Numbered from the stretch's first letter, positions 1 through 42,847 are shown. The stretch is 42,847 nucleotides of DNA from an uncultured Bacteroidota bacterium (GCA_903881585.1 CAIRTW010000042.1:1-42847); one strand, 5' to 3'. The notes: a model not told the origin generated them from the sequence alone. Program-made: numbers and translations.

Positions 1-5
1 CTACA

Positions 6-449
6 TTAAGAAAGTCCACGCAGTGTATGCCATGCATCGCCATAAGGCTTATTCAGATAATGCTCTTTGAATTCCTCGCTCACCACCTTACGCTGCACAT
101 CCAGGCTCTTCTCACTAAACGCCAGCGACAGCAAGCGGTCGCTCTCCAGCCAGAAAGCCGTTTCCAGGTTTTTCAGGGGCAGTTGTATGTAGTAGTTGGT
201 GATGTCGTTGGTAGTATAGGCATTGTTCTCACCGCCCGCCATCTGCAGCGGCTCGTCATATTCCGGTATGTTCACACTCCCGCCAAACATCAGGTGCTCA
301 AACAAATGCGCAAAGCCCGTCCGCTGCGACTCCTCGTCCCGCGCACCTACATCATAGAGTATGTTCATGGCCGCCATAGGCGTAGCCTTATCCTCATGCA
401 CCAGCACCCGTAATCCATTATCCAGCGTAAACCGCTCAAATTGAAGCAT
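6..449 (-). CDS. M16 family zinc protease, N-terminal fragment (truncated)
   Basis: This is the start of an M16 (pitrilysin/insulinase-type) metallopeptidase. The inverted zinc motif HxxEH is visible as HLFEHLMF, preceded by the usual GARDE stretch and followed by the conserved NAYTTNDITNYY and KEHYLNKPYGDAWH segments. Family members of this type are about 400 residues or more; here a TAA stop follows residue 147, just after WHTLRGLS, where the family normally continues with an LAY..HPYxW segment. I could not restore the family sequence in either other frame in the few remaining bases, so a rearrangement or frameshift at the window edge is likely. The start MLQFERF is supported by duplicated copies of the same start further right. 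The fragment retains the metal site but lacks the second half of the M16 fold. Confidence 0.75.
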   Translation of the reverse strand: MLQFERFTLDNGLRVLVHEDKATPMAAMNILYDVGARDEESQRTGFAHLFEHLMFGGSVNIPEYDEPLQMAGGENNAYTTNDITNYYIQLPLKNLETAFWLESDRLLSLAFSEKSLDVQRKVVSEEFKEHYLNKPYGDAWHTLRGLS

Positions 450-606
450 AGTTGTTTATTTTTTTCACCCGCCATAGCTTTAGCGAAGGAGGGTCAAATT
501 GAAACATAGTAGTTTTGTTTTACCCGCCGTAACTTATTTTGGAGCGAAGGAGGGATTTCACGCCAAAGTAAAGGAAAATATCACTGAATGGGGAAAGTAT
601 GTTCTC
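431..606. repeat. Duplicated M16 start block, copies 1 and 2
   Basis: The segment tcaaattgaagcata (reverse strand: start codon plus LQFE) occurs at 435-450, again as tcaaattgaaacatag at 494-509, and a third time at 1461-1475. After the second copy and a REP-like insertion, the sequence gccaaagtaaaggaaaatat and the following cactga (562-587) is again shared with 1490-1515. This shows direct duplication of the 5' end and upstream region of the M16 gene. Confidence 0.7.
467..555. repeat. Two copies of a REP-like element (ACCCGCC...GGAGGG)
   Basis: Two similar units lie here in the same orientation: acccgccatagctttagcg followed by aaggaggg at about 467-492, and acccgccgtaacttatttt followed by ggagcgaaggaggg at about 521-555. 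Each sits directly beside a copy of the duplicated M16 start region. The ends (CCCGCC and GGAGGG) are nearly complementary, as in a short REP-type palindrome. Comparison with the uninterrupted copy at 1457-1536 indicates that at least the second one was inserted. Confidence 0.55.
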
Positions 607-669
607 GGGTGCTGTGCTGTAATAATGCTTATGACTTTCAAATTGATTGCATTTTCATCGTGGATATTA

Positions 670-981
670 TTACATGATTCTGATCCCCTGCTGTTTAATT
701 ATTCCGATAAAAGGATTGTTATATTCCGTATCGTCATTTGAATAGGTATGCGGTTCCAGATAAGTATATCGGACAAGAAGGTATTTAATTGCATCCCAGT
801 CTATACTTAAACATCCAGTAAATTTTTCATCCCAAACTGCGATATCAATGTCTGAATACTCATTTGGCACCCCATTTACATAAGAGCCGAAGAGATACGC
901 TTGCGTTGGCGCATATCCCATGTGCTTAAGTTCGTCCAGAAACTTCTTCGACAATTCTATGGCAGATTTCTGAGTAAACAT
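670..981 (-). CDS. MNT-type nucleotidyltransferase antitoxin
   Basis: This is a minimal nucleotidyltransferase (MNT) of 103 residues, the antitoxin half of a HEPN/MNT (type VII) toxin-antitoxin pair. The nucleotidyltransferase motif GSx10DxD is complete: G32-S33, then D44 and D46 in YSDIDIAV. Known members inactivate the HEPN partner by adding AMP units; that role here is inferred from the family. Its start overlaps the end of the HEPN gene upstream by 25 bases, so the two are surely co-transcribed and probably translationally coupled. The gene is AT-rich compared with the housekeeping genes to the right, which fits horizontal transfer. The pair sits between duplicated copies of the M16 start region, suggesting insertion into that promoter region. 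Confidence 0.85.
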   Translation of the reverse strand: MFTQKSAIELSKKFLDELKHMGYAPTQAYLFGSYVNGVPNEYSDIDIAVWDEKFTGCLSIDWDAIKYLLVRYTYLEPHTYSNDDTEYNNPFIGIIKQQGIRIM

Positions 982-1349
982 TCTTTTAGTTTTTCAATGA
1001 TCAACAACTGTTTTGCGGTATATTCCCGTGTACATAAACGATAAAAATTCTTCTTATAATCAACATACCTTCCTTCAATATTCCATGAATTAATAAGCCG
1101 CAAATTTGCAATGTCTTCTTCAGCTAAGTTCAAAGTTGTCTGATTATGAAGCATTTCAAGATTATGAGTGAATGGCGGAAAATTTGGTTCATTATCTCTT
1201 ACCCAGCACGATTTAAGTAATTTTTCGATCATTAAGTGGCAGACAAACAAACACAACATGTAACTCCTTCCGTTGAACAATACAGATATGCTTTCATAAT
1301 CCTGCAACGCAGATTCTTTCCAAAATATGATATGCTCCTCCTTTGTCAT
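957..1349 (-). CDS. HEPN domain protein (toxin partner of MNT)
   Basis: A 130-residue all-helical protein with HEPN family features: HLMIEKLLKSCW (the Q/H-x-x-EK-x-LK helix), FTHNLEML, and near the end IEGRYVDYKKNFY, which matches the RYPDY motif of the MNT-associated HEPN subfamily. It lies first in a two-gene operon and overlaps the MNT gene. HEPN toxins are usually RNases with an RX4-6H motif; I do not see that motif here, so this protein may be a non-catalytic HEPN subunit or use other residues. The ORF is AT-rich. A candidate promoter box lies directly upstream at 1359-1366. Toxin identity is inferred from gene pairing. Confidence 0.8.
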   Translation of the reverse strand: MTKEEHIIFWKESALQDYESISVLFNGRSYMLCLFVCHLMIEKLLKSCWVRDNEPNFPPFTHNLEMLHNQTTLNLAEEDIANLRLINSWNIEGRYVDYKKNFYRLCTREYTAKQLLIIEKLKECLLRNLP

Positions 1350-1358
1350 TGCTTATAG

Positions 1359-1366
1359 CAAAATTA
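1359..1366 (-). promoter_or_regulatory. Candidate -7 box of the HEPN/MNT operon
   Basis: Reverse strand TAATTTTG matches the Bacteroidota -7 consensus TAnnTTTG and lies ten bases upstream of the HEPN start codon, which would give an almost leaderless message. No good TTG -33 element at the right spacing was seen. Confidence 0.25.
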
Positions 1367-1456
1367 ATTTTTATTCAGACAAAAAATCATATTTTCAGTT
1401 ATTTAATGCCTTGCGCTTTCACGATTGTAGTTTTGAGTAAGCTAATCTGTTTTAAA

Positions 1457-1536
1457 TCGCTCAAATTGAAGCATAATAGTAATTAAGCAGCCAAAGTAAA
1501 GGAAAATATCACTGAGTATCTAAAGTATGTTATCGG
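1457..1536. repeat. Duplicated M16 start block, copy 3 (uninterrupted)
   Basis: On the reverse strand this reads a start codon and MLQFERFK followed soon by a stop, a relic of the M16 gene start. On the forward strand it continues through aattaagcagccaaagtaaa and then ggaaaatatcactgag, matching 494-606 except that the latter carries an extra REP-like insertion. It therefore appears to preserve the arrangement before insertion. Confidence 0.65.
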
Positions 1537-1541
1537 CGTAA

Positions 1542-1690
1542 GTGCTACTATGACGCACCAGTTGCGTTAGCACCGTTCGGGTGCGGATTGCTATTGGGCT
1601 TTCTCAACATGTAATCACCCCGTAGTTGGTGAAAGGTTTGTAGCAGAAACAATACCCACGACCCAAAGCGCCCCCTTAGCGGACGCAACC
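1542..1690. other. Candidate structured element (nested inverted repeats)
   Basis: Several complementary segments are packed together: gtgcta/tagcac enclosing acgca/tgcgt (1542-1573), gcacc/ggtgc (1570-1584), cacc/ggtg (about 1616-1631), and a long-range gttgcgt (1561-1567) with acgcaac (1683-1689). Some of these pairings exclude each other. It could be a small RNA, a REP-type element or a recombination site. I do not recognise it as a known family. Confidence 0.35.
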
Positions 1691-1776
1691 TGCTTGTGAT
1701 ATGATGCCATCATCCATGCCACCCAAACTGAAGATTTTGTAAAGGATAAAAGAATTATCATGAGTCTGCCTCATAT

Positions 1777-1860
1777 TTTCAGAGTGTGAGAACGGAATCA
1801 ACGGTAAGGTACAGGAGTCATAATCCCAAGGTCGCAGATTCTCGCCTCGTCCCAGTCCCT
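1777..1860 (+). pseudogene. tRNA-Met(CAT)-like remnant
   Basis: The stretch aacggtaaggtacaggag, then tCATaatcccaaggtcgcag, follows the order of a tRNA D-loop, anticodon arm with CAT, variable loop and start of the T arm, and ends with cagtccct like an acceptor strand. The 5' acceptor partner is missing, the T loop is altered (ATTCTCG instead of GTTCGAG) and two anticodon-stem pairs fail. I read it as a degenerate or partial tRNA, possibly left by site-specific integration. A covariance-model search would decide. Confidence 0.3.
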
Positions 1861-1866
1861 AGAAAT

Positions 1867-1893
1867 ACAAAACTGCGTTTGGCGCGGTTTTGT
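1867..1893 (+). terminator. Strong hairpin after the tRNA-like remnant
   Basis: acaaaactgcg and cgcggttttgt form an 11-pair stem with one G-T wobble around a five-base loop. It lies just after the tRNA-like stretch, as an intrinsic terminator would, although the following bases are only weakly T-rich. Confidence 0.45.
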
Positions 1894-1992
1894 CGTTCGA
1901 AAAGTCTCATTCCATCGTTTATTTACTTGATATAAAATATAGTAACGATGAGACCATGTCTTTTATACTTTTTTAAAATAGAATATACTTTA

Positions 1993-2000
1993 TACTTTTG
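1993..2000 (+). promoter_or_regulatory. Candidate -7 box of the DUF2806 gene
   Basis: TACTTTTG fits TAnnTTTG and lies 25 bases upstream of the ATG of the DUF2806 gene in an AT-rich leader. No clear -33 TTG was seen. Confidence 0.3.
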
Positions 2001-2025
2001 AGAGTGAAATTTAAAAGAATTTATA

Positions 2026-3024
2026 ATGGAAGACAATACAGAATCAGGATTACAAAAATTGACTGACTCATTAGGAGACATTATGACCGGCATCCCTGCA
2101 CCAGTAAGAAAAAATTTCTTCAAAGCATTTAGTCAACTTTGTACCGCCGCTGTTGACATTCCTGTTGCCTTGTTGGAAAGTAAAGCTTCCGAAATACGCG
2201 CTTTGACAGAAGCTCGTATTCAAATAATAAGGAAGGAAGGGGAAGGGATTTCTGAAGAAATTAAGGTTCCCAAAGAGTATATTTCAAAAGCGTCTAGCAA
2301 ATACGCGTCTAAGATTATAAAAGAACAGATCAATTTAGACCAAATAACATTGAATGCGGCAAATGAATTATCATCTAAAGTAAAAGCAGAAGATGGTATT
2401 TCAGAGACCGAAATAAGTGATGATTGGCTTAATGAATTTGAAAATCAGGCTAAATTGAAGTCTTCAGATGATATGAAATTGATTTTTGGGAAGATCCTTT
2501 CTGGCGAAATATCAAAGCCAGGTACTTTTTCAATAAGAGCAGTAAAATTAATTTCACAATTAGACAATCAAGCTGCTATACTTTTTCAACTCTTCTGTAG
2601 TATTTGTGTTTCAATGCGTATAAGGGAACATATCTTTGATGCACGAGTCGTCTCTGTTAAGGGAGACGCTGCGGCAAATTCTCTACAGGAATTTGGTCTA
2701 ACATTTGATAACTTAAACATCTTGCATGAATATGGTTTAATAATTTCGGACTACAATTCTTATATGAAATATACCACATGCATAGTGAATGAAAATAATA
2801 TGGTATCAATGGCATTATCTTTTGGTAATAAACAGTTTTGTCTTGTTCCAACAGACAAAGAAAAATACGATAAGAACCTTCAATTACATGGAATCGCATT
2901 GACAAAATCCGGGAAAGAACTGTTTGATATTATTCCCAAAACAAACAATACCACTTATACAAATGCATTAGTTGAGTATTTTTATAAAAAACATTTACAA
3001 TTAACAGAAATAGGAAGTGCATAG
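2026..3024 (+). CDS. DUF2806 family protein
   Basis: A 332-residue protein with no signal peptide or membrane segment, so probably cytoplasmic. It matches the DUF2806 pattern I remember: an N-terminal segment KNFFKAFSQLCTAAVDIP with KASEIRALTEAR, and a central block DDWLNEFENQAKLKSSDDMK followed by FGKILSGEISKPGTFSIRA. The function of this family is not established; members often occur as single genes in accessory or defence-rich regions, and the neighbours here (toxin-antitoxin pairs, EVE-like protein) fit that. The final third is less family-like and may be a target or effector region. Base composition is clearly AT-rich against the chromosome backbone, suggesting transfer. It is monocistronic with its own promoter-like box. 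Confidence 0.7.
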   Translation: MEDNTESGLQKLTDSLGDIMTGIPAPVRKNFFKAFSQLCTAAVDIPVALLESKASEIRALTEARIQIIRKEGEGISEEIKVPKEYISKASSKYASKIIKEQINLDQITLNAANELSSKVKAEDGISETEISDDWLNEFENQAKLKSSDDMKLIFGKILSGEISKPGTFSIRAVKLISQLDNQAAILFQLFCSICVSMRIREHIFDARVVSVKGDAAANSLQEFGLTFDNLNILHEYGLIISDYNSYMKYTTCIVNENNMVSMALSFGNKQFCLVPTDKEKYDKNLQLHGIALTKSGKELFDIIPKTNNTTYTNALVEYFYKKHLQLTEIGSA

Positions 3025-3110
3025 ATTTAATTATTCAGATGGTTGGGCTACAAATAGCTTTACGATGTCTGTTTAATTGACTAAAGTAATTAAAGTACTT
3101 ATAGTCCGCT

Positions 3111-3133
3111 CTTTCGGATTTGCAATCTGAAAG
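3111..3133. repeat. REP-like hairpin
   Basis: ctttcggatt and aatctgaaag pair over ten positions (one G-T) around a three-base loop tgc. It lies about 90 bases after the DUF2806 stop and could end its transcript, but there is no T-run, so a dispersed palindrome is equally likely. Confidence 0.45.
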
Positions 3134-3606
3134 CAAACGGTTATGGATTTGGAACCCACCCTATTTTTTGCGTGGCTTTTCCCTATCTCTTTTCTGAATT
3201 CATCAGCAGAAATAGTATCGCCATCCTTGTCGGTTCGCAAGAGCAGAATAGTGAAACCAAAAATGTGGGTATCTTTCGTGGCAGTCAACTTTTCCGGCAC
3301 TCTTTTTGCGGCCTATAATATCATCAGAGATTAGTAAACTGAAATTGCGTTATCCTGAAAATTCCCGCAGCAATCCCGCAACTTCCCAACCTGAAATTGC
3401 GGTAAAAATAAATTTGCGGCAAACTAAAAATGGGTCGAGGCACTTTGTCATAATAAGCTTGCTGCCTGCACTGTGCTTCGAACTAGCCTCCGGTGAGCCT
3501 GTCGAACTGCGATACGTTCGTTATATTTTTCAGAAAACAGTTCATTGATAATCAATAAATAACAAGAGCAATTCACAAAAAAAAAAATACAGCCCTGTGA
3601 TATTTC

Positions 3607-3670
3607 AAAAAAAAGGGGAGATCGCCAGCAAACTGTTTTACCCGATTTCTATAAGGTGGTCTCCTTTTTG
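3607..3670. repeat. Imperfect inverted repeat
   Basis: aaaaaggggagatcgcc and ggtggtctcctttttg are imperfect reverse complements separated by about 28 bases. It could be a transcription stop or the ends of a small relic element. Confidence 0.35.
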
Positions 3671-3789
3671 GAGCATTTCATTGATAACAGAAAAGTGCTT
3701 CGTTAATATTTCACGCATTCGTGCGTTGCTCGTGTTGCCTGCTGTGATCCATATTAAGATTATTATACCCTAAAAACATGGCAGCACTG

Positions 3790-3797
3790 TATATTTG
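3790..3797 (+). promoter_or_regulatory. Candidate -7 box of the EVE-like gene
   Basis: TATATTTG is a perfect TAnnTTTG match about 50 bases upstream of the ATG at 3849. A -33 TTG at standard spacing was not found. Confidence 0.3.
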
Positions 3798-3848
3798 TAA
3801 ATAACACATTGTTGTATTGTTTACACTTAAGTTGTAAAAAACACTATT

Positions 3849-4367
3849 ATGGAAATATTGCCAACAGGTTATTGGACTTTCTTTTGTACTCCTGAAAGAT
3901 GGGATATTGAAGGGTTTATAAATTCCGCTGAAACTAAGACGAGATATAAAATACAAAAAAATCAAAAAGATTATTTTGGTCGGAAGCAATACGGAATTAT
4001 TAGCGTTTTAAACGACAATAGAAAAAATATTTCACCATGGTTTTATGCCAAACAACCACTTAAAAGAGGAATATATGCTATTGTAGAAATTTTAAGTGAT
4101 AAAGCGATACTTGGGGAAAGCTATTTTGACAATTATTCATATCCAGAGGAGGATAACGGACAAAAAAGTTACACCGTTGAAATTCTCTTTCGAAAAGAGT
4201 TGCTTTTTTCGCCTTTATATACAAAAAATATTTCTGATGATTTGATTGAGAACCATAAATGGCTATTAAAAGGAAAACAAGGAATTTCTGCAAGTGTCTT
4301 ACAAAAAGAAACATTTGAACGAATTTTAGAAATAGGCAATGTGCCAAAGTCGAAACTTTACACTTAA
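3849..4367 (+). CDS. EVE/PUA-like domain protein
   Basis: A 172-residue soluble protein that resembles the EVE branch of PUA-like folds: an opening YWTFFCTPERWDIEGF, a middle part with GIISVLNDNR and LKRGIYAIVEI, and a closing QGISASVLQKETFERILEI. EVE domains are known to read modified bases in DNA or RNA and are common beside restriction or other defence genes. That role here is inferred only from the fold resemblance and from the toxin-antitoxin neighbours. The gene is AT-rich, has its own promoter-like box, and its last 42 bases overlap the convergent DUF5615 gene, so antisense effects between the two messages are possible. Other PUA-like or restriction-reader families remain possible. Confidence 0.55.
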   Translation: MEILPTGYWTFFCTPERWDIEGFINSAETKTRYKIQKNQKDYFGRKQYGIISVLNDNRKNISPWFYAKQPLKRGIYAIVEILSDKAILGESYFDNYSYPEEDNGQKSYTVEILFRKELLFSPLYTKNISDDLIENHKWLLKGKQGISASVLQKETFERILEIGNVPKSKLYT

Positions 4368-4646
4368 TATATCAGTAAAAAATTGCTCGACATATATTCC
4401 ATGTTTTAATGGTACAATTATCCATATTAATTGTGGCGGTGGCCCAAAACGTTCGAGCAGCATTACAAAATCTATGTCTTTACTCATCAAAACAACATTT
4501 TGCATTTTAGCCTTCAGAAAAATGGCTTCGTCATCTGCGTCTCTAAGCCCCAATGCACGCAGCGAATGTGCTTTGACATTTTTAAAGGAATTATTGATCC
4601 ATAAAGCAAGAGAAGGAGAAAGCTGGGCATCGATCCATATTTCCAT
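4326..4646 (-). CDS. DUF5615 family PIN-like toxin
   Basis: A 106-residue protein of the DUF5615/Mut7-C-like PIN group. It starts with MEIWIDAQLSPSLA, where the acidic residue belongs to the presumed metal site, and has LGLRDADDEAIF and MSKDIDF in the expected order. PIN proteins are Mg-dependent RNases; this subfamily pairs with DUF433 antitoxins, as here, where the partner lies 15 bases upstream on the same strand. The length is normal for the family. The 3' end overlaps the convergent EVE-like gene by 42 bases. RNase activity is inferred from the family. Confidence 0.85.
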   Translation of the reverse strand: MEIWIDAQLSPSLALWINNSFKNVKAHSLRALGLRDADDEAIFLKAKMQNVVLMSKDIDFVMLLERFGPPPQLIWIIVPLKHGIYVEQFFTDILSVKFRLWHIAYF

Positions 4647-4661
4647 GCAAAAGACATTTAG

Positions 4662-4892
4662 CTACGCAGCGAGAACAGGATGGTCAAATTTATGGCTTAC
4701 ATACCGAAGCGCAGCTTCAATATCTTCTTTTTCCAGGTCGGGCAGTTCTTCAATAACCTGGTCTTGGGTAAGTCCGGAAGCAAGTAAGTCCAATATATCG
4801 ACAACACGAATTCTCATGCCCCTGATACATGGACGTCCGCCACATTGGTGGGGATTCACAGTTATACGGCCTTTCCATGAATTAATATCCAT
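4662..4892 (-). CDS. DUF433 family antitoxin
   Basis: A 76-residue DUF433 protein: NPHQCGGRPCIRGMRIRV is the family hallmark, followed by a helix-turn-helix-like stretch DILDLLASGLTQDQVIEELP and DLEKEDIEAALRY. It is the first gene of a two-gene unit with the PIN-like toxin. Such antitoxins bind DNA and usually repress their own operon; no operator was identified here. A -7-like box at 4912-4919 lies about 20 bases upstream of the start. Confidence 0.88.
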   Translation of the reverse strand: MDINSWKGRITVNPHQCGGRPCIRGMRIRVVDILDLLASGLTQDQVIEELPDLEKEDIEAALRYVSHKFDHPVLAA

Positions 4893-4911
4893 TACTGACT
4901 ATTTGCGACAT

Positions 4912-4919
4912 CAAAGATA
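4912..4919 (-). promoter_or_regulatory. Candidate -7 box of the DUF433/DUF5615 operon
   Basis: Reverse strand TATCTTTG matches TAnnTTTG and lies 20 bases upstream of the DUF433 start. A second near-match, TACTTTG, lies just upstream of it. Confidence 0.3.
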
Positions 4920-4986
4920 CAAAGTAAAGACGATATACCCTCCGATATGGCGCGTTTCCAAAAGTGTCCCCTACCTTTGCCTTTAC

Positions 4987-5307
4987 TCACGCTGCATAGC
5001 TGCTCCTGTTATCAAACAGCGGCTCAAACTGCCGTTCAATATTCACATGAAAGCTCTCTGGCAGGTATGCCCAGTCTCTTAGCTCCACTAATATGGGAAT
5101 GTTGCTGTCCCTTATTTTTTCGCATAGCCCGGCATATATAGCGGCAGGCAACGGAGCCAGGGTTTTGCTGCGTATCACAAGGTCAAGGTCGCTGCCTGCA
5201 TGTGCAGTTCCGTTTACACGGCTGCCATATGCCCATACTTCTACAGGCATACCAATGCTTTCAAATATGTGCAGCAGCGCTTGCTTGTCCTTATCTCTTA
5301 TCAGCAT
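4987..5307 (-). CDS. MNT-type nucleotidyltransferase (second HEPN/MNT pair)
   Basis: A 106-residue minimal nucleotidyltransferase with a full GSx10DxD motif: G28-S29 in AYGSRVNG, then D40 and D42 in GSDLDLVI. It follows an HI0074-like HEPN gene and overlaps it by 17 bases. This is the HI0073/HI0074 branch of the HEPN/MNT systems and is clearly different in sequence from the pair at 670-1349, so it is not a simple duplication. Its base composition is closer to the chromosome than the first pair. The likely role is antitoxin by nucleotidylation of the HEPN partner, inferred from the family. Confidence 0.88.
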   Translation of the reverse strand: MLIRDKDKQALLHIFESIGMPVEVWAYGSRVNGTAHAGSDLDLVIRSKTLAPLPAAIYAGLCEKIRDSNIPILVELRDWAYLPESFHVNIERQFEPLFDNRSSYAA

Positions 5308-5728
5308 TTTCGCTATTTAATTTTTGTATGGCTGCAACCAGGGCGGTAGCATCAGCAATAAATTGTGGCAGCAGCAGTACGGTTTCTTCAGCAAAGTTTA
5401 CACCGTAATCGTGGGCGGTGCTATTGCGGTTGTCGCGGTATTGCAGCCATCTTCCACATGCCTCATCCGTAATAATATTGCGCAGCACCGCATTACGAAA
5501 AACATCTTTAAATACAAGCTGGTCAACGGCTTTGGATGAATGAAAATAAGGTTTCAACCCTTTACGCAGCAACTTGCCGCTTTGCTCTAAAATGATCTCA
5601 AACTCCTTTATACACGCAGACCGGTACATATCGAAATCAATATTTTCGGGGTCTGCCTGTTTCAGTAAAGTTTGTGCTTTATCCAGCGTACTGACGCAGC
5701 GTTCCAAAAAGGCAGTTTCTATTTTCAT
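5291..5728 (-). CDS. HI0074-family HEPN protein (nucleotidyltransferase substrate-binding)
   Basis: A 145-residue helical protein of the HI0074 or nucleotidyltransferase substrate-binding family. CIKEFEIILEQSGKLLRKGL matches the FE..wE...K.LK helix and YRDNRNSTAHDYG contains the RX4H motif (R101 to H106) expected in active HEPN RNases. It is first in a two-gene operon with the MNT protein. As a type VII toxin it would cleave RNA unless modified by the partner; that is inferred. It ends up 40 bases downstream of fbp on the same strand, so read-through from fbp is possible. Confidence 0.88.
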   Translation of the reverse strand: MKIETAFLERCVSTLDKAQTLLKQADPENIDFDMYRSACIKEFEIILEQSGKLLRKGLKPYFHSSKAVDQLVFKDVFRNAVLRNIITDEACGRWLQYRDNRNSTAHDYGVNFAEETVLLLPQFIADATALVAAIQKLNSENADKR

Positions 5729-5770
5729 AACTCAAACCCTGTATTAAATTTGGCTTTCGGCTTGGAATTT

Positions 5771-6781
5771 TCAAATTTGCGCAGCAAATTCCATCACCTT
5801 GTTCACCATGTTCTTCGACCCAATGAATATCGGTACGCGCTGGTGAAGCTCTGTGGGGATAATGTCGAGTATGTTTTCGGTGCCGCTTACGGCCTTGCCG
5901 CCGGCCGCCTCTACTATAAACGCCATTGGGTTGCACTCGTATTGCAGGCGCAGCTTTCCGTTGGGATTGCTCTTATCAGCAGGATAGATAAATATGCCGC
6001 CTTTTATCAGGGTGCGGTGCATATCGGCCACCATAGAGCCTATGTAGCGCTGTGTGAGCGGGCGGCCCTCTTCTTTATTATGCTCCATGCAATACTTAAG
6101 GTAAGCCTGCATACCATCTGAGTATTTTATGCTGTTGCCCTGGTTCAGAGAGTATATCTTACCATCTGCAGGGCACTTCATGTTGGGGTGAGAGAGGCAA
6201 AACTCCCCTATCGATGGTTCCAGCGTAAAACCGTTTACGCCCAGCCTGGTGGCATATACCATCATGGTGCTGGAGCCGTAAATGATGTAACCGGCGGCCA
6301 TCAGGTTTTTGCCCGGTTGCAGAAAATCAGCATCCGTACAAGGTTTGCCCAGTTCGCTCACCCTGCGGTATATGGCGAAGATGGTACCAATCGGTGCATT
6401 CACATCAATATTCGAAGACCCGTCGAGGGGATCGAAAAGGACTACATACTTGGAGTTGGCAGAGAAAGTATCCTGGTAGGAAATATGGTCGTCGTTCTCT
6501 TCTGAGCCTATGCCGGCGCATTCGGTGCAGTTTTGCAGTATGTTTATCAGCGTATCATTCGCAAAGATATCCAGCTTCATCTGCTCCTCGCCCTGCACAT
6601 TGGTAGCGCCATGCTTGCCCAGTATGTCCACAAGGCCAGCCCGGCGCACCTGGTTATTGATCACCTTGCCCGCAAGGCCCAGGTCTCTGAGTATAGCCGA
6701 CAGATCGCCTGTTGCCTGGGGAAATTTCCGGGTTTCCTGGATGGTGAACTCATCCATGGTTATTAACTTACTTTGCGACAT
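5771..6781 (-). CDS. fbp: Fructose-1,6-bisphosphatase, class I
   Basis: A 336-residue class I fructose-1,6-bisphosphatase, the normal length for the family. It hydrolyses fructose 1,6-bisphosphate to fructose 6-phosphate in gluconeogenesis in the cytoplasm. Visible signatures are GIGSEEND, the metal-binding FDPLDGSSNIDVN, and near the end KGGIFIYPAD plus LRLQYECNPMAFIVEAAGG, which carries the substrate-binding lysine/arginine region. The start MSQSKLITMDEF precedes a normal N-terminal helix. A good -7 box is present 22 bases upstream. This gene marks the boundary between the accessory island on its downstream side and ordinary chromosome on the other. Confidence 0.97.
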   Translation of the reverse strand: MSQSKLITMDEFTIQETRKFPQATGDLSAILRDLGLAGKVINNQVRRAGLVDILGKHGATNVQGEEQMKLDIFANDTLINILQNCTECAGIGSEENDDHISYQDTFSANSKYVVLFDPLDGSSNIDVNAPIGTIFAIYRRVSELGKPCTDADFLQPGKNLMAAGYIIYGSSTMMVYATRLGVNGFTLEPSIGEFCLSHPNMKCPADGKIYSLNQGNSIKYSDGMQAYLKYCMEHNKEEGRPLTQRYIGSMVADMHRTLIKGGIFIYPADKSNPNGKLRLQYECNPMAFIVEAAGGKAVSGTENILDIIPTELHQRVPIFIGSKNMVNKVMEFAAQI

Positions 6782-6802
6782 TCTTTTGAATTAAAGTTGC
6801 CC

Positions 6803-6810
6803 CAAATTTA
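6803..6810 (-). promoter_or_regulatory. Candidate -7 box of fbp
   Basis: Reverse strand TAAATTTG is a perfect TAnnTTTG match, 22 bases upstream of the fbp start codon. Confidence 0.35.
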
Positions 6811-6888
6811 ACAAGAAGATCGGAATGATACTAATTGGCACTGTTTTTATTATGATTACATAGCCCATATATTCATAGTATAACCGCC

Positions 6889-6896
6889 TAACTTTG
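6889..6896 (+). promoter_or_regulatory. Candidate -7 box of the lipoprotein gene at 6925
   Basis: TAACTTTG matches TAnnTTTG, 29 bases upstream of the ATG at 6925, in the divergent region shared with fbp. Confidence 0.3.
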
Positions 6897-6924
6897 ATCG
6901 GCAGCAAAAAACCATATTTGTATA

Positions 6925-7653
6925 ATGAGATTTAGAATATTACCCTTCATTATGTTGTGTGCTTGTGTAGCTATTGCATTCAGCAGTTGCAAGATGCTGC
7001 ACGAAAACTCAAAATACGATTTCAACGACGGTATCTACCAGACGAAACGGTTCTCGCACCACCGCGTCTATGTGCTGAAAGTAGATGACGATACTATTGC
7101 TGTATTCCCGGTGAAGCAGTTCAAAGACTCTACCTCGATAATATCCAGCCAGCGCACCAATTATACGCCAATGCAGAAAAAGTTCAAAGACAACAAAGTC
7201 TCACATATTTTCTACCGGCCGTCCTTTGATCTGGATGTGATGACGATACCCCTGAAATTCAGGCCGGGACAATACATATTACCCAACCAGCTTACTACTA
7301 ACTTCAACGGCGTGGTCTTTGGCGGCTACCGGATAGATGCTTACAAAGTGAGCTATAAACGCACGCCACTCAATGTCTATAAACAAAAGGTAAAACACAT
7401 TGGTTACAGCGCAGGCTTGTGCGCAGGCATAGGCAACACACTCGTGGACGACAATTCATTAAGAGGACTGAAAAGTGACCTCCAGTATGAGGGAATGATA
7501 CTGATAGCCGGTGCGGCCGCAAACCTGGCCGTGCAAAACTTCACATTTGGTATCATATGCGGCCCCGATTTCCTGATGGATAAGTACAGCAGCCAATGGA
7601 TATACCAGGGAAAAACTTCTGTCGGCTTTACCCTGGGGATCGATATCAATTAA
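6925..7653 (+). CDS. Predicted lipoprotein of unknown function
   Basis: A 242-residue exported protein. It has a hydrophobic signal and a lipobox ending at FSSCK, so it is probably a membrane-anchored lipoprotein. I do not recognise the family. Visible features: an acidic, basic mixed region with KVDDDTIAVFPVKQF, a segment GYRIDAYKVSYKRTPL, and a C-terminal half with alternating hydrophobic residues (GYSAGLCAGIGNTLV and ending GFTLGIDIN) that suggests beta strands of an outer-membrane or beta-rich fold. It is divergent from fbp and convergent with the metalloprotease gene, only 11 bases away. It may be a small outer-membrane-associated barrel-like protein, but this is weak. Confidence 0.7.
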   Translation: MRFRILPFIMLCACVAIAFSSCKMLHENSKYDFNDGIYQTKRFSHHRVYVLKVDDDTIAVFPVKQFKDSTSIISSQRTNYTPMQKKFKDNKVSHIFYRPSFDLDVMTIPLKFRPGQYILPNQLTTNFNGVVFGGYRIDAYKVSYKRTPLNVYKQKVKHIGYSAGLCAGIGNTLVDDNSLRGLKSDLQYEGMILIAGAAANLAVQNFTFGIICGPDFLMDKYSSQWIYQGKTSVGFTLGIDIN

Positions 7654-7664
7654 AAGATCAGGGG

Positions 7665-8408
7665 CTACTTTCCCCCGTTCGCCCGAAGATCAGCCAGACA
7701 ATTACTATCCAGCACGGGCACTGTGCTCAACATACCGTGGAGCGAGGCATGTGTGTCTATAGCATAGTACATCAGGCAATGGGTATTGTTGCAATGATTG
7801 CCATGCACAGTATCCTGATGAAAAACCTGCATAGCAGAGCCCAGGTTTACCAGCCCGAGAATGTGGCCAAACTCATGCTCCAGCACACCCGTTTCCAGCG
7901 CCACGCGCGATACCTGCCCTAAACCGCCGGAGTTAGTGGAAATATCCTGGCCAAAAAGACAAATGGATGTGTTGCGGTAAGCGAAGCCCAAAGTGGATAG
8001 CGAAGTATCGAAACCATCGGTGACCAATATATATACCGCAATCGTGCTGCCACTTGTATATGCAGTGCGGTTTTGCCGTTCTACAATTGCTGCGGAATCC
8101 ACGGTGAACACATTTACATCCGCAGGGATCTGGGTTTGGGTAATGTTTATTCCGCCAGGCTTACTGCAGAGCCCACTGATATAGGTGGTGAAATTGGTTA
8201 GTGTCGCTGTGTCCAGTTCATACCCTGGCATATACTGCACCTGTATATTGAGTGTGGTGTACTTAGCATCGCTGAGCAGGTCATTGGCCGACTTGCCAAG
8301 TGCCTGGTCACTGTAGCTGTTGGGTAAAGTTTCAGGATTGGTGTTGCTTTCCTTTTTACACGAGAAAAGAAACAGTATAAGCCCTAAAAAAGGCAATAAC
8401 TTCTTCAT
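7665..8408 (-). CDS. Membrane metalloprotease-like lipoprotein
   Basis: A 247-residue lipoprotein (signal ending LFSCKKES) with a zinc protease motif: LEHEFGHILGLVNLG gives HExxH plus the metzincin-like Gly, but at the third-ligand position there is Asn rather than His or Asp. Downstream come HQDTVHGNHCNN and HCLMYY, the latter resembling a Met-turn. This layout is what I recall of proteins annotated as membrane metalloprotease in flavobacteria and relatives. It probably acts at the cell surface or in the periplasm on peptides. It is monocistronic and convergent with the preceding lipoprotein gene. The substrate is unknown. Confidence 0.8.
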   Translation of the reverse strand: MKKLLPFLGLILFLFSCKKESNTNPETLPNSYSDQALGKSANDLLSDAKYTTLNIQVQYMPGYELDTATLTNFTTYISGLCSKPGGINITQTQIPADVNVFTVDSAAIVERQNRTAYTSGSTIAVYILVTDGFDTSLSTLGFAYRNTSICLFGQDISTNSGGLGQVSRVALETGVLEHEFGHILGLVNLGSAMQVFHQDTVHGNHCNNTHCLMYYAIDTHASLHGMLSTVPVLDSNCLADLRANGGK

Positions 8409-8446
8409 AAATAATTTTTAGAAAATCAATAAAAACCCTGCCAATG

Positions 8447-9214
8447 TCACACCCCGAGTTTAAACAGATTGATGTGCTGCTGTTCCGGTGTTGTAAGTAC
8501 AATACTTGCTGCACCTTTATCCGTGTAATTTGTGAGACCCGCTTCCTTCAGTTTAGCTATTTTGTCTTTCATATCAGCAGCAAAAAACGTAATTGCCGGG
8601 CAGCCAAAACTGTCTGTTTGGTGCGCACCAACAATGCTCAGCCCATCAGACAGTATAGCCCACGGATAGGGGGCAGTGAACTTTGAAATAGCTCTGAAAC
8701 CAAGCAACTCCCAGAATGCAAGTGATTTTTCAAGATCAGTAACCGGATGAGCAAACTCGCCGAACAAGCCGCAAGCCTTATTCACATATTTCTCCGGGTT
8801 AAAGTAATCCTGTTGCGGCATAGAGAGCATACCGGGGCCGGGGGGCTGCGAGAAGCCTTCTATAATATTTACAAGGCTCACAGTAAGGCCATCGGGCGAC
8901 TGAAAAACGAAACGCTTAATTGGGTCGGTATCTTTAGCGCGGTAAGTAAACTGGACGCCCTTTTTATCCAGATCAGCCACAACCCCATTTATATCCTTTA
9001 CATAATATGTGAGCGCGATATACGGTACAGAGTCTTTCCTGAGCATGATGAGTAAGACACCATCGGTTATTTGTATCCATGGAAACGGCCAGTCGGCGCG
9101 GTAAAGCTCTTTGAAGCCCAGCATCTGATAATAAACCAGTGACCGATCGAGGTCGGGCGTTGTGATGGTAAACGCAGTAATTTCACCAAGTATTGGTGTG
9201 GGCAAATTTTCCAT
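8447..9214 (-). CDS. VOC family protein with two glyoxalase/bleomycin-resistance domains
   Basis: A 255-residue cytoplasmic protein built of two VOC modules, roughly residues 8-115 and 135-250. Each starts with a typical strand-helix unit (ITTPDLDRSLVYYQMLGFKE and FAHPVTDLEKSLAFWELLGF) and ends with a strand carrying the usual last metal-ligand region (DGLTVSLVNI, PEQQHINLFKLG). VOC proteins act in dioxygenase, glyoxalase, epimerase or drug-binding roles; the substrate cannot be read from the sequence. The gene is alone and divergent from the HMA protein gene. Confidence 0.88.
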   Translation of the reverse strand: MENLPTPILGEITAFTITTPDLDRSLVYYQMLGFKELYRADWPFPWIQITDGVLLIMLRKDSVPYIALTYYVKDINGVVADLDKKGVQFTYRAKDTDPIKRFVFQSPDGLTVSLVNIIEGFSQPPGPGMLSMPQQDYFNPEKYVNKACGLFGEFAHPVTDLEKSLAFWELLGFRAISKFTAPYPWAILSDGLSIVGAHQTDSFGCPAITFFAADMKDKIAKLKEAGLTNYTDKGAASIVLTTPEQQHINLFKLGV

Positions 9215-9314
9215 ATTGTATCAAATAAACGGATGGTTGAAGTTACCGTTTTTATATTCTTTATGATACCGTTTAGTTTGCAATGCTTAATTTTAATAAC
9301 AGAAACAACCCGTT

Positions 9315-9833
9315 ATGAAACCAATATTCTTCAAAGCCGCCACTACGCTGCTGCTGGTTATTTTTTTTACGATCAGTGCAGAAGCGCAGTTCGAGAACGT
9401 ATACATTGGTGTGAACGGGCTCACCTGCTCCCAGTGCTCCCGCACCGTGGAACTAAGCATTCGCAAGCTGGATTTTGTAGCCGATGTGCAGATGAACCTG
9501 GAGCATACCGAGGGCAAAGTAGTGCTGAAAAAAAACAAGAAACCGGATATGGACAAAATCGCCCAGGCCATTGTGAATGCCGGCTTCTCTGTGCGCTACC
9601 TGCAGGCCGACCTGCATGTAGATAACTCGGTGGTTACCTCTGGCTCCTGTTTCAGTTACAACGGCGACCAGTACGTGCTTACAGATGCGCCGAACAAACC
9701 AATAGCAGGAGAACTAAAACTAAAGTTCATAGGTAAAAAATACATGGCGAAAAACGACTTCAAAAAAATGGAAGCCCACATGAATGACAAGTGCGGTAAC
9801 ACTGCCGGAAAAGTGTATCACGTGGCTTTATAA
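9315..9833 (+). CDS. Secreted heavy-metal-associated (HMA) domain protein
   Basis: A 172-residue exported protein: signal peptide to about SAEAQ, then an HMA domain at about residues 30-100 with the metal-binding CxxC in GLTCSQCSRTVELSIR. Cytoplasmic copper chaperones have this fold; here it is exported, so it would bind a metal such as Cu(I) in the periplasm. The C-terminal 70 residues contain three further cysteines in all (SGSCFSYN, NDKCGNT) and a strand-rich region of unknown type. It starts a run of genes with copper-related features up to 16002. It converges on the MbnP-like gene at 9865 with a short hairpin region between. Confidence 0.82.
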   Translation: MKPIFFKAATTLLLVIFFTISAEAQFENVYIGVNGLTCSQCSRTVELSIRKLDFVADVQMNLEHTEGKVVLKKNKKPDMDKIAQAIVNAGFSVRYLQADLHVDNSVVTSGSCFSYNGDQYVLTDAPNKPIAGELKLKFIGKKYMAKNDFKKMEAHMNDKCGNTAGKVYHVAL

Positions 9834-9834
9834 G

Positions 9835-9868
9835 CCGGCAAGATCCAAACAATTTCCCGGCTCTCTAT
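9835..9868. terminator. Hairpin between convergent genes
   Basis: agccgg and ccggct form an inverted repeat across the 31-base gap between the HMA gene and the convergent MbnP-like gene. There is no strong T-run, so its role as a two-way terminator is tentative. Confidence 0.3.
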
Positions 9869-10656
9869 TGCTGGTATCGGAACATATGCGGTATACTATC
9901 CGCGATAAGCTTGCCCAGCGCGGGGTTCACCAGGTTGTTATCTGTTGTGTCTTCAGTTTTAAAGTTTACGCCCGAAAGCAGTTTACCGTAGTCGCAGATC
10001 AGATAGATGTCGTTAGTACCACCCGCCACTGCGGTATATGGTGCATAAGGCGAACCGGTGCGCAACGGCATTTTTACGGTGTCCCTGTTATTAGCGGCGC
10101 TTATCCCGTAAGAGAAATAAGCAAGGTTCGCGCCCGTAAGCCCGGCCGTTGTATCGGCAAAACCCAGCAGGTACATAGACATATACTCCAGTGTGCCACT
10201 CGGGTAAAACATACTGCCGCTTGATACATAACCCGCAGGAAAGAATTCACTCGACGGCAAACCATTGGTATACGGATCAAGGCCAACATTAAAGGAAACC
10301 GAATTGTAAGTGCCGGGAGGCGCCGTCCCTATCACGTAACTTTCGCTATCAATGTCGGTTAATATATACGCATCCGGAACAGTATAGCTGGTGCCATTGG
10401 TATTCTGAAGCACCACATTATAAATGAAAAACTGCCCCAGCGATAACCCTATATGCCGACCCAGGGAATCGGTATACAGCGTTGTAGCGCTGAGTATTCT
10501 GCTGGTATCGATAGTTGGCTGCAGGTGAAAATAAAAAGTAGCCATCGTGCTGCCGGGATTGCTGCCTGGGCTCTTTTTGCATGACGTCATATCGGCAACG
10601 GTAATGGATACAATAATAGCCATCATTGTTAGGCGGATCACTATTTTGTTTTTCAT
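9865..10656 (-). CDS. MbnP-like lipoprotein (first copy)
   Basis: A 263-residue lipoprotein (lipobox at MTSCKKS) of the MbnP-like type. Recognisable parts are a first strand TFYFHLQPTID, LGRHIGLSLGQFFIYNVVL, and GTYNSVSFNVGLDPYTN, which matches the GVD-type segment of MbnP proteins. In methanotrophs MbnP binds copper after partner MbnH oxidises a tryptophan; in this protein I cannot identify the equivalent site. It is paralogous to the 276-residue protein at 11585-12415; both end with a HMFRY or NMFRY segment. It is probably periplasmic or outer-membrane anchored and part of the copper locus. Confidence 0.75.
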   Translation of the reverse strand: MKNKIVIRLTMMAIIVSITVADMTSCKKSPGSNPGSTMATFYFHLQPTIDTSRILSATTLYTDSLGRHIGLSLGQFFIYNVVLQNTNGTSYTVPDAYILTDIDSESYVIGTAPPGTYNSVSFNVGLDPYTNGLPSSEFFPAGYVSSGSMFYPSGTLEYMSMYLLGFADTTAGLTGANLAYFSYGISAANNRDTVKMPLRTGSPYAPYTAVAGGTNDIYLICDYGKLLSGVNFKTEDTTDNNLVNPALGKLIADSIPHMFRYQQ

Positions 10657-10821
10657 GATTTTCTAAAATGGTGGCAGTGGTAAAGAAATGCTCCCACATT
10701 AGATAGCCAATCATCAAAAAGTTTAAAACCTTGGTGCAAAAAAAAGCTAAAACACCGGTACGTTTCTAAAACACAGCGGTGCTTGTCTCACAATAAAATA
10801 GTTATACAAGCCAAATGATCT

Positions 10822-11151
10822 CTATTTGTATTTAATTTTATAGGCCCGTGGCTTCTTTACAAATTCATCTTTACATTCTTTGGAGCAGAACCCGATTATT
10901 TTACCCTTGTACATGACAGTATCCTCCGAACCTCTGAGTGTTGGCATACCACAAACCGGGTCCGTTTCGTTGGCAACGGCAATTCTTCCCGGTTTCTCTT
11001 TTTTAGCCGTATCTGCCGGGGCAATCACTGTATTTTGGCCGTTCGCTGCCATACCGGTTTTACCTATAGCAGATGATGTACCGGGCACACTTGCATTACA
11101 ACTGCATAATACCGCAAGGACGGCTAAATGCGCGAAATATTTTGATCTCAT
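10822..11151 (-). CDS. YHS/TRASH-like metal-binding lipoprotein
   Basis: A 109-residue lipoprotein with signal and lipobox LAVLCSCN. After a low-complexity linker the C-terminal half is a YHS-type domain: DPVCGMPTLRG, then YKGKIIGFCSKECKDEF, with three cysteines in the typical DPVCGM and FCSxxC positions. YHS domains bind copper or other soft metals and occur in copper ATPases and chaperones. It lies among MbnP-like and cytochrome-like genes on the same strand. Metal delivery or sensing in the periplasm is inferred. Confidence 0.82.
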   Translation of the reverse strand: MRSKYFAHLAVLAVLCSCNASVPGTSSAIGKTGMAANGQNTVIAPADTAKKEKPGRIAVANETDPVCGMPTLRGSEDTVMYKGKIIGFCSKECKDEFVKKPRAYKIKYK

Positions 11152-11211
11152 GATTCAATATTTTTTTGGTGTAACCTATCTTTTCAAGACAAACACTGCC
11201 CCGTAGCCTGT

Positions 11212-11595
11212 TTAGTTATTTAACGCCCCCTGCTCGATCCAATACAGTATCAGCGCCTGCTGGCTTGCAGACAAAGGGGGCGTTGGGGGCCGTGGCATTT
11301 CATTAGAGCGCACTTCGGTGTACAGCAGGCTGGCCTGCGGACTAGTTGTTGATACCAGTTCCTTTACAATTATGGTATTGTAGGCATATGCGCTGTCAAG
11401 ATTCACATTTTGATTGACTCCGTTACCTCCCAGGTGACAACCACTGTTTAGCACACAACTGGCGTTGAGTATGGGAATAATATCCTTACTAAAACTTATC
11501 TGCGGCGTCTGTGGGCTATGGGTACAAGAAACCATCTCGGCCACAACGAGCAGTGCAGCCGAGATGGCAATAACGATGTGTTTCTTATTCCTCAT
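11212..11595 (-). CDS. c-type heme-like lipoprotein with CX5CH motif
   Basis: From ATG at 11595 (MRNKKH), a 127-residue lipoprotein with lipobox MVSCTHS. It contains ISFSKDIIPILNASC, typical of Bacteroidota small cytochrome-like proteins, followed by CVLNSGCH, a CX5CH spacing instead of CXXCH, and a late Met segment SNEMPRPPTPPLS, with an ending LILYWIEQGALNN as in such cytochromes. The longer ORF start at 11637 lacks a plausible signal. The chosen ATG overlaps the end of the upstream MbnP-like gene by 11 bases, so the pair is coupled, which recalls MbnP with its heme partner MbnH, though this is not an MbnH. Heme attachment is uncertain. Confidence 0.7.
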   Translation of the reverse strand: MRNKKHIVIAISAALLVVAEMVSCTHSPQTPQISFSKDIIPILNASCVLNSGCHLGGNGVNQNVNLDSAYAYNTIIVKELVSTTSPQASLLYTEVRSNEMPRPPTPPLSASQQALILYWIEQGALNN

Positions 11596-12415
11596 ACCGG
11601 AACATATTCGGAATCCTTGCTGCAAGTGTATCTGCAATCAGTGGGTTCACCGAAGTCTGATTGCTTGTTGCAAGGTTGATTCCCGATAACAGTTTACCAT
11701 AATCACAGAGAACGTGAATGTAGTTCGTACTGCCTGCACTGGCGATATATACAGGATATGCAGCAGACCCTCTTGTGGGCAAGGAAACCTGAGTTGCGGC
11801 GGTAAGGCTATTAGGTATTTGAAAACTAAATGGTACACTGCCGGCTGGATTGACTGCGGTATCAGTCGATACCGGATCGTAGGCACCGGTGATCACCATG
11901 CCGTAATAACTAGTGCCGTTCCACATACTCGACTGCAGCGGATACGGAACACCATCGGTGATAAAATTAGTAGCCGGTGCAGTAACATCATCTGTACTAC
12001 TCAAGCCTACTGTGAACATCGCGGAAACATAGGTACCCACTGGCACCCTACACAGGTAATAGTCTTCACTATCCAGGCCTTTCAGCAACACAACATTATT
12101 GAGGCTCAACATATTTCCATTTGCATTTACCAGCATGATGTTGGATACAAAAAACTGGGGCACTAATAACTTAATACGCCGGCCCAACGAATCAAAACAC
12201 CAGGGGCTGTAATTAAAGGAGCCTGTAGTGTTGCTATCGTACCCATCTGTGTTACCGCCAATAGTGCTGTCTATGATCTGGGTGTGAAAATGGAAAAGAA
12301 AGGTTGCAGAATCTGAAGATCCGTTATTTTTTTTCTTGCAGGAAGTCATGCCTGCTGACATAAGAAATACCATTATTACCATCAGCGAAAGGACGGCTAT
12401 TGTATGTTTTTTCAT
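11585..12415 (-). CDS. MbnP-like lipoprotein (second copy)
   Basis: A 276-residue lipoprotein (signal then MTSCKKK) paralogous to the one at 9865-10656. Shared features are TFLFHFHTQIID, LGRRIKLLVPQFFVSNIML, a GTYVSAMFTVGLSSTDD segment like the MbnP GVD region, a YIHVLCDYGKLLSGIN segment matching the other copy's IYLICDYGKLLSGVN, and the end IPNMFRYEE. It overlaps the cytochrome-like gene. The two copies differ enough to suggest distinct ligands. Copper binding is inferred from the family and neighbours. Confidence 0.75.
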   Translation of the reverse strand: MKKHTIAVLSLMVIMVFLMSAGMTSCKKKNNGSSDSATFLFHFHTQIIDSTIGGNTDGYDSNTTGSFNYSPWCFDSLGRRIKLLVPQFFVSNIMLVNANGNMLSLNNVVLLKGLDSEDYYLCRVPVGTYVSAMFTVGLSSTDDVTAPATNFITDGVPYPLQSSMWNGTSYYGMVITGAYDPVSTDTAVNPAGSVPFSFQIPNSLTAATQVSLPTRGSAAYPVYIASAGSTNYIHVLCDYGKLLSGINLATSNQTSVNPLIADTLAARIPNMFRYEE

Positions 12416-12504
12416 GAGTATTTTTAATTGAAGTTTGTTTGAAAAATTAGTTTAGTTAGTTAGCTGCCACACCCCTTTGAGGCATGGGACATCAGCAGGC
12501 GTGT

Positions 12505-12521
12505 CACACTTTAGAAGTGTG
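12505..12521. terminator. Hairpin downstream of the Met-rich gene
   Basis: cacact-ttaga-agtgtg is a perfect six-pair stem just past the stop of the Met-rich gene on the reverse strand. There is no T-run after it. Confidence 0.3.
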
Positions 12522-12530
12522 CCGCATCAT

Positions 12531-13667
12531 TTAAAAAGAATATTGCAACCCGGCGAGCAGGTTTGATTTTAAGGCCATCTGTGTGCCATTGAGGTTCTGA
12601 TATACAGGCATACCATACTCGGCCATTATACGGAAATGCTCCAGCACCGGTTTCATCAGGTAAAAGTTGAGGCCTGCATATACGTTCATCCAGGTACCGC
12701 CGTAATTGCTTGCTTTTGTGGTTGGGTCATTTTCCTGGTAGATCACATTAGCTACAACCGGATCAGCGCCAGAGATCATGTCTGCATGAACATCTTCGCC
12801 TCTGAGTGTGGCGCTGAGAAACGGCAGGAACTGGTAGCCCGCCCATGCGGTTGCGTGATATACATTGCCGTCTTTATACCCAAGCGAATTATAGTTGAGT
12901 TTTACATCAGCGCCGGCATTTGCGCCCCAGTAAAACAGCCCATATTTCCGGGCATACGTAATGTCAGGGTCTATGCTCACAGATCCGGTACCGGTCTGCA
13001 TATCGTAGGCCAGGCGCTGGTTGTCACCAAGCATGGTGGTGCCAGTCTCCTTTATGCTCCCGGTAGGAAGGCTGATACCAATGCTGCCAATAATGCGCTG
13101 CGCAGCAGTACCTGAGAAATTATAGAGCGCAGACAATTTCGTATCGGTAATACCGGAAGACATAGTTTGCATGCCCATGTTTGTGCCGGCGGGCATATAC
13201 ATCCACGATCCATTCATAAACATGTATCCTCCCTTGGAGTCCATATGCATGCTCATGTTGTTCACCATATATCCGCCCATAGCCATAACTGTTAGCCTGT
13301 CGGTAACACCATACATGGCCATGAGCATGTGCATCTGCATGGTCATTGTTTCGGGGGCCATCATATAGTTCTTGTAAACTGTATTGTCACTTACCTTGTC
13401 TGTGCCAGCATTGTTGCCGCTCATCATGGAATTCATGTAGGTATAAGACAGCATCCACGTACCCTTTTTATGAATATGGTCGGTCATTACACCAAGCGGC
13501 GCCTGCGTATTTCCCGCACAGCCACAGTATCCACTGCAAGACTGGTCGTTATTAGTATTATCAATCTTTATTCCCTGATCTGTATTTTCTTGCTGGGCGT
13601 AGCTGCGGGAAGCCATGATGCCGCAAATAAACAGCAGGAATATTTTTAAAAATTTCATGCTAAACAT
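12531..13667 (-). CDS. Met-rich outer-membrane barrel-like protein
   Basis: An exported protein of 378 residues (375 if the better start MKFLKIF at 13658 is used), with signal peptide ending SYAQQ. Features: a Cys cluster SCSGYCGCAG near residue 45, then a very methionine-rich stretch (MTMQMHMLMAMYG, GGYMVNNMSMHMDSKGG, TNMGMQTM) and alternating strand-like segments to the C-terminal LLAGLQYSF, which ends in an aromatic residue as outer-membrane barrels do. Met and Cys clusters are typical Cu(I) ligands, and the gene sits with MbnP-like, YHS and HMA genes. It recalls the transporter-like proteins of copper loci in Bacteroidota. Copper uptake, export or storage at the outer membrane is inferred. 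Confidence 0.75.
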   Translation of the reverse strand: MFSMKFLKIFLLFICGIMASRSYAQQENTDQGIKIDNTNNDQSCSGYCGCAGNTQAPLGVMTDHIHKKGTWMLSYTYMNSMMSGNNAGTDKVSDNTVYKNYMMAPETMTMQMHMLMAMYGVTDRLTVMAMGGYMVNNMSMHMDSKGGYMFMNGSWMYMPAGTNMGMQTMSSGITDTKLSALYNFSGTAAQRIIGSIGISLPTGSIKETGTTMLGDNQRLAYDMQTGTGSVSIDPDITYARKYGLFYWGANAGADVKLNYNSLGYKDGNVYHATAWAGYQFLPFLSATLRGEDVHADMISGADPVVANVIYQENDPTTKASNYGGTWMNVYAGLNFYLMKPVLEHFRIMAEYGMPVYQNLNGTQMALKSNLLAGLQYSF

Positions 13668-13734
13668 TTTAAAGTTTAATTAAATAAACGCATCCCGCAG
13701 AAATATGCAGGACACCAATCAACTAAAAAAAACA

Positions 13735-14151
13735 TTAAGCAGATGGCGGATGGAAAACAGAACTATGAAAAGAGGAAGTTCGAAGGTCGTTGTAGGTAAA
13801 ATACTTATTGGGAATTTCTGAAGTAACGAAATGCTTTACTTCAAATTTAGTATTAGCGTAAAACAGGTTTACCACCTGCTCACTCTTCTGGTTGCGGGAA
13901 TTGGGCGCCTGCTCCTTGCCTTCTTTTGCCAGCTTCTTTTTCAGACAGCATTTACCATCGCAATGCATAGATGGTTTGTTCCTGTTCTCACAAAGATTTT
14001 TGGCTATGTAGTCCTTGTTGGCATAATACTGGCCCAGTATTACAACCTGGCTAAAGGTTTGTAACAATATACCCACGAGGGCAAATATGGCAACCAGTCT
14101 TTTCAATATATACTGATTCTTATCAGTTTTTAACGATAAAGTTACGGACAA
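13735..14151 (-). CDS. Cys-rich single-pass membrane protein
   Basis: A 138-residue protein with one membrane segment (VAIFALVGILLQTFSQVVIL, about residues 19-38). Then comes a conserved-looking block ANKDYIAKNLCENRNKP and HCDGKCCLKKKLAKE, with four cysteines and a histidine that could bind metal. I recall the LCENR...CxGKCxLxKxL pattern as a conserved hypothetical protein in Bacteroidota, often near metal or TonB genes. The C-terminal part is polar. Its place between the Met-rich gene and a divergent barrel gene fits the copper theme. Function is unknown. Confidence 0.75.
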   Translation of the reverse strand: MSVTLSLKTDKNQYILKRLVAIFALVGILLQTFSQVVILGQYYANKDYIAKNLCENRNKPSMHCDGKCCLKKKLAKEGKEQAPNSRNQKSEQVVNLFYANTKFEVKHFVTSEIPNKYFTYNDLRTSSFHSSVFHPPSA

Positions 14152-14187
14152 CTGCTATTATTTCCTAAATTTACTTACCGGTATTAT

Positions 14188-15180
14188 ATGAAAAAAGCCT
14201 GCTCCCTGCTGTTCGTAACCTTCCTTTCAATTTCCATAAGAGCGCAGGAATTATACAATCTTACGCTGCCGGCCAGCACTTTGCCTAAAGGAGCCTTGGG
14301 CATCAGGCTATTCAATGAAAGCTATAGCGAACAAGGTCTCATCCGTAAGATTACAGAGCTGAAACTGATGTACGGCATAACGTCAAAACTTTCAGTTACT
14401 GTAACAGGAGTAGCATCCGACTACCACTCCTTGTACCTGCCAGTCGATTTTATCCTGCATGACCATTCTGGGGGTAACGCGCCGCCCGCTGCCAATTTGC
14501 CACAAGCGACCCCCAACCCATATATTTTTGCCGGTACTGACCTCTATGCCCAATACCGCTTCCTTGCATCCGATGGGCAGAACTCCCACTTCAGGATGGC
14601 GGCCTATGGCGAAGGGTCTTATGTACGCATTGCTTCGCACCTGGGTGATCCGGAGCTGCTTACCCACAACACCGGCTTTGGCGCAGGCCTTATTACTACT
14701 TATCTGAAATCTCACTTTGCCGCTACAGCTACCTTGGGCTATGTGATCCCGACCGAGTATGCGGGCAATGCTTTCGACAAATATGGTGGTGCATACTATA
14801 CCACCATCAAGTACGGAAATGCCTTTAATTATGATCTTGCGCTGGGTTACCTGCTTTTCCCTCGGCACTATAAAACCTATAATCAGAGCAATGTGAACCT
14901 ATACCTGGAATTCCTGGGCAGGAGTTACGGAGCGGCTGCGGTGACGCAGCAGGACGGGGTGGTAACAGATCACATCCCTAACACGCCTTTCCTGAAAGCT
15001 GGCAACTATGTGGATATAAACCCCGGCGTGCAATGGATCATTAAATCGTCGTTGCGCATAGATGTTTCTGTTGGCTTCCCGCTCATCAATTCATCGTTCA
15101 TACACCAATACCCACTTTATTACATAGGGTTACAACGCTATTTCTTTTTTAAGAAGCGCAGTTCGGCAAAAAGTGATTAA
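14188..15180 (+). CDS. Predicted outer-membrane beta-barrel protein
   Basis: A 330-residue exported protein with signal peptide ending SIRAQ. It shows many short amphipathic strands (LPKGALGIRLFNES, KLMYGITSKLSVTVTGV, YAQYRFLAS, RMAAYGEGSYVRIA, NPGVQWIIKSSLRIDVSVGFPL) typical of a barrel, with loops rich in His and Gly (FILHDHSGG). It resembles the outer-membrane proteins encoded in copper/heme acquisition loci but I cannot name a family. It is the first of three co-directional genes; the next start lies 11 bases after its stop. It may work with the two small lipoproteins. Confidence 0.72.
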   Translation: MKKACSLLFVTFLSISIRAQELYNLTLPASTLPKGALGIRLFNESYSEQGLIRKITELKLMYGITSKLSVTVTGVASDYHSLYLPVDFILHDHSGGNAPPAANLPQATPNPYIFAGTDLYAQYRFLASDGQNSHFRMAAYGEGSYVRIASHLGDPELLTHNTGFGAGLITTYLKSHFAATATLGYVIPTEYAGNAFDKYGGAYYTTIKYGNAFNYDLALGYLLFPRHYKTYNQSNVNLYLEFLGRSYGAAAVTQQDGVVTDHIPNTPFLKAGNYVDINPGVQWIIKSSLRIDVSVGFPLINSSFIHQYPLYYIGLQRYFFFKKRSSAKSD

Positions 15181-15190
15181 TTTTGATACT

Positions 15191-15607
15191 ATGAAATCCC
15201 TGCCTACAATTACTGCAATTTATCTCATCTGCCTGGTTATTGGTGAAAGCTGCAAGCCTAAATCGGGCAACACGATCACCGGCGGCGGCAAGGGTGGCAC
15301 CTATACCATCAACGTCACTGGCGAGCACCACGGCGGCCTGCTCGATACCTGCAAAATGTATATAAAATATGCGACACTGGATGCACCGGCAAATGGCATA
15401 TATGATGACTCTAATGCTGCCACAATAAGCAATGGAGTGCCTGTAGCTGATTTTAGTGACCTTACTGTTGGCAATTATTATGTGCTCGCAATAGGCTACC
15501 ACGGCGGCTATTCTCCGCCCAATGTTAAAGGGGGCAAGTCATTCGTTGTTTCAGGATCTGCGCAGGTGGTAAGCGATACAATACCTACCTACCAGTATAA
15601 TCCATAA
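15191..15607 (+). CDS. Small lipoprotein, tandem copy 1
   Basis: From ATG at 15191 (MKSLPT) this gives a 138-residue lipoprotein with lipobox GESCKPK. The longer ORF from a GTG at 15173 overlaps the barrel gene and has a poorer signal. The mature part has ITGGGKGGTYTINVTGEHHGG, DTCKMYIKYATLDAPANG and LTVGNYYVLAIGYHGGY, a beta-rich pattern with a His-His pair and one internal Cys. It is paralogous to the next gene. The family is unknown to me. It is in an operon with the barrel gene. Confidence 0.75.
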   Translation: MKSLPTITAIYLICLVIGESCKPKSGNTITGGGKGGTYTINVTGEHHGGLLDTCKMYIKYATLDAPANGIYDDSNAATISNGVPVADFSDLTVGNYYVLAIGYHGGYSPPNVKGGKSFVVSGSAQVVSDTIPTYQYNP

Positions 15608-16002
15608 TGAAGAATACTATTTACATATCAGCTGTCTTTATTCTCGGCATGGCAGTTACTCAAGGTTGTAAACCCAAGCCCAACAATATCACCGGCGGCG
15701 GCAAAGGCGGAATAGCTGTTATTGCTGCTACGTGCGATTACTACGGTACTTTGCTGGATACCTGCACAGTTTACATAAAGTACAACACACATGACGCTCC
15801 TGCCAACGGTGTTTATGATGATTCGGCGGCAAGTGTATTGGTAAACAACTGGCCAACAGCAACCTTCGACAGCCTTACTGCCGGCAACTATTACCTGCTG
15901 GCTGTGGGTATTCATGCTGGATCTTTGTCGCGCGGAGCCTCACCATGCACCATAGCACAGACCGGAACTACCAAAGCGCTGATAGTAACCGGGCATAATT
16001 AG
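15607..16002 (+). CDS. Small lipoprotein, tandem copy 2
   Basis: A 131-residue lipoprotein (lipobox TQGCKPK) paralogous to the previous gene. They share CKPK, ITGGGKGG, DTC..YIKY.T.DAPANG.YDDS and LT.GNYY.LA.G. The start codon overlaps the previous stop (taATG), so they are translated together. The HH of the first copy is not kept (CDYYG here) and an additional Cys appears near the end (SPCTIAQ). The pair arose by tandem duplication and then diverged. Role unknown; location suggests a part in the copper locus. Confidence 0.75.
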   Translation: MKNTIYISAVFILGMAVTQGCKPKPNNITGGGKGGIAVIAATCDYYGTLLDTCTVYIKYNTHDAPANGVYDDSAASVLVNNWPTATFDSLTAGNYYLLAVGIHAGSLSRGASPCTIAQTGTTKALIVTGHN

Positions 16003-16058
16003 CCGTGAGTAAAGCCTTTTCTTTGAGTAGCCTTTAAACAAGGGGCATCCTTTTTTAT

Positions 16059-16066
16059 TACATTTG
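16059..16066 (+). promoter_or_regulatory. Candidate -7 box of the ATPase/TOPRIM pair
   Basis: TACATTTG is a perfect TAnnTTTG match, 18 bases upstream of the ATG at 16085, so the pair appears to have its own promoter separate from the copper genes. Confidence 0.35.
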
Positions 16067-16084
16067 TGATATACAGTTTCTCTT

Positions 16085-17200
16085 ATGAATAACCGGATAA
16101 CAGAATTAGAGATCAACAACTTCAAGTCCATCAAGCACATCAAGATGGACTGTAAGCGGATCAATGTGCTTATCGGCAGGCCCAACGTGGGGAAGTCGAA
16201 TATTCTGGAGGCTCTATCGTTATTTACTGCTCCTTATAGTGATCCCACTAAGAAATTTCTTGGGGATTATATTAGATATGAAAAGCTAAATAATCTTTTT
16301 TATGATCTCGAAAGAAAAAATCAGGTAAGTGTTGTATCTAATTTGGGCTTTGCGGCATTAAGATTTCACATGAACGGAATAAACGCTTATGACATAATCA
16401 TAGGCTCGGATACTACGGCTTTAGATTCAATGAATCGTTCTGATACTGGTAGAACTCTAAATGATAAAAAAAATCTCTTTGCCAGTCTCTTTACTTCAGA
16501 AGTTGTTTTAGATAATGTAATGAAAAATGCTATCCCAGCTTTTTATGCGTCAATGAATGAAGTTAGCAATAGAATGGATATTTTATATGGTAATGATGAA
16601 GGGTATCATACTCCTGTGAAAAAATATCATTTTAAATCATTAAACGAACATCCAAACCATTTCCCGCTCTTTTTACGACCACCGTATGGCGACAACCTTT
16701 TCACGATTATTGAAAGTAACCGTGATTTATGGGGAGAGGCTGCTGGTTTTTTTAATGAATATGGCTTGGACTTGTTAGTTGATAAAGAATTTGAAAAACT
16801 AAATGTTCAGAAAAGAATAGATCGTTATGTAACAAAGATTCCCTATTCTCTTGCAGCAGACACACTTCAAAGGATAATTTTCCATTTAGCAGCAATAGAA
16901 ACAAACAATGATTCCATTTTGCTTTTTGAAGAACCTGAAAACCACTCTTTTCCACCATACATAAAATTATTTGCGGAGAGATTAATAGAAAACGAGAATA
17001 ACCAATATTTTCTCGCTTCTCATAGCCCTTACATTCTTAAAACATTAATCGAGCAATGCCCTCCGGAAGATTTGTCAATTTTTGTTGCGAGCTATGAAAA
17101 TTATGAAACGAAAATAAAAGTTCTGAATGACGAAGAAATTCAAAATATCCTAGACACTCATATTGACCTATTCTTCAACATTCGTTCTTTTGAAAGATGA
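16085..17200 (+). CDS. AAA15/OLD-like ATPase
   Basis: A 371-residue ABC-type (AAA15, OLD-like) ATPase. Seen: the opening ITELEINNFKSIKHI, Walker A GRPNVGKS at residues 31-38, Walker B ILLFEEPENHSFP near residue 282, and the switch histidine in LASHSPYILKTL near residue 313. The middle 200 residues are the variable helical arm and lack family names. Such ATPases act with nuclease partners in defence systems (OLD, PARIS, Gabija-type). Its stop overlaps the next gene by four bases (ATGA). Base composition is strikingly more AT-rich than the neighbours, a sign of transfer. The N-terminal 50 residues are richer in GC than the rest, which may be a recombination joint. Confidence 0.88.
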   Translation: MNNRITELEINNFKSIKHIKMDCKRINVLIGRPNVGKSNILEALSLFTAPYSDPTKKFLGDYIRYEKLNNLFYDLERKNQVSVVSNLGFAALRFHMNGINAYDIIIGSDTTALDSMNRSDTGRTLNDKKNLFASLFTSEVVLDNVMKNAIPAFYASMNEVSNRMDILYGNDEGYHTPVKKYHFKSLNEHPNHFPLFLRPPYGDNLFTIIESNRDLWGEAAGFFNEYGLDLLVDKEFEKLNVQKRIDRYVTKIPYSLAADTLQRIIFHLAAIETNNDSILLFEEPENHSFPPYIKLFAERLIENENNQYFLASHSPYILKTLIEQCPPEDLSIFVASYENYETKIKVLNDEEIQNILDTHIDLFFNIRSFER

Positions 17201-17712
17201 TCAATATAAAAAGAATTTTTCCCGAATGTTGTGCAGATACCTTCCTTGTATCCCTCTTATTTCAGCAAGAAATGCTCCCCGATTATGACGGCATTGGAGA
17301 TGTTGCTAATGCCATGAACGCATATCCAGGTGAAGAATTTATTATCGGCCTAATTGATACAGATAAATTCAAAAGGCCTGACCCGAAATATCTGCGAGAA
17401 TTTACTGAAGTTGTTGATGACAAATTGGATTCTGAGGGGGTAATCGTAATGAAAATGCCCGGAACTAACCGGCATATAATAAGGCTGCATCCTGCATTTG
17501 AAAAATGGGCACTTGCAACCGCTCAATCTTGTGGGATTTATCCTGAAAAATATCGCTTCGAAACATTTAAGAAATTAGCCAAAGAAGCTAAGAAATTAGA
17601 AGTAGCTAAAAATAAAGATATTGAGGCTTTTCTCATGGATATTATCAATAGAAATCCTCCTGCCATCCAAACACTCAGATTCTGGCTGGAAAAAGCGGGA
17701 AACGATAATTAA
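17197..17712 (+). CDS. Small TOPRIM-like partner of the ATPase
   Basis: A 171-residue soluble protein in ATGA overlap with the ATPase gene. I read TOPRIM-like signatures: an early acidic residue in FPECCADTFLVSLL (E10, D14), then GLIDTDK with D54 and D56 after a hydrophobic strand, as in the E...DxD of OLD-family nucleases. Later comes RHIIRLHPAFEKWAL. I recall similar two-gene neighbours in Bacteroidota without a named function. If right, this is the nuclease or effector part of a two-component defence unit, comparable in layout to PARIS (AriA/AriB), although much shorter than AriB. The TOPRIM reading is inference and needs a structure model. Confidence 0.65.
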   Translation: MINIKRIFPECCADTFLVSLLFQQEMLPDYDGIGDVANAMNAYPGEEFIIGLIDTDKFKRPDPKYLREFTEVVDDKLDSEGVIVMKMPGTNRHIIRLHPAFEKWALATAQSCGIYPEKYRFETFKKLAKEAKKLEVAKNKDIEAFLMDIINRNPPAIQTLRFWLEKAGNDN

Positions 17713-17779
17713 TTCCCTCCCAAAAAAATCATAAATAATCGTACTTTCGCAGCCTCATTTATCTATTATTTCTTAATTA

Positions 17780-18691
17780 ATGTTGCGGGAAGAGCCGATT
17801 AAAGCAAGGTGGCAGATAGCAGCGCGCGCGAAGGACTACAACCAGTTGTTAAAGCCCAATCTCAGCGGCATGGTGGTGTTCAGCAGCGTTATCGGCTACC
17901 TTATGGCGCCCAATGTTCATTTCGCCTGGGCGGATATGCACATCTGGCGGCAGATCATCACTCTTTTCCTGGGCGGCATGCTGGTTACGGGCGGTGCCAA
18001 TACCATCAACCAGATACTGGAACACGAGAGCGATTCACTGATGAAGCGCACCAGCGCCCGTCCCCTCCCTGAGGGCCGCATGGGTCGCACTGAGGCGTGG
18101 ATATTTGCAGCGTTTACTGGCATCGGCGGTGCATTGCTGCTTGCTTATTATTTCAACCCACTTGCCGGCGGGCTCAGTTTCTTCTCTCTTTTACTATATG
18201 CATTTGCTTATACACCAATGAAAAAAGTGCATCCTATTGCGGTGCTAATAGGCGCTGTACCGGGGGCGTTGCCGCCACTAATAGGATGGGTGGCCGCTAC
18301 AGGCGGCTTCACCCTTGGCGGGTGGGTGTTGTTCGCACTACAGTTTTTCTGGCAGTTTCCGCACTTCTGGGCTATAGCCTGGGTGGCGTTTGATGATTAT
18401 AACAGGGCCGGCATACGCATGTTGCCTACACGGGAGAAGGAAACACGATTCACGGGCATCCAGTGCATGCTTTACAGCCTGGTGCTGATACCTATGGCCA
18501 TGGTGCCACATTTCCTGGGCCTTACCGGGAATATTGGCATGTGGGTATGTGTTTTGTGCGGAATGATGTATTTTGCCGCATCGGTAGTATTTTACATCCG
18601 CAATGACCATAAATCTGCGCGCAGGGTAATGTTTGCTTCGTTTATTTACCTGCCAACAATATTGCTGGCGCTGGTGATCGATAAAATGTAA
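17780..18691 (+). CDS. ctaB: Protoheme IX farnesyltransferase (heme O synthase)
   Basis: A 303-residue polytopic membrane enzyme of the UbiA family that adds a farnesyl group to heme B, giving heme O for heme-copper oxidases. The first allylic-diphosphate motif region is NTINQILEHESDSLMKRTSARPLP and the second includes FDDYNRAGIRMLPTRE; both are as expected for Bacteroidota enzymes. About eight or nine hydrophobic segments are visible. It starts a run of oxidase genes. A near-consensus promoter box (TACTTTCG at 17742-17749) lies 30 bases upstream, consistent with independent expression after the inserted ATPase pair. Confidence 0.95.
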   Translation: MLREEPIKARWQIAARAKDYNQLLKPNLSGMVVFSSVIGYLMAPNVHFAWADMHIWRQIITLFLGGMLVTGGANTINQILEHESDSLMKRTSARPLPEGRMGRTEAWIFAAFTGIGGALLLAYYFNPLAGGLSFFSLLLYAFAYTPMKKVHPIAVLIGAVPGALPPLIGWVAATGGFTLGGWVLFALQFFWQFPHFWAIAWVAFDDYNRAGIRMLPTREKETRFTGIQCMLYSLVLIPMAMVPHFLGLTGNIGMWVCVLCGMMYFAASVVFYIRNDHKSARRVMFASFIYLPTILLALVIDKM

Positions 18692-18697
18692 ACCACT

Positions 18698-18840
18698 GTC
18701 CCCTAAAGGGGGACCATAAATTTGGCGGCATACCGGTCATTAAGCCATTGAATAAAAAAAGAAGAAGGAAGAAGAGTATTAAGGATTGAATTTTATGTCA
18801 GTAACAAATAACATCTCCCCTTCAGGGGCCGGGGGGTTCA
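18698..18840. repeat. Inverted REP-like pair reaching into the oxidase subunit III start
   Basis: gtcccctaaagggggac (18698-18714) and ctccccttcaggggccgggg (18815-18834) are inverted relatives about 100 bases apart. The right unit lies within the first codons of the subunit III ORF. Confidence 0.55.
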
Positions 18841-19436
18841 CAGTGGAAAGGAAAAGGATACATCCGCAGAAGTTCATGATGTGGCTGGCAATGGCCAGTA
18901 TCAGCATGGCTTTTGCAGGGCTTACCAGTGGCTTTATGGTTCGTGAGGCACAGGGCAACTGGCGCCTGTATCATCTGCCAGCGGTATTTACTTATTCCAC
19001 AATTGCAATATTCATCAGCAGTATTACCATGATAATGGGCGTGCGGGCGTTTAAAGCACGGCAAATGCCCCGCTACAGAATGCTGATATCGGCGACCCTT
19101 TTATTAGGCGTTGTGTTTGGCGTATTGCAATTTGCAGGGTTTTACCAGTTATACCATATTGCGCAGCAGGTGCGCATAAACGGACAAGTGCTCAACGAGA
19201 CCGCTACAGTGCGCCTGACGGGCAATCCCAGCGAATCTTTCCTCTTTGTTATTGCCGGTTTACACCTTGCGCATCTTTTAGGTGGACTAATTGCATTATT
19301 ATTTGTATTTTTCCGCGCATTTAGAACTAAGGTAAAGACCTATAACGCAACTGGATTAGAGATCGTTGCCAGCTATTGGCACTTCCTCGATATATTGTGG
19401 ATATATTTATTTGTATTCTTTCTGGTAAATTTATAA
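18786..19436 (+). CDS. Heme-copper oxidase subunit III (first copy)
   Basis: A protein of up to 216 residues with five or more membrane segments, a short form of cytochrome c oxidase subunit III. Recognisable: KIHP-like opening RIHPQKFMMWLAMASISMAF, AGLTSGFMVR, then HLAHLLGGL and a final ASYWHFLDILWIYLFVF, the hallmark of subunit III. The first 19 codons overlap a REP-like repeat (giving ISPSGAGGF), so the true start may be the in-frame GTG at 18843 (VERKRIHPQ) rather than ATG 18786 or 18795. It precedes the second subunit III gene, a normal arrangement in this phylum. Confidence 0.9.
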   Translation: MNFMSVTNNISPSGAGGFTVERKRIHPQKFMMWLAMASISMAFAGLTSGFMVREAQGNWRLYHLPAVFTYSTIAIFISSITMIMGVRAFKARQMPRYRMLISATLLLGVVFGVLQFAGFYQLYHIAQQVRINGQVLNETATVRLTGNPSESFLFVIAGLHLAHLLGGLIALLFVFFRAFRTKVKTYNATGLEIVASYWHFLDILWIYLFVFFLVNL

Positions 19437-19485
19437 AATTATTTAGAAATTCGCACACCGATTCGCAACAACACTAAATTAGTCT

Positions 19486-20241
19486 ATGTCACAAACAACA
19501 GTAGTAACTGCAGCAGAAGAACCTAGCCTTTGGGGCGGCGGAAGATCGCCGTATAACGTCAGCTATGGCAAAATGATGACCTGGTTCTTCCTTTTGTCGG
19601 ATGCCCTTACATTCGGTGCATTCCTTATCGCTTACGGCACTACCCGTTTTTTCAGTGCTGTGTGGCCGGATGCCAACGAGGTATTCAAGTCTTTCCCGTT
19701 CATGGGCGAGCACAACCTGCCACTTCTGTTTGTGAGCCTTATGACCTTTATACTCATCATGAGCTCTGTAACTATGGTACTGGCAGTACATGCAGGGCAC
19801 TACGGCGATAAAAAGAATGTAGCAAAATGGCTGCAGTGGACGATAGTAGGCGGCATTTGCTTCCTGAGCTGCCAGGCGTGGGAATGGACACACCTGCATG
19901 GAGAGTGCGGCGGCCTTTGGGGCGCTTTCACTGATCCCAATACCGATCCTAATATGTTCCGGCATTTCTTTGGTGAAAAATCACTGGGCTTTGTTGATGC
20001 ACATCCGCTGGTGGCTATGCAGAGCACTCATAATTTCTTTAATTACTTCTTTACCATCACCGGCTTCCATGGCGGTCACGTTACATCGGGCGTTATATTC
20101 AACATCCTGATACTCGTAAACACCGTTAACGGAGTTTATGAGCGCCGCGGCCACTACGAAATGGTAGAGAAAATAGGCCTTTACTGGCACTTTGTTGACC
20201 TCGTTTGGGTGTTTGTGTTCACTTGCTTCTACCTGTTATAA
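19486..20241 (+). CDS. ctaE: Cytochrome c oxidase subunit III (second copy)
   Basis: A 251-residue subunit III of an aa3/caa3-type oxidase, with about five to seven membrane segments. Signatures: YGKMMTWFFLLSDALTFGAF, CQAWEWTHL, the conserved TGFHGGHVTSGVIF, and the closing GLYWHFVDLVWVFVFTCFYL. It works with subunits I and II, which are not in this window, in the inner membrane to reduce oxygen. It follows the short subunit III gene by 49 bases and is followed by subunit IV, so all are likely one transcript. Confidence 0.95.
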   Translation: MSQTTVVTAAEEPSLWGGGRSPYNVSYGKMMTWFFLLSDALTFGAFLIAYGTTRFFSAVWPDANEVFKSFPFMGEHNLPLLFVSLMTFILIMSSVTMVLAVHAGHYGDKKNVAKWLQWTIVGGICFLSCQAWEWTHLHGECGGLWGAFTDPNTDPNMFRHFFGEKSLGFVDAHPLVAMQSTHNFFNYFFTITGFHGGHVTSGVIFNILILVNTVNGVYERRGHYEMVEKIGLYWHFVDLVWVFVFTCFYLL

Positions 20242-20318
20242 TAGTCGGTAGTAGTTAGTCTATAGTAGTTAGCCGCGATTTTTATTTCGAGAAAATTCAT
20301 AAAACAATACTTACAAAA

Positions 20319-20753
20319 ATGTCACACCACAACGATAGCATTCAGCATTTATACGAAGGCGACCAGTCAAAGCTGTATTCAGGCGTCCTGGCACACCATA
20401 CAGATATCAACTCACCTGAAAGCAAAGCCCAGGTAAAGAAGATATGGAACATATTCTGGTTCCTGCTGGTCATTACCGTATTGGAAGTAGTAATGGGTAT
20501 GAAATTCAGCCATTTAATGCCACGCGGAATAGCTAACTTCCTGTTCCTGGCCCTTACACTGGTAAAAGCGGGCTACATCGTAAAGGTATTCATGCACCTT
20601 GGCGATGAATTTAAAGGGTTCATTATTACTGTACTGATACCATTGGTATTGTTTGTGTGGTTTATCATAGCGTTCCTTGCCGATGGCGGTTTCTGGCTAC
20701 GTATGAATGAAGAATCACCTGCAAGGCATACTATAGAACATGTAGCTAAATAA
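20319..20753 (+). CDS. Cytochrome c oxidase subunit IV (prokaryotic type)
   Basis: A 144-residue protein with three membrane segments: FWFLLVITVLEVVMGMKF, FLFLALTLVKAGYIVKVFMHL and a third near VLIPLVLFVWFIIAFLADGG. KAGYIVKVFMHLGDE is the hallmark of the small CtaF/COX4-pro family, a stabilising subunit of the oxidase. The N-terminal 40 residues are polar and histidine-containing. Its stop overlaps the start of the SCO gene (taATGg), so the two are coupled. Confidence 0.92.
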   Translation: MSHHNDSIQHLYEGDQSKLYSGVLAHHTDINSPESKAQVKKIWNIFWFLLVITVLEVVMGMKFSHLMPRGIANFLFLALTLVKAGYIVKVFMHLGDEFKGFIITVLIPLVLFVWFIIAFLADGGFWLRMNEESPARHTIEHVAK

Positions 20754-21469
20754 TGGCTCAGAAAAGATCAAATAAAAAATTCTTCTTAGGACTAGTAGTA
20801 GCATTATTGCTGCCACTTTCTTTTTATTTGATCACCGTGCAGTTCTCGAAAGGAAAGGTGAAGATACCACGGTATTACTTTGTTGACAAAGTGGATAGCC
20901 AGGTTGTAAACGGCATTGTGCAACACGACACGGTTTTTCACCAGGTAGGCGATATAGAACTTACCAACCAGCTAGGCGAAAAGGTATCGCTCAATAAATC
21001 GCTGGCCGGTAAATCGGTGGTGCTCGATTTCTTTTTTACCAATTGCCCCTCCATCTGCCCGCAACTGTCGAAGAACATGCGGCAGCTGCAGATCAGCTTT
21101 AAAAAAGACCCGAAGAAGGAAGCCTCGCTTGATACCATTGTGCAGTTTATATCTATCACTGTTGACCCTTCTCATGATTCCTTCCAGGTACTGCGGACAT
21201 ATGCCGACCGCTTTGGCGCCAACCACGACAAGTGGTGGTTCCTGACCGGCGATAAAAAGGTGATCTACAATTTCATCCGCAATGAACTGGGCATACCTAC
21301 CGGCCCCGGTGATGGCGGCGCTGATGATTTTATACATACCGAGAAATTTGTGTTGCTGGATAAAGATCGCTTCATTCGCGGGTACTATAACGGGCTGAAT
21401 GATACCGATGTGAGAAAGTGCGCTGATGACATAGTGTTGCTGACGCTGGAAAGGAAGAAGAAGAAGTGA
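20753..21469 (+). CDS. SCO1/SenC family copper chaperone
   Basis: A 238-residue thioredoxin-fold protein with an N-terminal membrane anchor (FLGLVVALLLPLSFYLITVQF). The copper site is complete: C98 and C102 in FFTNCPSICPQL and the distant His195 in DDFIHTEKFVLLD. SCO proteins deliver copper to the CuA centre of oxidase subunit II in the periplasm. Its place in the oxidase operon and near a copper-handling locus fits. The extended FTVDPSHDSF-like region (ISITVDPSHDS) is also typical. It ends with a basic tail ERKKKK. Confidence 0.94.
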   Translation: MAQKRSNKKFFLGLVVALLLPLSFYLITVQFSKGKVKIPRYYFVDKVDSQVVNGIVQHDTVFHQVGDIELTNQLGEKVSLNKSLAGKSVVLDFFFTNCPSICPQLSKNMRQLQISFKKDPKKEASLDTIVQFISITVDPSHDSFQVLRTYADRFGANHDKWWFLTGDKKVIYNFIRNELGIPTGPGDGGADDFIHTEKFVLLDKDRFIRGYYNGLNDTDVRKCADDIVLLTLERKKKK

Positions 21470-21495
21470 TATGCTGATAAGTTTAAAATATTTTT

Positions 21496-22056
21496 ATGTT
21501 AACTCCATCTTTTAAGAAGAACGACAAACAGGCAAAACTGCTGATATGGACCGTATCGTTTGTTGTTTTTGCAGCCGTTGCCTTCCTGGTGAATTTCAAG
21601 CTCTTTAAGGGAGTTGACCTAGGCTTTAATGTACACGTGCTGGCACTATGCAATGCTGTGATCAATGGCACTGTTTCTGTGCTGCTTGTTTGGGCGCTGC
21701 TGGCCGTGAAGAATAAGCAGTACCTGCTGCATAAGCGGCTGATGATGGGTGCTATCGTTTTATCGGTACTATTTCTCGTGTCTTATATAGGGCATCATTT
21801 ACTCGCTGATGAAACAAAATATGGAGGGGTACATGATGCCAAATACTACATTTACCTGTTCATACTTATCACGCACATCTTCCTCGCAACCATAATCCTT
21901 CCTTTCATTCTGTTCACCGCATACCGGTCGCTGATAGGCGAATATGAAAAACATAAGAAACTCGCCAGGTATACCTGGCCTTTGTGGCTGTATGTAAGTG
22001 TTACTGGTGTGCTGGTTTACCTTATGATCAGCCCGTATTATGTACCGCATTTATAA
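21496..22056 (+). CDS. DUF420 family membrane protein
   Basis: A 186-residue protein with five membrane segments: AKLLIWTVSFVVFAAVAFL, LALCNAVINGTVSVLLVWALLAV, LMMGAIVLSVLFLVSYIGHHL, the DAKYYIYLFILITHIFLATIILPF stretch and YTWPLWLYVSVTGVLVYLM. Conserved histidines (LLHKRLMMG, YIGHHL, LITHIFLA) are those of the DUF420 family, which is encoded with oxidase and SCO genes and probably helps oxidase assembly, perhaps via metal or heme. It lies 26 bases after SCO. The exact role is not known. Confidence 0.92.
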   Translation: MLTPSFKKNDKQAKLLIWTVSFVVFAAVAFLVNFKLFKGVDLGFNVHVLALCNAVINGTVSVLLVWALLAVKNKQYLLHKRLMMGAIVLSVLFLVSYIGHHLLADETKYGGVHDAKYYIYLFILITHIFLATIILPFILFTAYRSLIGEYEKHKKLARYTWPLWLYVSVTGVLVYLMISPYYVPHL

Positions 22057-22118
22057 TCTAACGGGCTCAACACTAGCAACCATTCGTTCAGATAAATAAC
22101 GTTATCAGGAGAAAAACG

Positions 22119-22126
22119 TAAATTTG
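22119..22126 (+). promoter_or_regulatory. Candidate -7 box of the aspartic protease gene
   Basis: TAAATTTG is a perfect TAnnTTTG match, 18 bases upstream of the ATG at 22145. This suggests the gene is expressed on its own inside the oxidase operon. Confidence 0.35.
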
Positions 22127-22144
22127 AATTAAATAAAGACCGCA

Positions 22145-22525
22145 ATGGGACTCACATGCACAACCATATCCATCAGCAACCCCAGGAAACCGCAGTTAAA
22201 TGCTATAGAGGTAAGGTGCTTGGCTGATACAGGGGCGTTAATGATGAGTATTACAGAGACCATCGTTATACAATTGCAACTAGACGAATTGGAAAAACGT
22301 GTGGTTACTATTGCAGATGGTAGTACAAGGAAAGTTCCGTTGGTAGGGCTTATAAGAATTGATTTTGAAAATCGCTTTTGCTTCACTGGAGCATTTGTTT
22401 CAGGCAATGAACCGCTGCTAGGCGCAGTGCCTATGGAAGAAATGGACCTTGTAGTTCATCCGGCCAAACAAAAAGTAATTCCTAATCCAGAACACCCAAA
22501 CATACCCCAATACATAATGTATTGA
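22145..22525 (+). CDS. Clan AA retropepsin-like aspartic protease
   Basis: A 126-residue soluble protein with the clan AA active site: CLADTGALMMSIT, with D28-T29-G30. Other family marks are TIADGSTRKVPLVGLIRI and MEEMDLVVHPAKQKVIPN with HPNIP near the end. Single-domain members act as dimers; each supplies one Asp. There is no signal peptide. The gene sits between DUF420 and the small CxxC membrane gene, which are normally adjacent in related oxidase operons, so it is probably an inserted accessory gene; it has its own promoter box. Substrate unknown. Confidence 0.88.
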   Translation: MGLTCTTISISNPRKPQLNAIEVRCLADTGALMMSITETIVIQLQLDELEKRVVTIADGSTRKVPLVGLIRIDFENRFCFTGAFVSGNEPLLGAVPMEEMDLVVHPAKQKVIPNPEHPNIPQYIMY

Positions 22526-22571
22526 TTCAGACATAGCATTTTGCTATTTCGCCTATTCCCGCTAATTTTAT

Positions 22572-22796
22572 ATGATGAAAAGGCTTGTGCTAACGGTTTC
22601 TTTGTTAATGGTTTTTGCCGGGGGGGTATTTGGGCAAGGTTGTGCTGTGTGTACAAAAGCAGCCGCCGGCCTGGACGATAAAAGCGCTAAAGGCTTAAAC
22701 GGGGGAATTGTTTATCTCGCCTTTTTGCCACTTGCGTTTATGGGCACCCTGGGTTATATCTGGTGGCGGCACAACAAAGCGCCACAGGCAAAATAG
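22572..22796 (+). CDS. Small CxxC membrane protein of oxidase operon
   Basis: A 74-residue protein: signal peptide to GVFGQ, then GCAVCTKAAAGLDDKSAKGLNGG and a single membrane helix (IVYLAFLPLAFMGTLGYIWW). The CAVC motif could bind copper or form a disulfide. I recall such proteins following DUF420 genes in Bacteroidota oxidase operons. Its role is unknown, perhaps oxidase maturation. The ATG at 22572 gives MMKRL; the second Met is also possible. Confidence 0.8.
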   Translation: MMKRLVLTVSLLMVFAGGVFGQGCAVCTKAAAGLDDKSAKGLNGGIVYLAFLPLAFMGTLGYIWWRHNKAPQAK

Positions 22797-22828
22797 TTGT
22801 AATATTTCCACTTTTTCAAATAGCTGCA

Positions 22829-23563
22829 ATGAAGAAACATCTTTTACTCGTTTGCGCCGCAGTATCGTTCCTCGTTGTTCTTTCTTCCTGCCGGATGAAT
22901 ACGCTGAAAGGCGAAGGCAATAAAACAACTGCTGCGCCTGCACTCTCCTCTTTCAATGCTATTGAAATTGAGGTGCCGCTTAAAGCAAATATAACCGTGC
23001 AAAGCGGCTCACAGCCAGGCATACAGATGAACGGGTACGAGAACATACTGAAGCACATCAAGATGACCGTAAAGGATAATGTTTTACACATAACCTGCGA
23101 TCTTGGCGAGATGTGGACGATAGATTGCGATGGCCTTACCACAGAGATCACATTGCCCTCACTCACCGCACTGACACTTACCGGAGCACCTGATGCAGAT
23201 ATACATGGAAACATGACCGGCGGAAATTTCAAACTGGACATATCAGGAGCGACCAATGTAATCATTGACAACATTAATGTTGACAGCTTTGTATCAGATG
23301 TTTCGGGAGCGGCCGACATCACCGTGAAAGGAGGGGCCGTGAAAAGCGCATCCTATGAAATAAGCGGAGCAGGAAAAGTAAAAGCATTTCCCCTGCAAAC
23401 AGGAGAAACCAGTGCATCTATATCGGGGGCGGGAACAAGTGAAGTAACTGCAACCACAAAGCTGACGGCAAGCATCAGCGGGGCAGGCACAATTAAATAC
23501 AAGGGCCATCCTTCCATTTCGCAGGAAGTATCGGGAGTAGGTACGATCAAAGATGCCAATTAA
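22829..23563 (+). CDS. Head-GIN domain lipoprotein (DUF2807)
   Basis: From ATG at 22829 (MKKHLL) this is a 244-residue lipoprotein with lipobox VLSSCRM. The longer ORF start at 22763 lies in the previous gene. The mature part is a right-handed beta-helix-like DUF2807 domain: SSFNAIEIEVPLKANITVQ, then repeated strands with ISGATNV, VSGAADITVKGG, ISGAGKVKAF, SISGAGTSEV, ASISGAGTIKY and VSGVGTIKDA, about 20 residues apart. Such proteins were called putative auto-transporter adhesins; the actual role is unknown. It is probably on the cell surface or in the periplasm. Confidence 0.9.
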   Translation: MKKHLLLVCAAVSFLVVLSSCRMNTLKGEGNKTTAAPALSSFNAIEIEVPLKANITVQSGSQPGIQMNGYENILKHIKMTVKDNVLHITCDLGEMWTIDCDGLTTEITLPSLTALTLTGAPDADIHGNMTGGNFKLDISGATNVIIDNINVDSFVSDVSGAADITVKGGAVKSASYEISGAGKVKAFPLQTGETSASISGAGTSEVTATTKLTASISGAGTIKYKGHPSISQEVSGVGTIKDAN

Positions 23564-23615
23564 TGGATTTTTTTATTGGCAGGATATTGGTATATTTATT
23601 GGCAAATAATATGCT

Positions 23616-24065
23616 ATGCCGGGAAAATATTCACTGCGGATACTTCTTTTACTAACCTTCATTTTCGGAACACGTATCTGCTCGTTTGCCCAGGCCGACG
23701 CGCTGGAGCGCAACCTGTGGTACAACGAAGAAAAAACAGCCAAGATACAGATATACAAGGCCACCGATGGTAAGTTTTACGGTAAGGTAGTGTGGCTGAA
23801 AGTGCCAAACATAGATGGCAAACCAAAAACGGACAATAACAACCCTGACAAAAACAAGGTCAATGACCCGCTGCTGGGGCTGGTGCTGCTGAAAGGTTTT
23901 AAAAAAGATGGAGAAAAAGGATACGATGACGGCACTATATATGACCCTAAGAACGGCAAAACCTATAGCTGCAAGATAACCAATAAGGGGGATCTGCTTG
24001 ACGTGCGCGGCTATATCGGGTTTTCCTTTATTGGCCGCACAACGGTGTGGACCAAGGCCGACTAA
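23616..24065 (+). CDS. DUF2147 family secreted protein
   Basis: A 149-residue exported protein with signal peptide ending CSFAQ. The mature part matches DUF2147: W..EE.TAKIQIYKATDGKFYGKVVWL, PLLGLVLLKGFKKDGEKGYDDGTIYDPKNGKTYSCKI and LDVRGYIGFSFIGRTTVW. The fold is a lipocalin-like beta barrel and members occur widely in Gram-negative bacteria with unknown ligands. It is monocistronic and convergent with the histidine kinase gene six bases away. Confidence 0.93.
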   Translation: MPGKYSLRILLLLTFIFGTRICSFAQADALERNLWYNEEKTAKIQIYKATDGKFYGKVVWLKVPNIDGKPKTDNNNPDKNKVNDPLLGLVLLKGFKKDGEKGYDDGTIYDPKNGKTYSCKITNKGDLLDVRGYIGFSFIGRTTVWTKAD

Positions 24066-24071
24066 CGGGCG

Positions 24072-25919
24072 TTACATAGTAAATTCAATTTTGAATTCAG
24101 TGCCCTTGTTCAGCTCACTTGCCACACTGATCTTTCCACCCAGCGTTTCCACCTGGTTTTTTACCATGTAGAGGCCAAGGCCTTTCCCTTCCACATGATG
24201 ATGGAAGCGTTTATACAATCCGAAAAGCTGGTCGTTGTTTTTGTCCACGTCAAAACCCATACCATTGTCATTGAAAGTAAGCACCATCCTTCGGCCGTCA
24301 ACTTCGCTTTTTATTTTTATCACAGGTATCACTTCCTGCCGCCTGTATTTTATACTGTTGGATATCAGATTACTGAAAATACTGACCATGTAATTCTTAA
24401 GCGTGTAATGCTCATCAACTGATGAAAAGTCCGTTTCAATAACATATTTTCCACTGTTGAAATCCTGCTCTATCCCCCGTTCGATCTCATTGACCAGCAT
24501 CGAAAAAATGACCTTTTCTTTTTTGTCGTCTTGATTATTTTTAAGATGAAGAATATCATTTAGGTCTCTTATAACTTCATCAAGCCGTCCGGCTGACTGC
24601 GAAATTCCACTGACGATCTCTTTTCGCTCATCGTCCCGTAATTCAAATTCTGAAAGTATTTCAGTAAGGCCGATCAGGCTGGCTACCGGAGACCTCAGGT
24701 TGTGAGTAACAATATAAGTGAATTGCTCCAACTCATTATTTCTCTTTACCAGGTCACTGGCCATTTGCTCTTTTTGCAGCTCCGCTTTCCACAGGTCGGT
24801 AACGTCTCTGATGATGGACATAATCGTCTCTATATTCCCGTCTTTGTCCGTAAGGAGTGAATTATACCAGCGGGTGTACAACACCCTTCCATCCTTTGCA
24901 AAATTGCGGTTAACAAGCGGCCCCTTTTCCTGGGTAATATCCCGCTCCAGCAGGCTCTCTTTTACATTAGCAATGTCATCATCAAATATCAGGAATTCAG
25001 TTATTTTCTTGCCCTTCACTTCTTCTTCCGCCCACCCGTATATATCACACGCCCTCTTGCTCCAGAAAGTGATCTTCAAATGTTCATCATACTCCACAAC
25101 GGCAAGCGGGCTGTTATTAATGTGATAGTTCAAGCGTTCATTTGCTTTCTGGCTTTCCTGTTCTGCTTTTTTAAGGGAAGTAGTATCAACAATGTAGCAG
25201 GATATACCCGTCACTTTATCGTCTACAACCACCGGATTAAACCAGGACCGGAAATAATACCGAATCCCATGACTCTCGAAATCTGATTCTACAACCTGCT
25301 TCTCCCCTCCCAAAACACGATCCAATACTCCGTATTTTTTTTCGAGCTGCCCGGGGGAGAGGAAAGTATACGCACGTTCGCCGGGAATTGGCCCCCTGCC
25401 CATGAAAATGTTATAGTATTTGACCAGTTCGTTATTAAAGATCACAAATCGCTTATCGGTATCCAGCAGAAAAATTGTGCCCCCCATATTGTCGAACAGA
25501 GCCCGCAGATGCGATTCCTTTTTCTTGATCTCATTTTCTGCATTCACACGCTCGGTAATATCCAGGCCCATGCCTATCAGGCATCGCATCCCTTCGTAGT
25601 TCACGGCTCTTCCATTAAGATAAAAAGGGACTTTTTTTCCGTACTTGGTTATAGTGTCAACTTCCACCTCTGCCGAACCTTCTTCAAATACTTTTTCGAT
25701 GATACTGATCATGAGCGCATGATCCTTTTCCTCGAAAAAAATCAGGGGATTAAGGTTCTTTATTTCCTCGGCAGTATAGCCCGAAACTCTTTCAAAATTC
25801 TTGTTCCACCGGAGGTAGCGGCCGTCCTCTGCCTGCAGATAAAAGACGCCAGGAAGGCTGTTGATCACAAGGTCCGATACTTCCTCGGCTTTCAATATCT
25901 CTTCAGCTCCGATCTTCAT
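24072..25919 (-). CDS. PAS domain sensor histidine kinase (soluble)
   Basis: A 615-residue cytoplasmic kinase with no membrane segment. Order: PAS 1 (about 12-135, LPGVFYLQAEDGRYLRWNKN), PAS 2 (about 140-255), PAS 3 (about 265-385), a short coiled linker, HisKA (TYIVTHNLRSPVASLIGL, with the phospho-acceptor His near residue 405), and HATPase with NLISNSIKYR, FNDNGMGFD, LFGLYKRFH and GKGLGLYM. Each PAS ends with a PAC-type DIT/DTT motif. No response regulator is adjacent, so it is an orphan. It may sense redox, light or small molecules; no cofactor can be read. It has a candidate promoter at 25960-25967. Confidence 0.95.
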   Translation of the reverse strand: MKIGAEEILKAEEVSDLVINSLPGVFYLQAEDGRYLRWNKNFERVSGYTAEEIKNLNPLIFFEEKDHALMISIIEKVFEEGSAEVEVDTITKYGKKVPFYLNGRAVNYEGMRCLIGMGLDITERVNAENEIKKKESHLRALFDNMGGTIFLLDTDKRFVIFNNELVKYYNIFMGRGPIPGERAYTFLSPGQLEKKYGVLDRVLGGEKQVVESDFESHGIRYYFRSWFNPVVVDDKVTGISCYIVDTTSLKKAEQESQKANERLNYHINNSPLAVVEYDEHLKITFWSKRACDIYGWAEEEVKGKKITEFLIFDDDIANVKESLLERDITQEKGPLVNRNFAKDGRVLYTRWYNSLLTDKDGNIETIMSIIRDVTDLWKAELQKEQMASDLVKRNNELEQFTYIVTHNLRSPVASLIGLTEILSEFELRDDERKEIVSGISQSAGRLDEVIRDLNDILHLKNNQDDKKEKVIFSMLVNEIERGIEQDFNSGKYVIETDFSSVDEHYTLKNYMVSIFSNLISNSIKYRRQEVIPVIKIKSEVDGRRMVLTFNDNGMGFDVDKNNDQLFGLYKRFHHHVEGKGLGLYMVKNQVETLGGKISVASELNKGTEFKIEFTM

Positions 25920-25959
25920 TGTGTTGCAATAATTTCACTTTAAAAATACTATTAAATAA

Positions 25960-25967
25960 CAAATGTA
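25960..25967 (-). promoter_or_regulatory. Candidate -7 box of the histidine kinase gene
   Basis: Reverse strand TACATTTG matches TAnnTTTG perfectly and lies about 40 bases upstream of the kinase start. Confidence 0.35.
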
Positions 25968-26115
25968 TTACAAACAATCTGAAATGATGTAAGTATAAAG
26001 TTAACGGAACGATATACATTTTTATTTCATTGGATGCAATTGAGAACATGGGCTATTGAAATATTATTATAGCTTTGACAGAAATTGTTTTGCTTATCCG
26101 CTGCCGGGGCTTTTT

Positions 26116-26691
26116 ATGAAGAAAAAAGTATTGCTCACTCTGTTTGTATTGTTTTCACTATTCGTGTGTACCGAGTCGCGTGCACAATACCTCGACCCTC
26201 ATTTTGCGATCTATTTAACCAGTCCTCTCGGTTTATTGTCCAAAGGAGGCGTTAAAGCAGAATACCGGCTCAACCTGCAGCATGCGCTTCTTTTGAGCTA
26301 TACTCAATACTGGGGCTACTTTCCGGGCTACCAAAGCGCACTTGAATATCGCATCTATTTTGCCGCTCACTCACGCGAAAGCAATTCTGAAAATTTCATC
26401 TATGGCAAAGCCGGACTTGGGTATGCAGGCTATACGCCTAACTCCAGCAATAACCAGGTAACCAGTATAGATGATAACCATACCAATGATAAAGCGCCGG
26501 GCGCCTATGCGCTTGCCGGCGGCGGTATTGGCAGACATATAAATTTCGGATGGTTCTTTATCGAACTTAATGCCGGCCTCAAATTTGCCCAGGTCACCGG
26601 GCAGCCACGTGTATATAACGAACACCTTTTTTATGTTACCGGCCCCGGCTCCATTGCCGATTTTAATTTTCATTTCGGCATACAGTTTTAG
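26116..26691 (+). CDS. Predicted exported barrel-like protein
   Basis: From ATG at 26116 (MKKKVLL) this is 191 residues with a signal peptide ending ESRAQ; the longer ORF start at 26056 gives no proper signal. The mature part has alternating strand-like stretches (GGVKAEYRLNLQHALLLSY, AGLGYAGYTP, GGGIGRHINFGWFFIELNAGLKF, FNFHFGIQF) ending in phenylalanine, as in small outer-membrane barrels. I do not recognise a named family. It precedes the M14 peptidase by 20 bases on the same strand and may share its transcript. Confidence 0.7.
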   Translation: MKKKVLLTLFVLFSLFVCTESRAQYLDPHFAIYLTSPLGLLSKGGVKAEYRLNLQHALLLSYTQYWGYFPGYQSALEYRIYFAAHSRESNSENFIYGKAGLGYAGYTPNSSNNQVTSIDDNHTNDKAPGAYALAGGGIGRHINFGWFFIELNAGLKFAQVTGQPRVYNEHLFYVTGPGSIADFNFHFGIQF

Positions 26692-26711
26692 CCTGATCTA
26701 ATCATTTTACC

Positions 26712-28463
26712 ATGAAACGCCCGCTCCTGCTTTTTTTATTTGCTTTAGCTGCGGCGAATACCGCGAGCGCTCAGACTATTGATAGCGCATTTATCACTTC
26801 TTTCGAGCGGTCTAATGGAATGAAGACCGCCACTTTCATGGAAACGCTTGATTTTTACAAAAGACTAAGCGAGTCCTTCTCTACTATCGTGACAGGCGAT
26901 CTGGGCCCAACAGATATTGGCTATCCGCTGCGCTACGTGTTATACAGCAGCGATTCAAATTTTAACAAGGATGACATCAAGAAAGAAGGTAGAATAGTGA
27001 TACTCATCAACAATGATATTCATCCCGGTGAACCAGATGGTGTGGATGCCTCGATGATGTTGCTTCGTGACGCTGCAACCCGAAAAATAAAAGTGCCGAA
27101 GAATGTTCTGCTCGCCGTTATACCCATGTATAATCTTGGTGGTGCGCTGAACCGCGGCCGGAGCCGCCCCAACCAGAACGGGCCGGAGAGCTATGGATTT
27201 CGCGGCAACTCCCGCAACCTTGACCTGAACCGCGATTTCATAAAATGTGACGCCGGCGAAACAATAGGCCTTGAAGATCTGTTTACCAAGATAAGCCCGG
27301 ATATATTTATTGATAACCACGTAAGTGATGGTGCCGACTACCAGCATGTAATGACGCTGCTGGCCACCCAGCACGATAAACTGGGAGGTGCCACAGGCGA
27401 CTATATGTACAGCACCTTCACACCACTGCTGTATAAAGACATGAAAGAAAAGGGCTACGATATGGTGCCCTATGTAAATGATTTTGACAAAACACCGGAA
27501 ACAGGCTGGCGGGAATTTTACGAGTCGCCGCGCTTTTCAAGCGGGTATGCCGCCTTGTTCCACATCCTCGCTTACGTGCCCGAAACGCATATGCTGAAGC
27601 CCTATAAAGACCGGGTAAATGCCACTTACGCACTTATGCGCAGCATCATTAAACAAAGCGCGGAACACGCTACTGAAATAAAAAAAGCCAGGGCCGATGA
27701 TCTGGCTGCGCTCGCCGGTAAGAATGATTTTGCGCTCGACTGGCAGGCAGACACCACCCGCTGTGATAGTATTTTGTTCAAAGGCTATGAAGCAGCTTAC
27801 AAGCCTAGCGAGGTATCGGGCCTGCCTCGGCTGTATTATGACCATAGCAAACCCTTTACTAAAAAAATTCCCTTTTACGATCACTTTGTGCCTACGAAAA
27901 CGGTTACTGCCCCTAAGGCATACATTATTCCTAAAACATGGGTATCGGTCATCAGCCAATTACGCAACAATGGCGTGAACATCCACCGCTTCAACCGGGA
28001 TACCATCATGACGGTCACGGCCTACCATATAGACAACTATGAGACTACGCCGCACCCTTACGAAAAACACTACCTCCACAAAAATGTACAGGTGACGCCA
28101 AACAAGATATCCATTCGCTTCTACCAGGGCGACTACTACATATCGGCCAACCAAACTGCCAAACGCTATCTCGTTGAGACCTTGGAACCCACCGCCCCGG
28201 ATGCATTCTTTGCCTGGAATTATTTCGATGGCATCCTGCAGCAAAAAGAAGGCTACAGCAGCTATGTATTTGAAGACATTGCAGCAGACCTGCTAAAGAA
28301 ACATCCCGACTTAAGGAAATTGCTCGAGGAGAAAAAAAAGAACGACCCGGCATTTGCTGCAGACGGAAACGCACAACTGGATTTTGTTTACAAACGCTCG
28401 CCGTATTTTGAGCAATCTTATTTGCGGTACCCGGTGTATAGAGTGGAGACCCCAAACCCCTAA
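26712..28463 (+). CDS. M14 family zinc carboxypeptidase, secreted
   Basis: A 583-residue exported metallopeptidase with signal peptide ending ASAQT. The M14 zinc site is visible as HPGE (H104, E107) in NNDIHPGEPDG and a third ligand His near residue 203 in FIDNHVSD; the likely catalytic Glu is in PETHMLKPYKDRV near residue 291, with the substrate Arg region in RGNSRNLDLNRDF. The C-terminal 250 residues form a further domain of unknown role. It would act in the periplasm or outside on peptides. Its last codons, giving TPNP and the TAA stop, come from a dispersed repeat that also ends folP. Confidence 0.9.
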   Translation: MKRPLLLFLFALAAANTASAQTIDSAFITSFERSNGMKTATFMETLDFYKRLSESFSTIVTGDLGPTDIGYPLRYVLYSSDSNFNKDDIKKEGRIVILINNDIHPGEPDGVDASMMLLRDAATRKIKVPKNVLLAVIPMYNLGGALNRGRSRPNQNGPESYGFRGNSRNLDLNRDFIKCDAGETIGLEDLFTKISPDIFIDNHVSDGADYQHVMTLLATQHDKLGGATGDYMYSTFTPLLYKDMKEKGYDMVPYVNDFDKTPETGWREFYESPRFSSGYAALFHILAYVPETHMLKPYKDRVNATYALMRSIIKQSAEHATEIKKARADDLAALAGKNDFALDWQADTTRCDSILFKGYEAAYKPSEVSGLPRLYYDHSKPFTKKIPFYDHFVPTKTVTAPKAYIIPKTWVSVISQLRNNGVNIHRFNRDTIMTVTAYHIDNYETTPHPYEKHYLHKNVQVTPNKISIRFYQGDYYISANQTAKRYLVETLEPTAPDAFFAWNYFDGILQQKEGYSSYVFEDIAADLLKKHPDLRKLLEEKKKNDPAFAADGNAQLDFVYKRSPYFEQSYLRYPVYRVETPNP

Positions 28464-28639
28464 AGGGGCTTCACTTGTGAACATATGTTCAGCTAATGAT
28501 GCTTCCTGAGCATTGTACAAATTTGTTGAGAGTAGGAAGATTCTATATCAAATCTTATTTCAAAAATGATATAAAAAGAAGATAGTAGCCAATAGCCGAA
28601 GTTATATTCACAAGTGAAGCCCCTTTAGGGGTTTGGGGT
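28449..28639. repeat. Perfect 33-bp inverted repeat between convergent genes
   Basis: 28449-28481 and 28607-28639 are exact reverse complements with 125 bases between. Each arm contains cccctaaagggg (a hairpin in itself) and a ttcacttgtgaa-like tail. The arms overlap the 3' ends of the M14 gene and of folP and supply both stop codons. A snapback transcript could form a long stem that serves as a two-way terminator; the unit may also be a small mobile or REP-type element. Confidence 0.9.
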
Positions 28640-29461
28640 TTTTAATTCCTGATAAAGTTTCACCACCTCTATTGCCTCCTTTACATCATGCACTCTTAAA
28701 ATATTCGCCCCCTGCTGCAACGCCACCATATTCAATGCTGTGGTACCATTCAGCGCATGTTCCGGATTTACCTTCAGCGGTTTGCAGATCATTGATTTCC
28801 TCGACAACCCCGCGAGCATTGGCTTTCCCAATACACTAAAGCTGCTGAGCGACCTGAGCAACGCAAAATTATGCGCTACCGTTTTCCCGAAACCAAAACC
28901 GGGATCAATGATCACCTCTTTTATTCCTGCCGCTTCGCAATCGTTACAAATGTTTCGCAGATATGCAAGAACTTCTTTTACCACATCATCGTACTCCGGA
29001 CTTAGCTGCATCGTTTGCGGAGTGCCTTGCATGTGCATGGCTATATAAGGCACGTCAAGCTGCCCTACTGTTGCCAGCATATCTTTATCAAAGCTGCCAC
29101 TGCTTACATCGTTTACTATAGATGCGCCTGCGTTTACCGCCTCCTTTGCAGTGCGGGCATTATAGGTATCTACAGAAAGCCAGGCATCGGGGAAGTTTTT
29201 GTGAATAGCTTCAATGACGGGAATGATGCGCAGCAACTCATCATCAGCACCCAACAAATCCTGCCCGGGCTTTGTGCTTGCTCCACCAATGTCCAGTATT
29301 GCTGCTCCATCTTTCAGCATCTGCGCTGCAACCTTTAGCAAACTATCCGCATTATTATGTTGTCCTTTGTTATAAAAACTATCGGGCGTGGCATTGAGAA
29401 TACCCATTACCACAGGTTGCGGTATATCTAAAACCTTCCCTTTACTATGCAGCGCAAACAA
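28625..29461 (-). CDS. folP: Dihydropteroate synthase
   Basis: A 278-residue dihydropteroate synthase, normal length. It joins 4-aminobenzoate to the pterin diphosphate in folate synthesis in the cytoplasm. Signatures: VMGILNATPDSFYNKG, ILDIGGASTKPG, NDVSSGSFD, the pterin-binding IIDPGFGFGKT and MLAGLSRKSM. The stop codon and the last codons (TPNP) lie in the inverted repeat shared with the convergent M14 gene. It is divergent from the BT_3928 gene; that arrangement is common in this phylum. Confidence 0.97.
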   Translation of the reverse strand: MFALHSKGKVLDIPQPVVMGILNATPDSFYNKGQHNNADSLLKVAAQMLKDGAAILDIGGASTKPGQDLLGADDELLRIIPVIEAIHKNFPDAWLSVDTYNARTAKEAVNAGASIVNDVSSGSFDKDMLATVGQLDVPYIAMHMQGTPQTMQLSPEYDDVVKEVLAYLRNICNDCEAAGIKEVIIDPGFGFGKTVAHNFALLRSLSSFSVLGKPMLAGLSRKSMICKPLKVNPEHALNGTTALNMVALQQGANILRVHDVKEAIEVVKLYQELKTPNP

Positions 29462-29658
29462 ATTATTTATGATTTATTTATTAAGAACTGTTTAATATTG
29501 TACACTTTACACGATAAAGTTAGCAGGTAAACAGTGAAGGATGTTAAGAGAAACGAAAAAATAGTATTTTCAAACTCACTTTTGAATGGGTAATGACTAA
29601 TTTTACCCGCATTGAAAAAAATTGGCAATTGCATAAAACTAATTAATAAAACAGCTGC

Positions 29659-30822
29659 ATGAAATACATAATCTGGTTATTCAGGATCACCATTGGCCTT
29701 CTGTTTATTTTCTCCGGTCTCATAAAGGCCAACGACCCCATGGGCCTCACTTACAAGATGAACGAATTCTTCGAAGTCTGGAACATGAACTATATGATAA
29801 AGTACACCGAATTTATGTCTGTGTGCATGATAGCGCTGGAGATGATAACAGGTGTGGCTATGCTTGTGGGCAACTACTTCAGGTTTTATATCACGCTGCT
29901 TTTGCTGCTGAATATCTTCTATACCTTCCTTACAGGCTATGCACTTTACTCCGGCAAAATAAAAGAGTGTGGCTGCTTTGGTGATTGTATCAAGCTTTCT
30001 AATTCCGTTACCTTTTATAAAGATGTAGTACTATCGGCAATGAGCCTGTTTTTATACATTTTCCGCTACCGTGTATTCCCCATCACACACAAGCCTGCTA
30101 TCAATGCCTCTATCGTCGGGGCTTCTGTTGTTTTCGCTTTCGGTATTCAGTGGTTTACTTTAACGCACCTGCCACTCAATATCCCCTCTGCTCCTTTGTC
30201 TTTATTTCATGATTGCCTGGCTTATAAACCCGGCAACAACATCTGGGAAAAAATGCATCCCGGCAAAGATGCAGTGGCCCCCGAATATGCGACTACCATG
30301 GTCTATGAAAAAGACGGTGTGAAGAAAGAATTTACGGACAAAAACTATCCGTGGCAAGACACCACCTGGCACTATGTTACCAGCAAGACTGTAACGATCA
30401 AGGAAGGTTCCGGATTGCCGGAGATACATGACTTCTCCCTCACCGATGCGACTGAGACCGACCAGACAGAAGCTATACTCACCGCAAAGGGCTACACCTT
30501 CCTGTGGTTCCTGCGCGAGCCATCTACCGCCCATACCAATAACATGACTGGGCTAAAGAGCCTCATCGCAAAAGCGGCAGCTATGCACATACCATTCTAT
30601 GTAGCCTGCTCTGCCGACCGCGATATTTGCAAAGCCTTCCAGGAAGCATGGGGCATGAAGGACGTACCTTTCATGATAATAGATGGCACAGTGAGCAAAA
30701 CAGCCCTCCGCACTAACCCCGGCCTGCTGCTGCTGAAAGACGGCACTGTAGTGAAGAAGTGGAGCTACCTCGATTATCCCAGGGATATGACCTTAGACAA
30801 TGGCAACCTGGAGCTGAAATAG
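29659..30822 (+). CDS. BT_3928 family DoxX-like membrane protein
   Basis: A 387-residue protein. The N-terminal half is a DoxX-type four-helix membrane domain (IIWLFRITIGLLFIFSGLIKANDP, CMIALEMITGVAMLVGNY, LLLLLNIFYTFLTGYALY) with a KECGCFGDCI cysteine cluster between segments, typical of BT_3928 proteins. After a further helix near residue 160, the C-terminal part resembles a thioredoxin-like periplasmic domain (EAILTAKGYTFLWFLREP and DVPFMIIDGTV) without a clear CxxC. A role in redox or cell-envelope homeostasis is guessed. A hairpin follows the stop. Confidence 0.88.
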   Translation: MKYIIWLFRITIGLLFIFSGLIKANDPMGLTYKMNEFFEVWNMNYMIKYTEFMSVCMIALEMITGVAMLVGNYFRFYITLLLLLNIFYTFLTGYALYSGKIKECGCFGDCIKLSNSVTFYKDVVLSAMSLFLYIFRYRVFPITHKPAINASIVGASVVFAFGIQWFTLTHLPLNIPSAPLSLFHDCLAYKPGNNIWEKMHPGKDAVAPEYATTMVYEKDGVKKEFTDKNYPWQDTTWHYVTSKTVTIKEGSGLPEIHDFSLTDATETDQTEAILTAKGYTFLWFLREPSTAHTNNMTGLKSLIAKAAAMHIPFYVACSADRDICKAFQEAWGMKDVPFMIIDGTVSKTALRTNPGLLLLKDGTVVKKWSYLDYPRDMTLDNGNLELK

Positions 30823-30844
30823 AATGAGTTGTACAATACTCATT
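30823..30844 (+). terminator. Hairpin after the BT_3928 gene
   Basis: aatgagt and actcatt form a perfect seven-pair stem with an eight-base loop, starting directly after the stop codon, followed by a short T-containing stretch. Confidence 0.4.
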
Positions 30845-30904
30845 TCGTGAGATTTGACAACTTTTTGAAAGTTCTAATCTGAACGTAGCATGTGATTGCA
30901 TGTC

Positions 30905-31396
30905 TTATAACTTCTTGCTGAACTTAACCCCCGAAACAAAGAAGCCCATTTTTTCATGCGCTTTAATGCTGAGCTCATTGCCCCTCCACGTGTCTGAACA
31001 TACCTGCTGGCACCCTTTTTCTTTAAACCATTTTTCAAGCTCCCGGTAGAGTTGCAGCCCAACACCCTGTCCGCGTACACCGGGCTCAACAAACCAATCT
31101 TCAAACTGGCCCATTCTGCCGAGCACAAGCTCTTCATCTTCCGACGTACTGCCGATGATCATGCCCACTACCCTGCCCGCTTCGTTGCGGGCCATCAGTA
31201 TTTTCCAGCTCTCTTTTTCTTCTGCTATTTCGTCAAGATATTTTTCAAAGGACCGAACGCTATCCTTTTCCCGTCTCAACTCCTGGAATTGTCGCTCTGC
31301 GTTTTCTGCAAAGTAATCCCGCTGAAGTGCAAGTAAAAGCCGCATTAATTCCGGGCGGTCTGGTGGTGTATAATTAGTAATGTTGATTTTGTCCAT
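30905..31396 (-). CDS. GNAT family N-acetyltransferase
   Basis: A 163-residue cytoplasmic acetyltransferase. The acetyl-CoA loop is RGQGVG in EPGVRGQGVGLQLYRELEKWF, and the following QQVCSDTWRGNELSIKAHEKMGFF is the usual last GNAT motif. The start region (NITNYTPPDRPELMRLLLALQRDYF) fits the first strand and helices. It is monocistronic. The substrate, which may be an amine, antibiotic or protein, cannot be told from the sequence. Confidence 0.92.
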   Translation of the reverse strand: MDKINITNYTPPDRPELMRLLLALQRDYFAENAERQFQELRREKDSVRSFEKYLDEIAEEKESWKILMARNEAGRVVGMIIGSTSEDEELVLGRMGQFEDWFVEPGVRGQGVGLQLYRELEKWFKEKGCQQVCSDTWRGNELSIKAHEKMGFFVSGVKFSKKL

Positions 31397-31502
31397 TATT
31401 TGTTAGTGTTAGCTAGCGACAACAATTCCAACCCAATGCCATAAATTTACTACTTTGAATAATCCGTCTGACTTTTTATCTTTTTAACCTTTTAACTTAT
31501 TA

Positions 31503-32564
31503 ATGGACCTCCGCTACTTCTTCAACCGCGCACGTTATAGCCTGCTGGTGCTGTGGGGGCTGGTTACTTTAGTATTCTTGCTGTTCAATGTATTGCCCGG
31601 CGACCCGGCGCGCCTCACCATGGGCCAGCGTAGCGACCTTGCTTCAATAGCTGCCGCCCGTCACGACCTGAACCTTGACAAGCCGCTGCCCGCCCGCTAC
31701 TTGCTTTACATCAACGACCTGCTTCCCCTAAGCATTAACAACCGCGACAGCGCTTCTAAGCAGTTGTACCACTACCTGCAACTGATACCTGTAACCGCCA
31801 GTAAAGCGCTGGTGCTGAAATGGCCCTACCTGGGCCGCTCCTACCGCACCCACCGCGAGGTCAACGCCATACTCGCAGAGGCATTGCCCGGCACCATAGT
31901 GCTCGCGCTTACCGCCATGACGTTTGCCACCATCATGGGCATACTGCTGGGTGTGCTGGCTGCTTTAAAGAAAGGCACATGGCTGGATACGTCTGCGGTG
32001 GCGGCAAGTGTTGCCGGTATCTCTATGCCCTCGTTCTTTGCAGGCCTCCTCATTGCGTTTGTCTTTGGCTACCTGCTGCACAACTATACCGGCCTCAATA
32101 TGACCGGCAGCCTTTGGGAGAATGACCCAATAACCGGCAGGCACCTGGAATTGAAAAATCTTATCCTTCCGGCATTTGCACTGGGCATCAGGCCACTCGC
32201 CATTATCACCCAGCTCACCCGCAGCGCACTGCTCGATGCTCTTTCGCAAGATTATATCCGCACAGCATATGCAAAAGGATTGTCTAAAACGAAAACAATC
32301 TTTCGGCATGCACTGCCCAATGCGCTCAACCCCGTTATCACTGCGGTCTCAGGTTGGCTCGCCGAATTGCTTGCCGGTTCTTTCTTTGTAGAGTACATCT
32401 TTGGCTGGAAGGGCATAGGTAAAATCACTGTTGACGGTCTTGATAAATTCGACTTCCCGCTGGTAATGGGCGCAGTCTTGCTCACCTCATTCATCTTCAT
32501 TGTTATCAACCTGTTTACAGATATGGTGTATGCGTGGATAGACCCCAGGGTACGATTATCCTGA
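31503..32564 (+). CDS. ABC transporter permease, DppB/OppB type
   Basis: A 353-residue inner-membrane permease for peptides or nickel. It has the family opening LLVLWGLVTLVFLLFNVLPGDPA, the large first periplasmic loop, and the permease coupling motif region RTAYAKGLSKTKTIFRHALPNALNPVI, followed by LLAGSFFVEYIFGWKGIGKI. Normally DppB needs a DppC partner, ATPases and a binding protein; none is beside it here. Either the rest is elsewhere, as is often seen in Bacteroidota, or it is an orphan. It is the only transporter gene at this spot. Confidence 0.93.
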   Translation: MDLRYFFNRARYSLLVLWGLVTLVFLLFNVLPGDPARLTMGQRSDLASIAAARHDLNLDKPLPARYLLYINDLLPLSINNRDSASKQLYHYLQLIPVTASKALVLKWPYLGRSYRTHREVNAILAEALPGTIVLALTAMTFATIMGILLGVLAALKKGTWLDTSAVAASVAGISMPSFFAGLLIAFVFGYLLHNYTGLNMTGSLWENDPITGRHLELKNLILPAFALGIRPLAIITQLTRSALLDALSQDYIRTAYAKGLSKTKTIFRHALPNALNPVITAVSGWLAELLAGSFFVEYIFGWKGIGKITVDGLDKFDFPLVMGAVLLTSFIFIVINLFTDMVYAWIDPRVRLS

Positions 32565-32652
32565 TCCACCTTCGCACTCATTGCTAGTTAATTGACCACT
32601 TTTCAATACTCGTAATTATTTTTTTATTTACATTTAAGTAAATCGACCAATT

Positions 32653-33285
32653 ATGAATAGACCAATCATTTTACTTGCCACGGTATTATTGACTACAGGC
32701 ACCAGTTTCGCCCAAACAGGCGACGTGTGGAAGAAAACAGTTAGCCGCACGATAGACATTTCCCAGAAAGAAGATACGGTCAGGCATCATCTCACGGATG
32801 TCAGCAACGATTCTACTCTGCTGGAAATGATGACCAGTGCTATTAAAAGTGGGAAGCTAATCGCCTACAGTGCCTTCGATCATAATTTTACTTCAAAGCT
32901 CACGGTAAAAGATCTTAAAGAAATGATGAGTTCAAAGATCGATACACAGGTCGTCGTAGACCCGATAAATAATCAGGAAATAACAAAGATAATAGCCCGG
33001 GATTTTGACCCTACACAAATACGCAAATACCGTTTTCTCGAAGAATGGGTATTTAATCCACACACCGGCAAGACAGACATACAGATAACCGGCATAGCAC
33101 CCATGCTGGACGTATATGGTGACGACGGCGTGTACCGTGGCAGCAGGTCTATGTTCTGGGTGAAGTATAACGATGTACACCAAATATTAGCCCGGTATGA
33201 GCAAGCCCACCCTAATCACACGATCAGCTCACTTATATGGGATGATTACTTTTTGAGCGATGTAAAACCCGGAGTACAGAAATGA
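32653..33285 (+). CDS. GldN-like protein, single domain
   Basis: A 210-residue exported protein (signal peptide ending TSFAQ) similar to GldN/PorN, a periplasmic part of the type IX secretion and gliding machine. Matching features: VWKKTVSRTIDISQKED at the start of the mature part (compare the VWR...R.ID..EK of GldN), FDPTQIRKYRFLEEWVFNPHTGK, ITGIAPMLDVYG, SMFWVKYNDVHQILARYEQAHPN and IWDDYFLSDVKP. It is shorter than GldN and lacks the long N-terminal region. It overlaps the next gene by four bases (ATGA). No gldK, gldL or gldM is adjacent. Confidence 0.75.
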   Translation: MNRPIILLATVLLTTGTSFAQTGDVWKKTVSRTIDISQKEDTVRHHLTDVSNDSTLLEMMTSAIKSGKLIAYSAFDHNFTSKLTVKDLKEMMSSKIDTQVVVDPINNQEITKIIARDFDPTQIRKYRFLEEWVFNPHTGKTDIQITGIAPMLDVYGDDGVYRGSRSMFWVKYNDVHQILARYEQAHPNHTISSLIWDDYFLSDVKPGVQK

Positions 33286-34487
33286 ATAAAAAACTTTTCG
33301 GTGTATTGTTGAGCATCTGTACGTCTGTCTTCTGTAGAGCACAAGAGGACCAAAGTTCAATGTATCAATGGAGAAGAACGGTAAGCCGCGAAATTGATGC
33401 ACCGCAAAAAAACATTAATGCAACGCACGACACTTCGCTGGCTGAAATGATAATCCAGGCTGTGAAAGTTGGCGAGTTGCTCGCATATAACAGCTATGAT
33501 GCTGGTTTTTCGCACCAGCTTACCCTGGAAGAGGTATTGGAAACTAACGTTGATTGTCAATTGGATACAATGTATATTATAGATCCAAAAACCGGGAAAG
33601 AAACTGCCATGGCCCCGAAGAAATTTGATTTCAGTAAAATAAAGAAATTCGAGATTCTTGAGGAATGGTCTTTTAACCCACACTCCGGAAAAACGAAGAT
33701 AGAAATTAGTGGCGTAGCGCCTGTGAGGGATATATATGGAGACGATGGTGTTTACCGTGGCAGAGTGCCAATGTTTTTGGTGCGGTATAGCGATGTTAGA
33801 GCAATAATCGTGCGCCATGACCTGATGCATCCCGAAAGAACTATTTCCAGTGAAATTTGGAAAGACTGTTTCTCGAAAGATACGAATATCAACCTGCGAC
33901 AACAAAAAGTAACAAGGCGGATTGACATGGAGGAAAAAGAAGACACAGTTCATCATCATCTCGGCAACGCAAACAAAGACACCTGCCTTTCATTAATGTT
34001 TTATTGCTCAATTCATGCCAACCAAATGGCCGCATACGGCGATCCAAACTTTACTATTGCGGCCGATCTATCTCCCAATACGATCTTACAAACGATGAAA
34101 AAAACTTTTGATGTTGACGAAATTTTCGACCCTGAAACCAATGCGCCTAGGCCAATCAATGTAATGCAGATGGCCGAAACTTATTTTTGTTCACTGCACA
34201 GCTACAAAATATTGGAAGAATGGAAATTCGATCCTGTTCAGGGGAAAACTGAAATTCAGATTACAGGCATTGCCCCCTGTTATTCGCCGTATGATGGCGA
34301 TCCAAATAAAAAACGAGAGTACTACCCTGTTTTTTGGGCAAGATACAATGACACACGCGACATCATTGCCCGCTACGAACAATACCACCCGACTAACACG
34401 ATTGCCGGGCATATTTGGAACGACTACTTTTTCACCGACATAAAACCAACCCCTTTAGAAACATCAGTTAAAAACGAAAAAAAATGA
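33282..34487 (+). CDS. GldN-like protein with two tandem domains
   Basis: A 401-residue exported protein (signal peptide ending FCRAQ) with two GldN-like domains in tandem, about residues 25-205 and 207-385. Both repeat the pattern of the preceding protein: VSREIDAPQKN / VTRRIDMEEKED, FEILEEWSFNPHSGKTKIEISGVAP / YKILEEWKFDPVQGKTEIQITGIAP, FLVRYSDVRAIIVRHDLMHPERTIS / FWARYNDTRDIIARYEQYHPTNTIA. The second domain is closest to the first gene at its HHHLGNANKDT region. A double-domain GldN-like protein is unusual. It overlaps both neighbours by four bases. Interaction with the type IX secretion ring or a separate scaffold is possible. Confidence 0.75.
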   Translation: MNKKLFGVLLSICTSVFCRAQEDQSSMYQWRRTVSREIDAPQKNINATHDTSLAEMIIQAVKVGELLAYNSYDAGFSHQLTLEEVLETNVDCQLDTMYIIDPKTGKETAMAPKKFDFSKIKKFEILEEWSFNPHSGKTKIEISGVAPVRDIYGDDGVYRGRVPMFLVRYSDVRAIIVRHDLMHPERTISSEIWKDCFSKDTNINLRQQKVTRRIDMEEKEDTVHHHLGNANKDTCLSLMFYCSIHANQMAAYGDPNFTIAADLSPNTILQTMKKTFDVDEIFDPETNAPRPINVMQMAETYFCSLHSYKILEEWKFDPVQGKTEIQITGIAPCYSPYDGDPNKKREYYPVFWARYNDTRDIIARYEQYHPTNTIAGHIWNDYFFTDIKPTPLETSVKNEKK

Positions 34488-35461
34488 AGTTCATGAAGTT
34501 AAAGACGTTTTCCTTTTTATGCCTTGCAATAGTTGCCATTCAGGCGACTGCCCAAACACGGCAGGAGACCGTAAATAATTTGTTGACATCTGCAAAGGAG
34601 CAAACTATACGCCCGTCAGGGGCGCTGCTTGTCGGCAACGATGAAGGGCTGCAGTTGCTGTTTTCTGCCGATTCGATCGTGAAAACACAAAACGATACGC
34701 TTGGGCAGGCCGCCATAGCCGATCAGATCGGCTTGTACTATTATGGCAAAGATGCCGATAAATCCATAAAATACTACCTGGAGGCTTACCCGCTTTATAT
34801 GGCTGTTAACAATAAAAAAAGAGTTGTCCAATGTCTGAGTAATATTGCTTTTGCATATGATGAACAGAAACACAACTACCCGGATGCCATAAAATATACA
34901 AAGATGTCCATAGATATTCGCCGGGCGATAATGGACACTCTCGGTACAGGCAATATGTGCAAATATCTCGGTTACCTTCAGGGCAAGACCCATGACTATG
35001 AGGAAGCGAAGAAAAATGTTGCGGAAGCTATCCGGTTGTTTTCGCTTAAAAATTACACACCGGGCATTGCGGTCTGCTACCGAGACCTGGCCACGGTCTA
35101 TGAAGAATCGGGAAATGCGGACTCTTGCATCATCAACATATTGCAGGCGCAGAATATTTGGGCCGGCACCCACGACACACTACGCATTTTCGATGCCAAC
35201 AACATTTTGATAAGGGTATATACCGCAGGAAACAGGCTGCAGGAAGCCGAAAACATATTTCACAAGAACGAGGCGATGATGAATGCCCGGTCTTTGCGGA
35301 ATATGCGTCGGGCATACATGGAGATACTCGACTATTACAAAATATGCCAGGCCTATTTCAGCAAAAAGAAAGACGATAAAATGACAGCCGTATATCTTGC
35401 CAAATACAATGAATACAAAACAGAGGCACAACAAAAAGGCTTTCATTTGGAAGGGTACTAA
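34484..35461 (+). CDS. Exported TPR-repeat protein
   Basis: A 325-residue protein with signal peptide ending IQATAQ. The middle is a series of TPR-like helices: DKSIKYYLEAYPLYMAVNN, VVQCLSNIAFAYDEQKHNYPDAIKYTKMSIDIR, KYLGYLQGKTHDYEEAKKNVAEAIRLF, VCYRDLATVYEESGNADSCIINILQAQNI and more to the end. TPR proteins are protein-interaction scaffolds; no kinase or DNA-binding domain follows. It is the third gene of the GldN-like operon (ATGA overlap), so it probably binds these proteins in the periplasm. The ATG at 34484 or the one three codons later could be the start. Confidence 0.82.
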   Translation: MKFMKLKTFSFLCLAIVAIQATAQTRQETVNNLLTSAKEQTIRPSGALLVGNDEGLQLLFSADSIVKTQNDTLGQAAIADQIGLYYYGKDADKSIKYYLEAYPLYMAVNNKKRVVQCLSNIAFAYDEQKHNYPDAIKYTKMSIDIRRAIMDTLGTGNMCKYLGYLQGKTHDYEEAKKNVAEAIRLFSLKNYTPGIAVCYRDLATVYEESGNADSCIINILQAQNIWAGTHDTLRIFDANNILIRVYTAGNRLQEAENIFHKNEAMMNARSLRNMRRAYMEILDYYKICQAYFSKKKDDKMTAVYLAKYNEYKTEAQQKGFHLEGY

Positions 35462-35603
35462 AGAAAGGCTAAATAATGTTCACCTTGCAGTAACAAAACA
35501 ATCCCTATCTGTCTGCCGGTAGGCAAAGTTCCAAAACCCATTTTGTTATAGTGAGCGAAGCCGAACTACCCAATTCCAATCATTCGCCGTATATTGTCAA
35601 ACC
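35462..35603. repeat. REP-like relics before cvfB
   Basis: This 140-base gap holds ctgtctgccggtaggcaaag (a degenerate TGCCTGCCGGCAGGCA palindrome) near 35508-35527 and agtgagcgaagccgaac near 35552, both of types I know as dispersed repeats in this phylum. Confidence 0.35.
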
Positions 35604-36437
35604 ATGGTAAAAGTAGGCGAATACAATACACTGAAAGTACTTAAGGCAGTTGACTTTGGCATGTACCTAGATGGCGGGGAAGATGAGATACTGCTGCCCA
35701 AAAGATACGTGCCTAGAGACCTTAAGGTAGATGATGAGATCACCGTATTCATCTATCATGATAATGACGGCCGGCTCATAGCCACTACCGATAAGCCTGT
35801 GGCAACCGTGGGCGAGATAGCCATGATGGAAGTAGCCGATGTAAACTCCGCCGGGGCATTTGTGAAGTGGGGAATAATGAAAGATGTGTTTGTACCCATC
35901 TCTCACCAGGAGAACAAAATGCGAGCCGGCGACCGGCGGCTTATCCGGTTGTTCATAGATGCACAAACGGGCCGTGTTACCGGCACCGAGAAAATAGACA
36001 AATACCTGAGCAACTACGAGCTCACGGTAGCCGAGCACGAGCCAGTGGACCTGATTGTGTTCCAAAAAACAGACATTGGCTACAAAGTCATCATCAACAG
36101 CCAGCATATGGGCGTACTGCACTTCAACGAAGTATTCCGCGAACTGGAAGTGGGCGAAAAACTGAAAGGCTTCATCAAGCACATCCGGCCAGATAACAAG
36201 ATAGACGTATCGCCGGGCGTAAAGGGATATACCAAGGTGCTGGGCGAGGAAGAGCATATTATGTCTTACCTGCGGAGCAACAGCGGCTACATGCCATTCA
36301 ACGATAAGTCAAGCCCGGAAGATATTCACGCTACATTTGGCATGAGCAAAAAGACCTTTAAAATGACGCTTGGCGCACTGTACAAAAAAAGGCTGGTGAG
36401 TTTTACACAAACCGGCACGAAGCTCGAAGAATCATGA
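35604..36437 (+). CDS. cvfB: CvfB-type S1 RNA-binding protein
   Basis: A 277-residue cytoplasmic protein matching CvfB/YitL: several S1-like barrels in a row (YNTLKVLKAVDFGMYLDGG, AMMEVADVNSAGAFVKWGIMKDVFVP, LIVFQKTDIGYKVIINSQHMGVLHFNEVF) and a C-terminal winged-helix part (PFNDKSSPEDIHATFGMSKKTFKMTLGALYKKRLV). CvfB binds RNA and affects virulence or stress genes in firmicutes; its role in Bacteroidota is not known. It is monocistronic and 47 bases before the sugar transporter. Confidence 0.92.
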   Translation: MVKVGEYNTLKVLKAVDFGMYLDGGEDEILLPKRYVPRDLKVDDEITVFIYHDNDGRLIATTDKPVATVGEIAMMEVADVNSAGAFVKWGIMKDVFVPISHQENKMRAGDRRLIRLFIDAQTGRVTGTEKIDKYLSNYELTVAEHEPVDLIVFQKTDIGYKVIINSQHMGVLHFNEVFRELEVGEKLKGFIKHIRPDNKIDVSPGVKGYTKVLGEEEHIMSYLRSNSGYMPFNDKSSPEDIHATFGMSKKTFKMTLGALYKKRLVSFTQTGTKLEES

Positions 36438-36484
36438 TCTCGCATTCTTACTTATCAACTTTTTAACTTATCAACTTATCAGGC

Positions 36485-38140
36485 ATGAGCGACATACAAA
36501 AACGGTCATCAAATTCAGGAGCGCTTTCTACGCTGGTAACCGTATTTTTCTTCTGGGGCTTTATTGCTGCCGGCAACGGCGTCTTTATCCCCTTTTGTAA
36601 GCATTATTTTAAGCTGGACCAGTTCCAGTCACAGTTGATCGACTTTGCATTTTACCTGGCTTACTATCTCGGTGCATTGGCGCTTTACTTTATAGCTTCT
36701 GTATTTAAGAAAGATGTTGTAGCCCGCTGGGGATTTAAAAACAGCATTGTCTATGGCCTCATGTTTTCCGCAATAGGAGCCATGGTAATGATACTCGCAG
36801 TGAACGCCAATACATTTCCTGGTATGCTTGCCGGATTGTTTACTGTCGCTTTAGGCTTTTCATTGCAGCAGACTGCTGCCAATCCGTTCGCAACCCTTCT
36901 CGGTCCGCCCGAAACCGGAACACACCGCATTACCCTCGGCGGCGGCATCAATTCCTTCGGCACCATGATAGGCCCTATTATAGTAGCCTTAGCGCTCTTC
37001 GGCACAACGATCGCCAAAGACGACCAGATCAATTCCCTGGGCCTTGATAAAGTGACTATATTATATGCCTGCGTTGGGGCATTGTTCCTGATGGCCGCAG
37101 CGCTCTTCTTCTTTTCTAAAAAACTACCAGCAGGCAAGTACGAAACACAATCAGAGCAATCACCCAAAGCATTGATGGCGCTCGGTATTATGACGCTGCT
37201 GCTCATTTGCGTTTTTGTTCCTGTATTCCGCAGCTACATGGTAGAGACCACTGATCCTGCGGTGTTGGAAACCATTCAAACGGAGCGTTTCCGTTGGCTG
37301 GTGGGTGGCCTCATTTCTATTGTAGGTGTCTTGCTTGTTTCGCTGCTCAGCGCCCGCAAAAATGCGTCCGGCTGGGGGGCTATGCAGTACCCACAGCTGA
37401 TACTCGGCATGCTTGCCATATTCACTTATGTAGGCGTAGAAGTAACTATACAAAGCAACATGGGCGCATTGCTGGAGCAGCCTTTATTCGGAGGATATAC
37501 AGCATCGCAGGTAGCGCCCTTTATTTCACTGTATTGGGGCAGCCTTATGATCGGCCGCTGGACCGGCTCTATAAAAATATTTGAGCCAAAGGGCAGCGTG
37601 AAAACAATACTGTTGTTTATCGTTCCGGTCATTGCTTTCCTGGTAGTGCTTGGTGTAAATTCTATTGCCCAGAATGACATGACCCCATTCTATGGCTATA
37701 TTGTTTGTGTACTCATACAGGCCGTTGCCTTTTATGCCACGCAGGACAAGCCCGCAAAAACACTACAGGTATTTTCTGTGCTCGGAGTGGTCTTCATGCT
37801 CATCGGGCTGTTTACAACTGGCAAGATATCCACCTACGCATTTCTCAGCGGCGGACTGTTTTGTTCCATCATGTGGCCTTGCATATTTGCATTGTCCATT
37901 GCCGGGCTGGGCAAGTACACCGCACAGGGTTCTGCATTCCTCATCATGATGATCTTAGGCGGCGCTATCATACCACCATTGCAGGGAAAACTTGCAGACC
38001 TTAAAGCCATCGGCATTCACCAGTCATACTGGGTGCCCGTTATCGGCTTTGCATACCTGGCATGGTTCGGTTTCTCGGCAAAGCGCATCTTACAAAAACA
38101 AGGCATTGACTATGACGCAACCATTGGCGCTGGGCATTGA
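36485..38140 (+). CDS. FHS-family sugar MFS transporter (FucP-like)
   Basis: A 551-residue sugar:H+ symporter-type MFS protein of the FucP/GluP group. Seen: FFFWGFIAAGNGVFIPFCKHYF in helix 1, FAFYLAYYLGALALY, SLQQTAANPFATLLGP in the helix-4 to 5 region, and GGGINSFGTMIGPI. It is longer than the usual 400-440 residues; the extra part seems to be additional hydrophobic segments and a longer central region near residues 225-300. It overlaps the start of the ROK kinase by 29 bases, so uptake and phosphorylation of one sugar, perhaps glucose, are likely coupled. Confidence 0.92.
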   Translation: MSDIQKRSSNSGALSTLVTVFFFWGFIAAGNGVFIPFCKHYFKLDQFQSQLIDFAFYLAYYLGALALYFIASVFKKDVVARWGFKNSIVYGLMFSAIGAMVMILAVNANTFPGMLAGLFTVALGFSLQQTAANPFATLLGPPETGTHRITLGGGINSFGTMIGPIIVALALFGTTIAKDDQINSLGLDKVTILYACVGALFLMAAALFFFSKKLPAGKYETQSEQSPKALMALGIMTLLLICVFVPVFRSYMVETTDPAVLETIQTERFRWLVGGLISIVGVLLVSLLSARKNASGWGAMQYPQLILGMLAIFTYVGVEVTIQSNMGALLEQPLFGGYTASQVAPFISLYWGSLMIGRWTGSIKIFEPKGSVKTILLFIVPVIAFLVVLGVNSIAQNDMTPFYGYIVCVLIQAVAFYATQDKPAKTLQVFSVLGVVFMLIGLFTTGKISTYAFLSGGLFCSIMWPCIFALSIAGLGKYTAQGSAFLIMMILGGAIIPPLQGKLADLKAIGIHQSYWVPVIGFAYLAWFGFSAKRILQKQGIDYDATIGAGH

Positions 38141-39053
38141 TATCGGCGGCACAAATACATCGTTTGGCATCGTGAACCGGCGCGGCGAGATCGTCTCCAA
38201 AGGCAGCATGTCCACCACAGGGCATGCTACCACGCATGACTATTTTACTGCAATGAAGCAAGTGCTTACGCCCTTCATAGCCGAGTTCGGCAGAGAGAAC
38301 ATCAACGGAATTGGCATTGGTGCACCCAATGGCAATTTCTTCACCGGTGAGATCGTGTTCGCACCCAACCTCCCGTGGCGCGGGGTTATACCTATAGCCA
38401 AAACAGTAAGTGAAATGTTTGGTTTGAAAGCCACACTAACGAATGATGCAAACGCAGCGGCCATAGGCGAGATGATGTATGGCGCAGCCAAGGGCATGAA
38501 AGATTTTATCCTCGTAACACTCGGCACAGGAGTAGGCAGCGGCTTCGTGGCCAATGGCCAGATGATCTACGGCAATGACGGCTTTGCAGGCGAGTTGGGC
38601 CATGTAATTGCAGTGCGCGATGGCCGCAAATGCGGTTGCGGCCGCAATGGCTGCCTCGAGGCATATGCCTCTGCTACGGGTATTGTCCGCACGGCCAATG
38701 AATGGTTGGATGAAAGAAACACAGATACAATATTGAGAGCAGAGATAGGGAAGATAACCGCTAAGCTGATTCATGAAGCTGCAGAAAAAGGAGATGCTTT
38801 TGCATTGCAACTGTTCGACTACACCGCAAAAATATTAGGGCAGACATTGGCAGATATGGTTGCCATCACCTCACCCGAAGCCATCATTTTCTTTGGTGGA
38901 TTGGCCCAGGCAGGCGAACTGTTGCTCGGCCCGGTCCATCGCTACATGGAAGAAAACATGCTCAACATCTTTCAGAATAAAGTGGCCCTGCTGCAATCTG
39001 CTCTGCCTGATGCCGATGCTGCGATATTGGGAGCGAGCGCATTGGCGTGGTAA
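38112..39053 (+). CDS. ROK family sugar kinase (glucokinase-like)
   Basis: From ATG at 38112 (MTQPLALGIDIGGTN) this is 313 residues. The longer ORF start at 37992 lies in the transporter gene and adds no homologous sequence. ROK marks: the ATP-binding LGIDIGGTNTSFGIV, NDANAAAIGE, VTLGTGVGSGFV and the zinc motif CGCGRNGCLEAYAS preceded by GHVIAV. It phosphorylates a hexose or N-acetylhexosamine; context with the FucP-like transporter favours glucose or a similar sugar. It overlaps the transporter gene by 29 bases. Downstream is a REP-like pair. Confidence 0.92.
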   Translation: MTQPLALGIDIGGTNTSFGIVNRRGEIVSKGSMSTTGHATTHDYFTAMKQVLTPFIAEFGRENINGIGIGAPNGNFFTGEIVFAPNLPWRGVIPIAKTVSEMFGLKATLTNDANAAAIGEMMYGAAKGMKDFILVTLGTGVGSGFVANGQMIYGNDGFAGELGHVIAVRDGRKCGCGRNGCLEAYASATGIVRTANEWLDERNTDTILRAEIGKITAKLIHEAAEKGDAFALQLFDYTAKILGQTLADMVAITSPEAIIFFGGLAQAGELLLGPVHRYMEENMLNIFQNKVALLQSALPDADAAILGASALAW

Positions 39054-39055
39054 AT

Positions 39056-39199
39056 CACCCCCCTGCCCCTAAAGGGGAGTGCTATGATCAGGAACATTAG
39101 GGGTTTTGTCCTTTTTTGAAGTTTTTACAGAATACGCTGATCTTTATTCAAAAGCTAAATATCTTTACCTCAAAGCGCTCCCCTTCAGGGGCTGGAGTG
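39056..39199. repeat. Inverted REP-like pair before tadA
   Basis: cccctgcccctaaaggggag (within 39056-39082) and gcgctccccttcaggggctg (within 39175-39199) are imperfect inverted relatives 92 bases apart. The right arm lies in the upstream extension of the tadA ORF, which argues for the later start at 39217. Confidence 0.6.
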
Positions 39200-39216
39200 T
39201 TATAGGACCTGGTTTT

Positions 39217-39654
39217 ATGGACGACACACACTTTATGAAAGAAGCCCTGAAGCAAGCCAGGGAAGCTTATGACGCCGGTGAGGTGCCGGTGGGTGCAGTA
39301 GTGGTATGGGACAATAAGATAATCGCCCGCGGCCACAACCAGGTGGAAAGGCTGAACGATAGTACCGCCCATGCGGAGATGATCGCGCTTACGTCTGCTT
39401 TCAATACACTGGGAAGCAAATACCTGCCCGAAGCCGTGCTTTATGTGACGGTTGAACCCTGCCTCATGTGTTGTGGGGCTATGTACTGGTCCAAAATAAA
39501 GCGCATAGTATATGGGGCAGAGGATGTAAAGAATGGCTACCGCAAAACTACCGGCGAGAACTTTCCTTTTCATCCGAAAGCAGAAGTAACGAAAGGTATA
39601 CTTGCCGATGAATGTGCGCAGTTAATGAAAGACTTTTTTATAGCAAGAAGATAA
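39217..39654 (+). CDS. tadA: tRNA-specific adenosine deaminase
   Basis: From ATG at 39217 (MDDTHFMKEALKQ) this is 145 residues, normal for TadA, which makes inosine at the wobble position of tRNA-Arg(ACG). The zinc deaminase motifs are present: TAHAEMIAL and EPCLMCCGAMYWSKI. The upstream 37 codons in the ORF track contain a dispersed repeat and no family sequence. A broader nucleoside deaminase role is possible. Its stop overlaps the start of the Rieske gene (taATG). Confidence 0.93.
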   Translation: MDDTHFMKEALKQAREAYDAGEVPVGAVVVWDNKIIARGHNQVERLNDSTAHAEMIALTSAFNTLGSKYLPEAVLYVTVEPCLMCCGAMYWSKIKRIVYGAEDVKNGYRKTTGENFPFHPKAEVTKGILADECAQLMKDFFIARR

Positions 39655-39989
39655 TGTTTTACAACTGGTATAAAATAGAAGGGGCTCATTTTTCTTCATT
39701 GGAGGAAAATAAACTCACGGAAACAACTGTTTCTGTAAAACGAATAGGTCTGTTGAAAAGGAACGGCAAAATTTATGCCTTCACCGCACTTTGCCCGCAC
39801 GCCGGCGCACCGTTATGCACCGGCTGGATCGATAGCCTGGGCCGCATATTTTGCCCCGACCACAAGTACCGCTTCGACCCCGCCAATGGCCGCAACACCA
39901 CCGGTGAAGGCTACAAACTATTTACGTACCCTGCTGAAGTAAGGGACGATGAAATTTTTGTTGGTATCTTAGATCAAACAACCGTATGA
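39654..39989 (+). CDS. Rieske [2Fe-2S] ferredoxin-like protein
   Basis: From ATG at 39654 (MFYNWYKIEG) this is 111 residues. Both cluster-binding boxes are present: CPHAGAPLC (CxH) and CPDHKYRFDPANGRNT (CxxH). It is a small soluble Rieske ferredoxin as used in dioxygenase-type electron transfer; here the partner is unknown, as neighbours are tadA and an S66 peptidase. It overlaps both neighbours by one and four bases, so all three are one transcript. Confidence 0.93.
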   Translation: MFYNWYKIEGAHFSSLEENKLTETTVSVKRIGLLKRNGKIYAFTALCPHAGAPLCTGWIDSLGRIFCPDHKYRFDPANGRNTTGEGYKLFTYPAEVRDDEIFVGILDQTTV

Positions 39990-40906
39990 GTACGTCTGCA
40001 AAACAACCTCCTTTTTTAAAACAAGGCTCCGTTATCGGCATCACCTGCCCTTCCGGGTACGTACCTGAAGAGCGTGTTACCTACGCAATTACCGTGCTTG
40101 CAAAATGGGGCTTCAGAGTAAAACTGGGCAACACGATAGGAACAGAACACTTCTATTTTTCAGGTACCGATACCGAGCGCCTCTCCGATCTCCAGGACAT
40201 GATGAATGACCCGGAAATAGACGCCATTCTCATGGGGCGTGGCGGCTACGGCATGAGCCGAATCATCGATGATATTGATCTAAGGGGCTTCCTGAAAAAG
40301 CCAAAATGGATATGCGGCTTCAGCGATATTACTGTGCTGCACAATCACATGCAGGCGTGCGGCAACATAGCATCGTTGCACAGTCCTATGTGTGGTGCAT
40401 TCAAGCCCGAAACAGAATACCAAACCTATTTAGAGACTTTGCGTTCAGCCCTAATTGGAGCAGATTTACGATATGAAACGCAACCCGCTTCATTCAATCG
40501 AAACGGAGAAGTTACTGCCGAACTTACAGGTGGTAATCTCTCATTACTGACTCATCTCATTGGCTCCGTATCAGAGGTAGATACAAGCGGAAAAATTCTT
40601 TTCATAGAAGACATTGGAGAACACCTCTACAAAGTGGATCGTATGCTGCTGACGCTGAAACGTGCCGGCAAGCTCGATGATCTCAGGGCCCTCATTGTAG
40701 GCGGATTCACGGAGATGGAAGACACGACACGTCCCTTCGGGCAATCAGTAGAAGAAATAATCTTCGACAAAGTAAAAGAATACGACTACCCGGTATGCTT
40801 CAACTTCCCCGCCGGTCACCAGGAGATCAACTATACCCTTACCCTCGGCGCCACTCATAAACTCGTCGTTAACGACGATGGCGGCACACTGGAATTAGTA
40901 AGATGA
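39986..40906 (+). CDS. S66 family LD-carboxypeptidase
   Basis: A 306-residue serine peptidase of the S66 family (LdcA/MccF). Seen: SVIGITCPSGYVPEE at the start, MGRGGYGMSRIIDDID, the nucleophile Ser in GFSDITVLHN, and the Glu/His part EDIGEHLYKVDRMLLTLKRAG with NFPAGHQEINYTLTLG at the end. LdcA members trim D-Ala from the tetrapeptides of recycled cell wall in the cytoplasm; MccF members cut microcin C. There is no signal peptide, so cell-wall recycling is the more likely role. It overlaps the Rieske gene by four bases. Confidence 0.93.
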   Translation: MSTSAKQPPFLKQGSVIGITCPSGYVPEERVTYAITVLAKWGFRVKLGNTIGTEHFYFSGTDTERLSDLQDMMNDPEIDAILMGRGGYGMSRIIDDIDLRGFLKKPKWICGFSDITVLHNHMQACGNIASLHSPMCGAFKPETEYQTYLETLRSALIGADLRYETQPASFNRNGEVTAELTGGNLSLLTHLIGSVSEVDTSGKILFIEDIGEHLYKVDRMLLTLKRAGKLDDLRALIVGGFTEMEDTTRPFGQSVEEIIFDKVKEYDYPVCFNFPAGHQEINYTLTLGATHKLVVNDDGGTLELVR

Positions 40907-40957
40907 CAGGAGTCGCAAACTTTCTGCTACCTTGTTACGTACCTTTAATGTGGTAGT

Positions 40958-41800
40958 ATGAAAAAACGCATTGTAAAAAAGCATCCCCTCGCCATCCGCT
41001 GGTTTCATTGGGTCAACTTCCCGGTGCTCACTATTATGATCTGGAGCGGCTTGCTTATTTACTGGGCTAATGACATCTATAAACTCGGCTGGAACGATAA
41101 AACATTGCTCAAATTTTTCCCACAGTCGTTTTATGATGCACTGCACGTACCGTTTAAGCTCTCTACAGGTATGGCTTTCCACTTCTTCTTCATGTGGTTC
41201 TTTTTCCTCAATGGCTTGCTATATGTGCTGTACACCATATTTTCCGGCGAGTGGCGCTATCTTTTACCCAACAGGCATTCGTTTAAAGAGGCATGGCTGG
41301 TAGTACTTCACGATCTGCATATACGAAAGACCGCACCGCCACAGAACAAGTATAATGCCGCGCAGCGCATAGCTTATTCATCGATAGTTGTCATGGGCAT
41401 GGGGTCGGTAATTACGGGCCTGGCAATTTATAAGCCTGTGCAGTTCCACTTACTTTGCGCCATGTGCGGTGGCTACGAGGCGGCACGCATAGAGCATTTT
41501 ATACTTACCCTTGGCTATGCACTTTTTTTCCTGGTGCACGTAGGGCAGGTAATACTCGCAGGCTGGAATAATTTCCAGGCAATGGTTACCGGCTTTGAAG
41601 TAGAAAAGTATGAAGACCCGGCTCCTGTACAACAACCCGAACCGCCAACACTGCCCGAAGTAACCGAACCAATTGAAACAATTGAAACAGTAGAAGCAAC
41701 CGAACAAGTTGAATCAATGGAAACGACCAAAACAAGTGAACAGATCGAAATAACCGGCACAGCCGATCCGGCAGAGATAACAGAAACACCACAAGCATGA
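40958..41800 (+). CDS. Cytochrome b561-type membrane protein with acidic tail
   Basis: A 280-residue membrane protein with four or five segments and histidines suited for two b-type hemes: HPLAIRWFHWVNFPVLTIMIWSG, FHFFFMWFFFLNGLLYVLY, YSSIVVMGMGSVITGLAIY and IEHFILTLGYALFFLVHVGQVI. It is the heme subunit that normally passes electrons between quinone and the molybdenum enzyme encoded next. The last 65 residues are a Pro-, Glu- and Thr-rich low-complexity tail (EVTEPIETIETVEATEQVE), which is unusual. Its stop overlaps the next start by four bases. Confidence 0.9.
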   Translation: MKKRIVKKHPLAIRWFHWVNFPVLTIMIWSGLLIYWANDIYKLGWNDKTLLKFFPQSFYDALHVPFKLSTGMAFHFFFMWFFFLNGLLYVLYTIFSGEWRYLLPNRHSFKEAWLVVLHDLHIRKTAPPQNKYNAAQRIAYSSIVVMGMGSVITGLAIYKPVQFHLLCAMCGGYEAARIEHFILTLGYALFFLVHVGQVILAGWNNFQAMVTGFEVEKYEDPAPVQQPEPPTLPEVTEPIETIETVEATEQVESMETTKTSEQIEITGTADPAEITETPQA

Positions 41801-42060
41801 AAACGCCACAAAACATAGACTCAGCCGGCAATCAACCGGTGGAACGCGAGATCAAACGGCGAACCATTATTTCATTTTCTGTTTTCTTTATCTGCCTCAC
41901 TATTGGCGGCATTCTGTTCTTTAAGCTATTCAACCAGCCAGCCACTGCCAGCGGGGTACAACCCACATTGCGAAAGGCTTTGAACGCAAACGAAAAATAT
42001 TCAGCCTGTTCTTCAGCAAAAAAAATGAAGCCCGGTCATTTAAAAAAGAAAGTGCTGTGA
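41797..42060 (+). CDS. N-terminal part of a molybdopterin oxidoreductase (split by frameshift)
   Basis: An 87-codon ORF with a membrane anchor (IISFSVFFICLTIGGILFFKLF) and the segment GVQPTLRKALNANEK, after which the sequence becomes YSACSSAKK and then stops. In the next frame the DNA reads IFSLFFSKKNEARSF and continues in phase into the catalytic ORF at 42057. Adding one A at the A-run 41993-41997 (or the A8 run at 42018-42025) joins the two into one protein of about 256 residues. So this is the anchor of the same gene, broken by a sequencing error, a real mutation or slippage. Confidence 0.8.
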   Translation: MKTPQNIDSAGNQPVEREIKRRTIISFSVFFICLTIGGILFFKLFNQPATASGVQPTLRKALNANEKYSACSSAKKMKPGHLKKKVL

Positions 42061-42566
42061 AAAACGTGCGCGTAAATGGTGACGTAGGAATGGACGGAAT
42101 ACTCGACACAACATGGCGGCTGAAAGTGGCCCGCAAACCCGGCGATACTTTAGTGCTTACGCTTGCTGACATAAAAGCGCTCCCGAAAACAGAGATCGTA
42201 TTTGACTTCAAATGTGTTGAGGGCTGGAGCCAGGTTACCTGGTGGGGAGGTGTGCGTTTCTGTGATTTTATTGAGAAATACAACCTGGCACCGCAAATGG
42301 CTACGAAGTACGTAGGCATGATCACTCCCGACGGAACCTACTATGTGGGCAACGACATGCCCAGCATGCTGCAGCCGCAAACATTGCTCTGTTATGAAAT
42401 GAACGGTAAGCCGCTACCGCAAAACCAAGGCTATCCGCTCCGGCTCATCATCCCCGTAAAGTACGGCATCAAACACCTGAAGCGCATAGGGGTGATGTAC
42501 TTCAGCAACGACCGGCCCAAAGATTATTGGGCCGAACAGGGATATGATTATTATGCCGGGTTGTAA
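42057..42566 (+). CDS. Sulfite-oxidase-like molybdopterin oxidoreductase, catalytic part
   Basis: A 169-codon ORF with the oxidoreductase molybdopterin-binding fold: FDFKCVEGWSQVTWWGGVRFCDF, where the Cys in FKCVEGW is the molybdenum ligand, then GMITPDGTYYVGNDMPSM and NQGYPLRLIIPVKYGIKHLKRIG. The apparent GTG start at 42057 is only the first start-like codon after the frameshift; the true start is at 41797. It works with the cytochrome b gene before it, like the MsrP/MsrQ or sulfite dehydrogenase pairs, anchored on the periplasmic side. Substrate unknown. Confidence 0.88.
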   Translation: MKNVRVNGDVGMDGILDTTWRLKVARKPGDTLVLTLADIKALPKTEIVFDFKCVEGWSQVTWWGGVRFCDFIEKYNLAPQMATKYVGMITPDGTYYVGNDMPSMLQPQTLLCYEMNGKPLPQNQGYPLRLIIPVKYGIKHLKRIGVMYFSNDRPKDYWAEQGYDYYAGL

Positions 42567-42592
42567 TTGTTTATCCTAGGGACTGATAATTA

Positions 42593-42847
42593 TTAGCCCT
42601 TCTTACATAACAACACGTTCGCAGTCGCCACTATCCCCTCTTCCCTGCCTATAAAACTCAACTGCTCGGTAGTGGTAGCCTTGATAGAAACATCGTCTAT
42701 AGATACATTCAGTATCCCTGCTATCGCAGCCCTCATATCGTCCACATATTTCCTGATCTTAGGAGCCTGGAGTAATATGGTGCTATCAATATTCACAAGT
42801 GCATATCCCTTCTCGCAAACCAGCTGGTAAGACCTTTGTAATAATAC
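42593..42847 (-). CDS. ispF: 2-C-methyl-D-erythritol 2,4-cyclodiphosphate synthase, C-terminal part
   Basis: The reverse-strand frame stays open to the window edge, so the gene is partial at its 5' end. The visible 84 residues match the end of IspF: YALVNIDSTILLQAPKIRKY, MRAAIAGILNVSIDDVSIKATTTEQL and GREEGIVATANVLL. IspF forms the cyclic diphosphate in the MEP route to isoprenoids. The listed ORF start (GTG at 42796) is an internal codon. The catalytic zinc part lies outside the window. Confidence 0.95.
   Translation of the reverse strand, partial: VLLQRSYQLVCEKGYALVNIDSTILLQAPKIRKYVDDMRAAIAGILNVSIDDVSIKATTTEQLSFIGREEGIVATANVLLCKKG

Follow-up and report, generated by a model that had tools for sequence, protein, structure and literature searches.

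Little is understood of how copper passes the outer membrane, and a gene cluster at 9.3–16.0 kb of the contig analysed here raises the question of whether such a locus brings copper in, disposes of it or serves some other chemistry. The contig (G000:C42, 42,847 nucleotides, referred to throughout as the window) is part of a draft genome of ~4.85 Mb from an uncultured Bacteroidota bacterium. An earlier note on this sequence had proposed a copper acquisition and delivery route for a neighbouring oxidase, with no regulator present. Gene calls and profile matches placed all of the genes that it named at 9315–16002, and profile searches and gene calls divided the region into two opposed gene sets: a minus-strand unit that reads G-F-E-D-C-B, and plus-strand genes lying downstream (A) and upstream (H-I-J) of it. 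These are grouped as a minus-strand operon of four genes (G-F-E-D), a module of A, H and I, and three extras specific to the window (B, C and J). We consider it somewhat better than an even chance that the locus handles copper in the envelope, acquiring it and handing it over to periplasmic copper enzymes, with G as a leader of the CutF/CruR type and F as a copper-dedicated outer-membrane barrel of a non-TonB kind. No comparable Bacteroidota system was found in the literature searched.

A profile of F was used to search public genomes and retrieved 79 loci, 52 of which come from Bacteroidota, including Cytophagales and Flavobacteriales. Most of the named relatives are Bacteroidetes/Chitinophagaceae metagenome bins from lakes and soil. 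G lies just upstream of F in 51/52 of the Bacteroidota loci and an MbnP gene is next downstream in 50/52, counts that are not independent because some of these genomes were already in the same-genus comparison and about one third of the loci come from one genus. Every exception to the G-F-MbnP order is a contig end. Counts among the same 52 loci were 39 for D, 20 for H, 18 for I, 17 for A and 5 for cox-type genes. Within the window's genus, the core G-F-MbnP-D is retained together with A, H and I in ~18 loci. This arrangement, repeated in ~50 Bacteroidota loci, is far beyond chance, and the co-occurrence across genomes that the earlier note had named as a check is borne out. The two closest relatives (L022 and L023) do not have B, C, J or the two-gene AAA-ATPase insertion (K-L, 16085–17712) that separates J from heme O synthase in the window; these are therefore local additions. 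The AAA-ATPase pair matches OLD/AriA-type ATPases and, being missing in close relatives, was rejected as a component of the system.

The strongest support for copper comes from the homologues of F outside the window operon. F itself (12531–13658, minus strand, conserved start at 13658) is a Met-rich predicted outer-membrane barrel with a weak match to PF13557, 37 Met in its 378-aa ORF (9.8%) and the motif DHIHxKG...MxMQMHMxMxMYG. In Geobacter, Nitrospirae and other lineages, an F homologue is fused in frame to an N-terminal NosL domain; in one genome the order is NosL-F-NosD, in Gammaproteobacteria the homologue sits between CusF and CusCBA, and another family of Bacteroidota has the gene order G-F-SCO-PCuAC. 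A distant homologue, the "CGC barrel" (hhalign probability 96.9, E=1.3e-10), replaces F in operons with MbnP and MbnH. Fused to or beside NosL, CusF, SCO, PCuAC and MbnP, F thus appears as one barrel family on which independent copper chaperones converge. The NosL fusion and the CusF-CusCBA and SCO-PCuAC contexts agree with the earlier description of a copper-type gene set, a reading that is well supported, and we infer copper as the metal. It is very unlikely that the locus serves another metal (Fe, Ni or Zn) or envelope redox chemistry and resembles copper systems only by family: neither HMA nor YHS domains are specific to copper, the Methylosinus F homologue adjoins FeoB/PepSY and some CutF-like proteins have no copper link (PMC9973294), but this alternative is at odds with the convergence on F. 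Some F homologues on alphaproteobacterial plasmids have PepSY/FeoB, CcmF or ABC transport neighbours.

The locus differs from known copper systems. Unlike the CusF-CusCBA and NosL/NosD sets of other phyla, the window locus has no RND pump and no Nos genes; Cus efflux (CusA with CusB/CusC) was absent from it by gene calls and profile search. The CruR-CrtA-PepSY_TM copper import system of Bordetella (PMC12914433) likewise combines a leader with an outer-membrane copper protein and is linked to heme-copper oxidases, which we count as a likeness. However, F is not a TonB-dependent transporter, and MbnP and D stand in place of PepSY. The operon makes testable the idea of a non-TonB copper barrel that is paired with different copper chaperones in several phyla.

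In the case of MbnP, two proteins are encoded on the minus strand: E, a lipoprotein of HxH type (11585–12415; MbnP E=1.7e-9), and B, a second paralogue (9865–10656; E=1.2e-12). The PF20243 profile scored E at 38.3 bits and B at 48.5 bits against a cut-off of 27, and the NCBIfam MbnP model matched neither. For E, structure prediction (pLDDT 82) followed by a fold search gave a single PDB entry at E≤0.001, the Methylosinus MbnP 7l6g. E carries H42xH44, H234 and MW165 and is without WxW. The same split runs through the sampled loci, in which the F-linked MbnPs have an N-terminal HxH in 50/50 cases and WxW in 0/50, whereas the MbnPs linked to MbnH in these loci show the opposite, with WxW in 7/7 and HxH in 0/7. 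When the phylum was sampled separately with the Pfam model, the loci fetched had only WxW forms beside MbnH. MtMbnP carries MAWNWQ as its WxW. Mapping of the MtMbnP copper ligands by sequence gave only weak profile matches and was abandoned.

CorA binds copper through two His and a nearby kynurenine made from Trp (PMC3912023). Since the F-linked MbnPs have HxH without WxW, they probably form a class with a different copper site, for which His42, His44 and His234 are the candidate ligands in E. B has lost His44 of the HxH, the C-terminal His234 and the Trp, and is probably not a copper site of the HxH kind; WxW is absent from B as well. E resembles the MbnP/MbnH proteins (CorA/CorB, MopE) in belonging to PF20243, in its only fold match and in its copper context, and is likewise a lipoprotein beside a partner resembling a c-type cytochrome. 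It differs in having HxH and a C-terminal His in place of the kynurenine WxW, and it is partnered by an outer-membrane barrel and a small protein with CX4-5CH. No di-heme MbnH adjoins MbnP in the window cluster; a canonical MbnP/MbnH pair is present elsewhere in the genome. E would be a periplasm-facing copper-binding lipoprotein whose HxH site works without the tryptophans of WxW, the substrate of MbnH oxidation, and a second copper-site class of MbnP becomes testable with this operon.

D (11212–11595, minus strand, best start at 11595) is a small cytochrome-c-like lipoprotein, and its ATG lies inside the 3' end of the E gene. Its heme-type motif is CX5CH in the genus and CX4CH in most relatives, not the canonical CXXCH, and its profile match to cytochrome c6 is weak (E=0.004). 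A fold assignment by AlphaFold2 and Foldseek was tried and gave no significant match. D occupies the place of MbnH, and this putative heme protein may set the redox state of copper in MbnH's stead.

The question of regulation turns on G (13735–14106, minus strand, conserved TTG start at 14106). The gene had been labelled a Cys-rich membrane protein; it is present, but a short exported leader ORF is the better reading of its 123 residues, which begin with an N-terminal hydrophobic segment and include the motif Cx9CxGKC(C) and a C-terminal FHPPSA-stop. Among 33 diverse members of the family, only C39, C49, G51, C53, P120 and P121 are invariant. A CxxxC of the CxGKC type and the Pro-Pro are found in 112/113 members, and the distance between them is usually 64–71 residues and exactly 67 in 41 members. 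Pro-Pro lies 3–9 residues from the C-terminus in 111/112 G proteins as compared to 19/1207 (1.6%) of the other ORFs from the same loci. No Pfam or NCBIfam family was found for G. Assignment to DUF2946 proper was rejected for want of a profile match: DUF2946 is absent among the matches listed for the 33 members (E≤1), and none occurs in the window genome. For loci from other families, homology to G was the sole criterion of choice; in 20/20 of them a copper-type operon follows G directly and on the same strand, with the CGC barrel in 12, YtkA(-TonB) in 5, MbnP in 2 and F in 1. A shared transcription-factor site 5' of G was also considered and discarded, the only candidate being an inverted repeat of 16 bases that the closest relatives share.

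Two known copper leaders have a similar anatomy. CruR has a Cys motif and a C-terminal RAPP at fixed spacing, and heads copper operons with TonB, PepSY, SCO, PCuAC and MbnPH partners (PMC9426467); CutF has a CxxxC, a Pro-rich end and a stem-loop that shields the next start (PMC9973294). As in both, G is a short exported-type ORF heading copper operons, with a Cys motif and a C-terminal Pro motif. The neighbours TonB/PepSY, SCO/PCuAC and MbnPH are common to G and CruR. The CxxxC, in place of which CruR has CXXC, and a start-hiding hairpin (for G, a prediction with covariation) are common to G and CutF, which by these two features is the closest to G. G differs from these DUF2946-like leaders in having no DUF2946 match, in ending with [HRQ]PP as compared to RAPP, and in a Cys-to-PP distance of ~67 as compared to 45. 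CutF-like proteins are numerous in Bacteroidota (PMC9973294), and the G family may therefore overlap with them in part. Because G has these hallmarks, a regulator is probably present where the earlier note saw none, and G is a candidate copper-responsive arrest leader.

The hairpin at the G-F junction (13655–13743, minus strand) was predicted from folding and covariation. In the window (z=-2.7), the 5' arm of its stem opens with the codon that follows the second Pro of G, and the 3' arm holds the F start codon (ATG, 13658–13656). A consensus from seven relatives has 25 pairs, eight of them with two-sided compensatory changes. Covariation was 0.312, compared to a mean of 0.204 in shuffled alignments, 0/500 of which reach 0.312, and it falls to 0.065–0.158 when the pairing partners are slid. 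The helix over the F start codon shows hardly any variation, and most of the covariation signal therefore stems from other parts of the hairpin. Folding is stronger at 97 G-headed junctions than at 102 other junctions from the same loci (p ~1e-5, with sequences that are not independent), and the start pairs with the tail of the upstream gene in 41/97 of the former. In 49/53 start-paired cases, the pairing partner lies ≤35 bases from the Pro codons. The z-scores at other G junctions are moderate, and those sequences are related.

An alternative is that G is an unremarkable small protein, membrane-bound or metal-binding, next to an incidental hairpin. The same pairing of a start region with the tail of the upstream gene does occur at 25/102 control junctions. 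However, conservation in G is confined to the Cys residues and the terminal Pro-Pro at near-fixed spacing, and covariation in the hairpin exceeds that of the shuffled and slid controls, which makes this explanation unlikely. With G as an arrest leader, its Cys motif would sense copper during export of the nascent chain and the ribosome would pause at the C-terminal Pro-Pro, melting the hairpin over the F start; a ribosome stopped there would melt exactly the arm past the Pro codons. The motifs, spacing and hairpin give sharp mutational predictions for such a nascent-peptide copper sensor.

The direction of copper flow can be approached from the partners of F and G. Copper switches CruR-controlled import off (PMC9426467) and a CutF-controlled oxidase on (PMC9973294). 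We infer an inward direction and favour supply over resistance, with supply appearing about twice as probable. The genes headed by G (MbnP/MbnH, SCO/PCuAC, YtkA-TonB and TonB-PepSY) are mostly of acquisition or delivery types, and CorA/CorB and MopE, relatives from methanotrophs, are repressed by copper (PMC3912023). A further reason is that PCuAC was found in 0/35 genomes of the window's genus; across the phylum sample, MbnP and PCuAC are near-exclusive and occur together in 1/51 MbnP genomes as compared to ~14 expected if independent, a difference in which family-level confounding is likely. The preference of the earlier note for acquisition and delivery over resistance is supported by the partners of F and G elsewhere (SCO with PCuAC, NosL/NosD, MbnPH, YtkA-TonB and TonB-PepSY), but not by F within the gammaproteobacterial CusFCBA efflux operons.

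Those efflux operons are one reason to consider detoxification, in which copper would turn the operon on, the barrel and lipoproteins would sequester or export it, and G would act like CutF, whose CxxxC and start-hiding hairpin it shares. A P-type ATPase fragment also precedes A-H in one locus (L195). Nevertheless, efflux pumps, copper ATPases and multicopper oxidases are absent from the operon and from the labelled genes of the 20 loci picked by G (0/20), and the partner genes of G are of import or delivery types. Detoxification is therefore doubtful, and copper supply remains the preferred reading. Extended to the phylum, it would mean that copper-sensing arrest leaders with CxxxC and a terminal [HRQ]PP, not DUF2946/RAPP, control copper-supply operons across Bacteroidota, one of them built on a copper barrel and a kynurenine-independent HxH MbnP that may stand in for PCuAC. 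We offer this broader proposal tentatively, at a little under even chances.

Whether the copper is destined for the adjacent oxidase is a separate matter. Heme O synthase (start 17780), followed by two COX3-type genes, one COX4-type gene, SCO and DUF420, does come after the cluster, but these genes do not directly follow J, from which the AAA-ATPase pair separates them. The earlier proposal of a dedicated route for this cytochrome oxidase draws on the adjacency of heme O synthase, cox genes and SCO here and in L062, L063, L067 and L069, on F-SCO-PCuAC operons in other genomes and on the missing PCuAC of the genus. However, only 4/52 F loci, all of them from the window's close relatives in one clade, have the full oxidase set, with heme O synthase and cox genes no more than 8 kb away; most loci are away from oxidase genes, and the window genome carries a second SCO. 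Dedication to the adjacent oxidase is, on this evidence, distinctly unlikely. An oxidase-dedicated operon as a general rule was rejected, cox linkage being found in 5/52 loci, the fifth with a lone SCO-like gene. The leader, the barrel family and the HxH MbnPs are of more interest here than the oxidase neighbourhood.

The remaining genes form a partner module and a set of additions. A (9315–9833, plus strand) is secreted, matches HMA (E=3.6e-8) and is extended at its C-terminus, and H (14188–15180, plus strand) is a second predicted outer-membrane barrel with no family match. In a sample centred on H, A adjoins H in all but one locus, and A-H is therefore a second stable module, which together with I may act as a partner to the operon. 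I (15173–15607, plus strand) is a lipoprotein with the motif GGGKGG...DTCxVYIKY...YDDS and is conserved together with the cluster within the genus. J (15607–16002, plus strand) is a homologous lipoprotein, the adjacent copy of I in the window. C (10822–11151, minus strand), a YHS-domain lipoprotein (YHS E=4.8e-11) with an LCSC lipobox, is an extra in the window and is found elsewhere in L010/L078 and L104.

The genome to which the window belongs also carries, at a separate locus (L011, 5652-9142), a canonical pair of WxW-class MbnP and MbnH together with a YHYH-type protein. In L037, an MbnH-like di-heme protein (12865-13842) is encoded directly after D, the cytochrome-like lipoprotein, and D and MbnH are therefore able to coexist.

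In L113, L119, L127, and L128, a NosL domain is joined to the N-terminus of F, the Met-rich outer-membrane barrel, within a single reading frame. F homologues are also found on Methylocystis plasmids (L142, 5968-6927; L144, 5953-6894), where they are annotated as ‘alpha-amylase’, which is probably a misannotation. Small Cys/His-rich ORFs ending in HRPP or RGPP lie upstream of the F homologues in L113 (6882-7379) and L176 (687-1109). These ORFs, which are not members of the family of G, the candidate copper-responsive leader ORF, are possible further leaders. True DUF2946 proteins with RAPP-type ends, distinct from the G family, were also found in a few Bacteroidota (L226-L230). Immediately 5’ of the G start codon in the window is an inverted repeat, ACTGAT-TCTT-ATCAGT (14112-14127), whose conservation is confined to the closest relatives.

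Between the gene for the lipoprotein J and that for heme O synthase, the window contains an OLD/AriA/GajA-like AAA ATPase gene and a gene for a 171-aa partner (16085-17712). This pair resembles a defence island and is missing from L022 and L023, both of which are close relatives. By inspection, two toxin-antitoxin-like pairs of the HEPN/MNT-type nucleotidyltransferase kind are present elsewhere in the window, at 670-1349 and 4987-5728.
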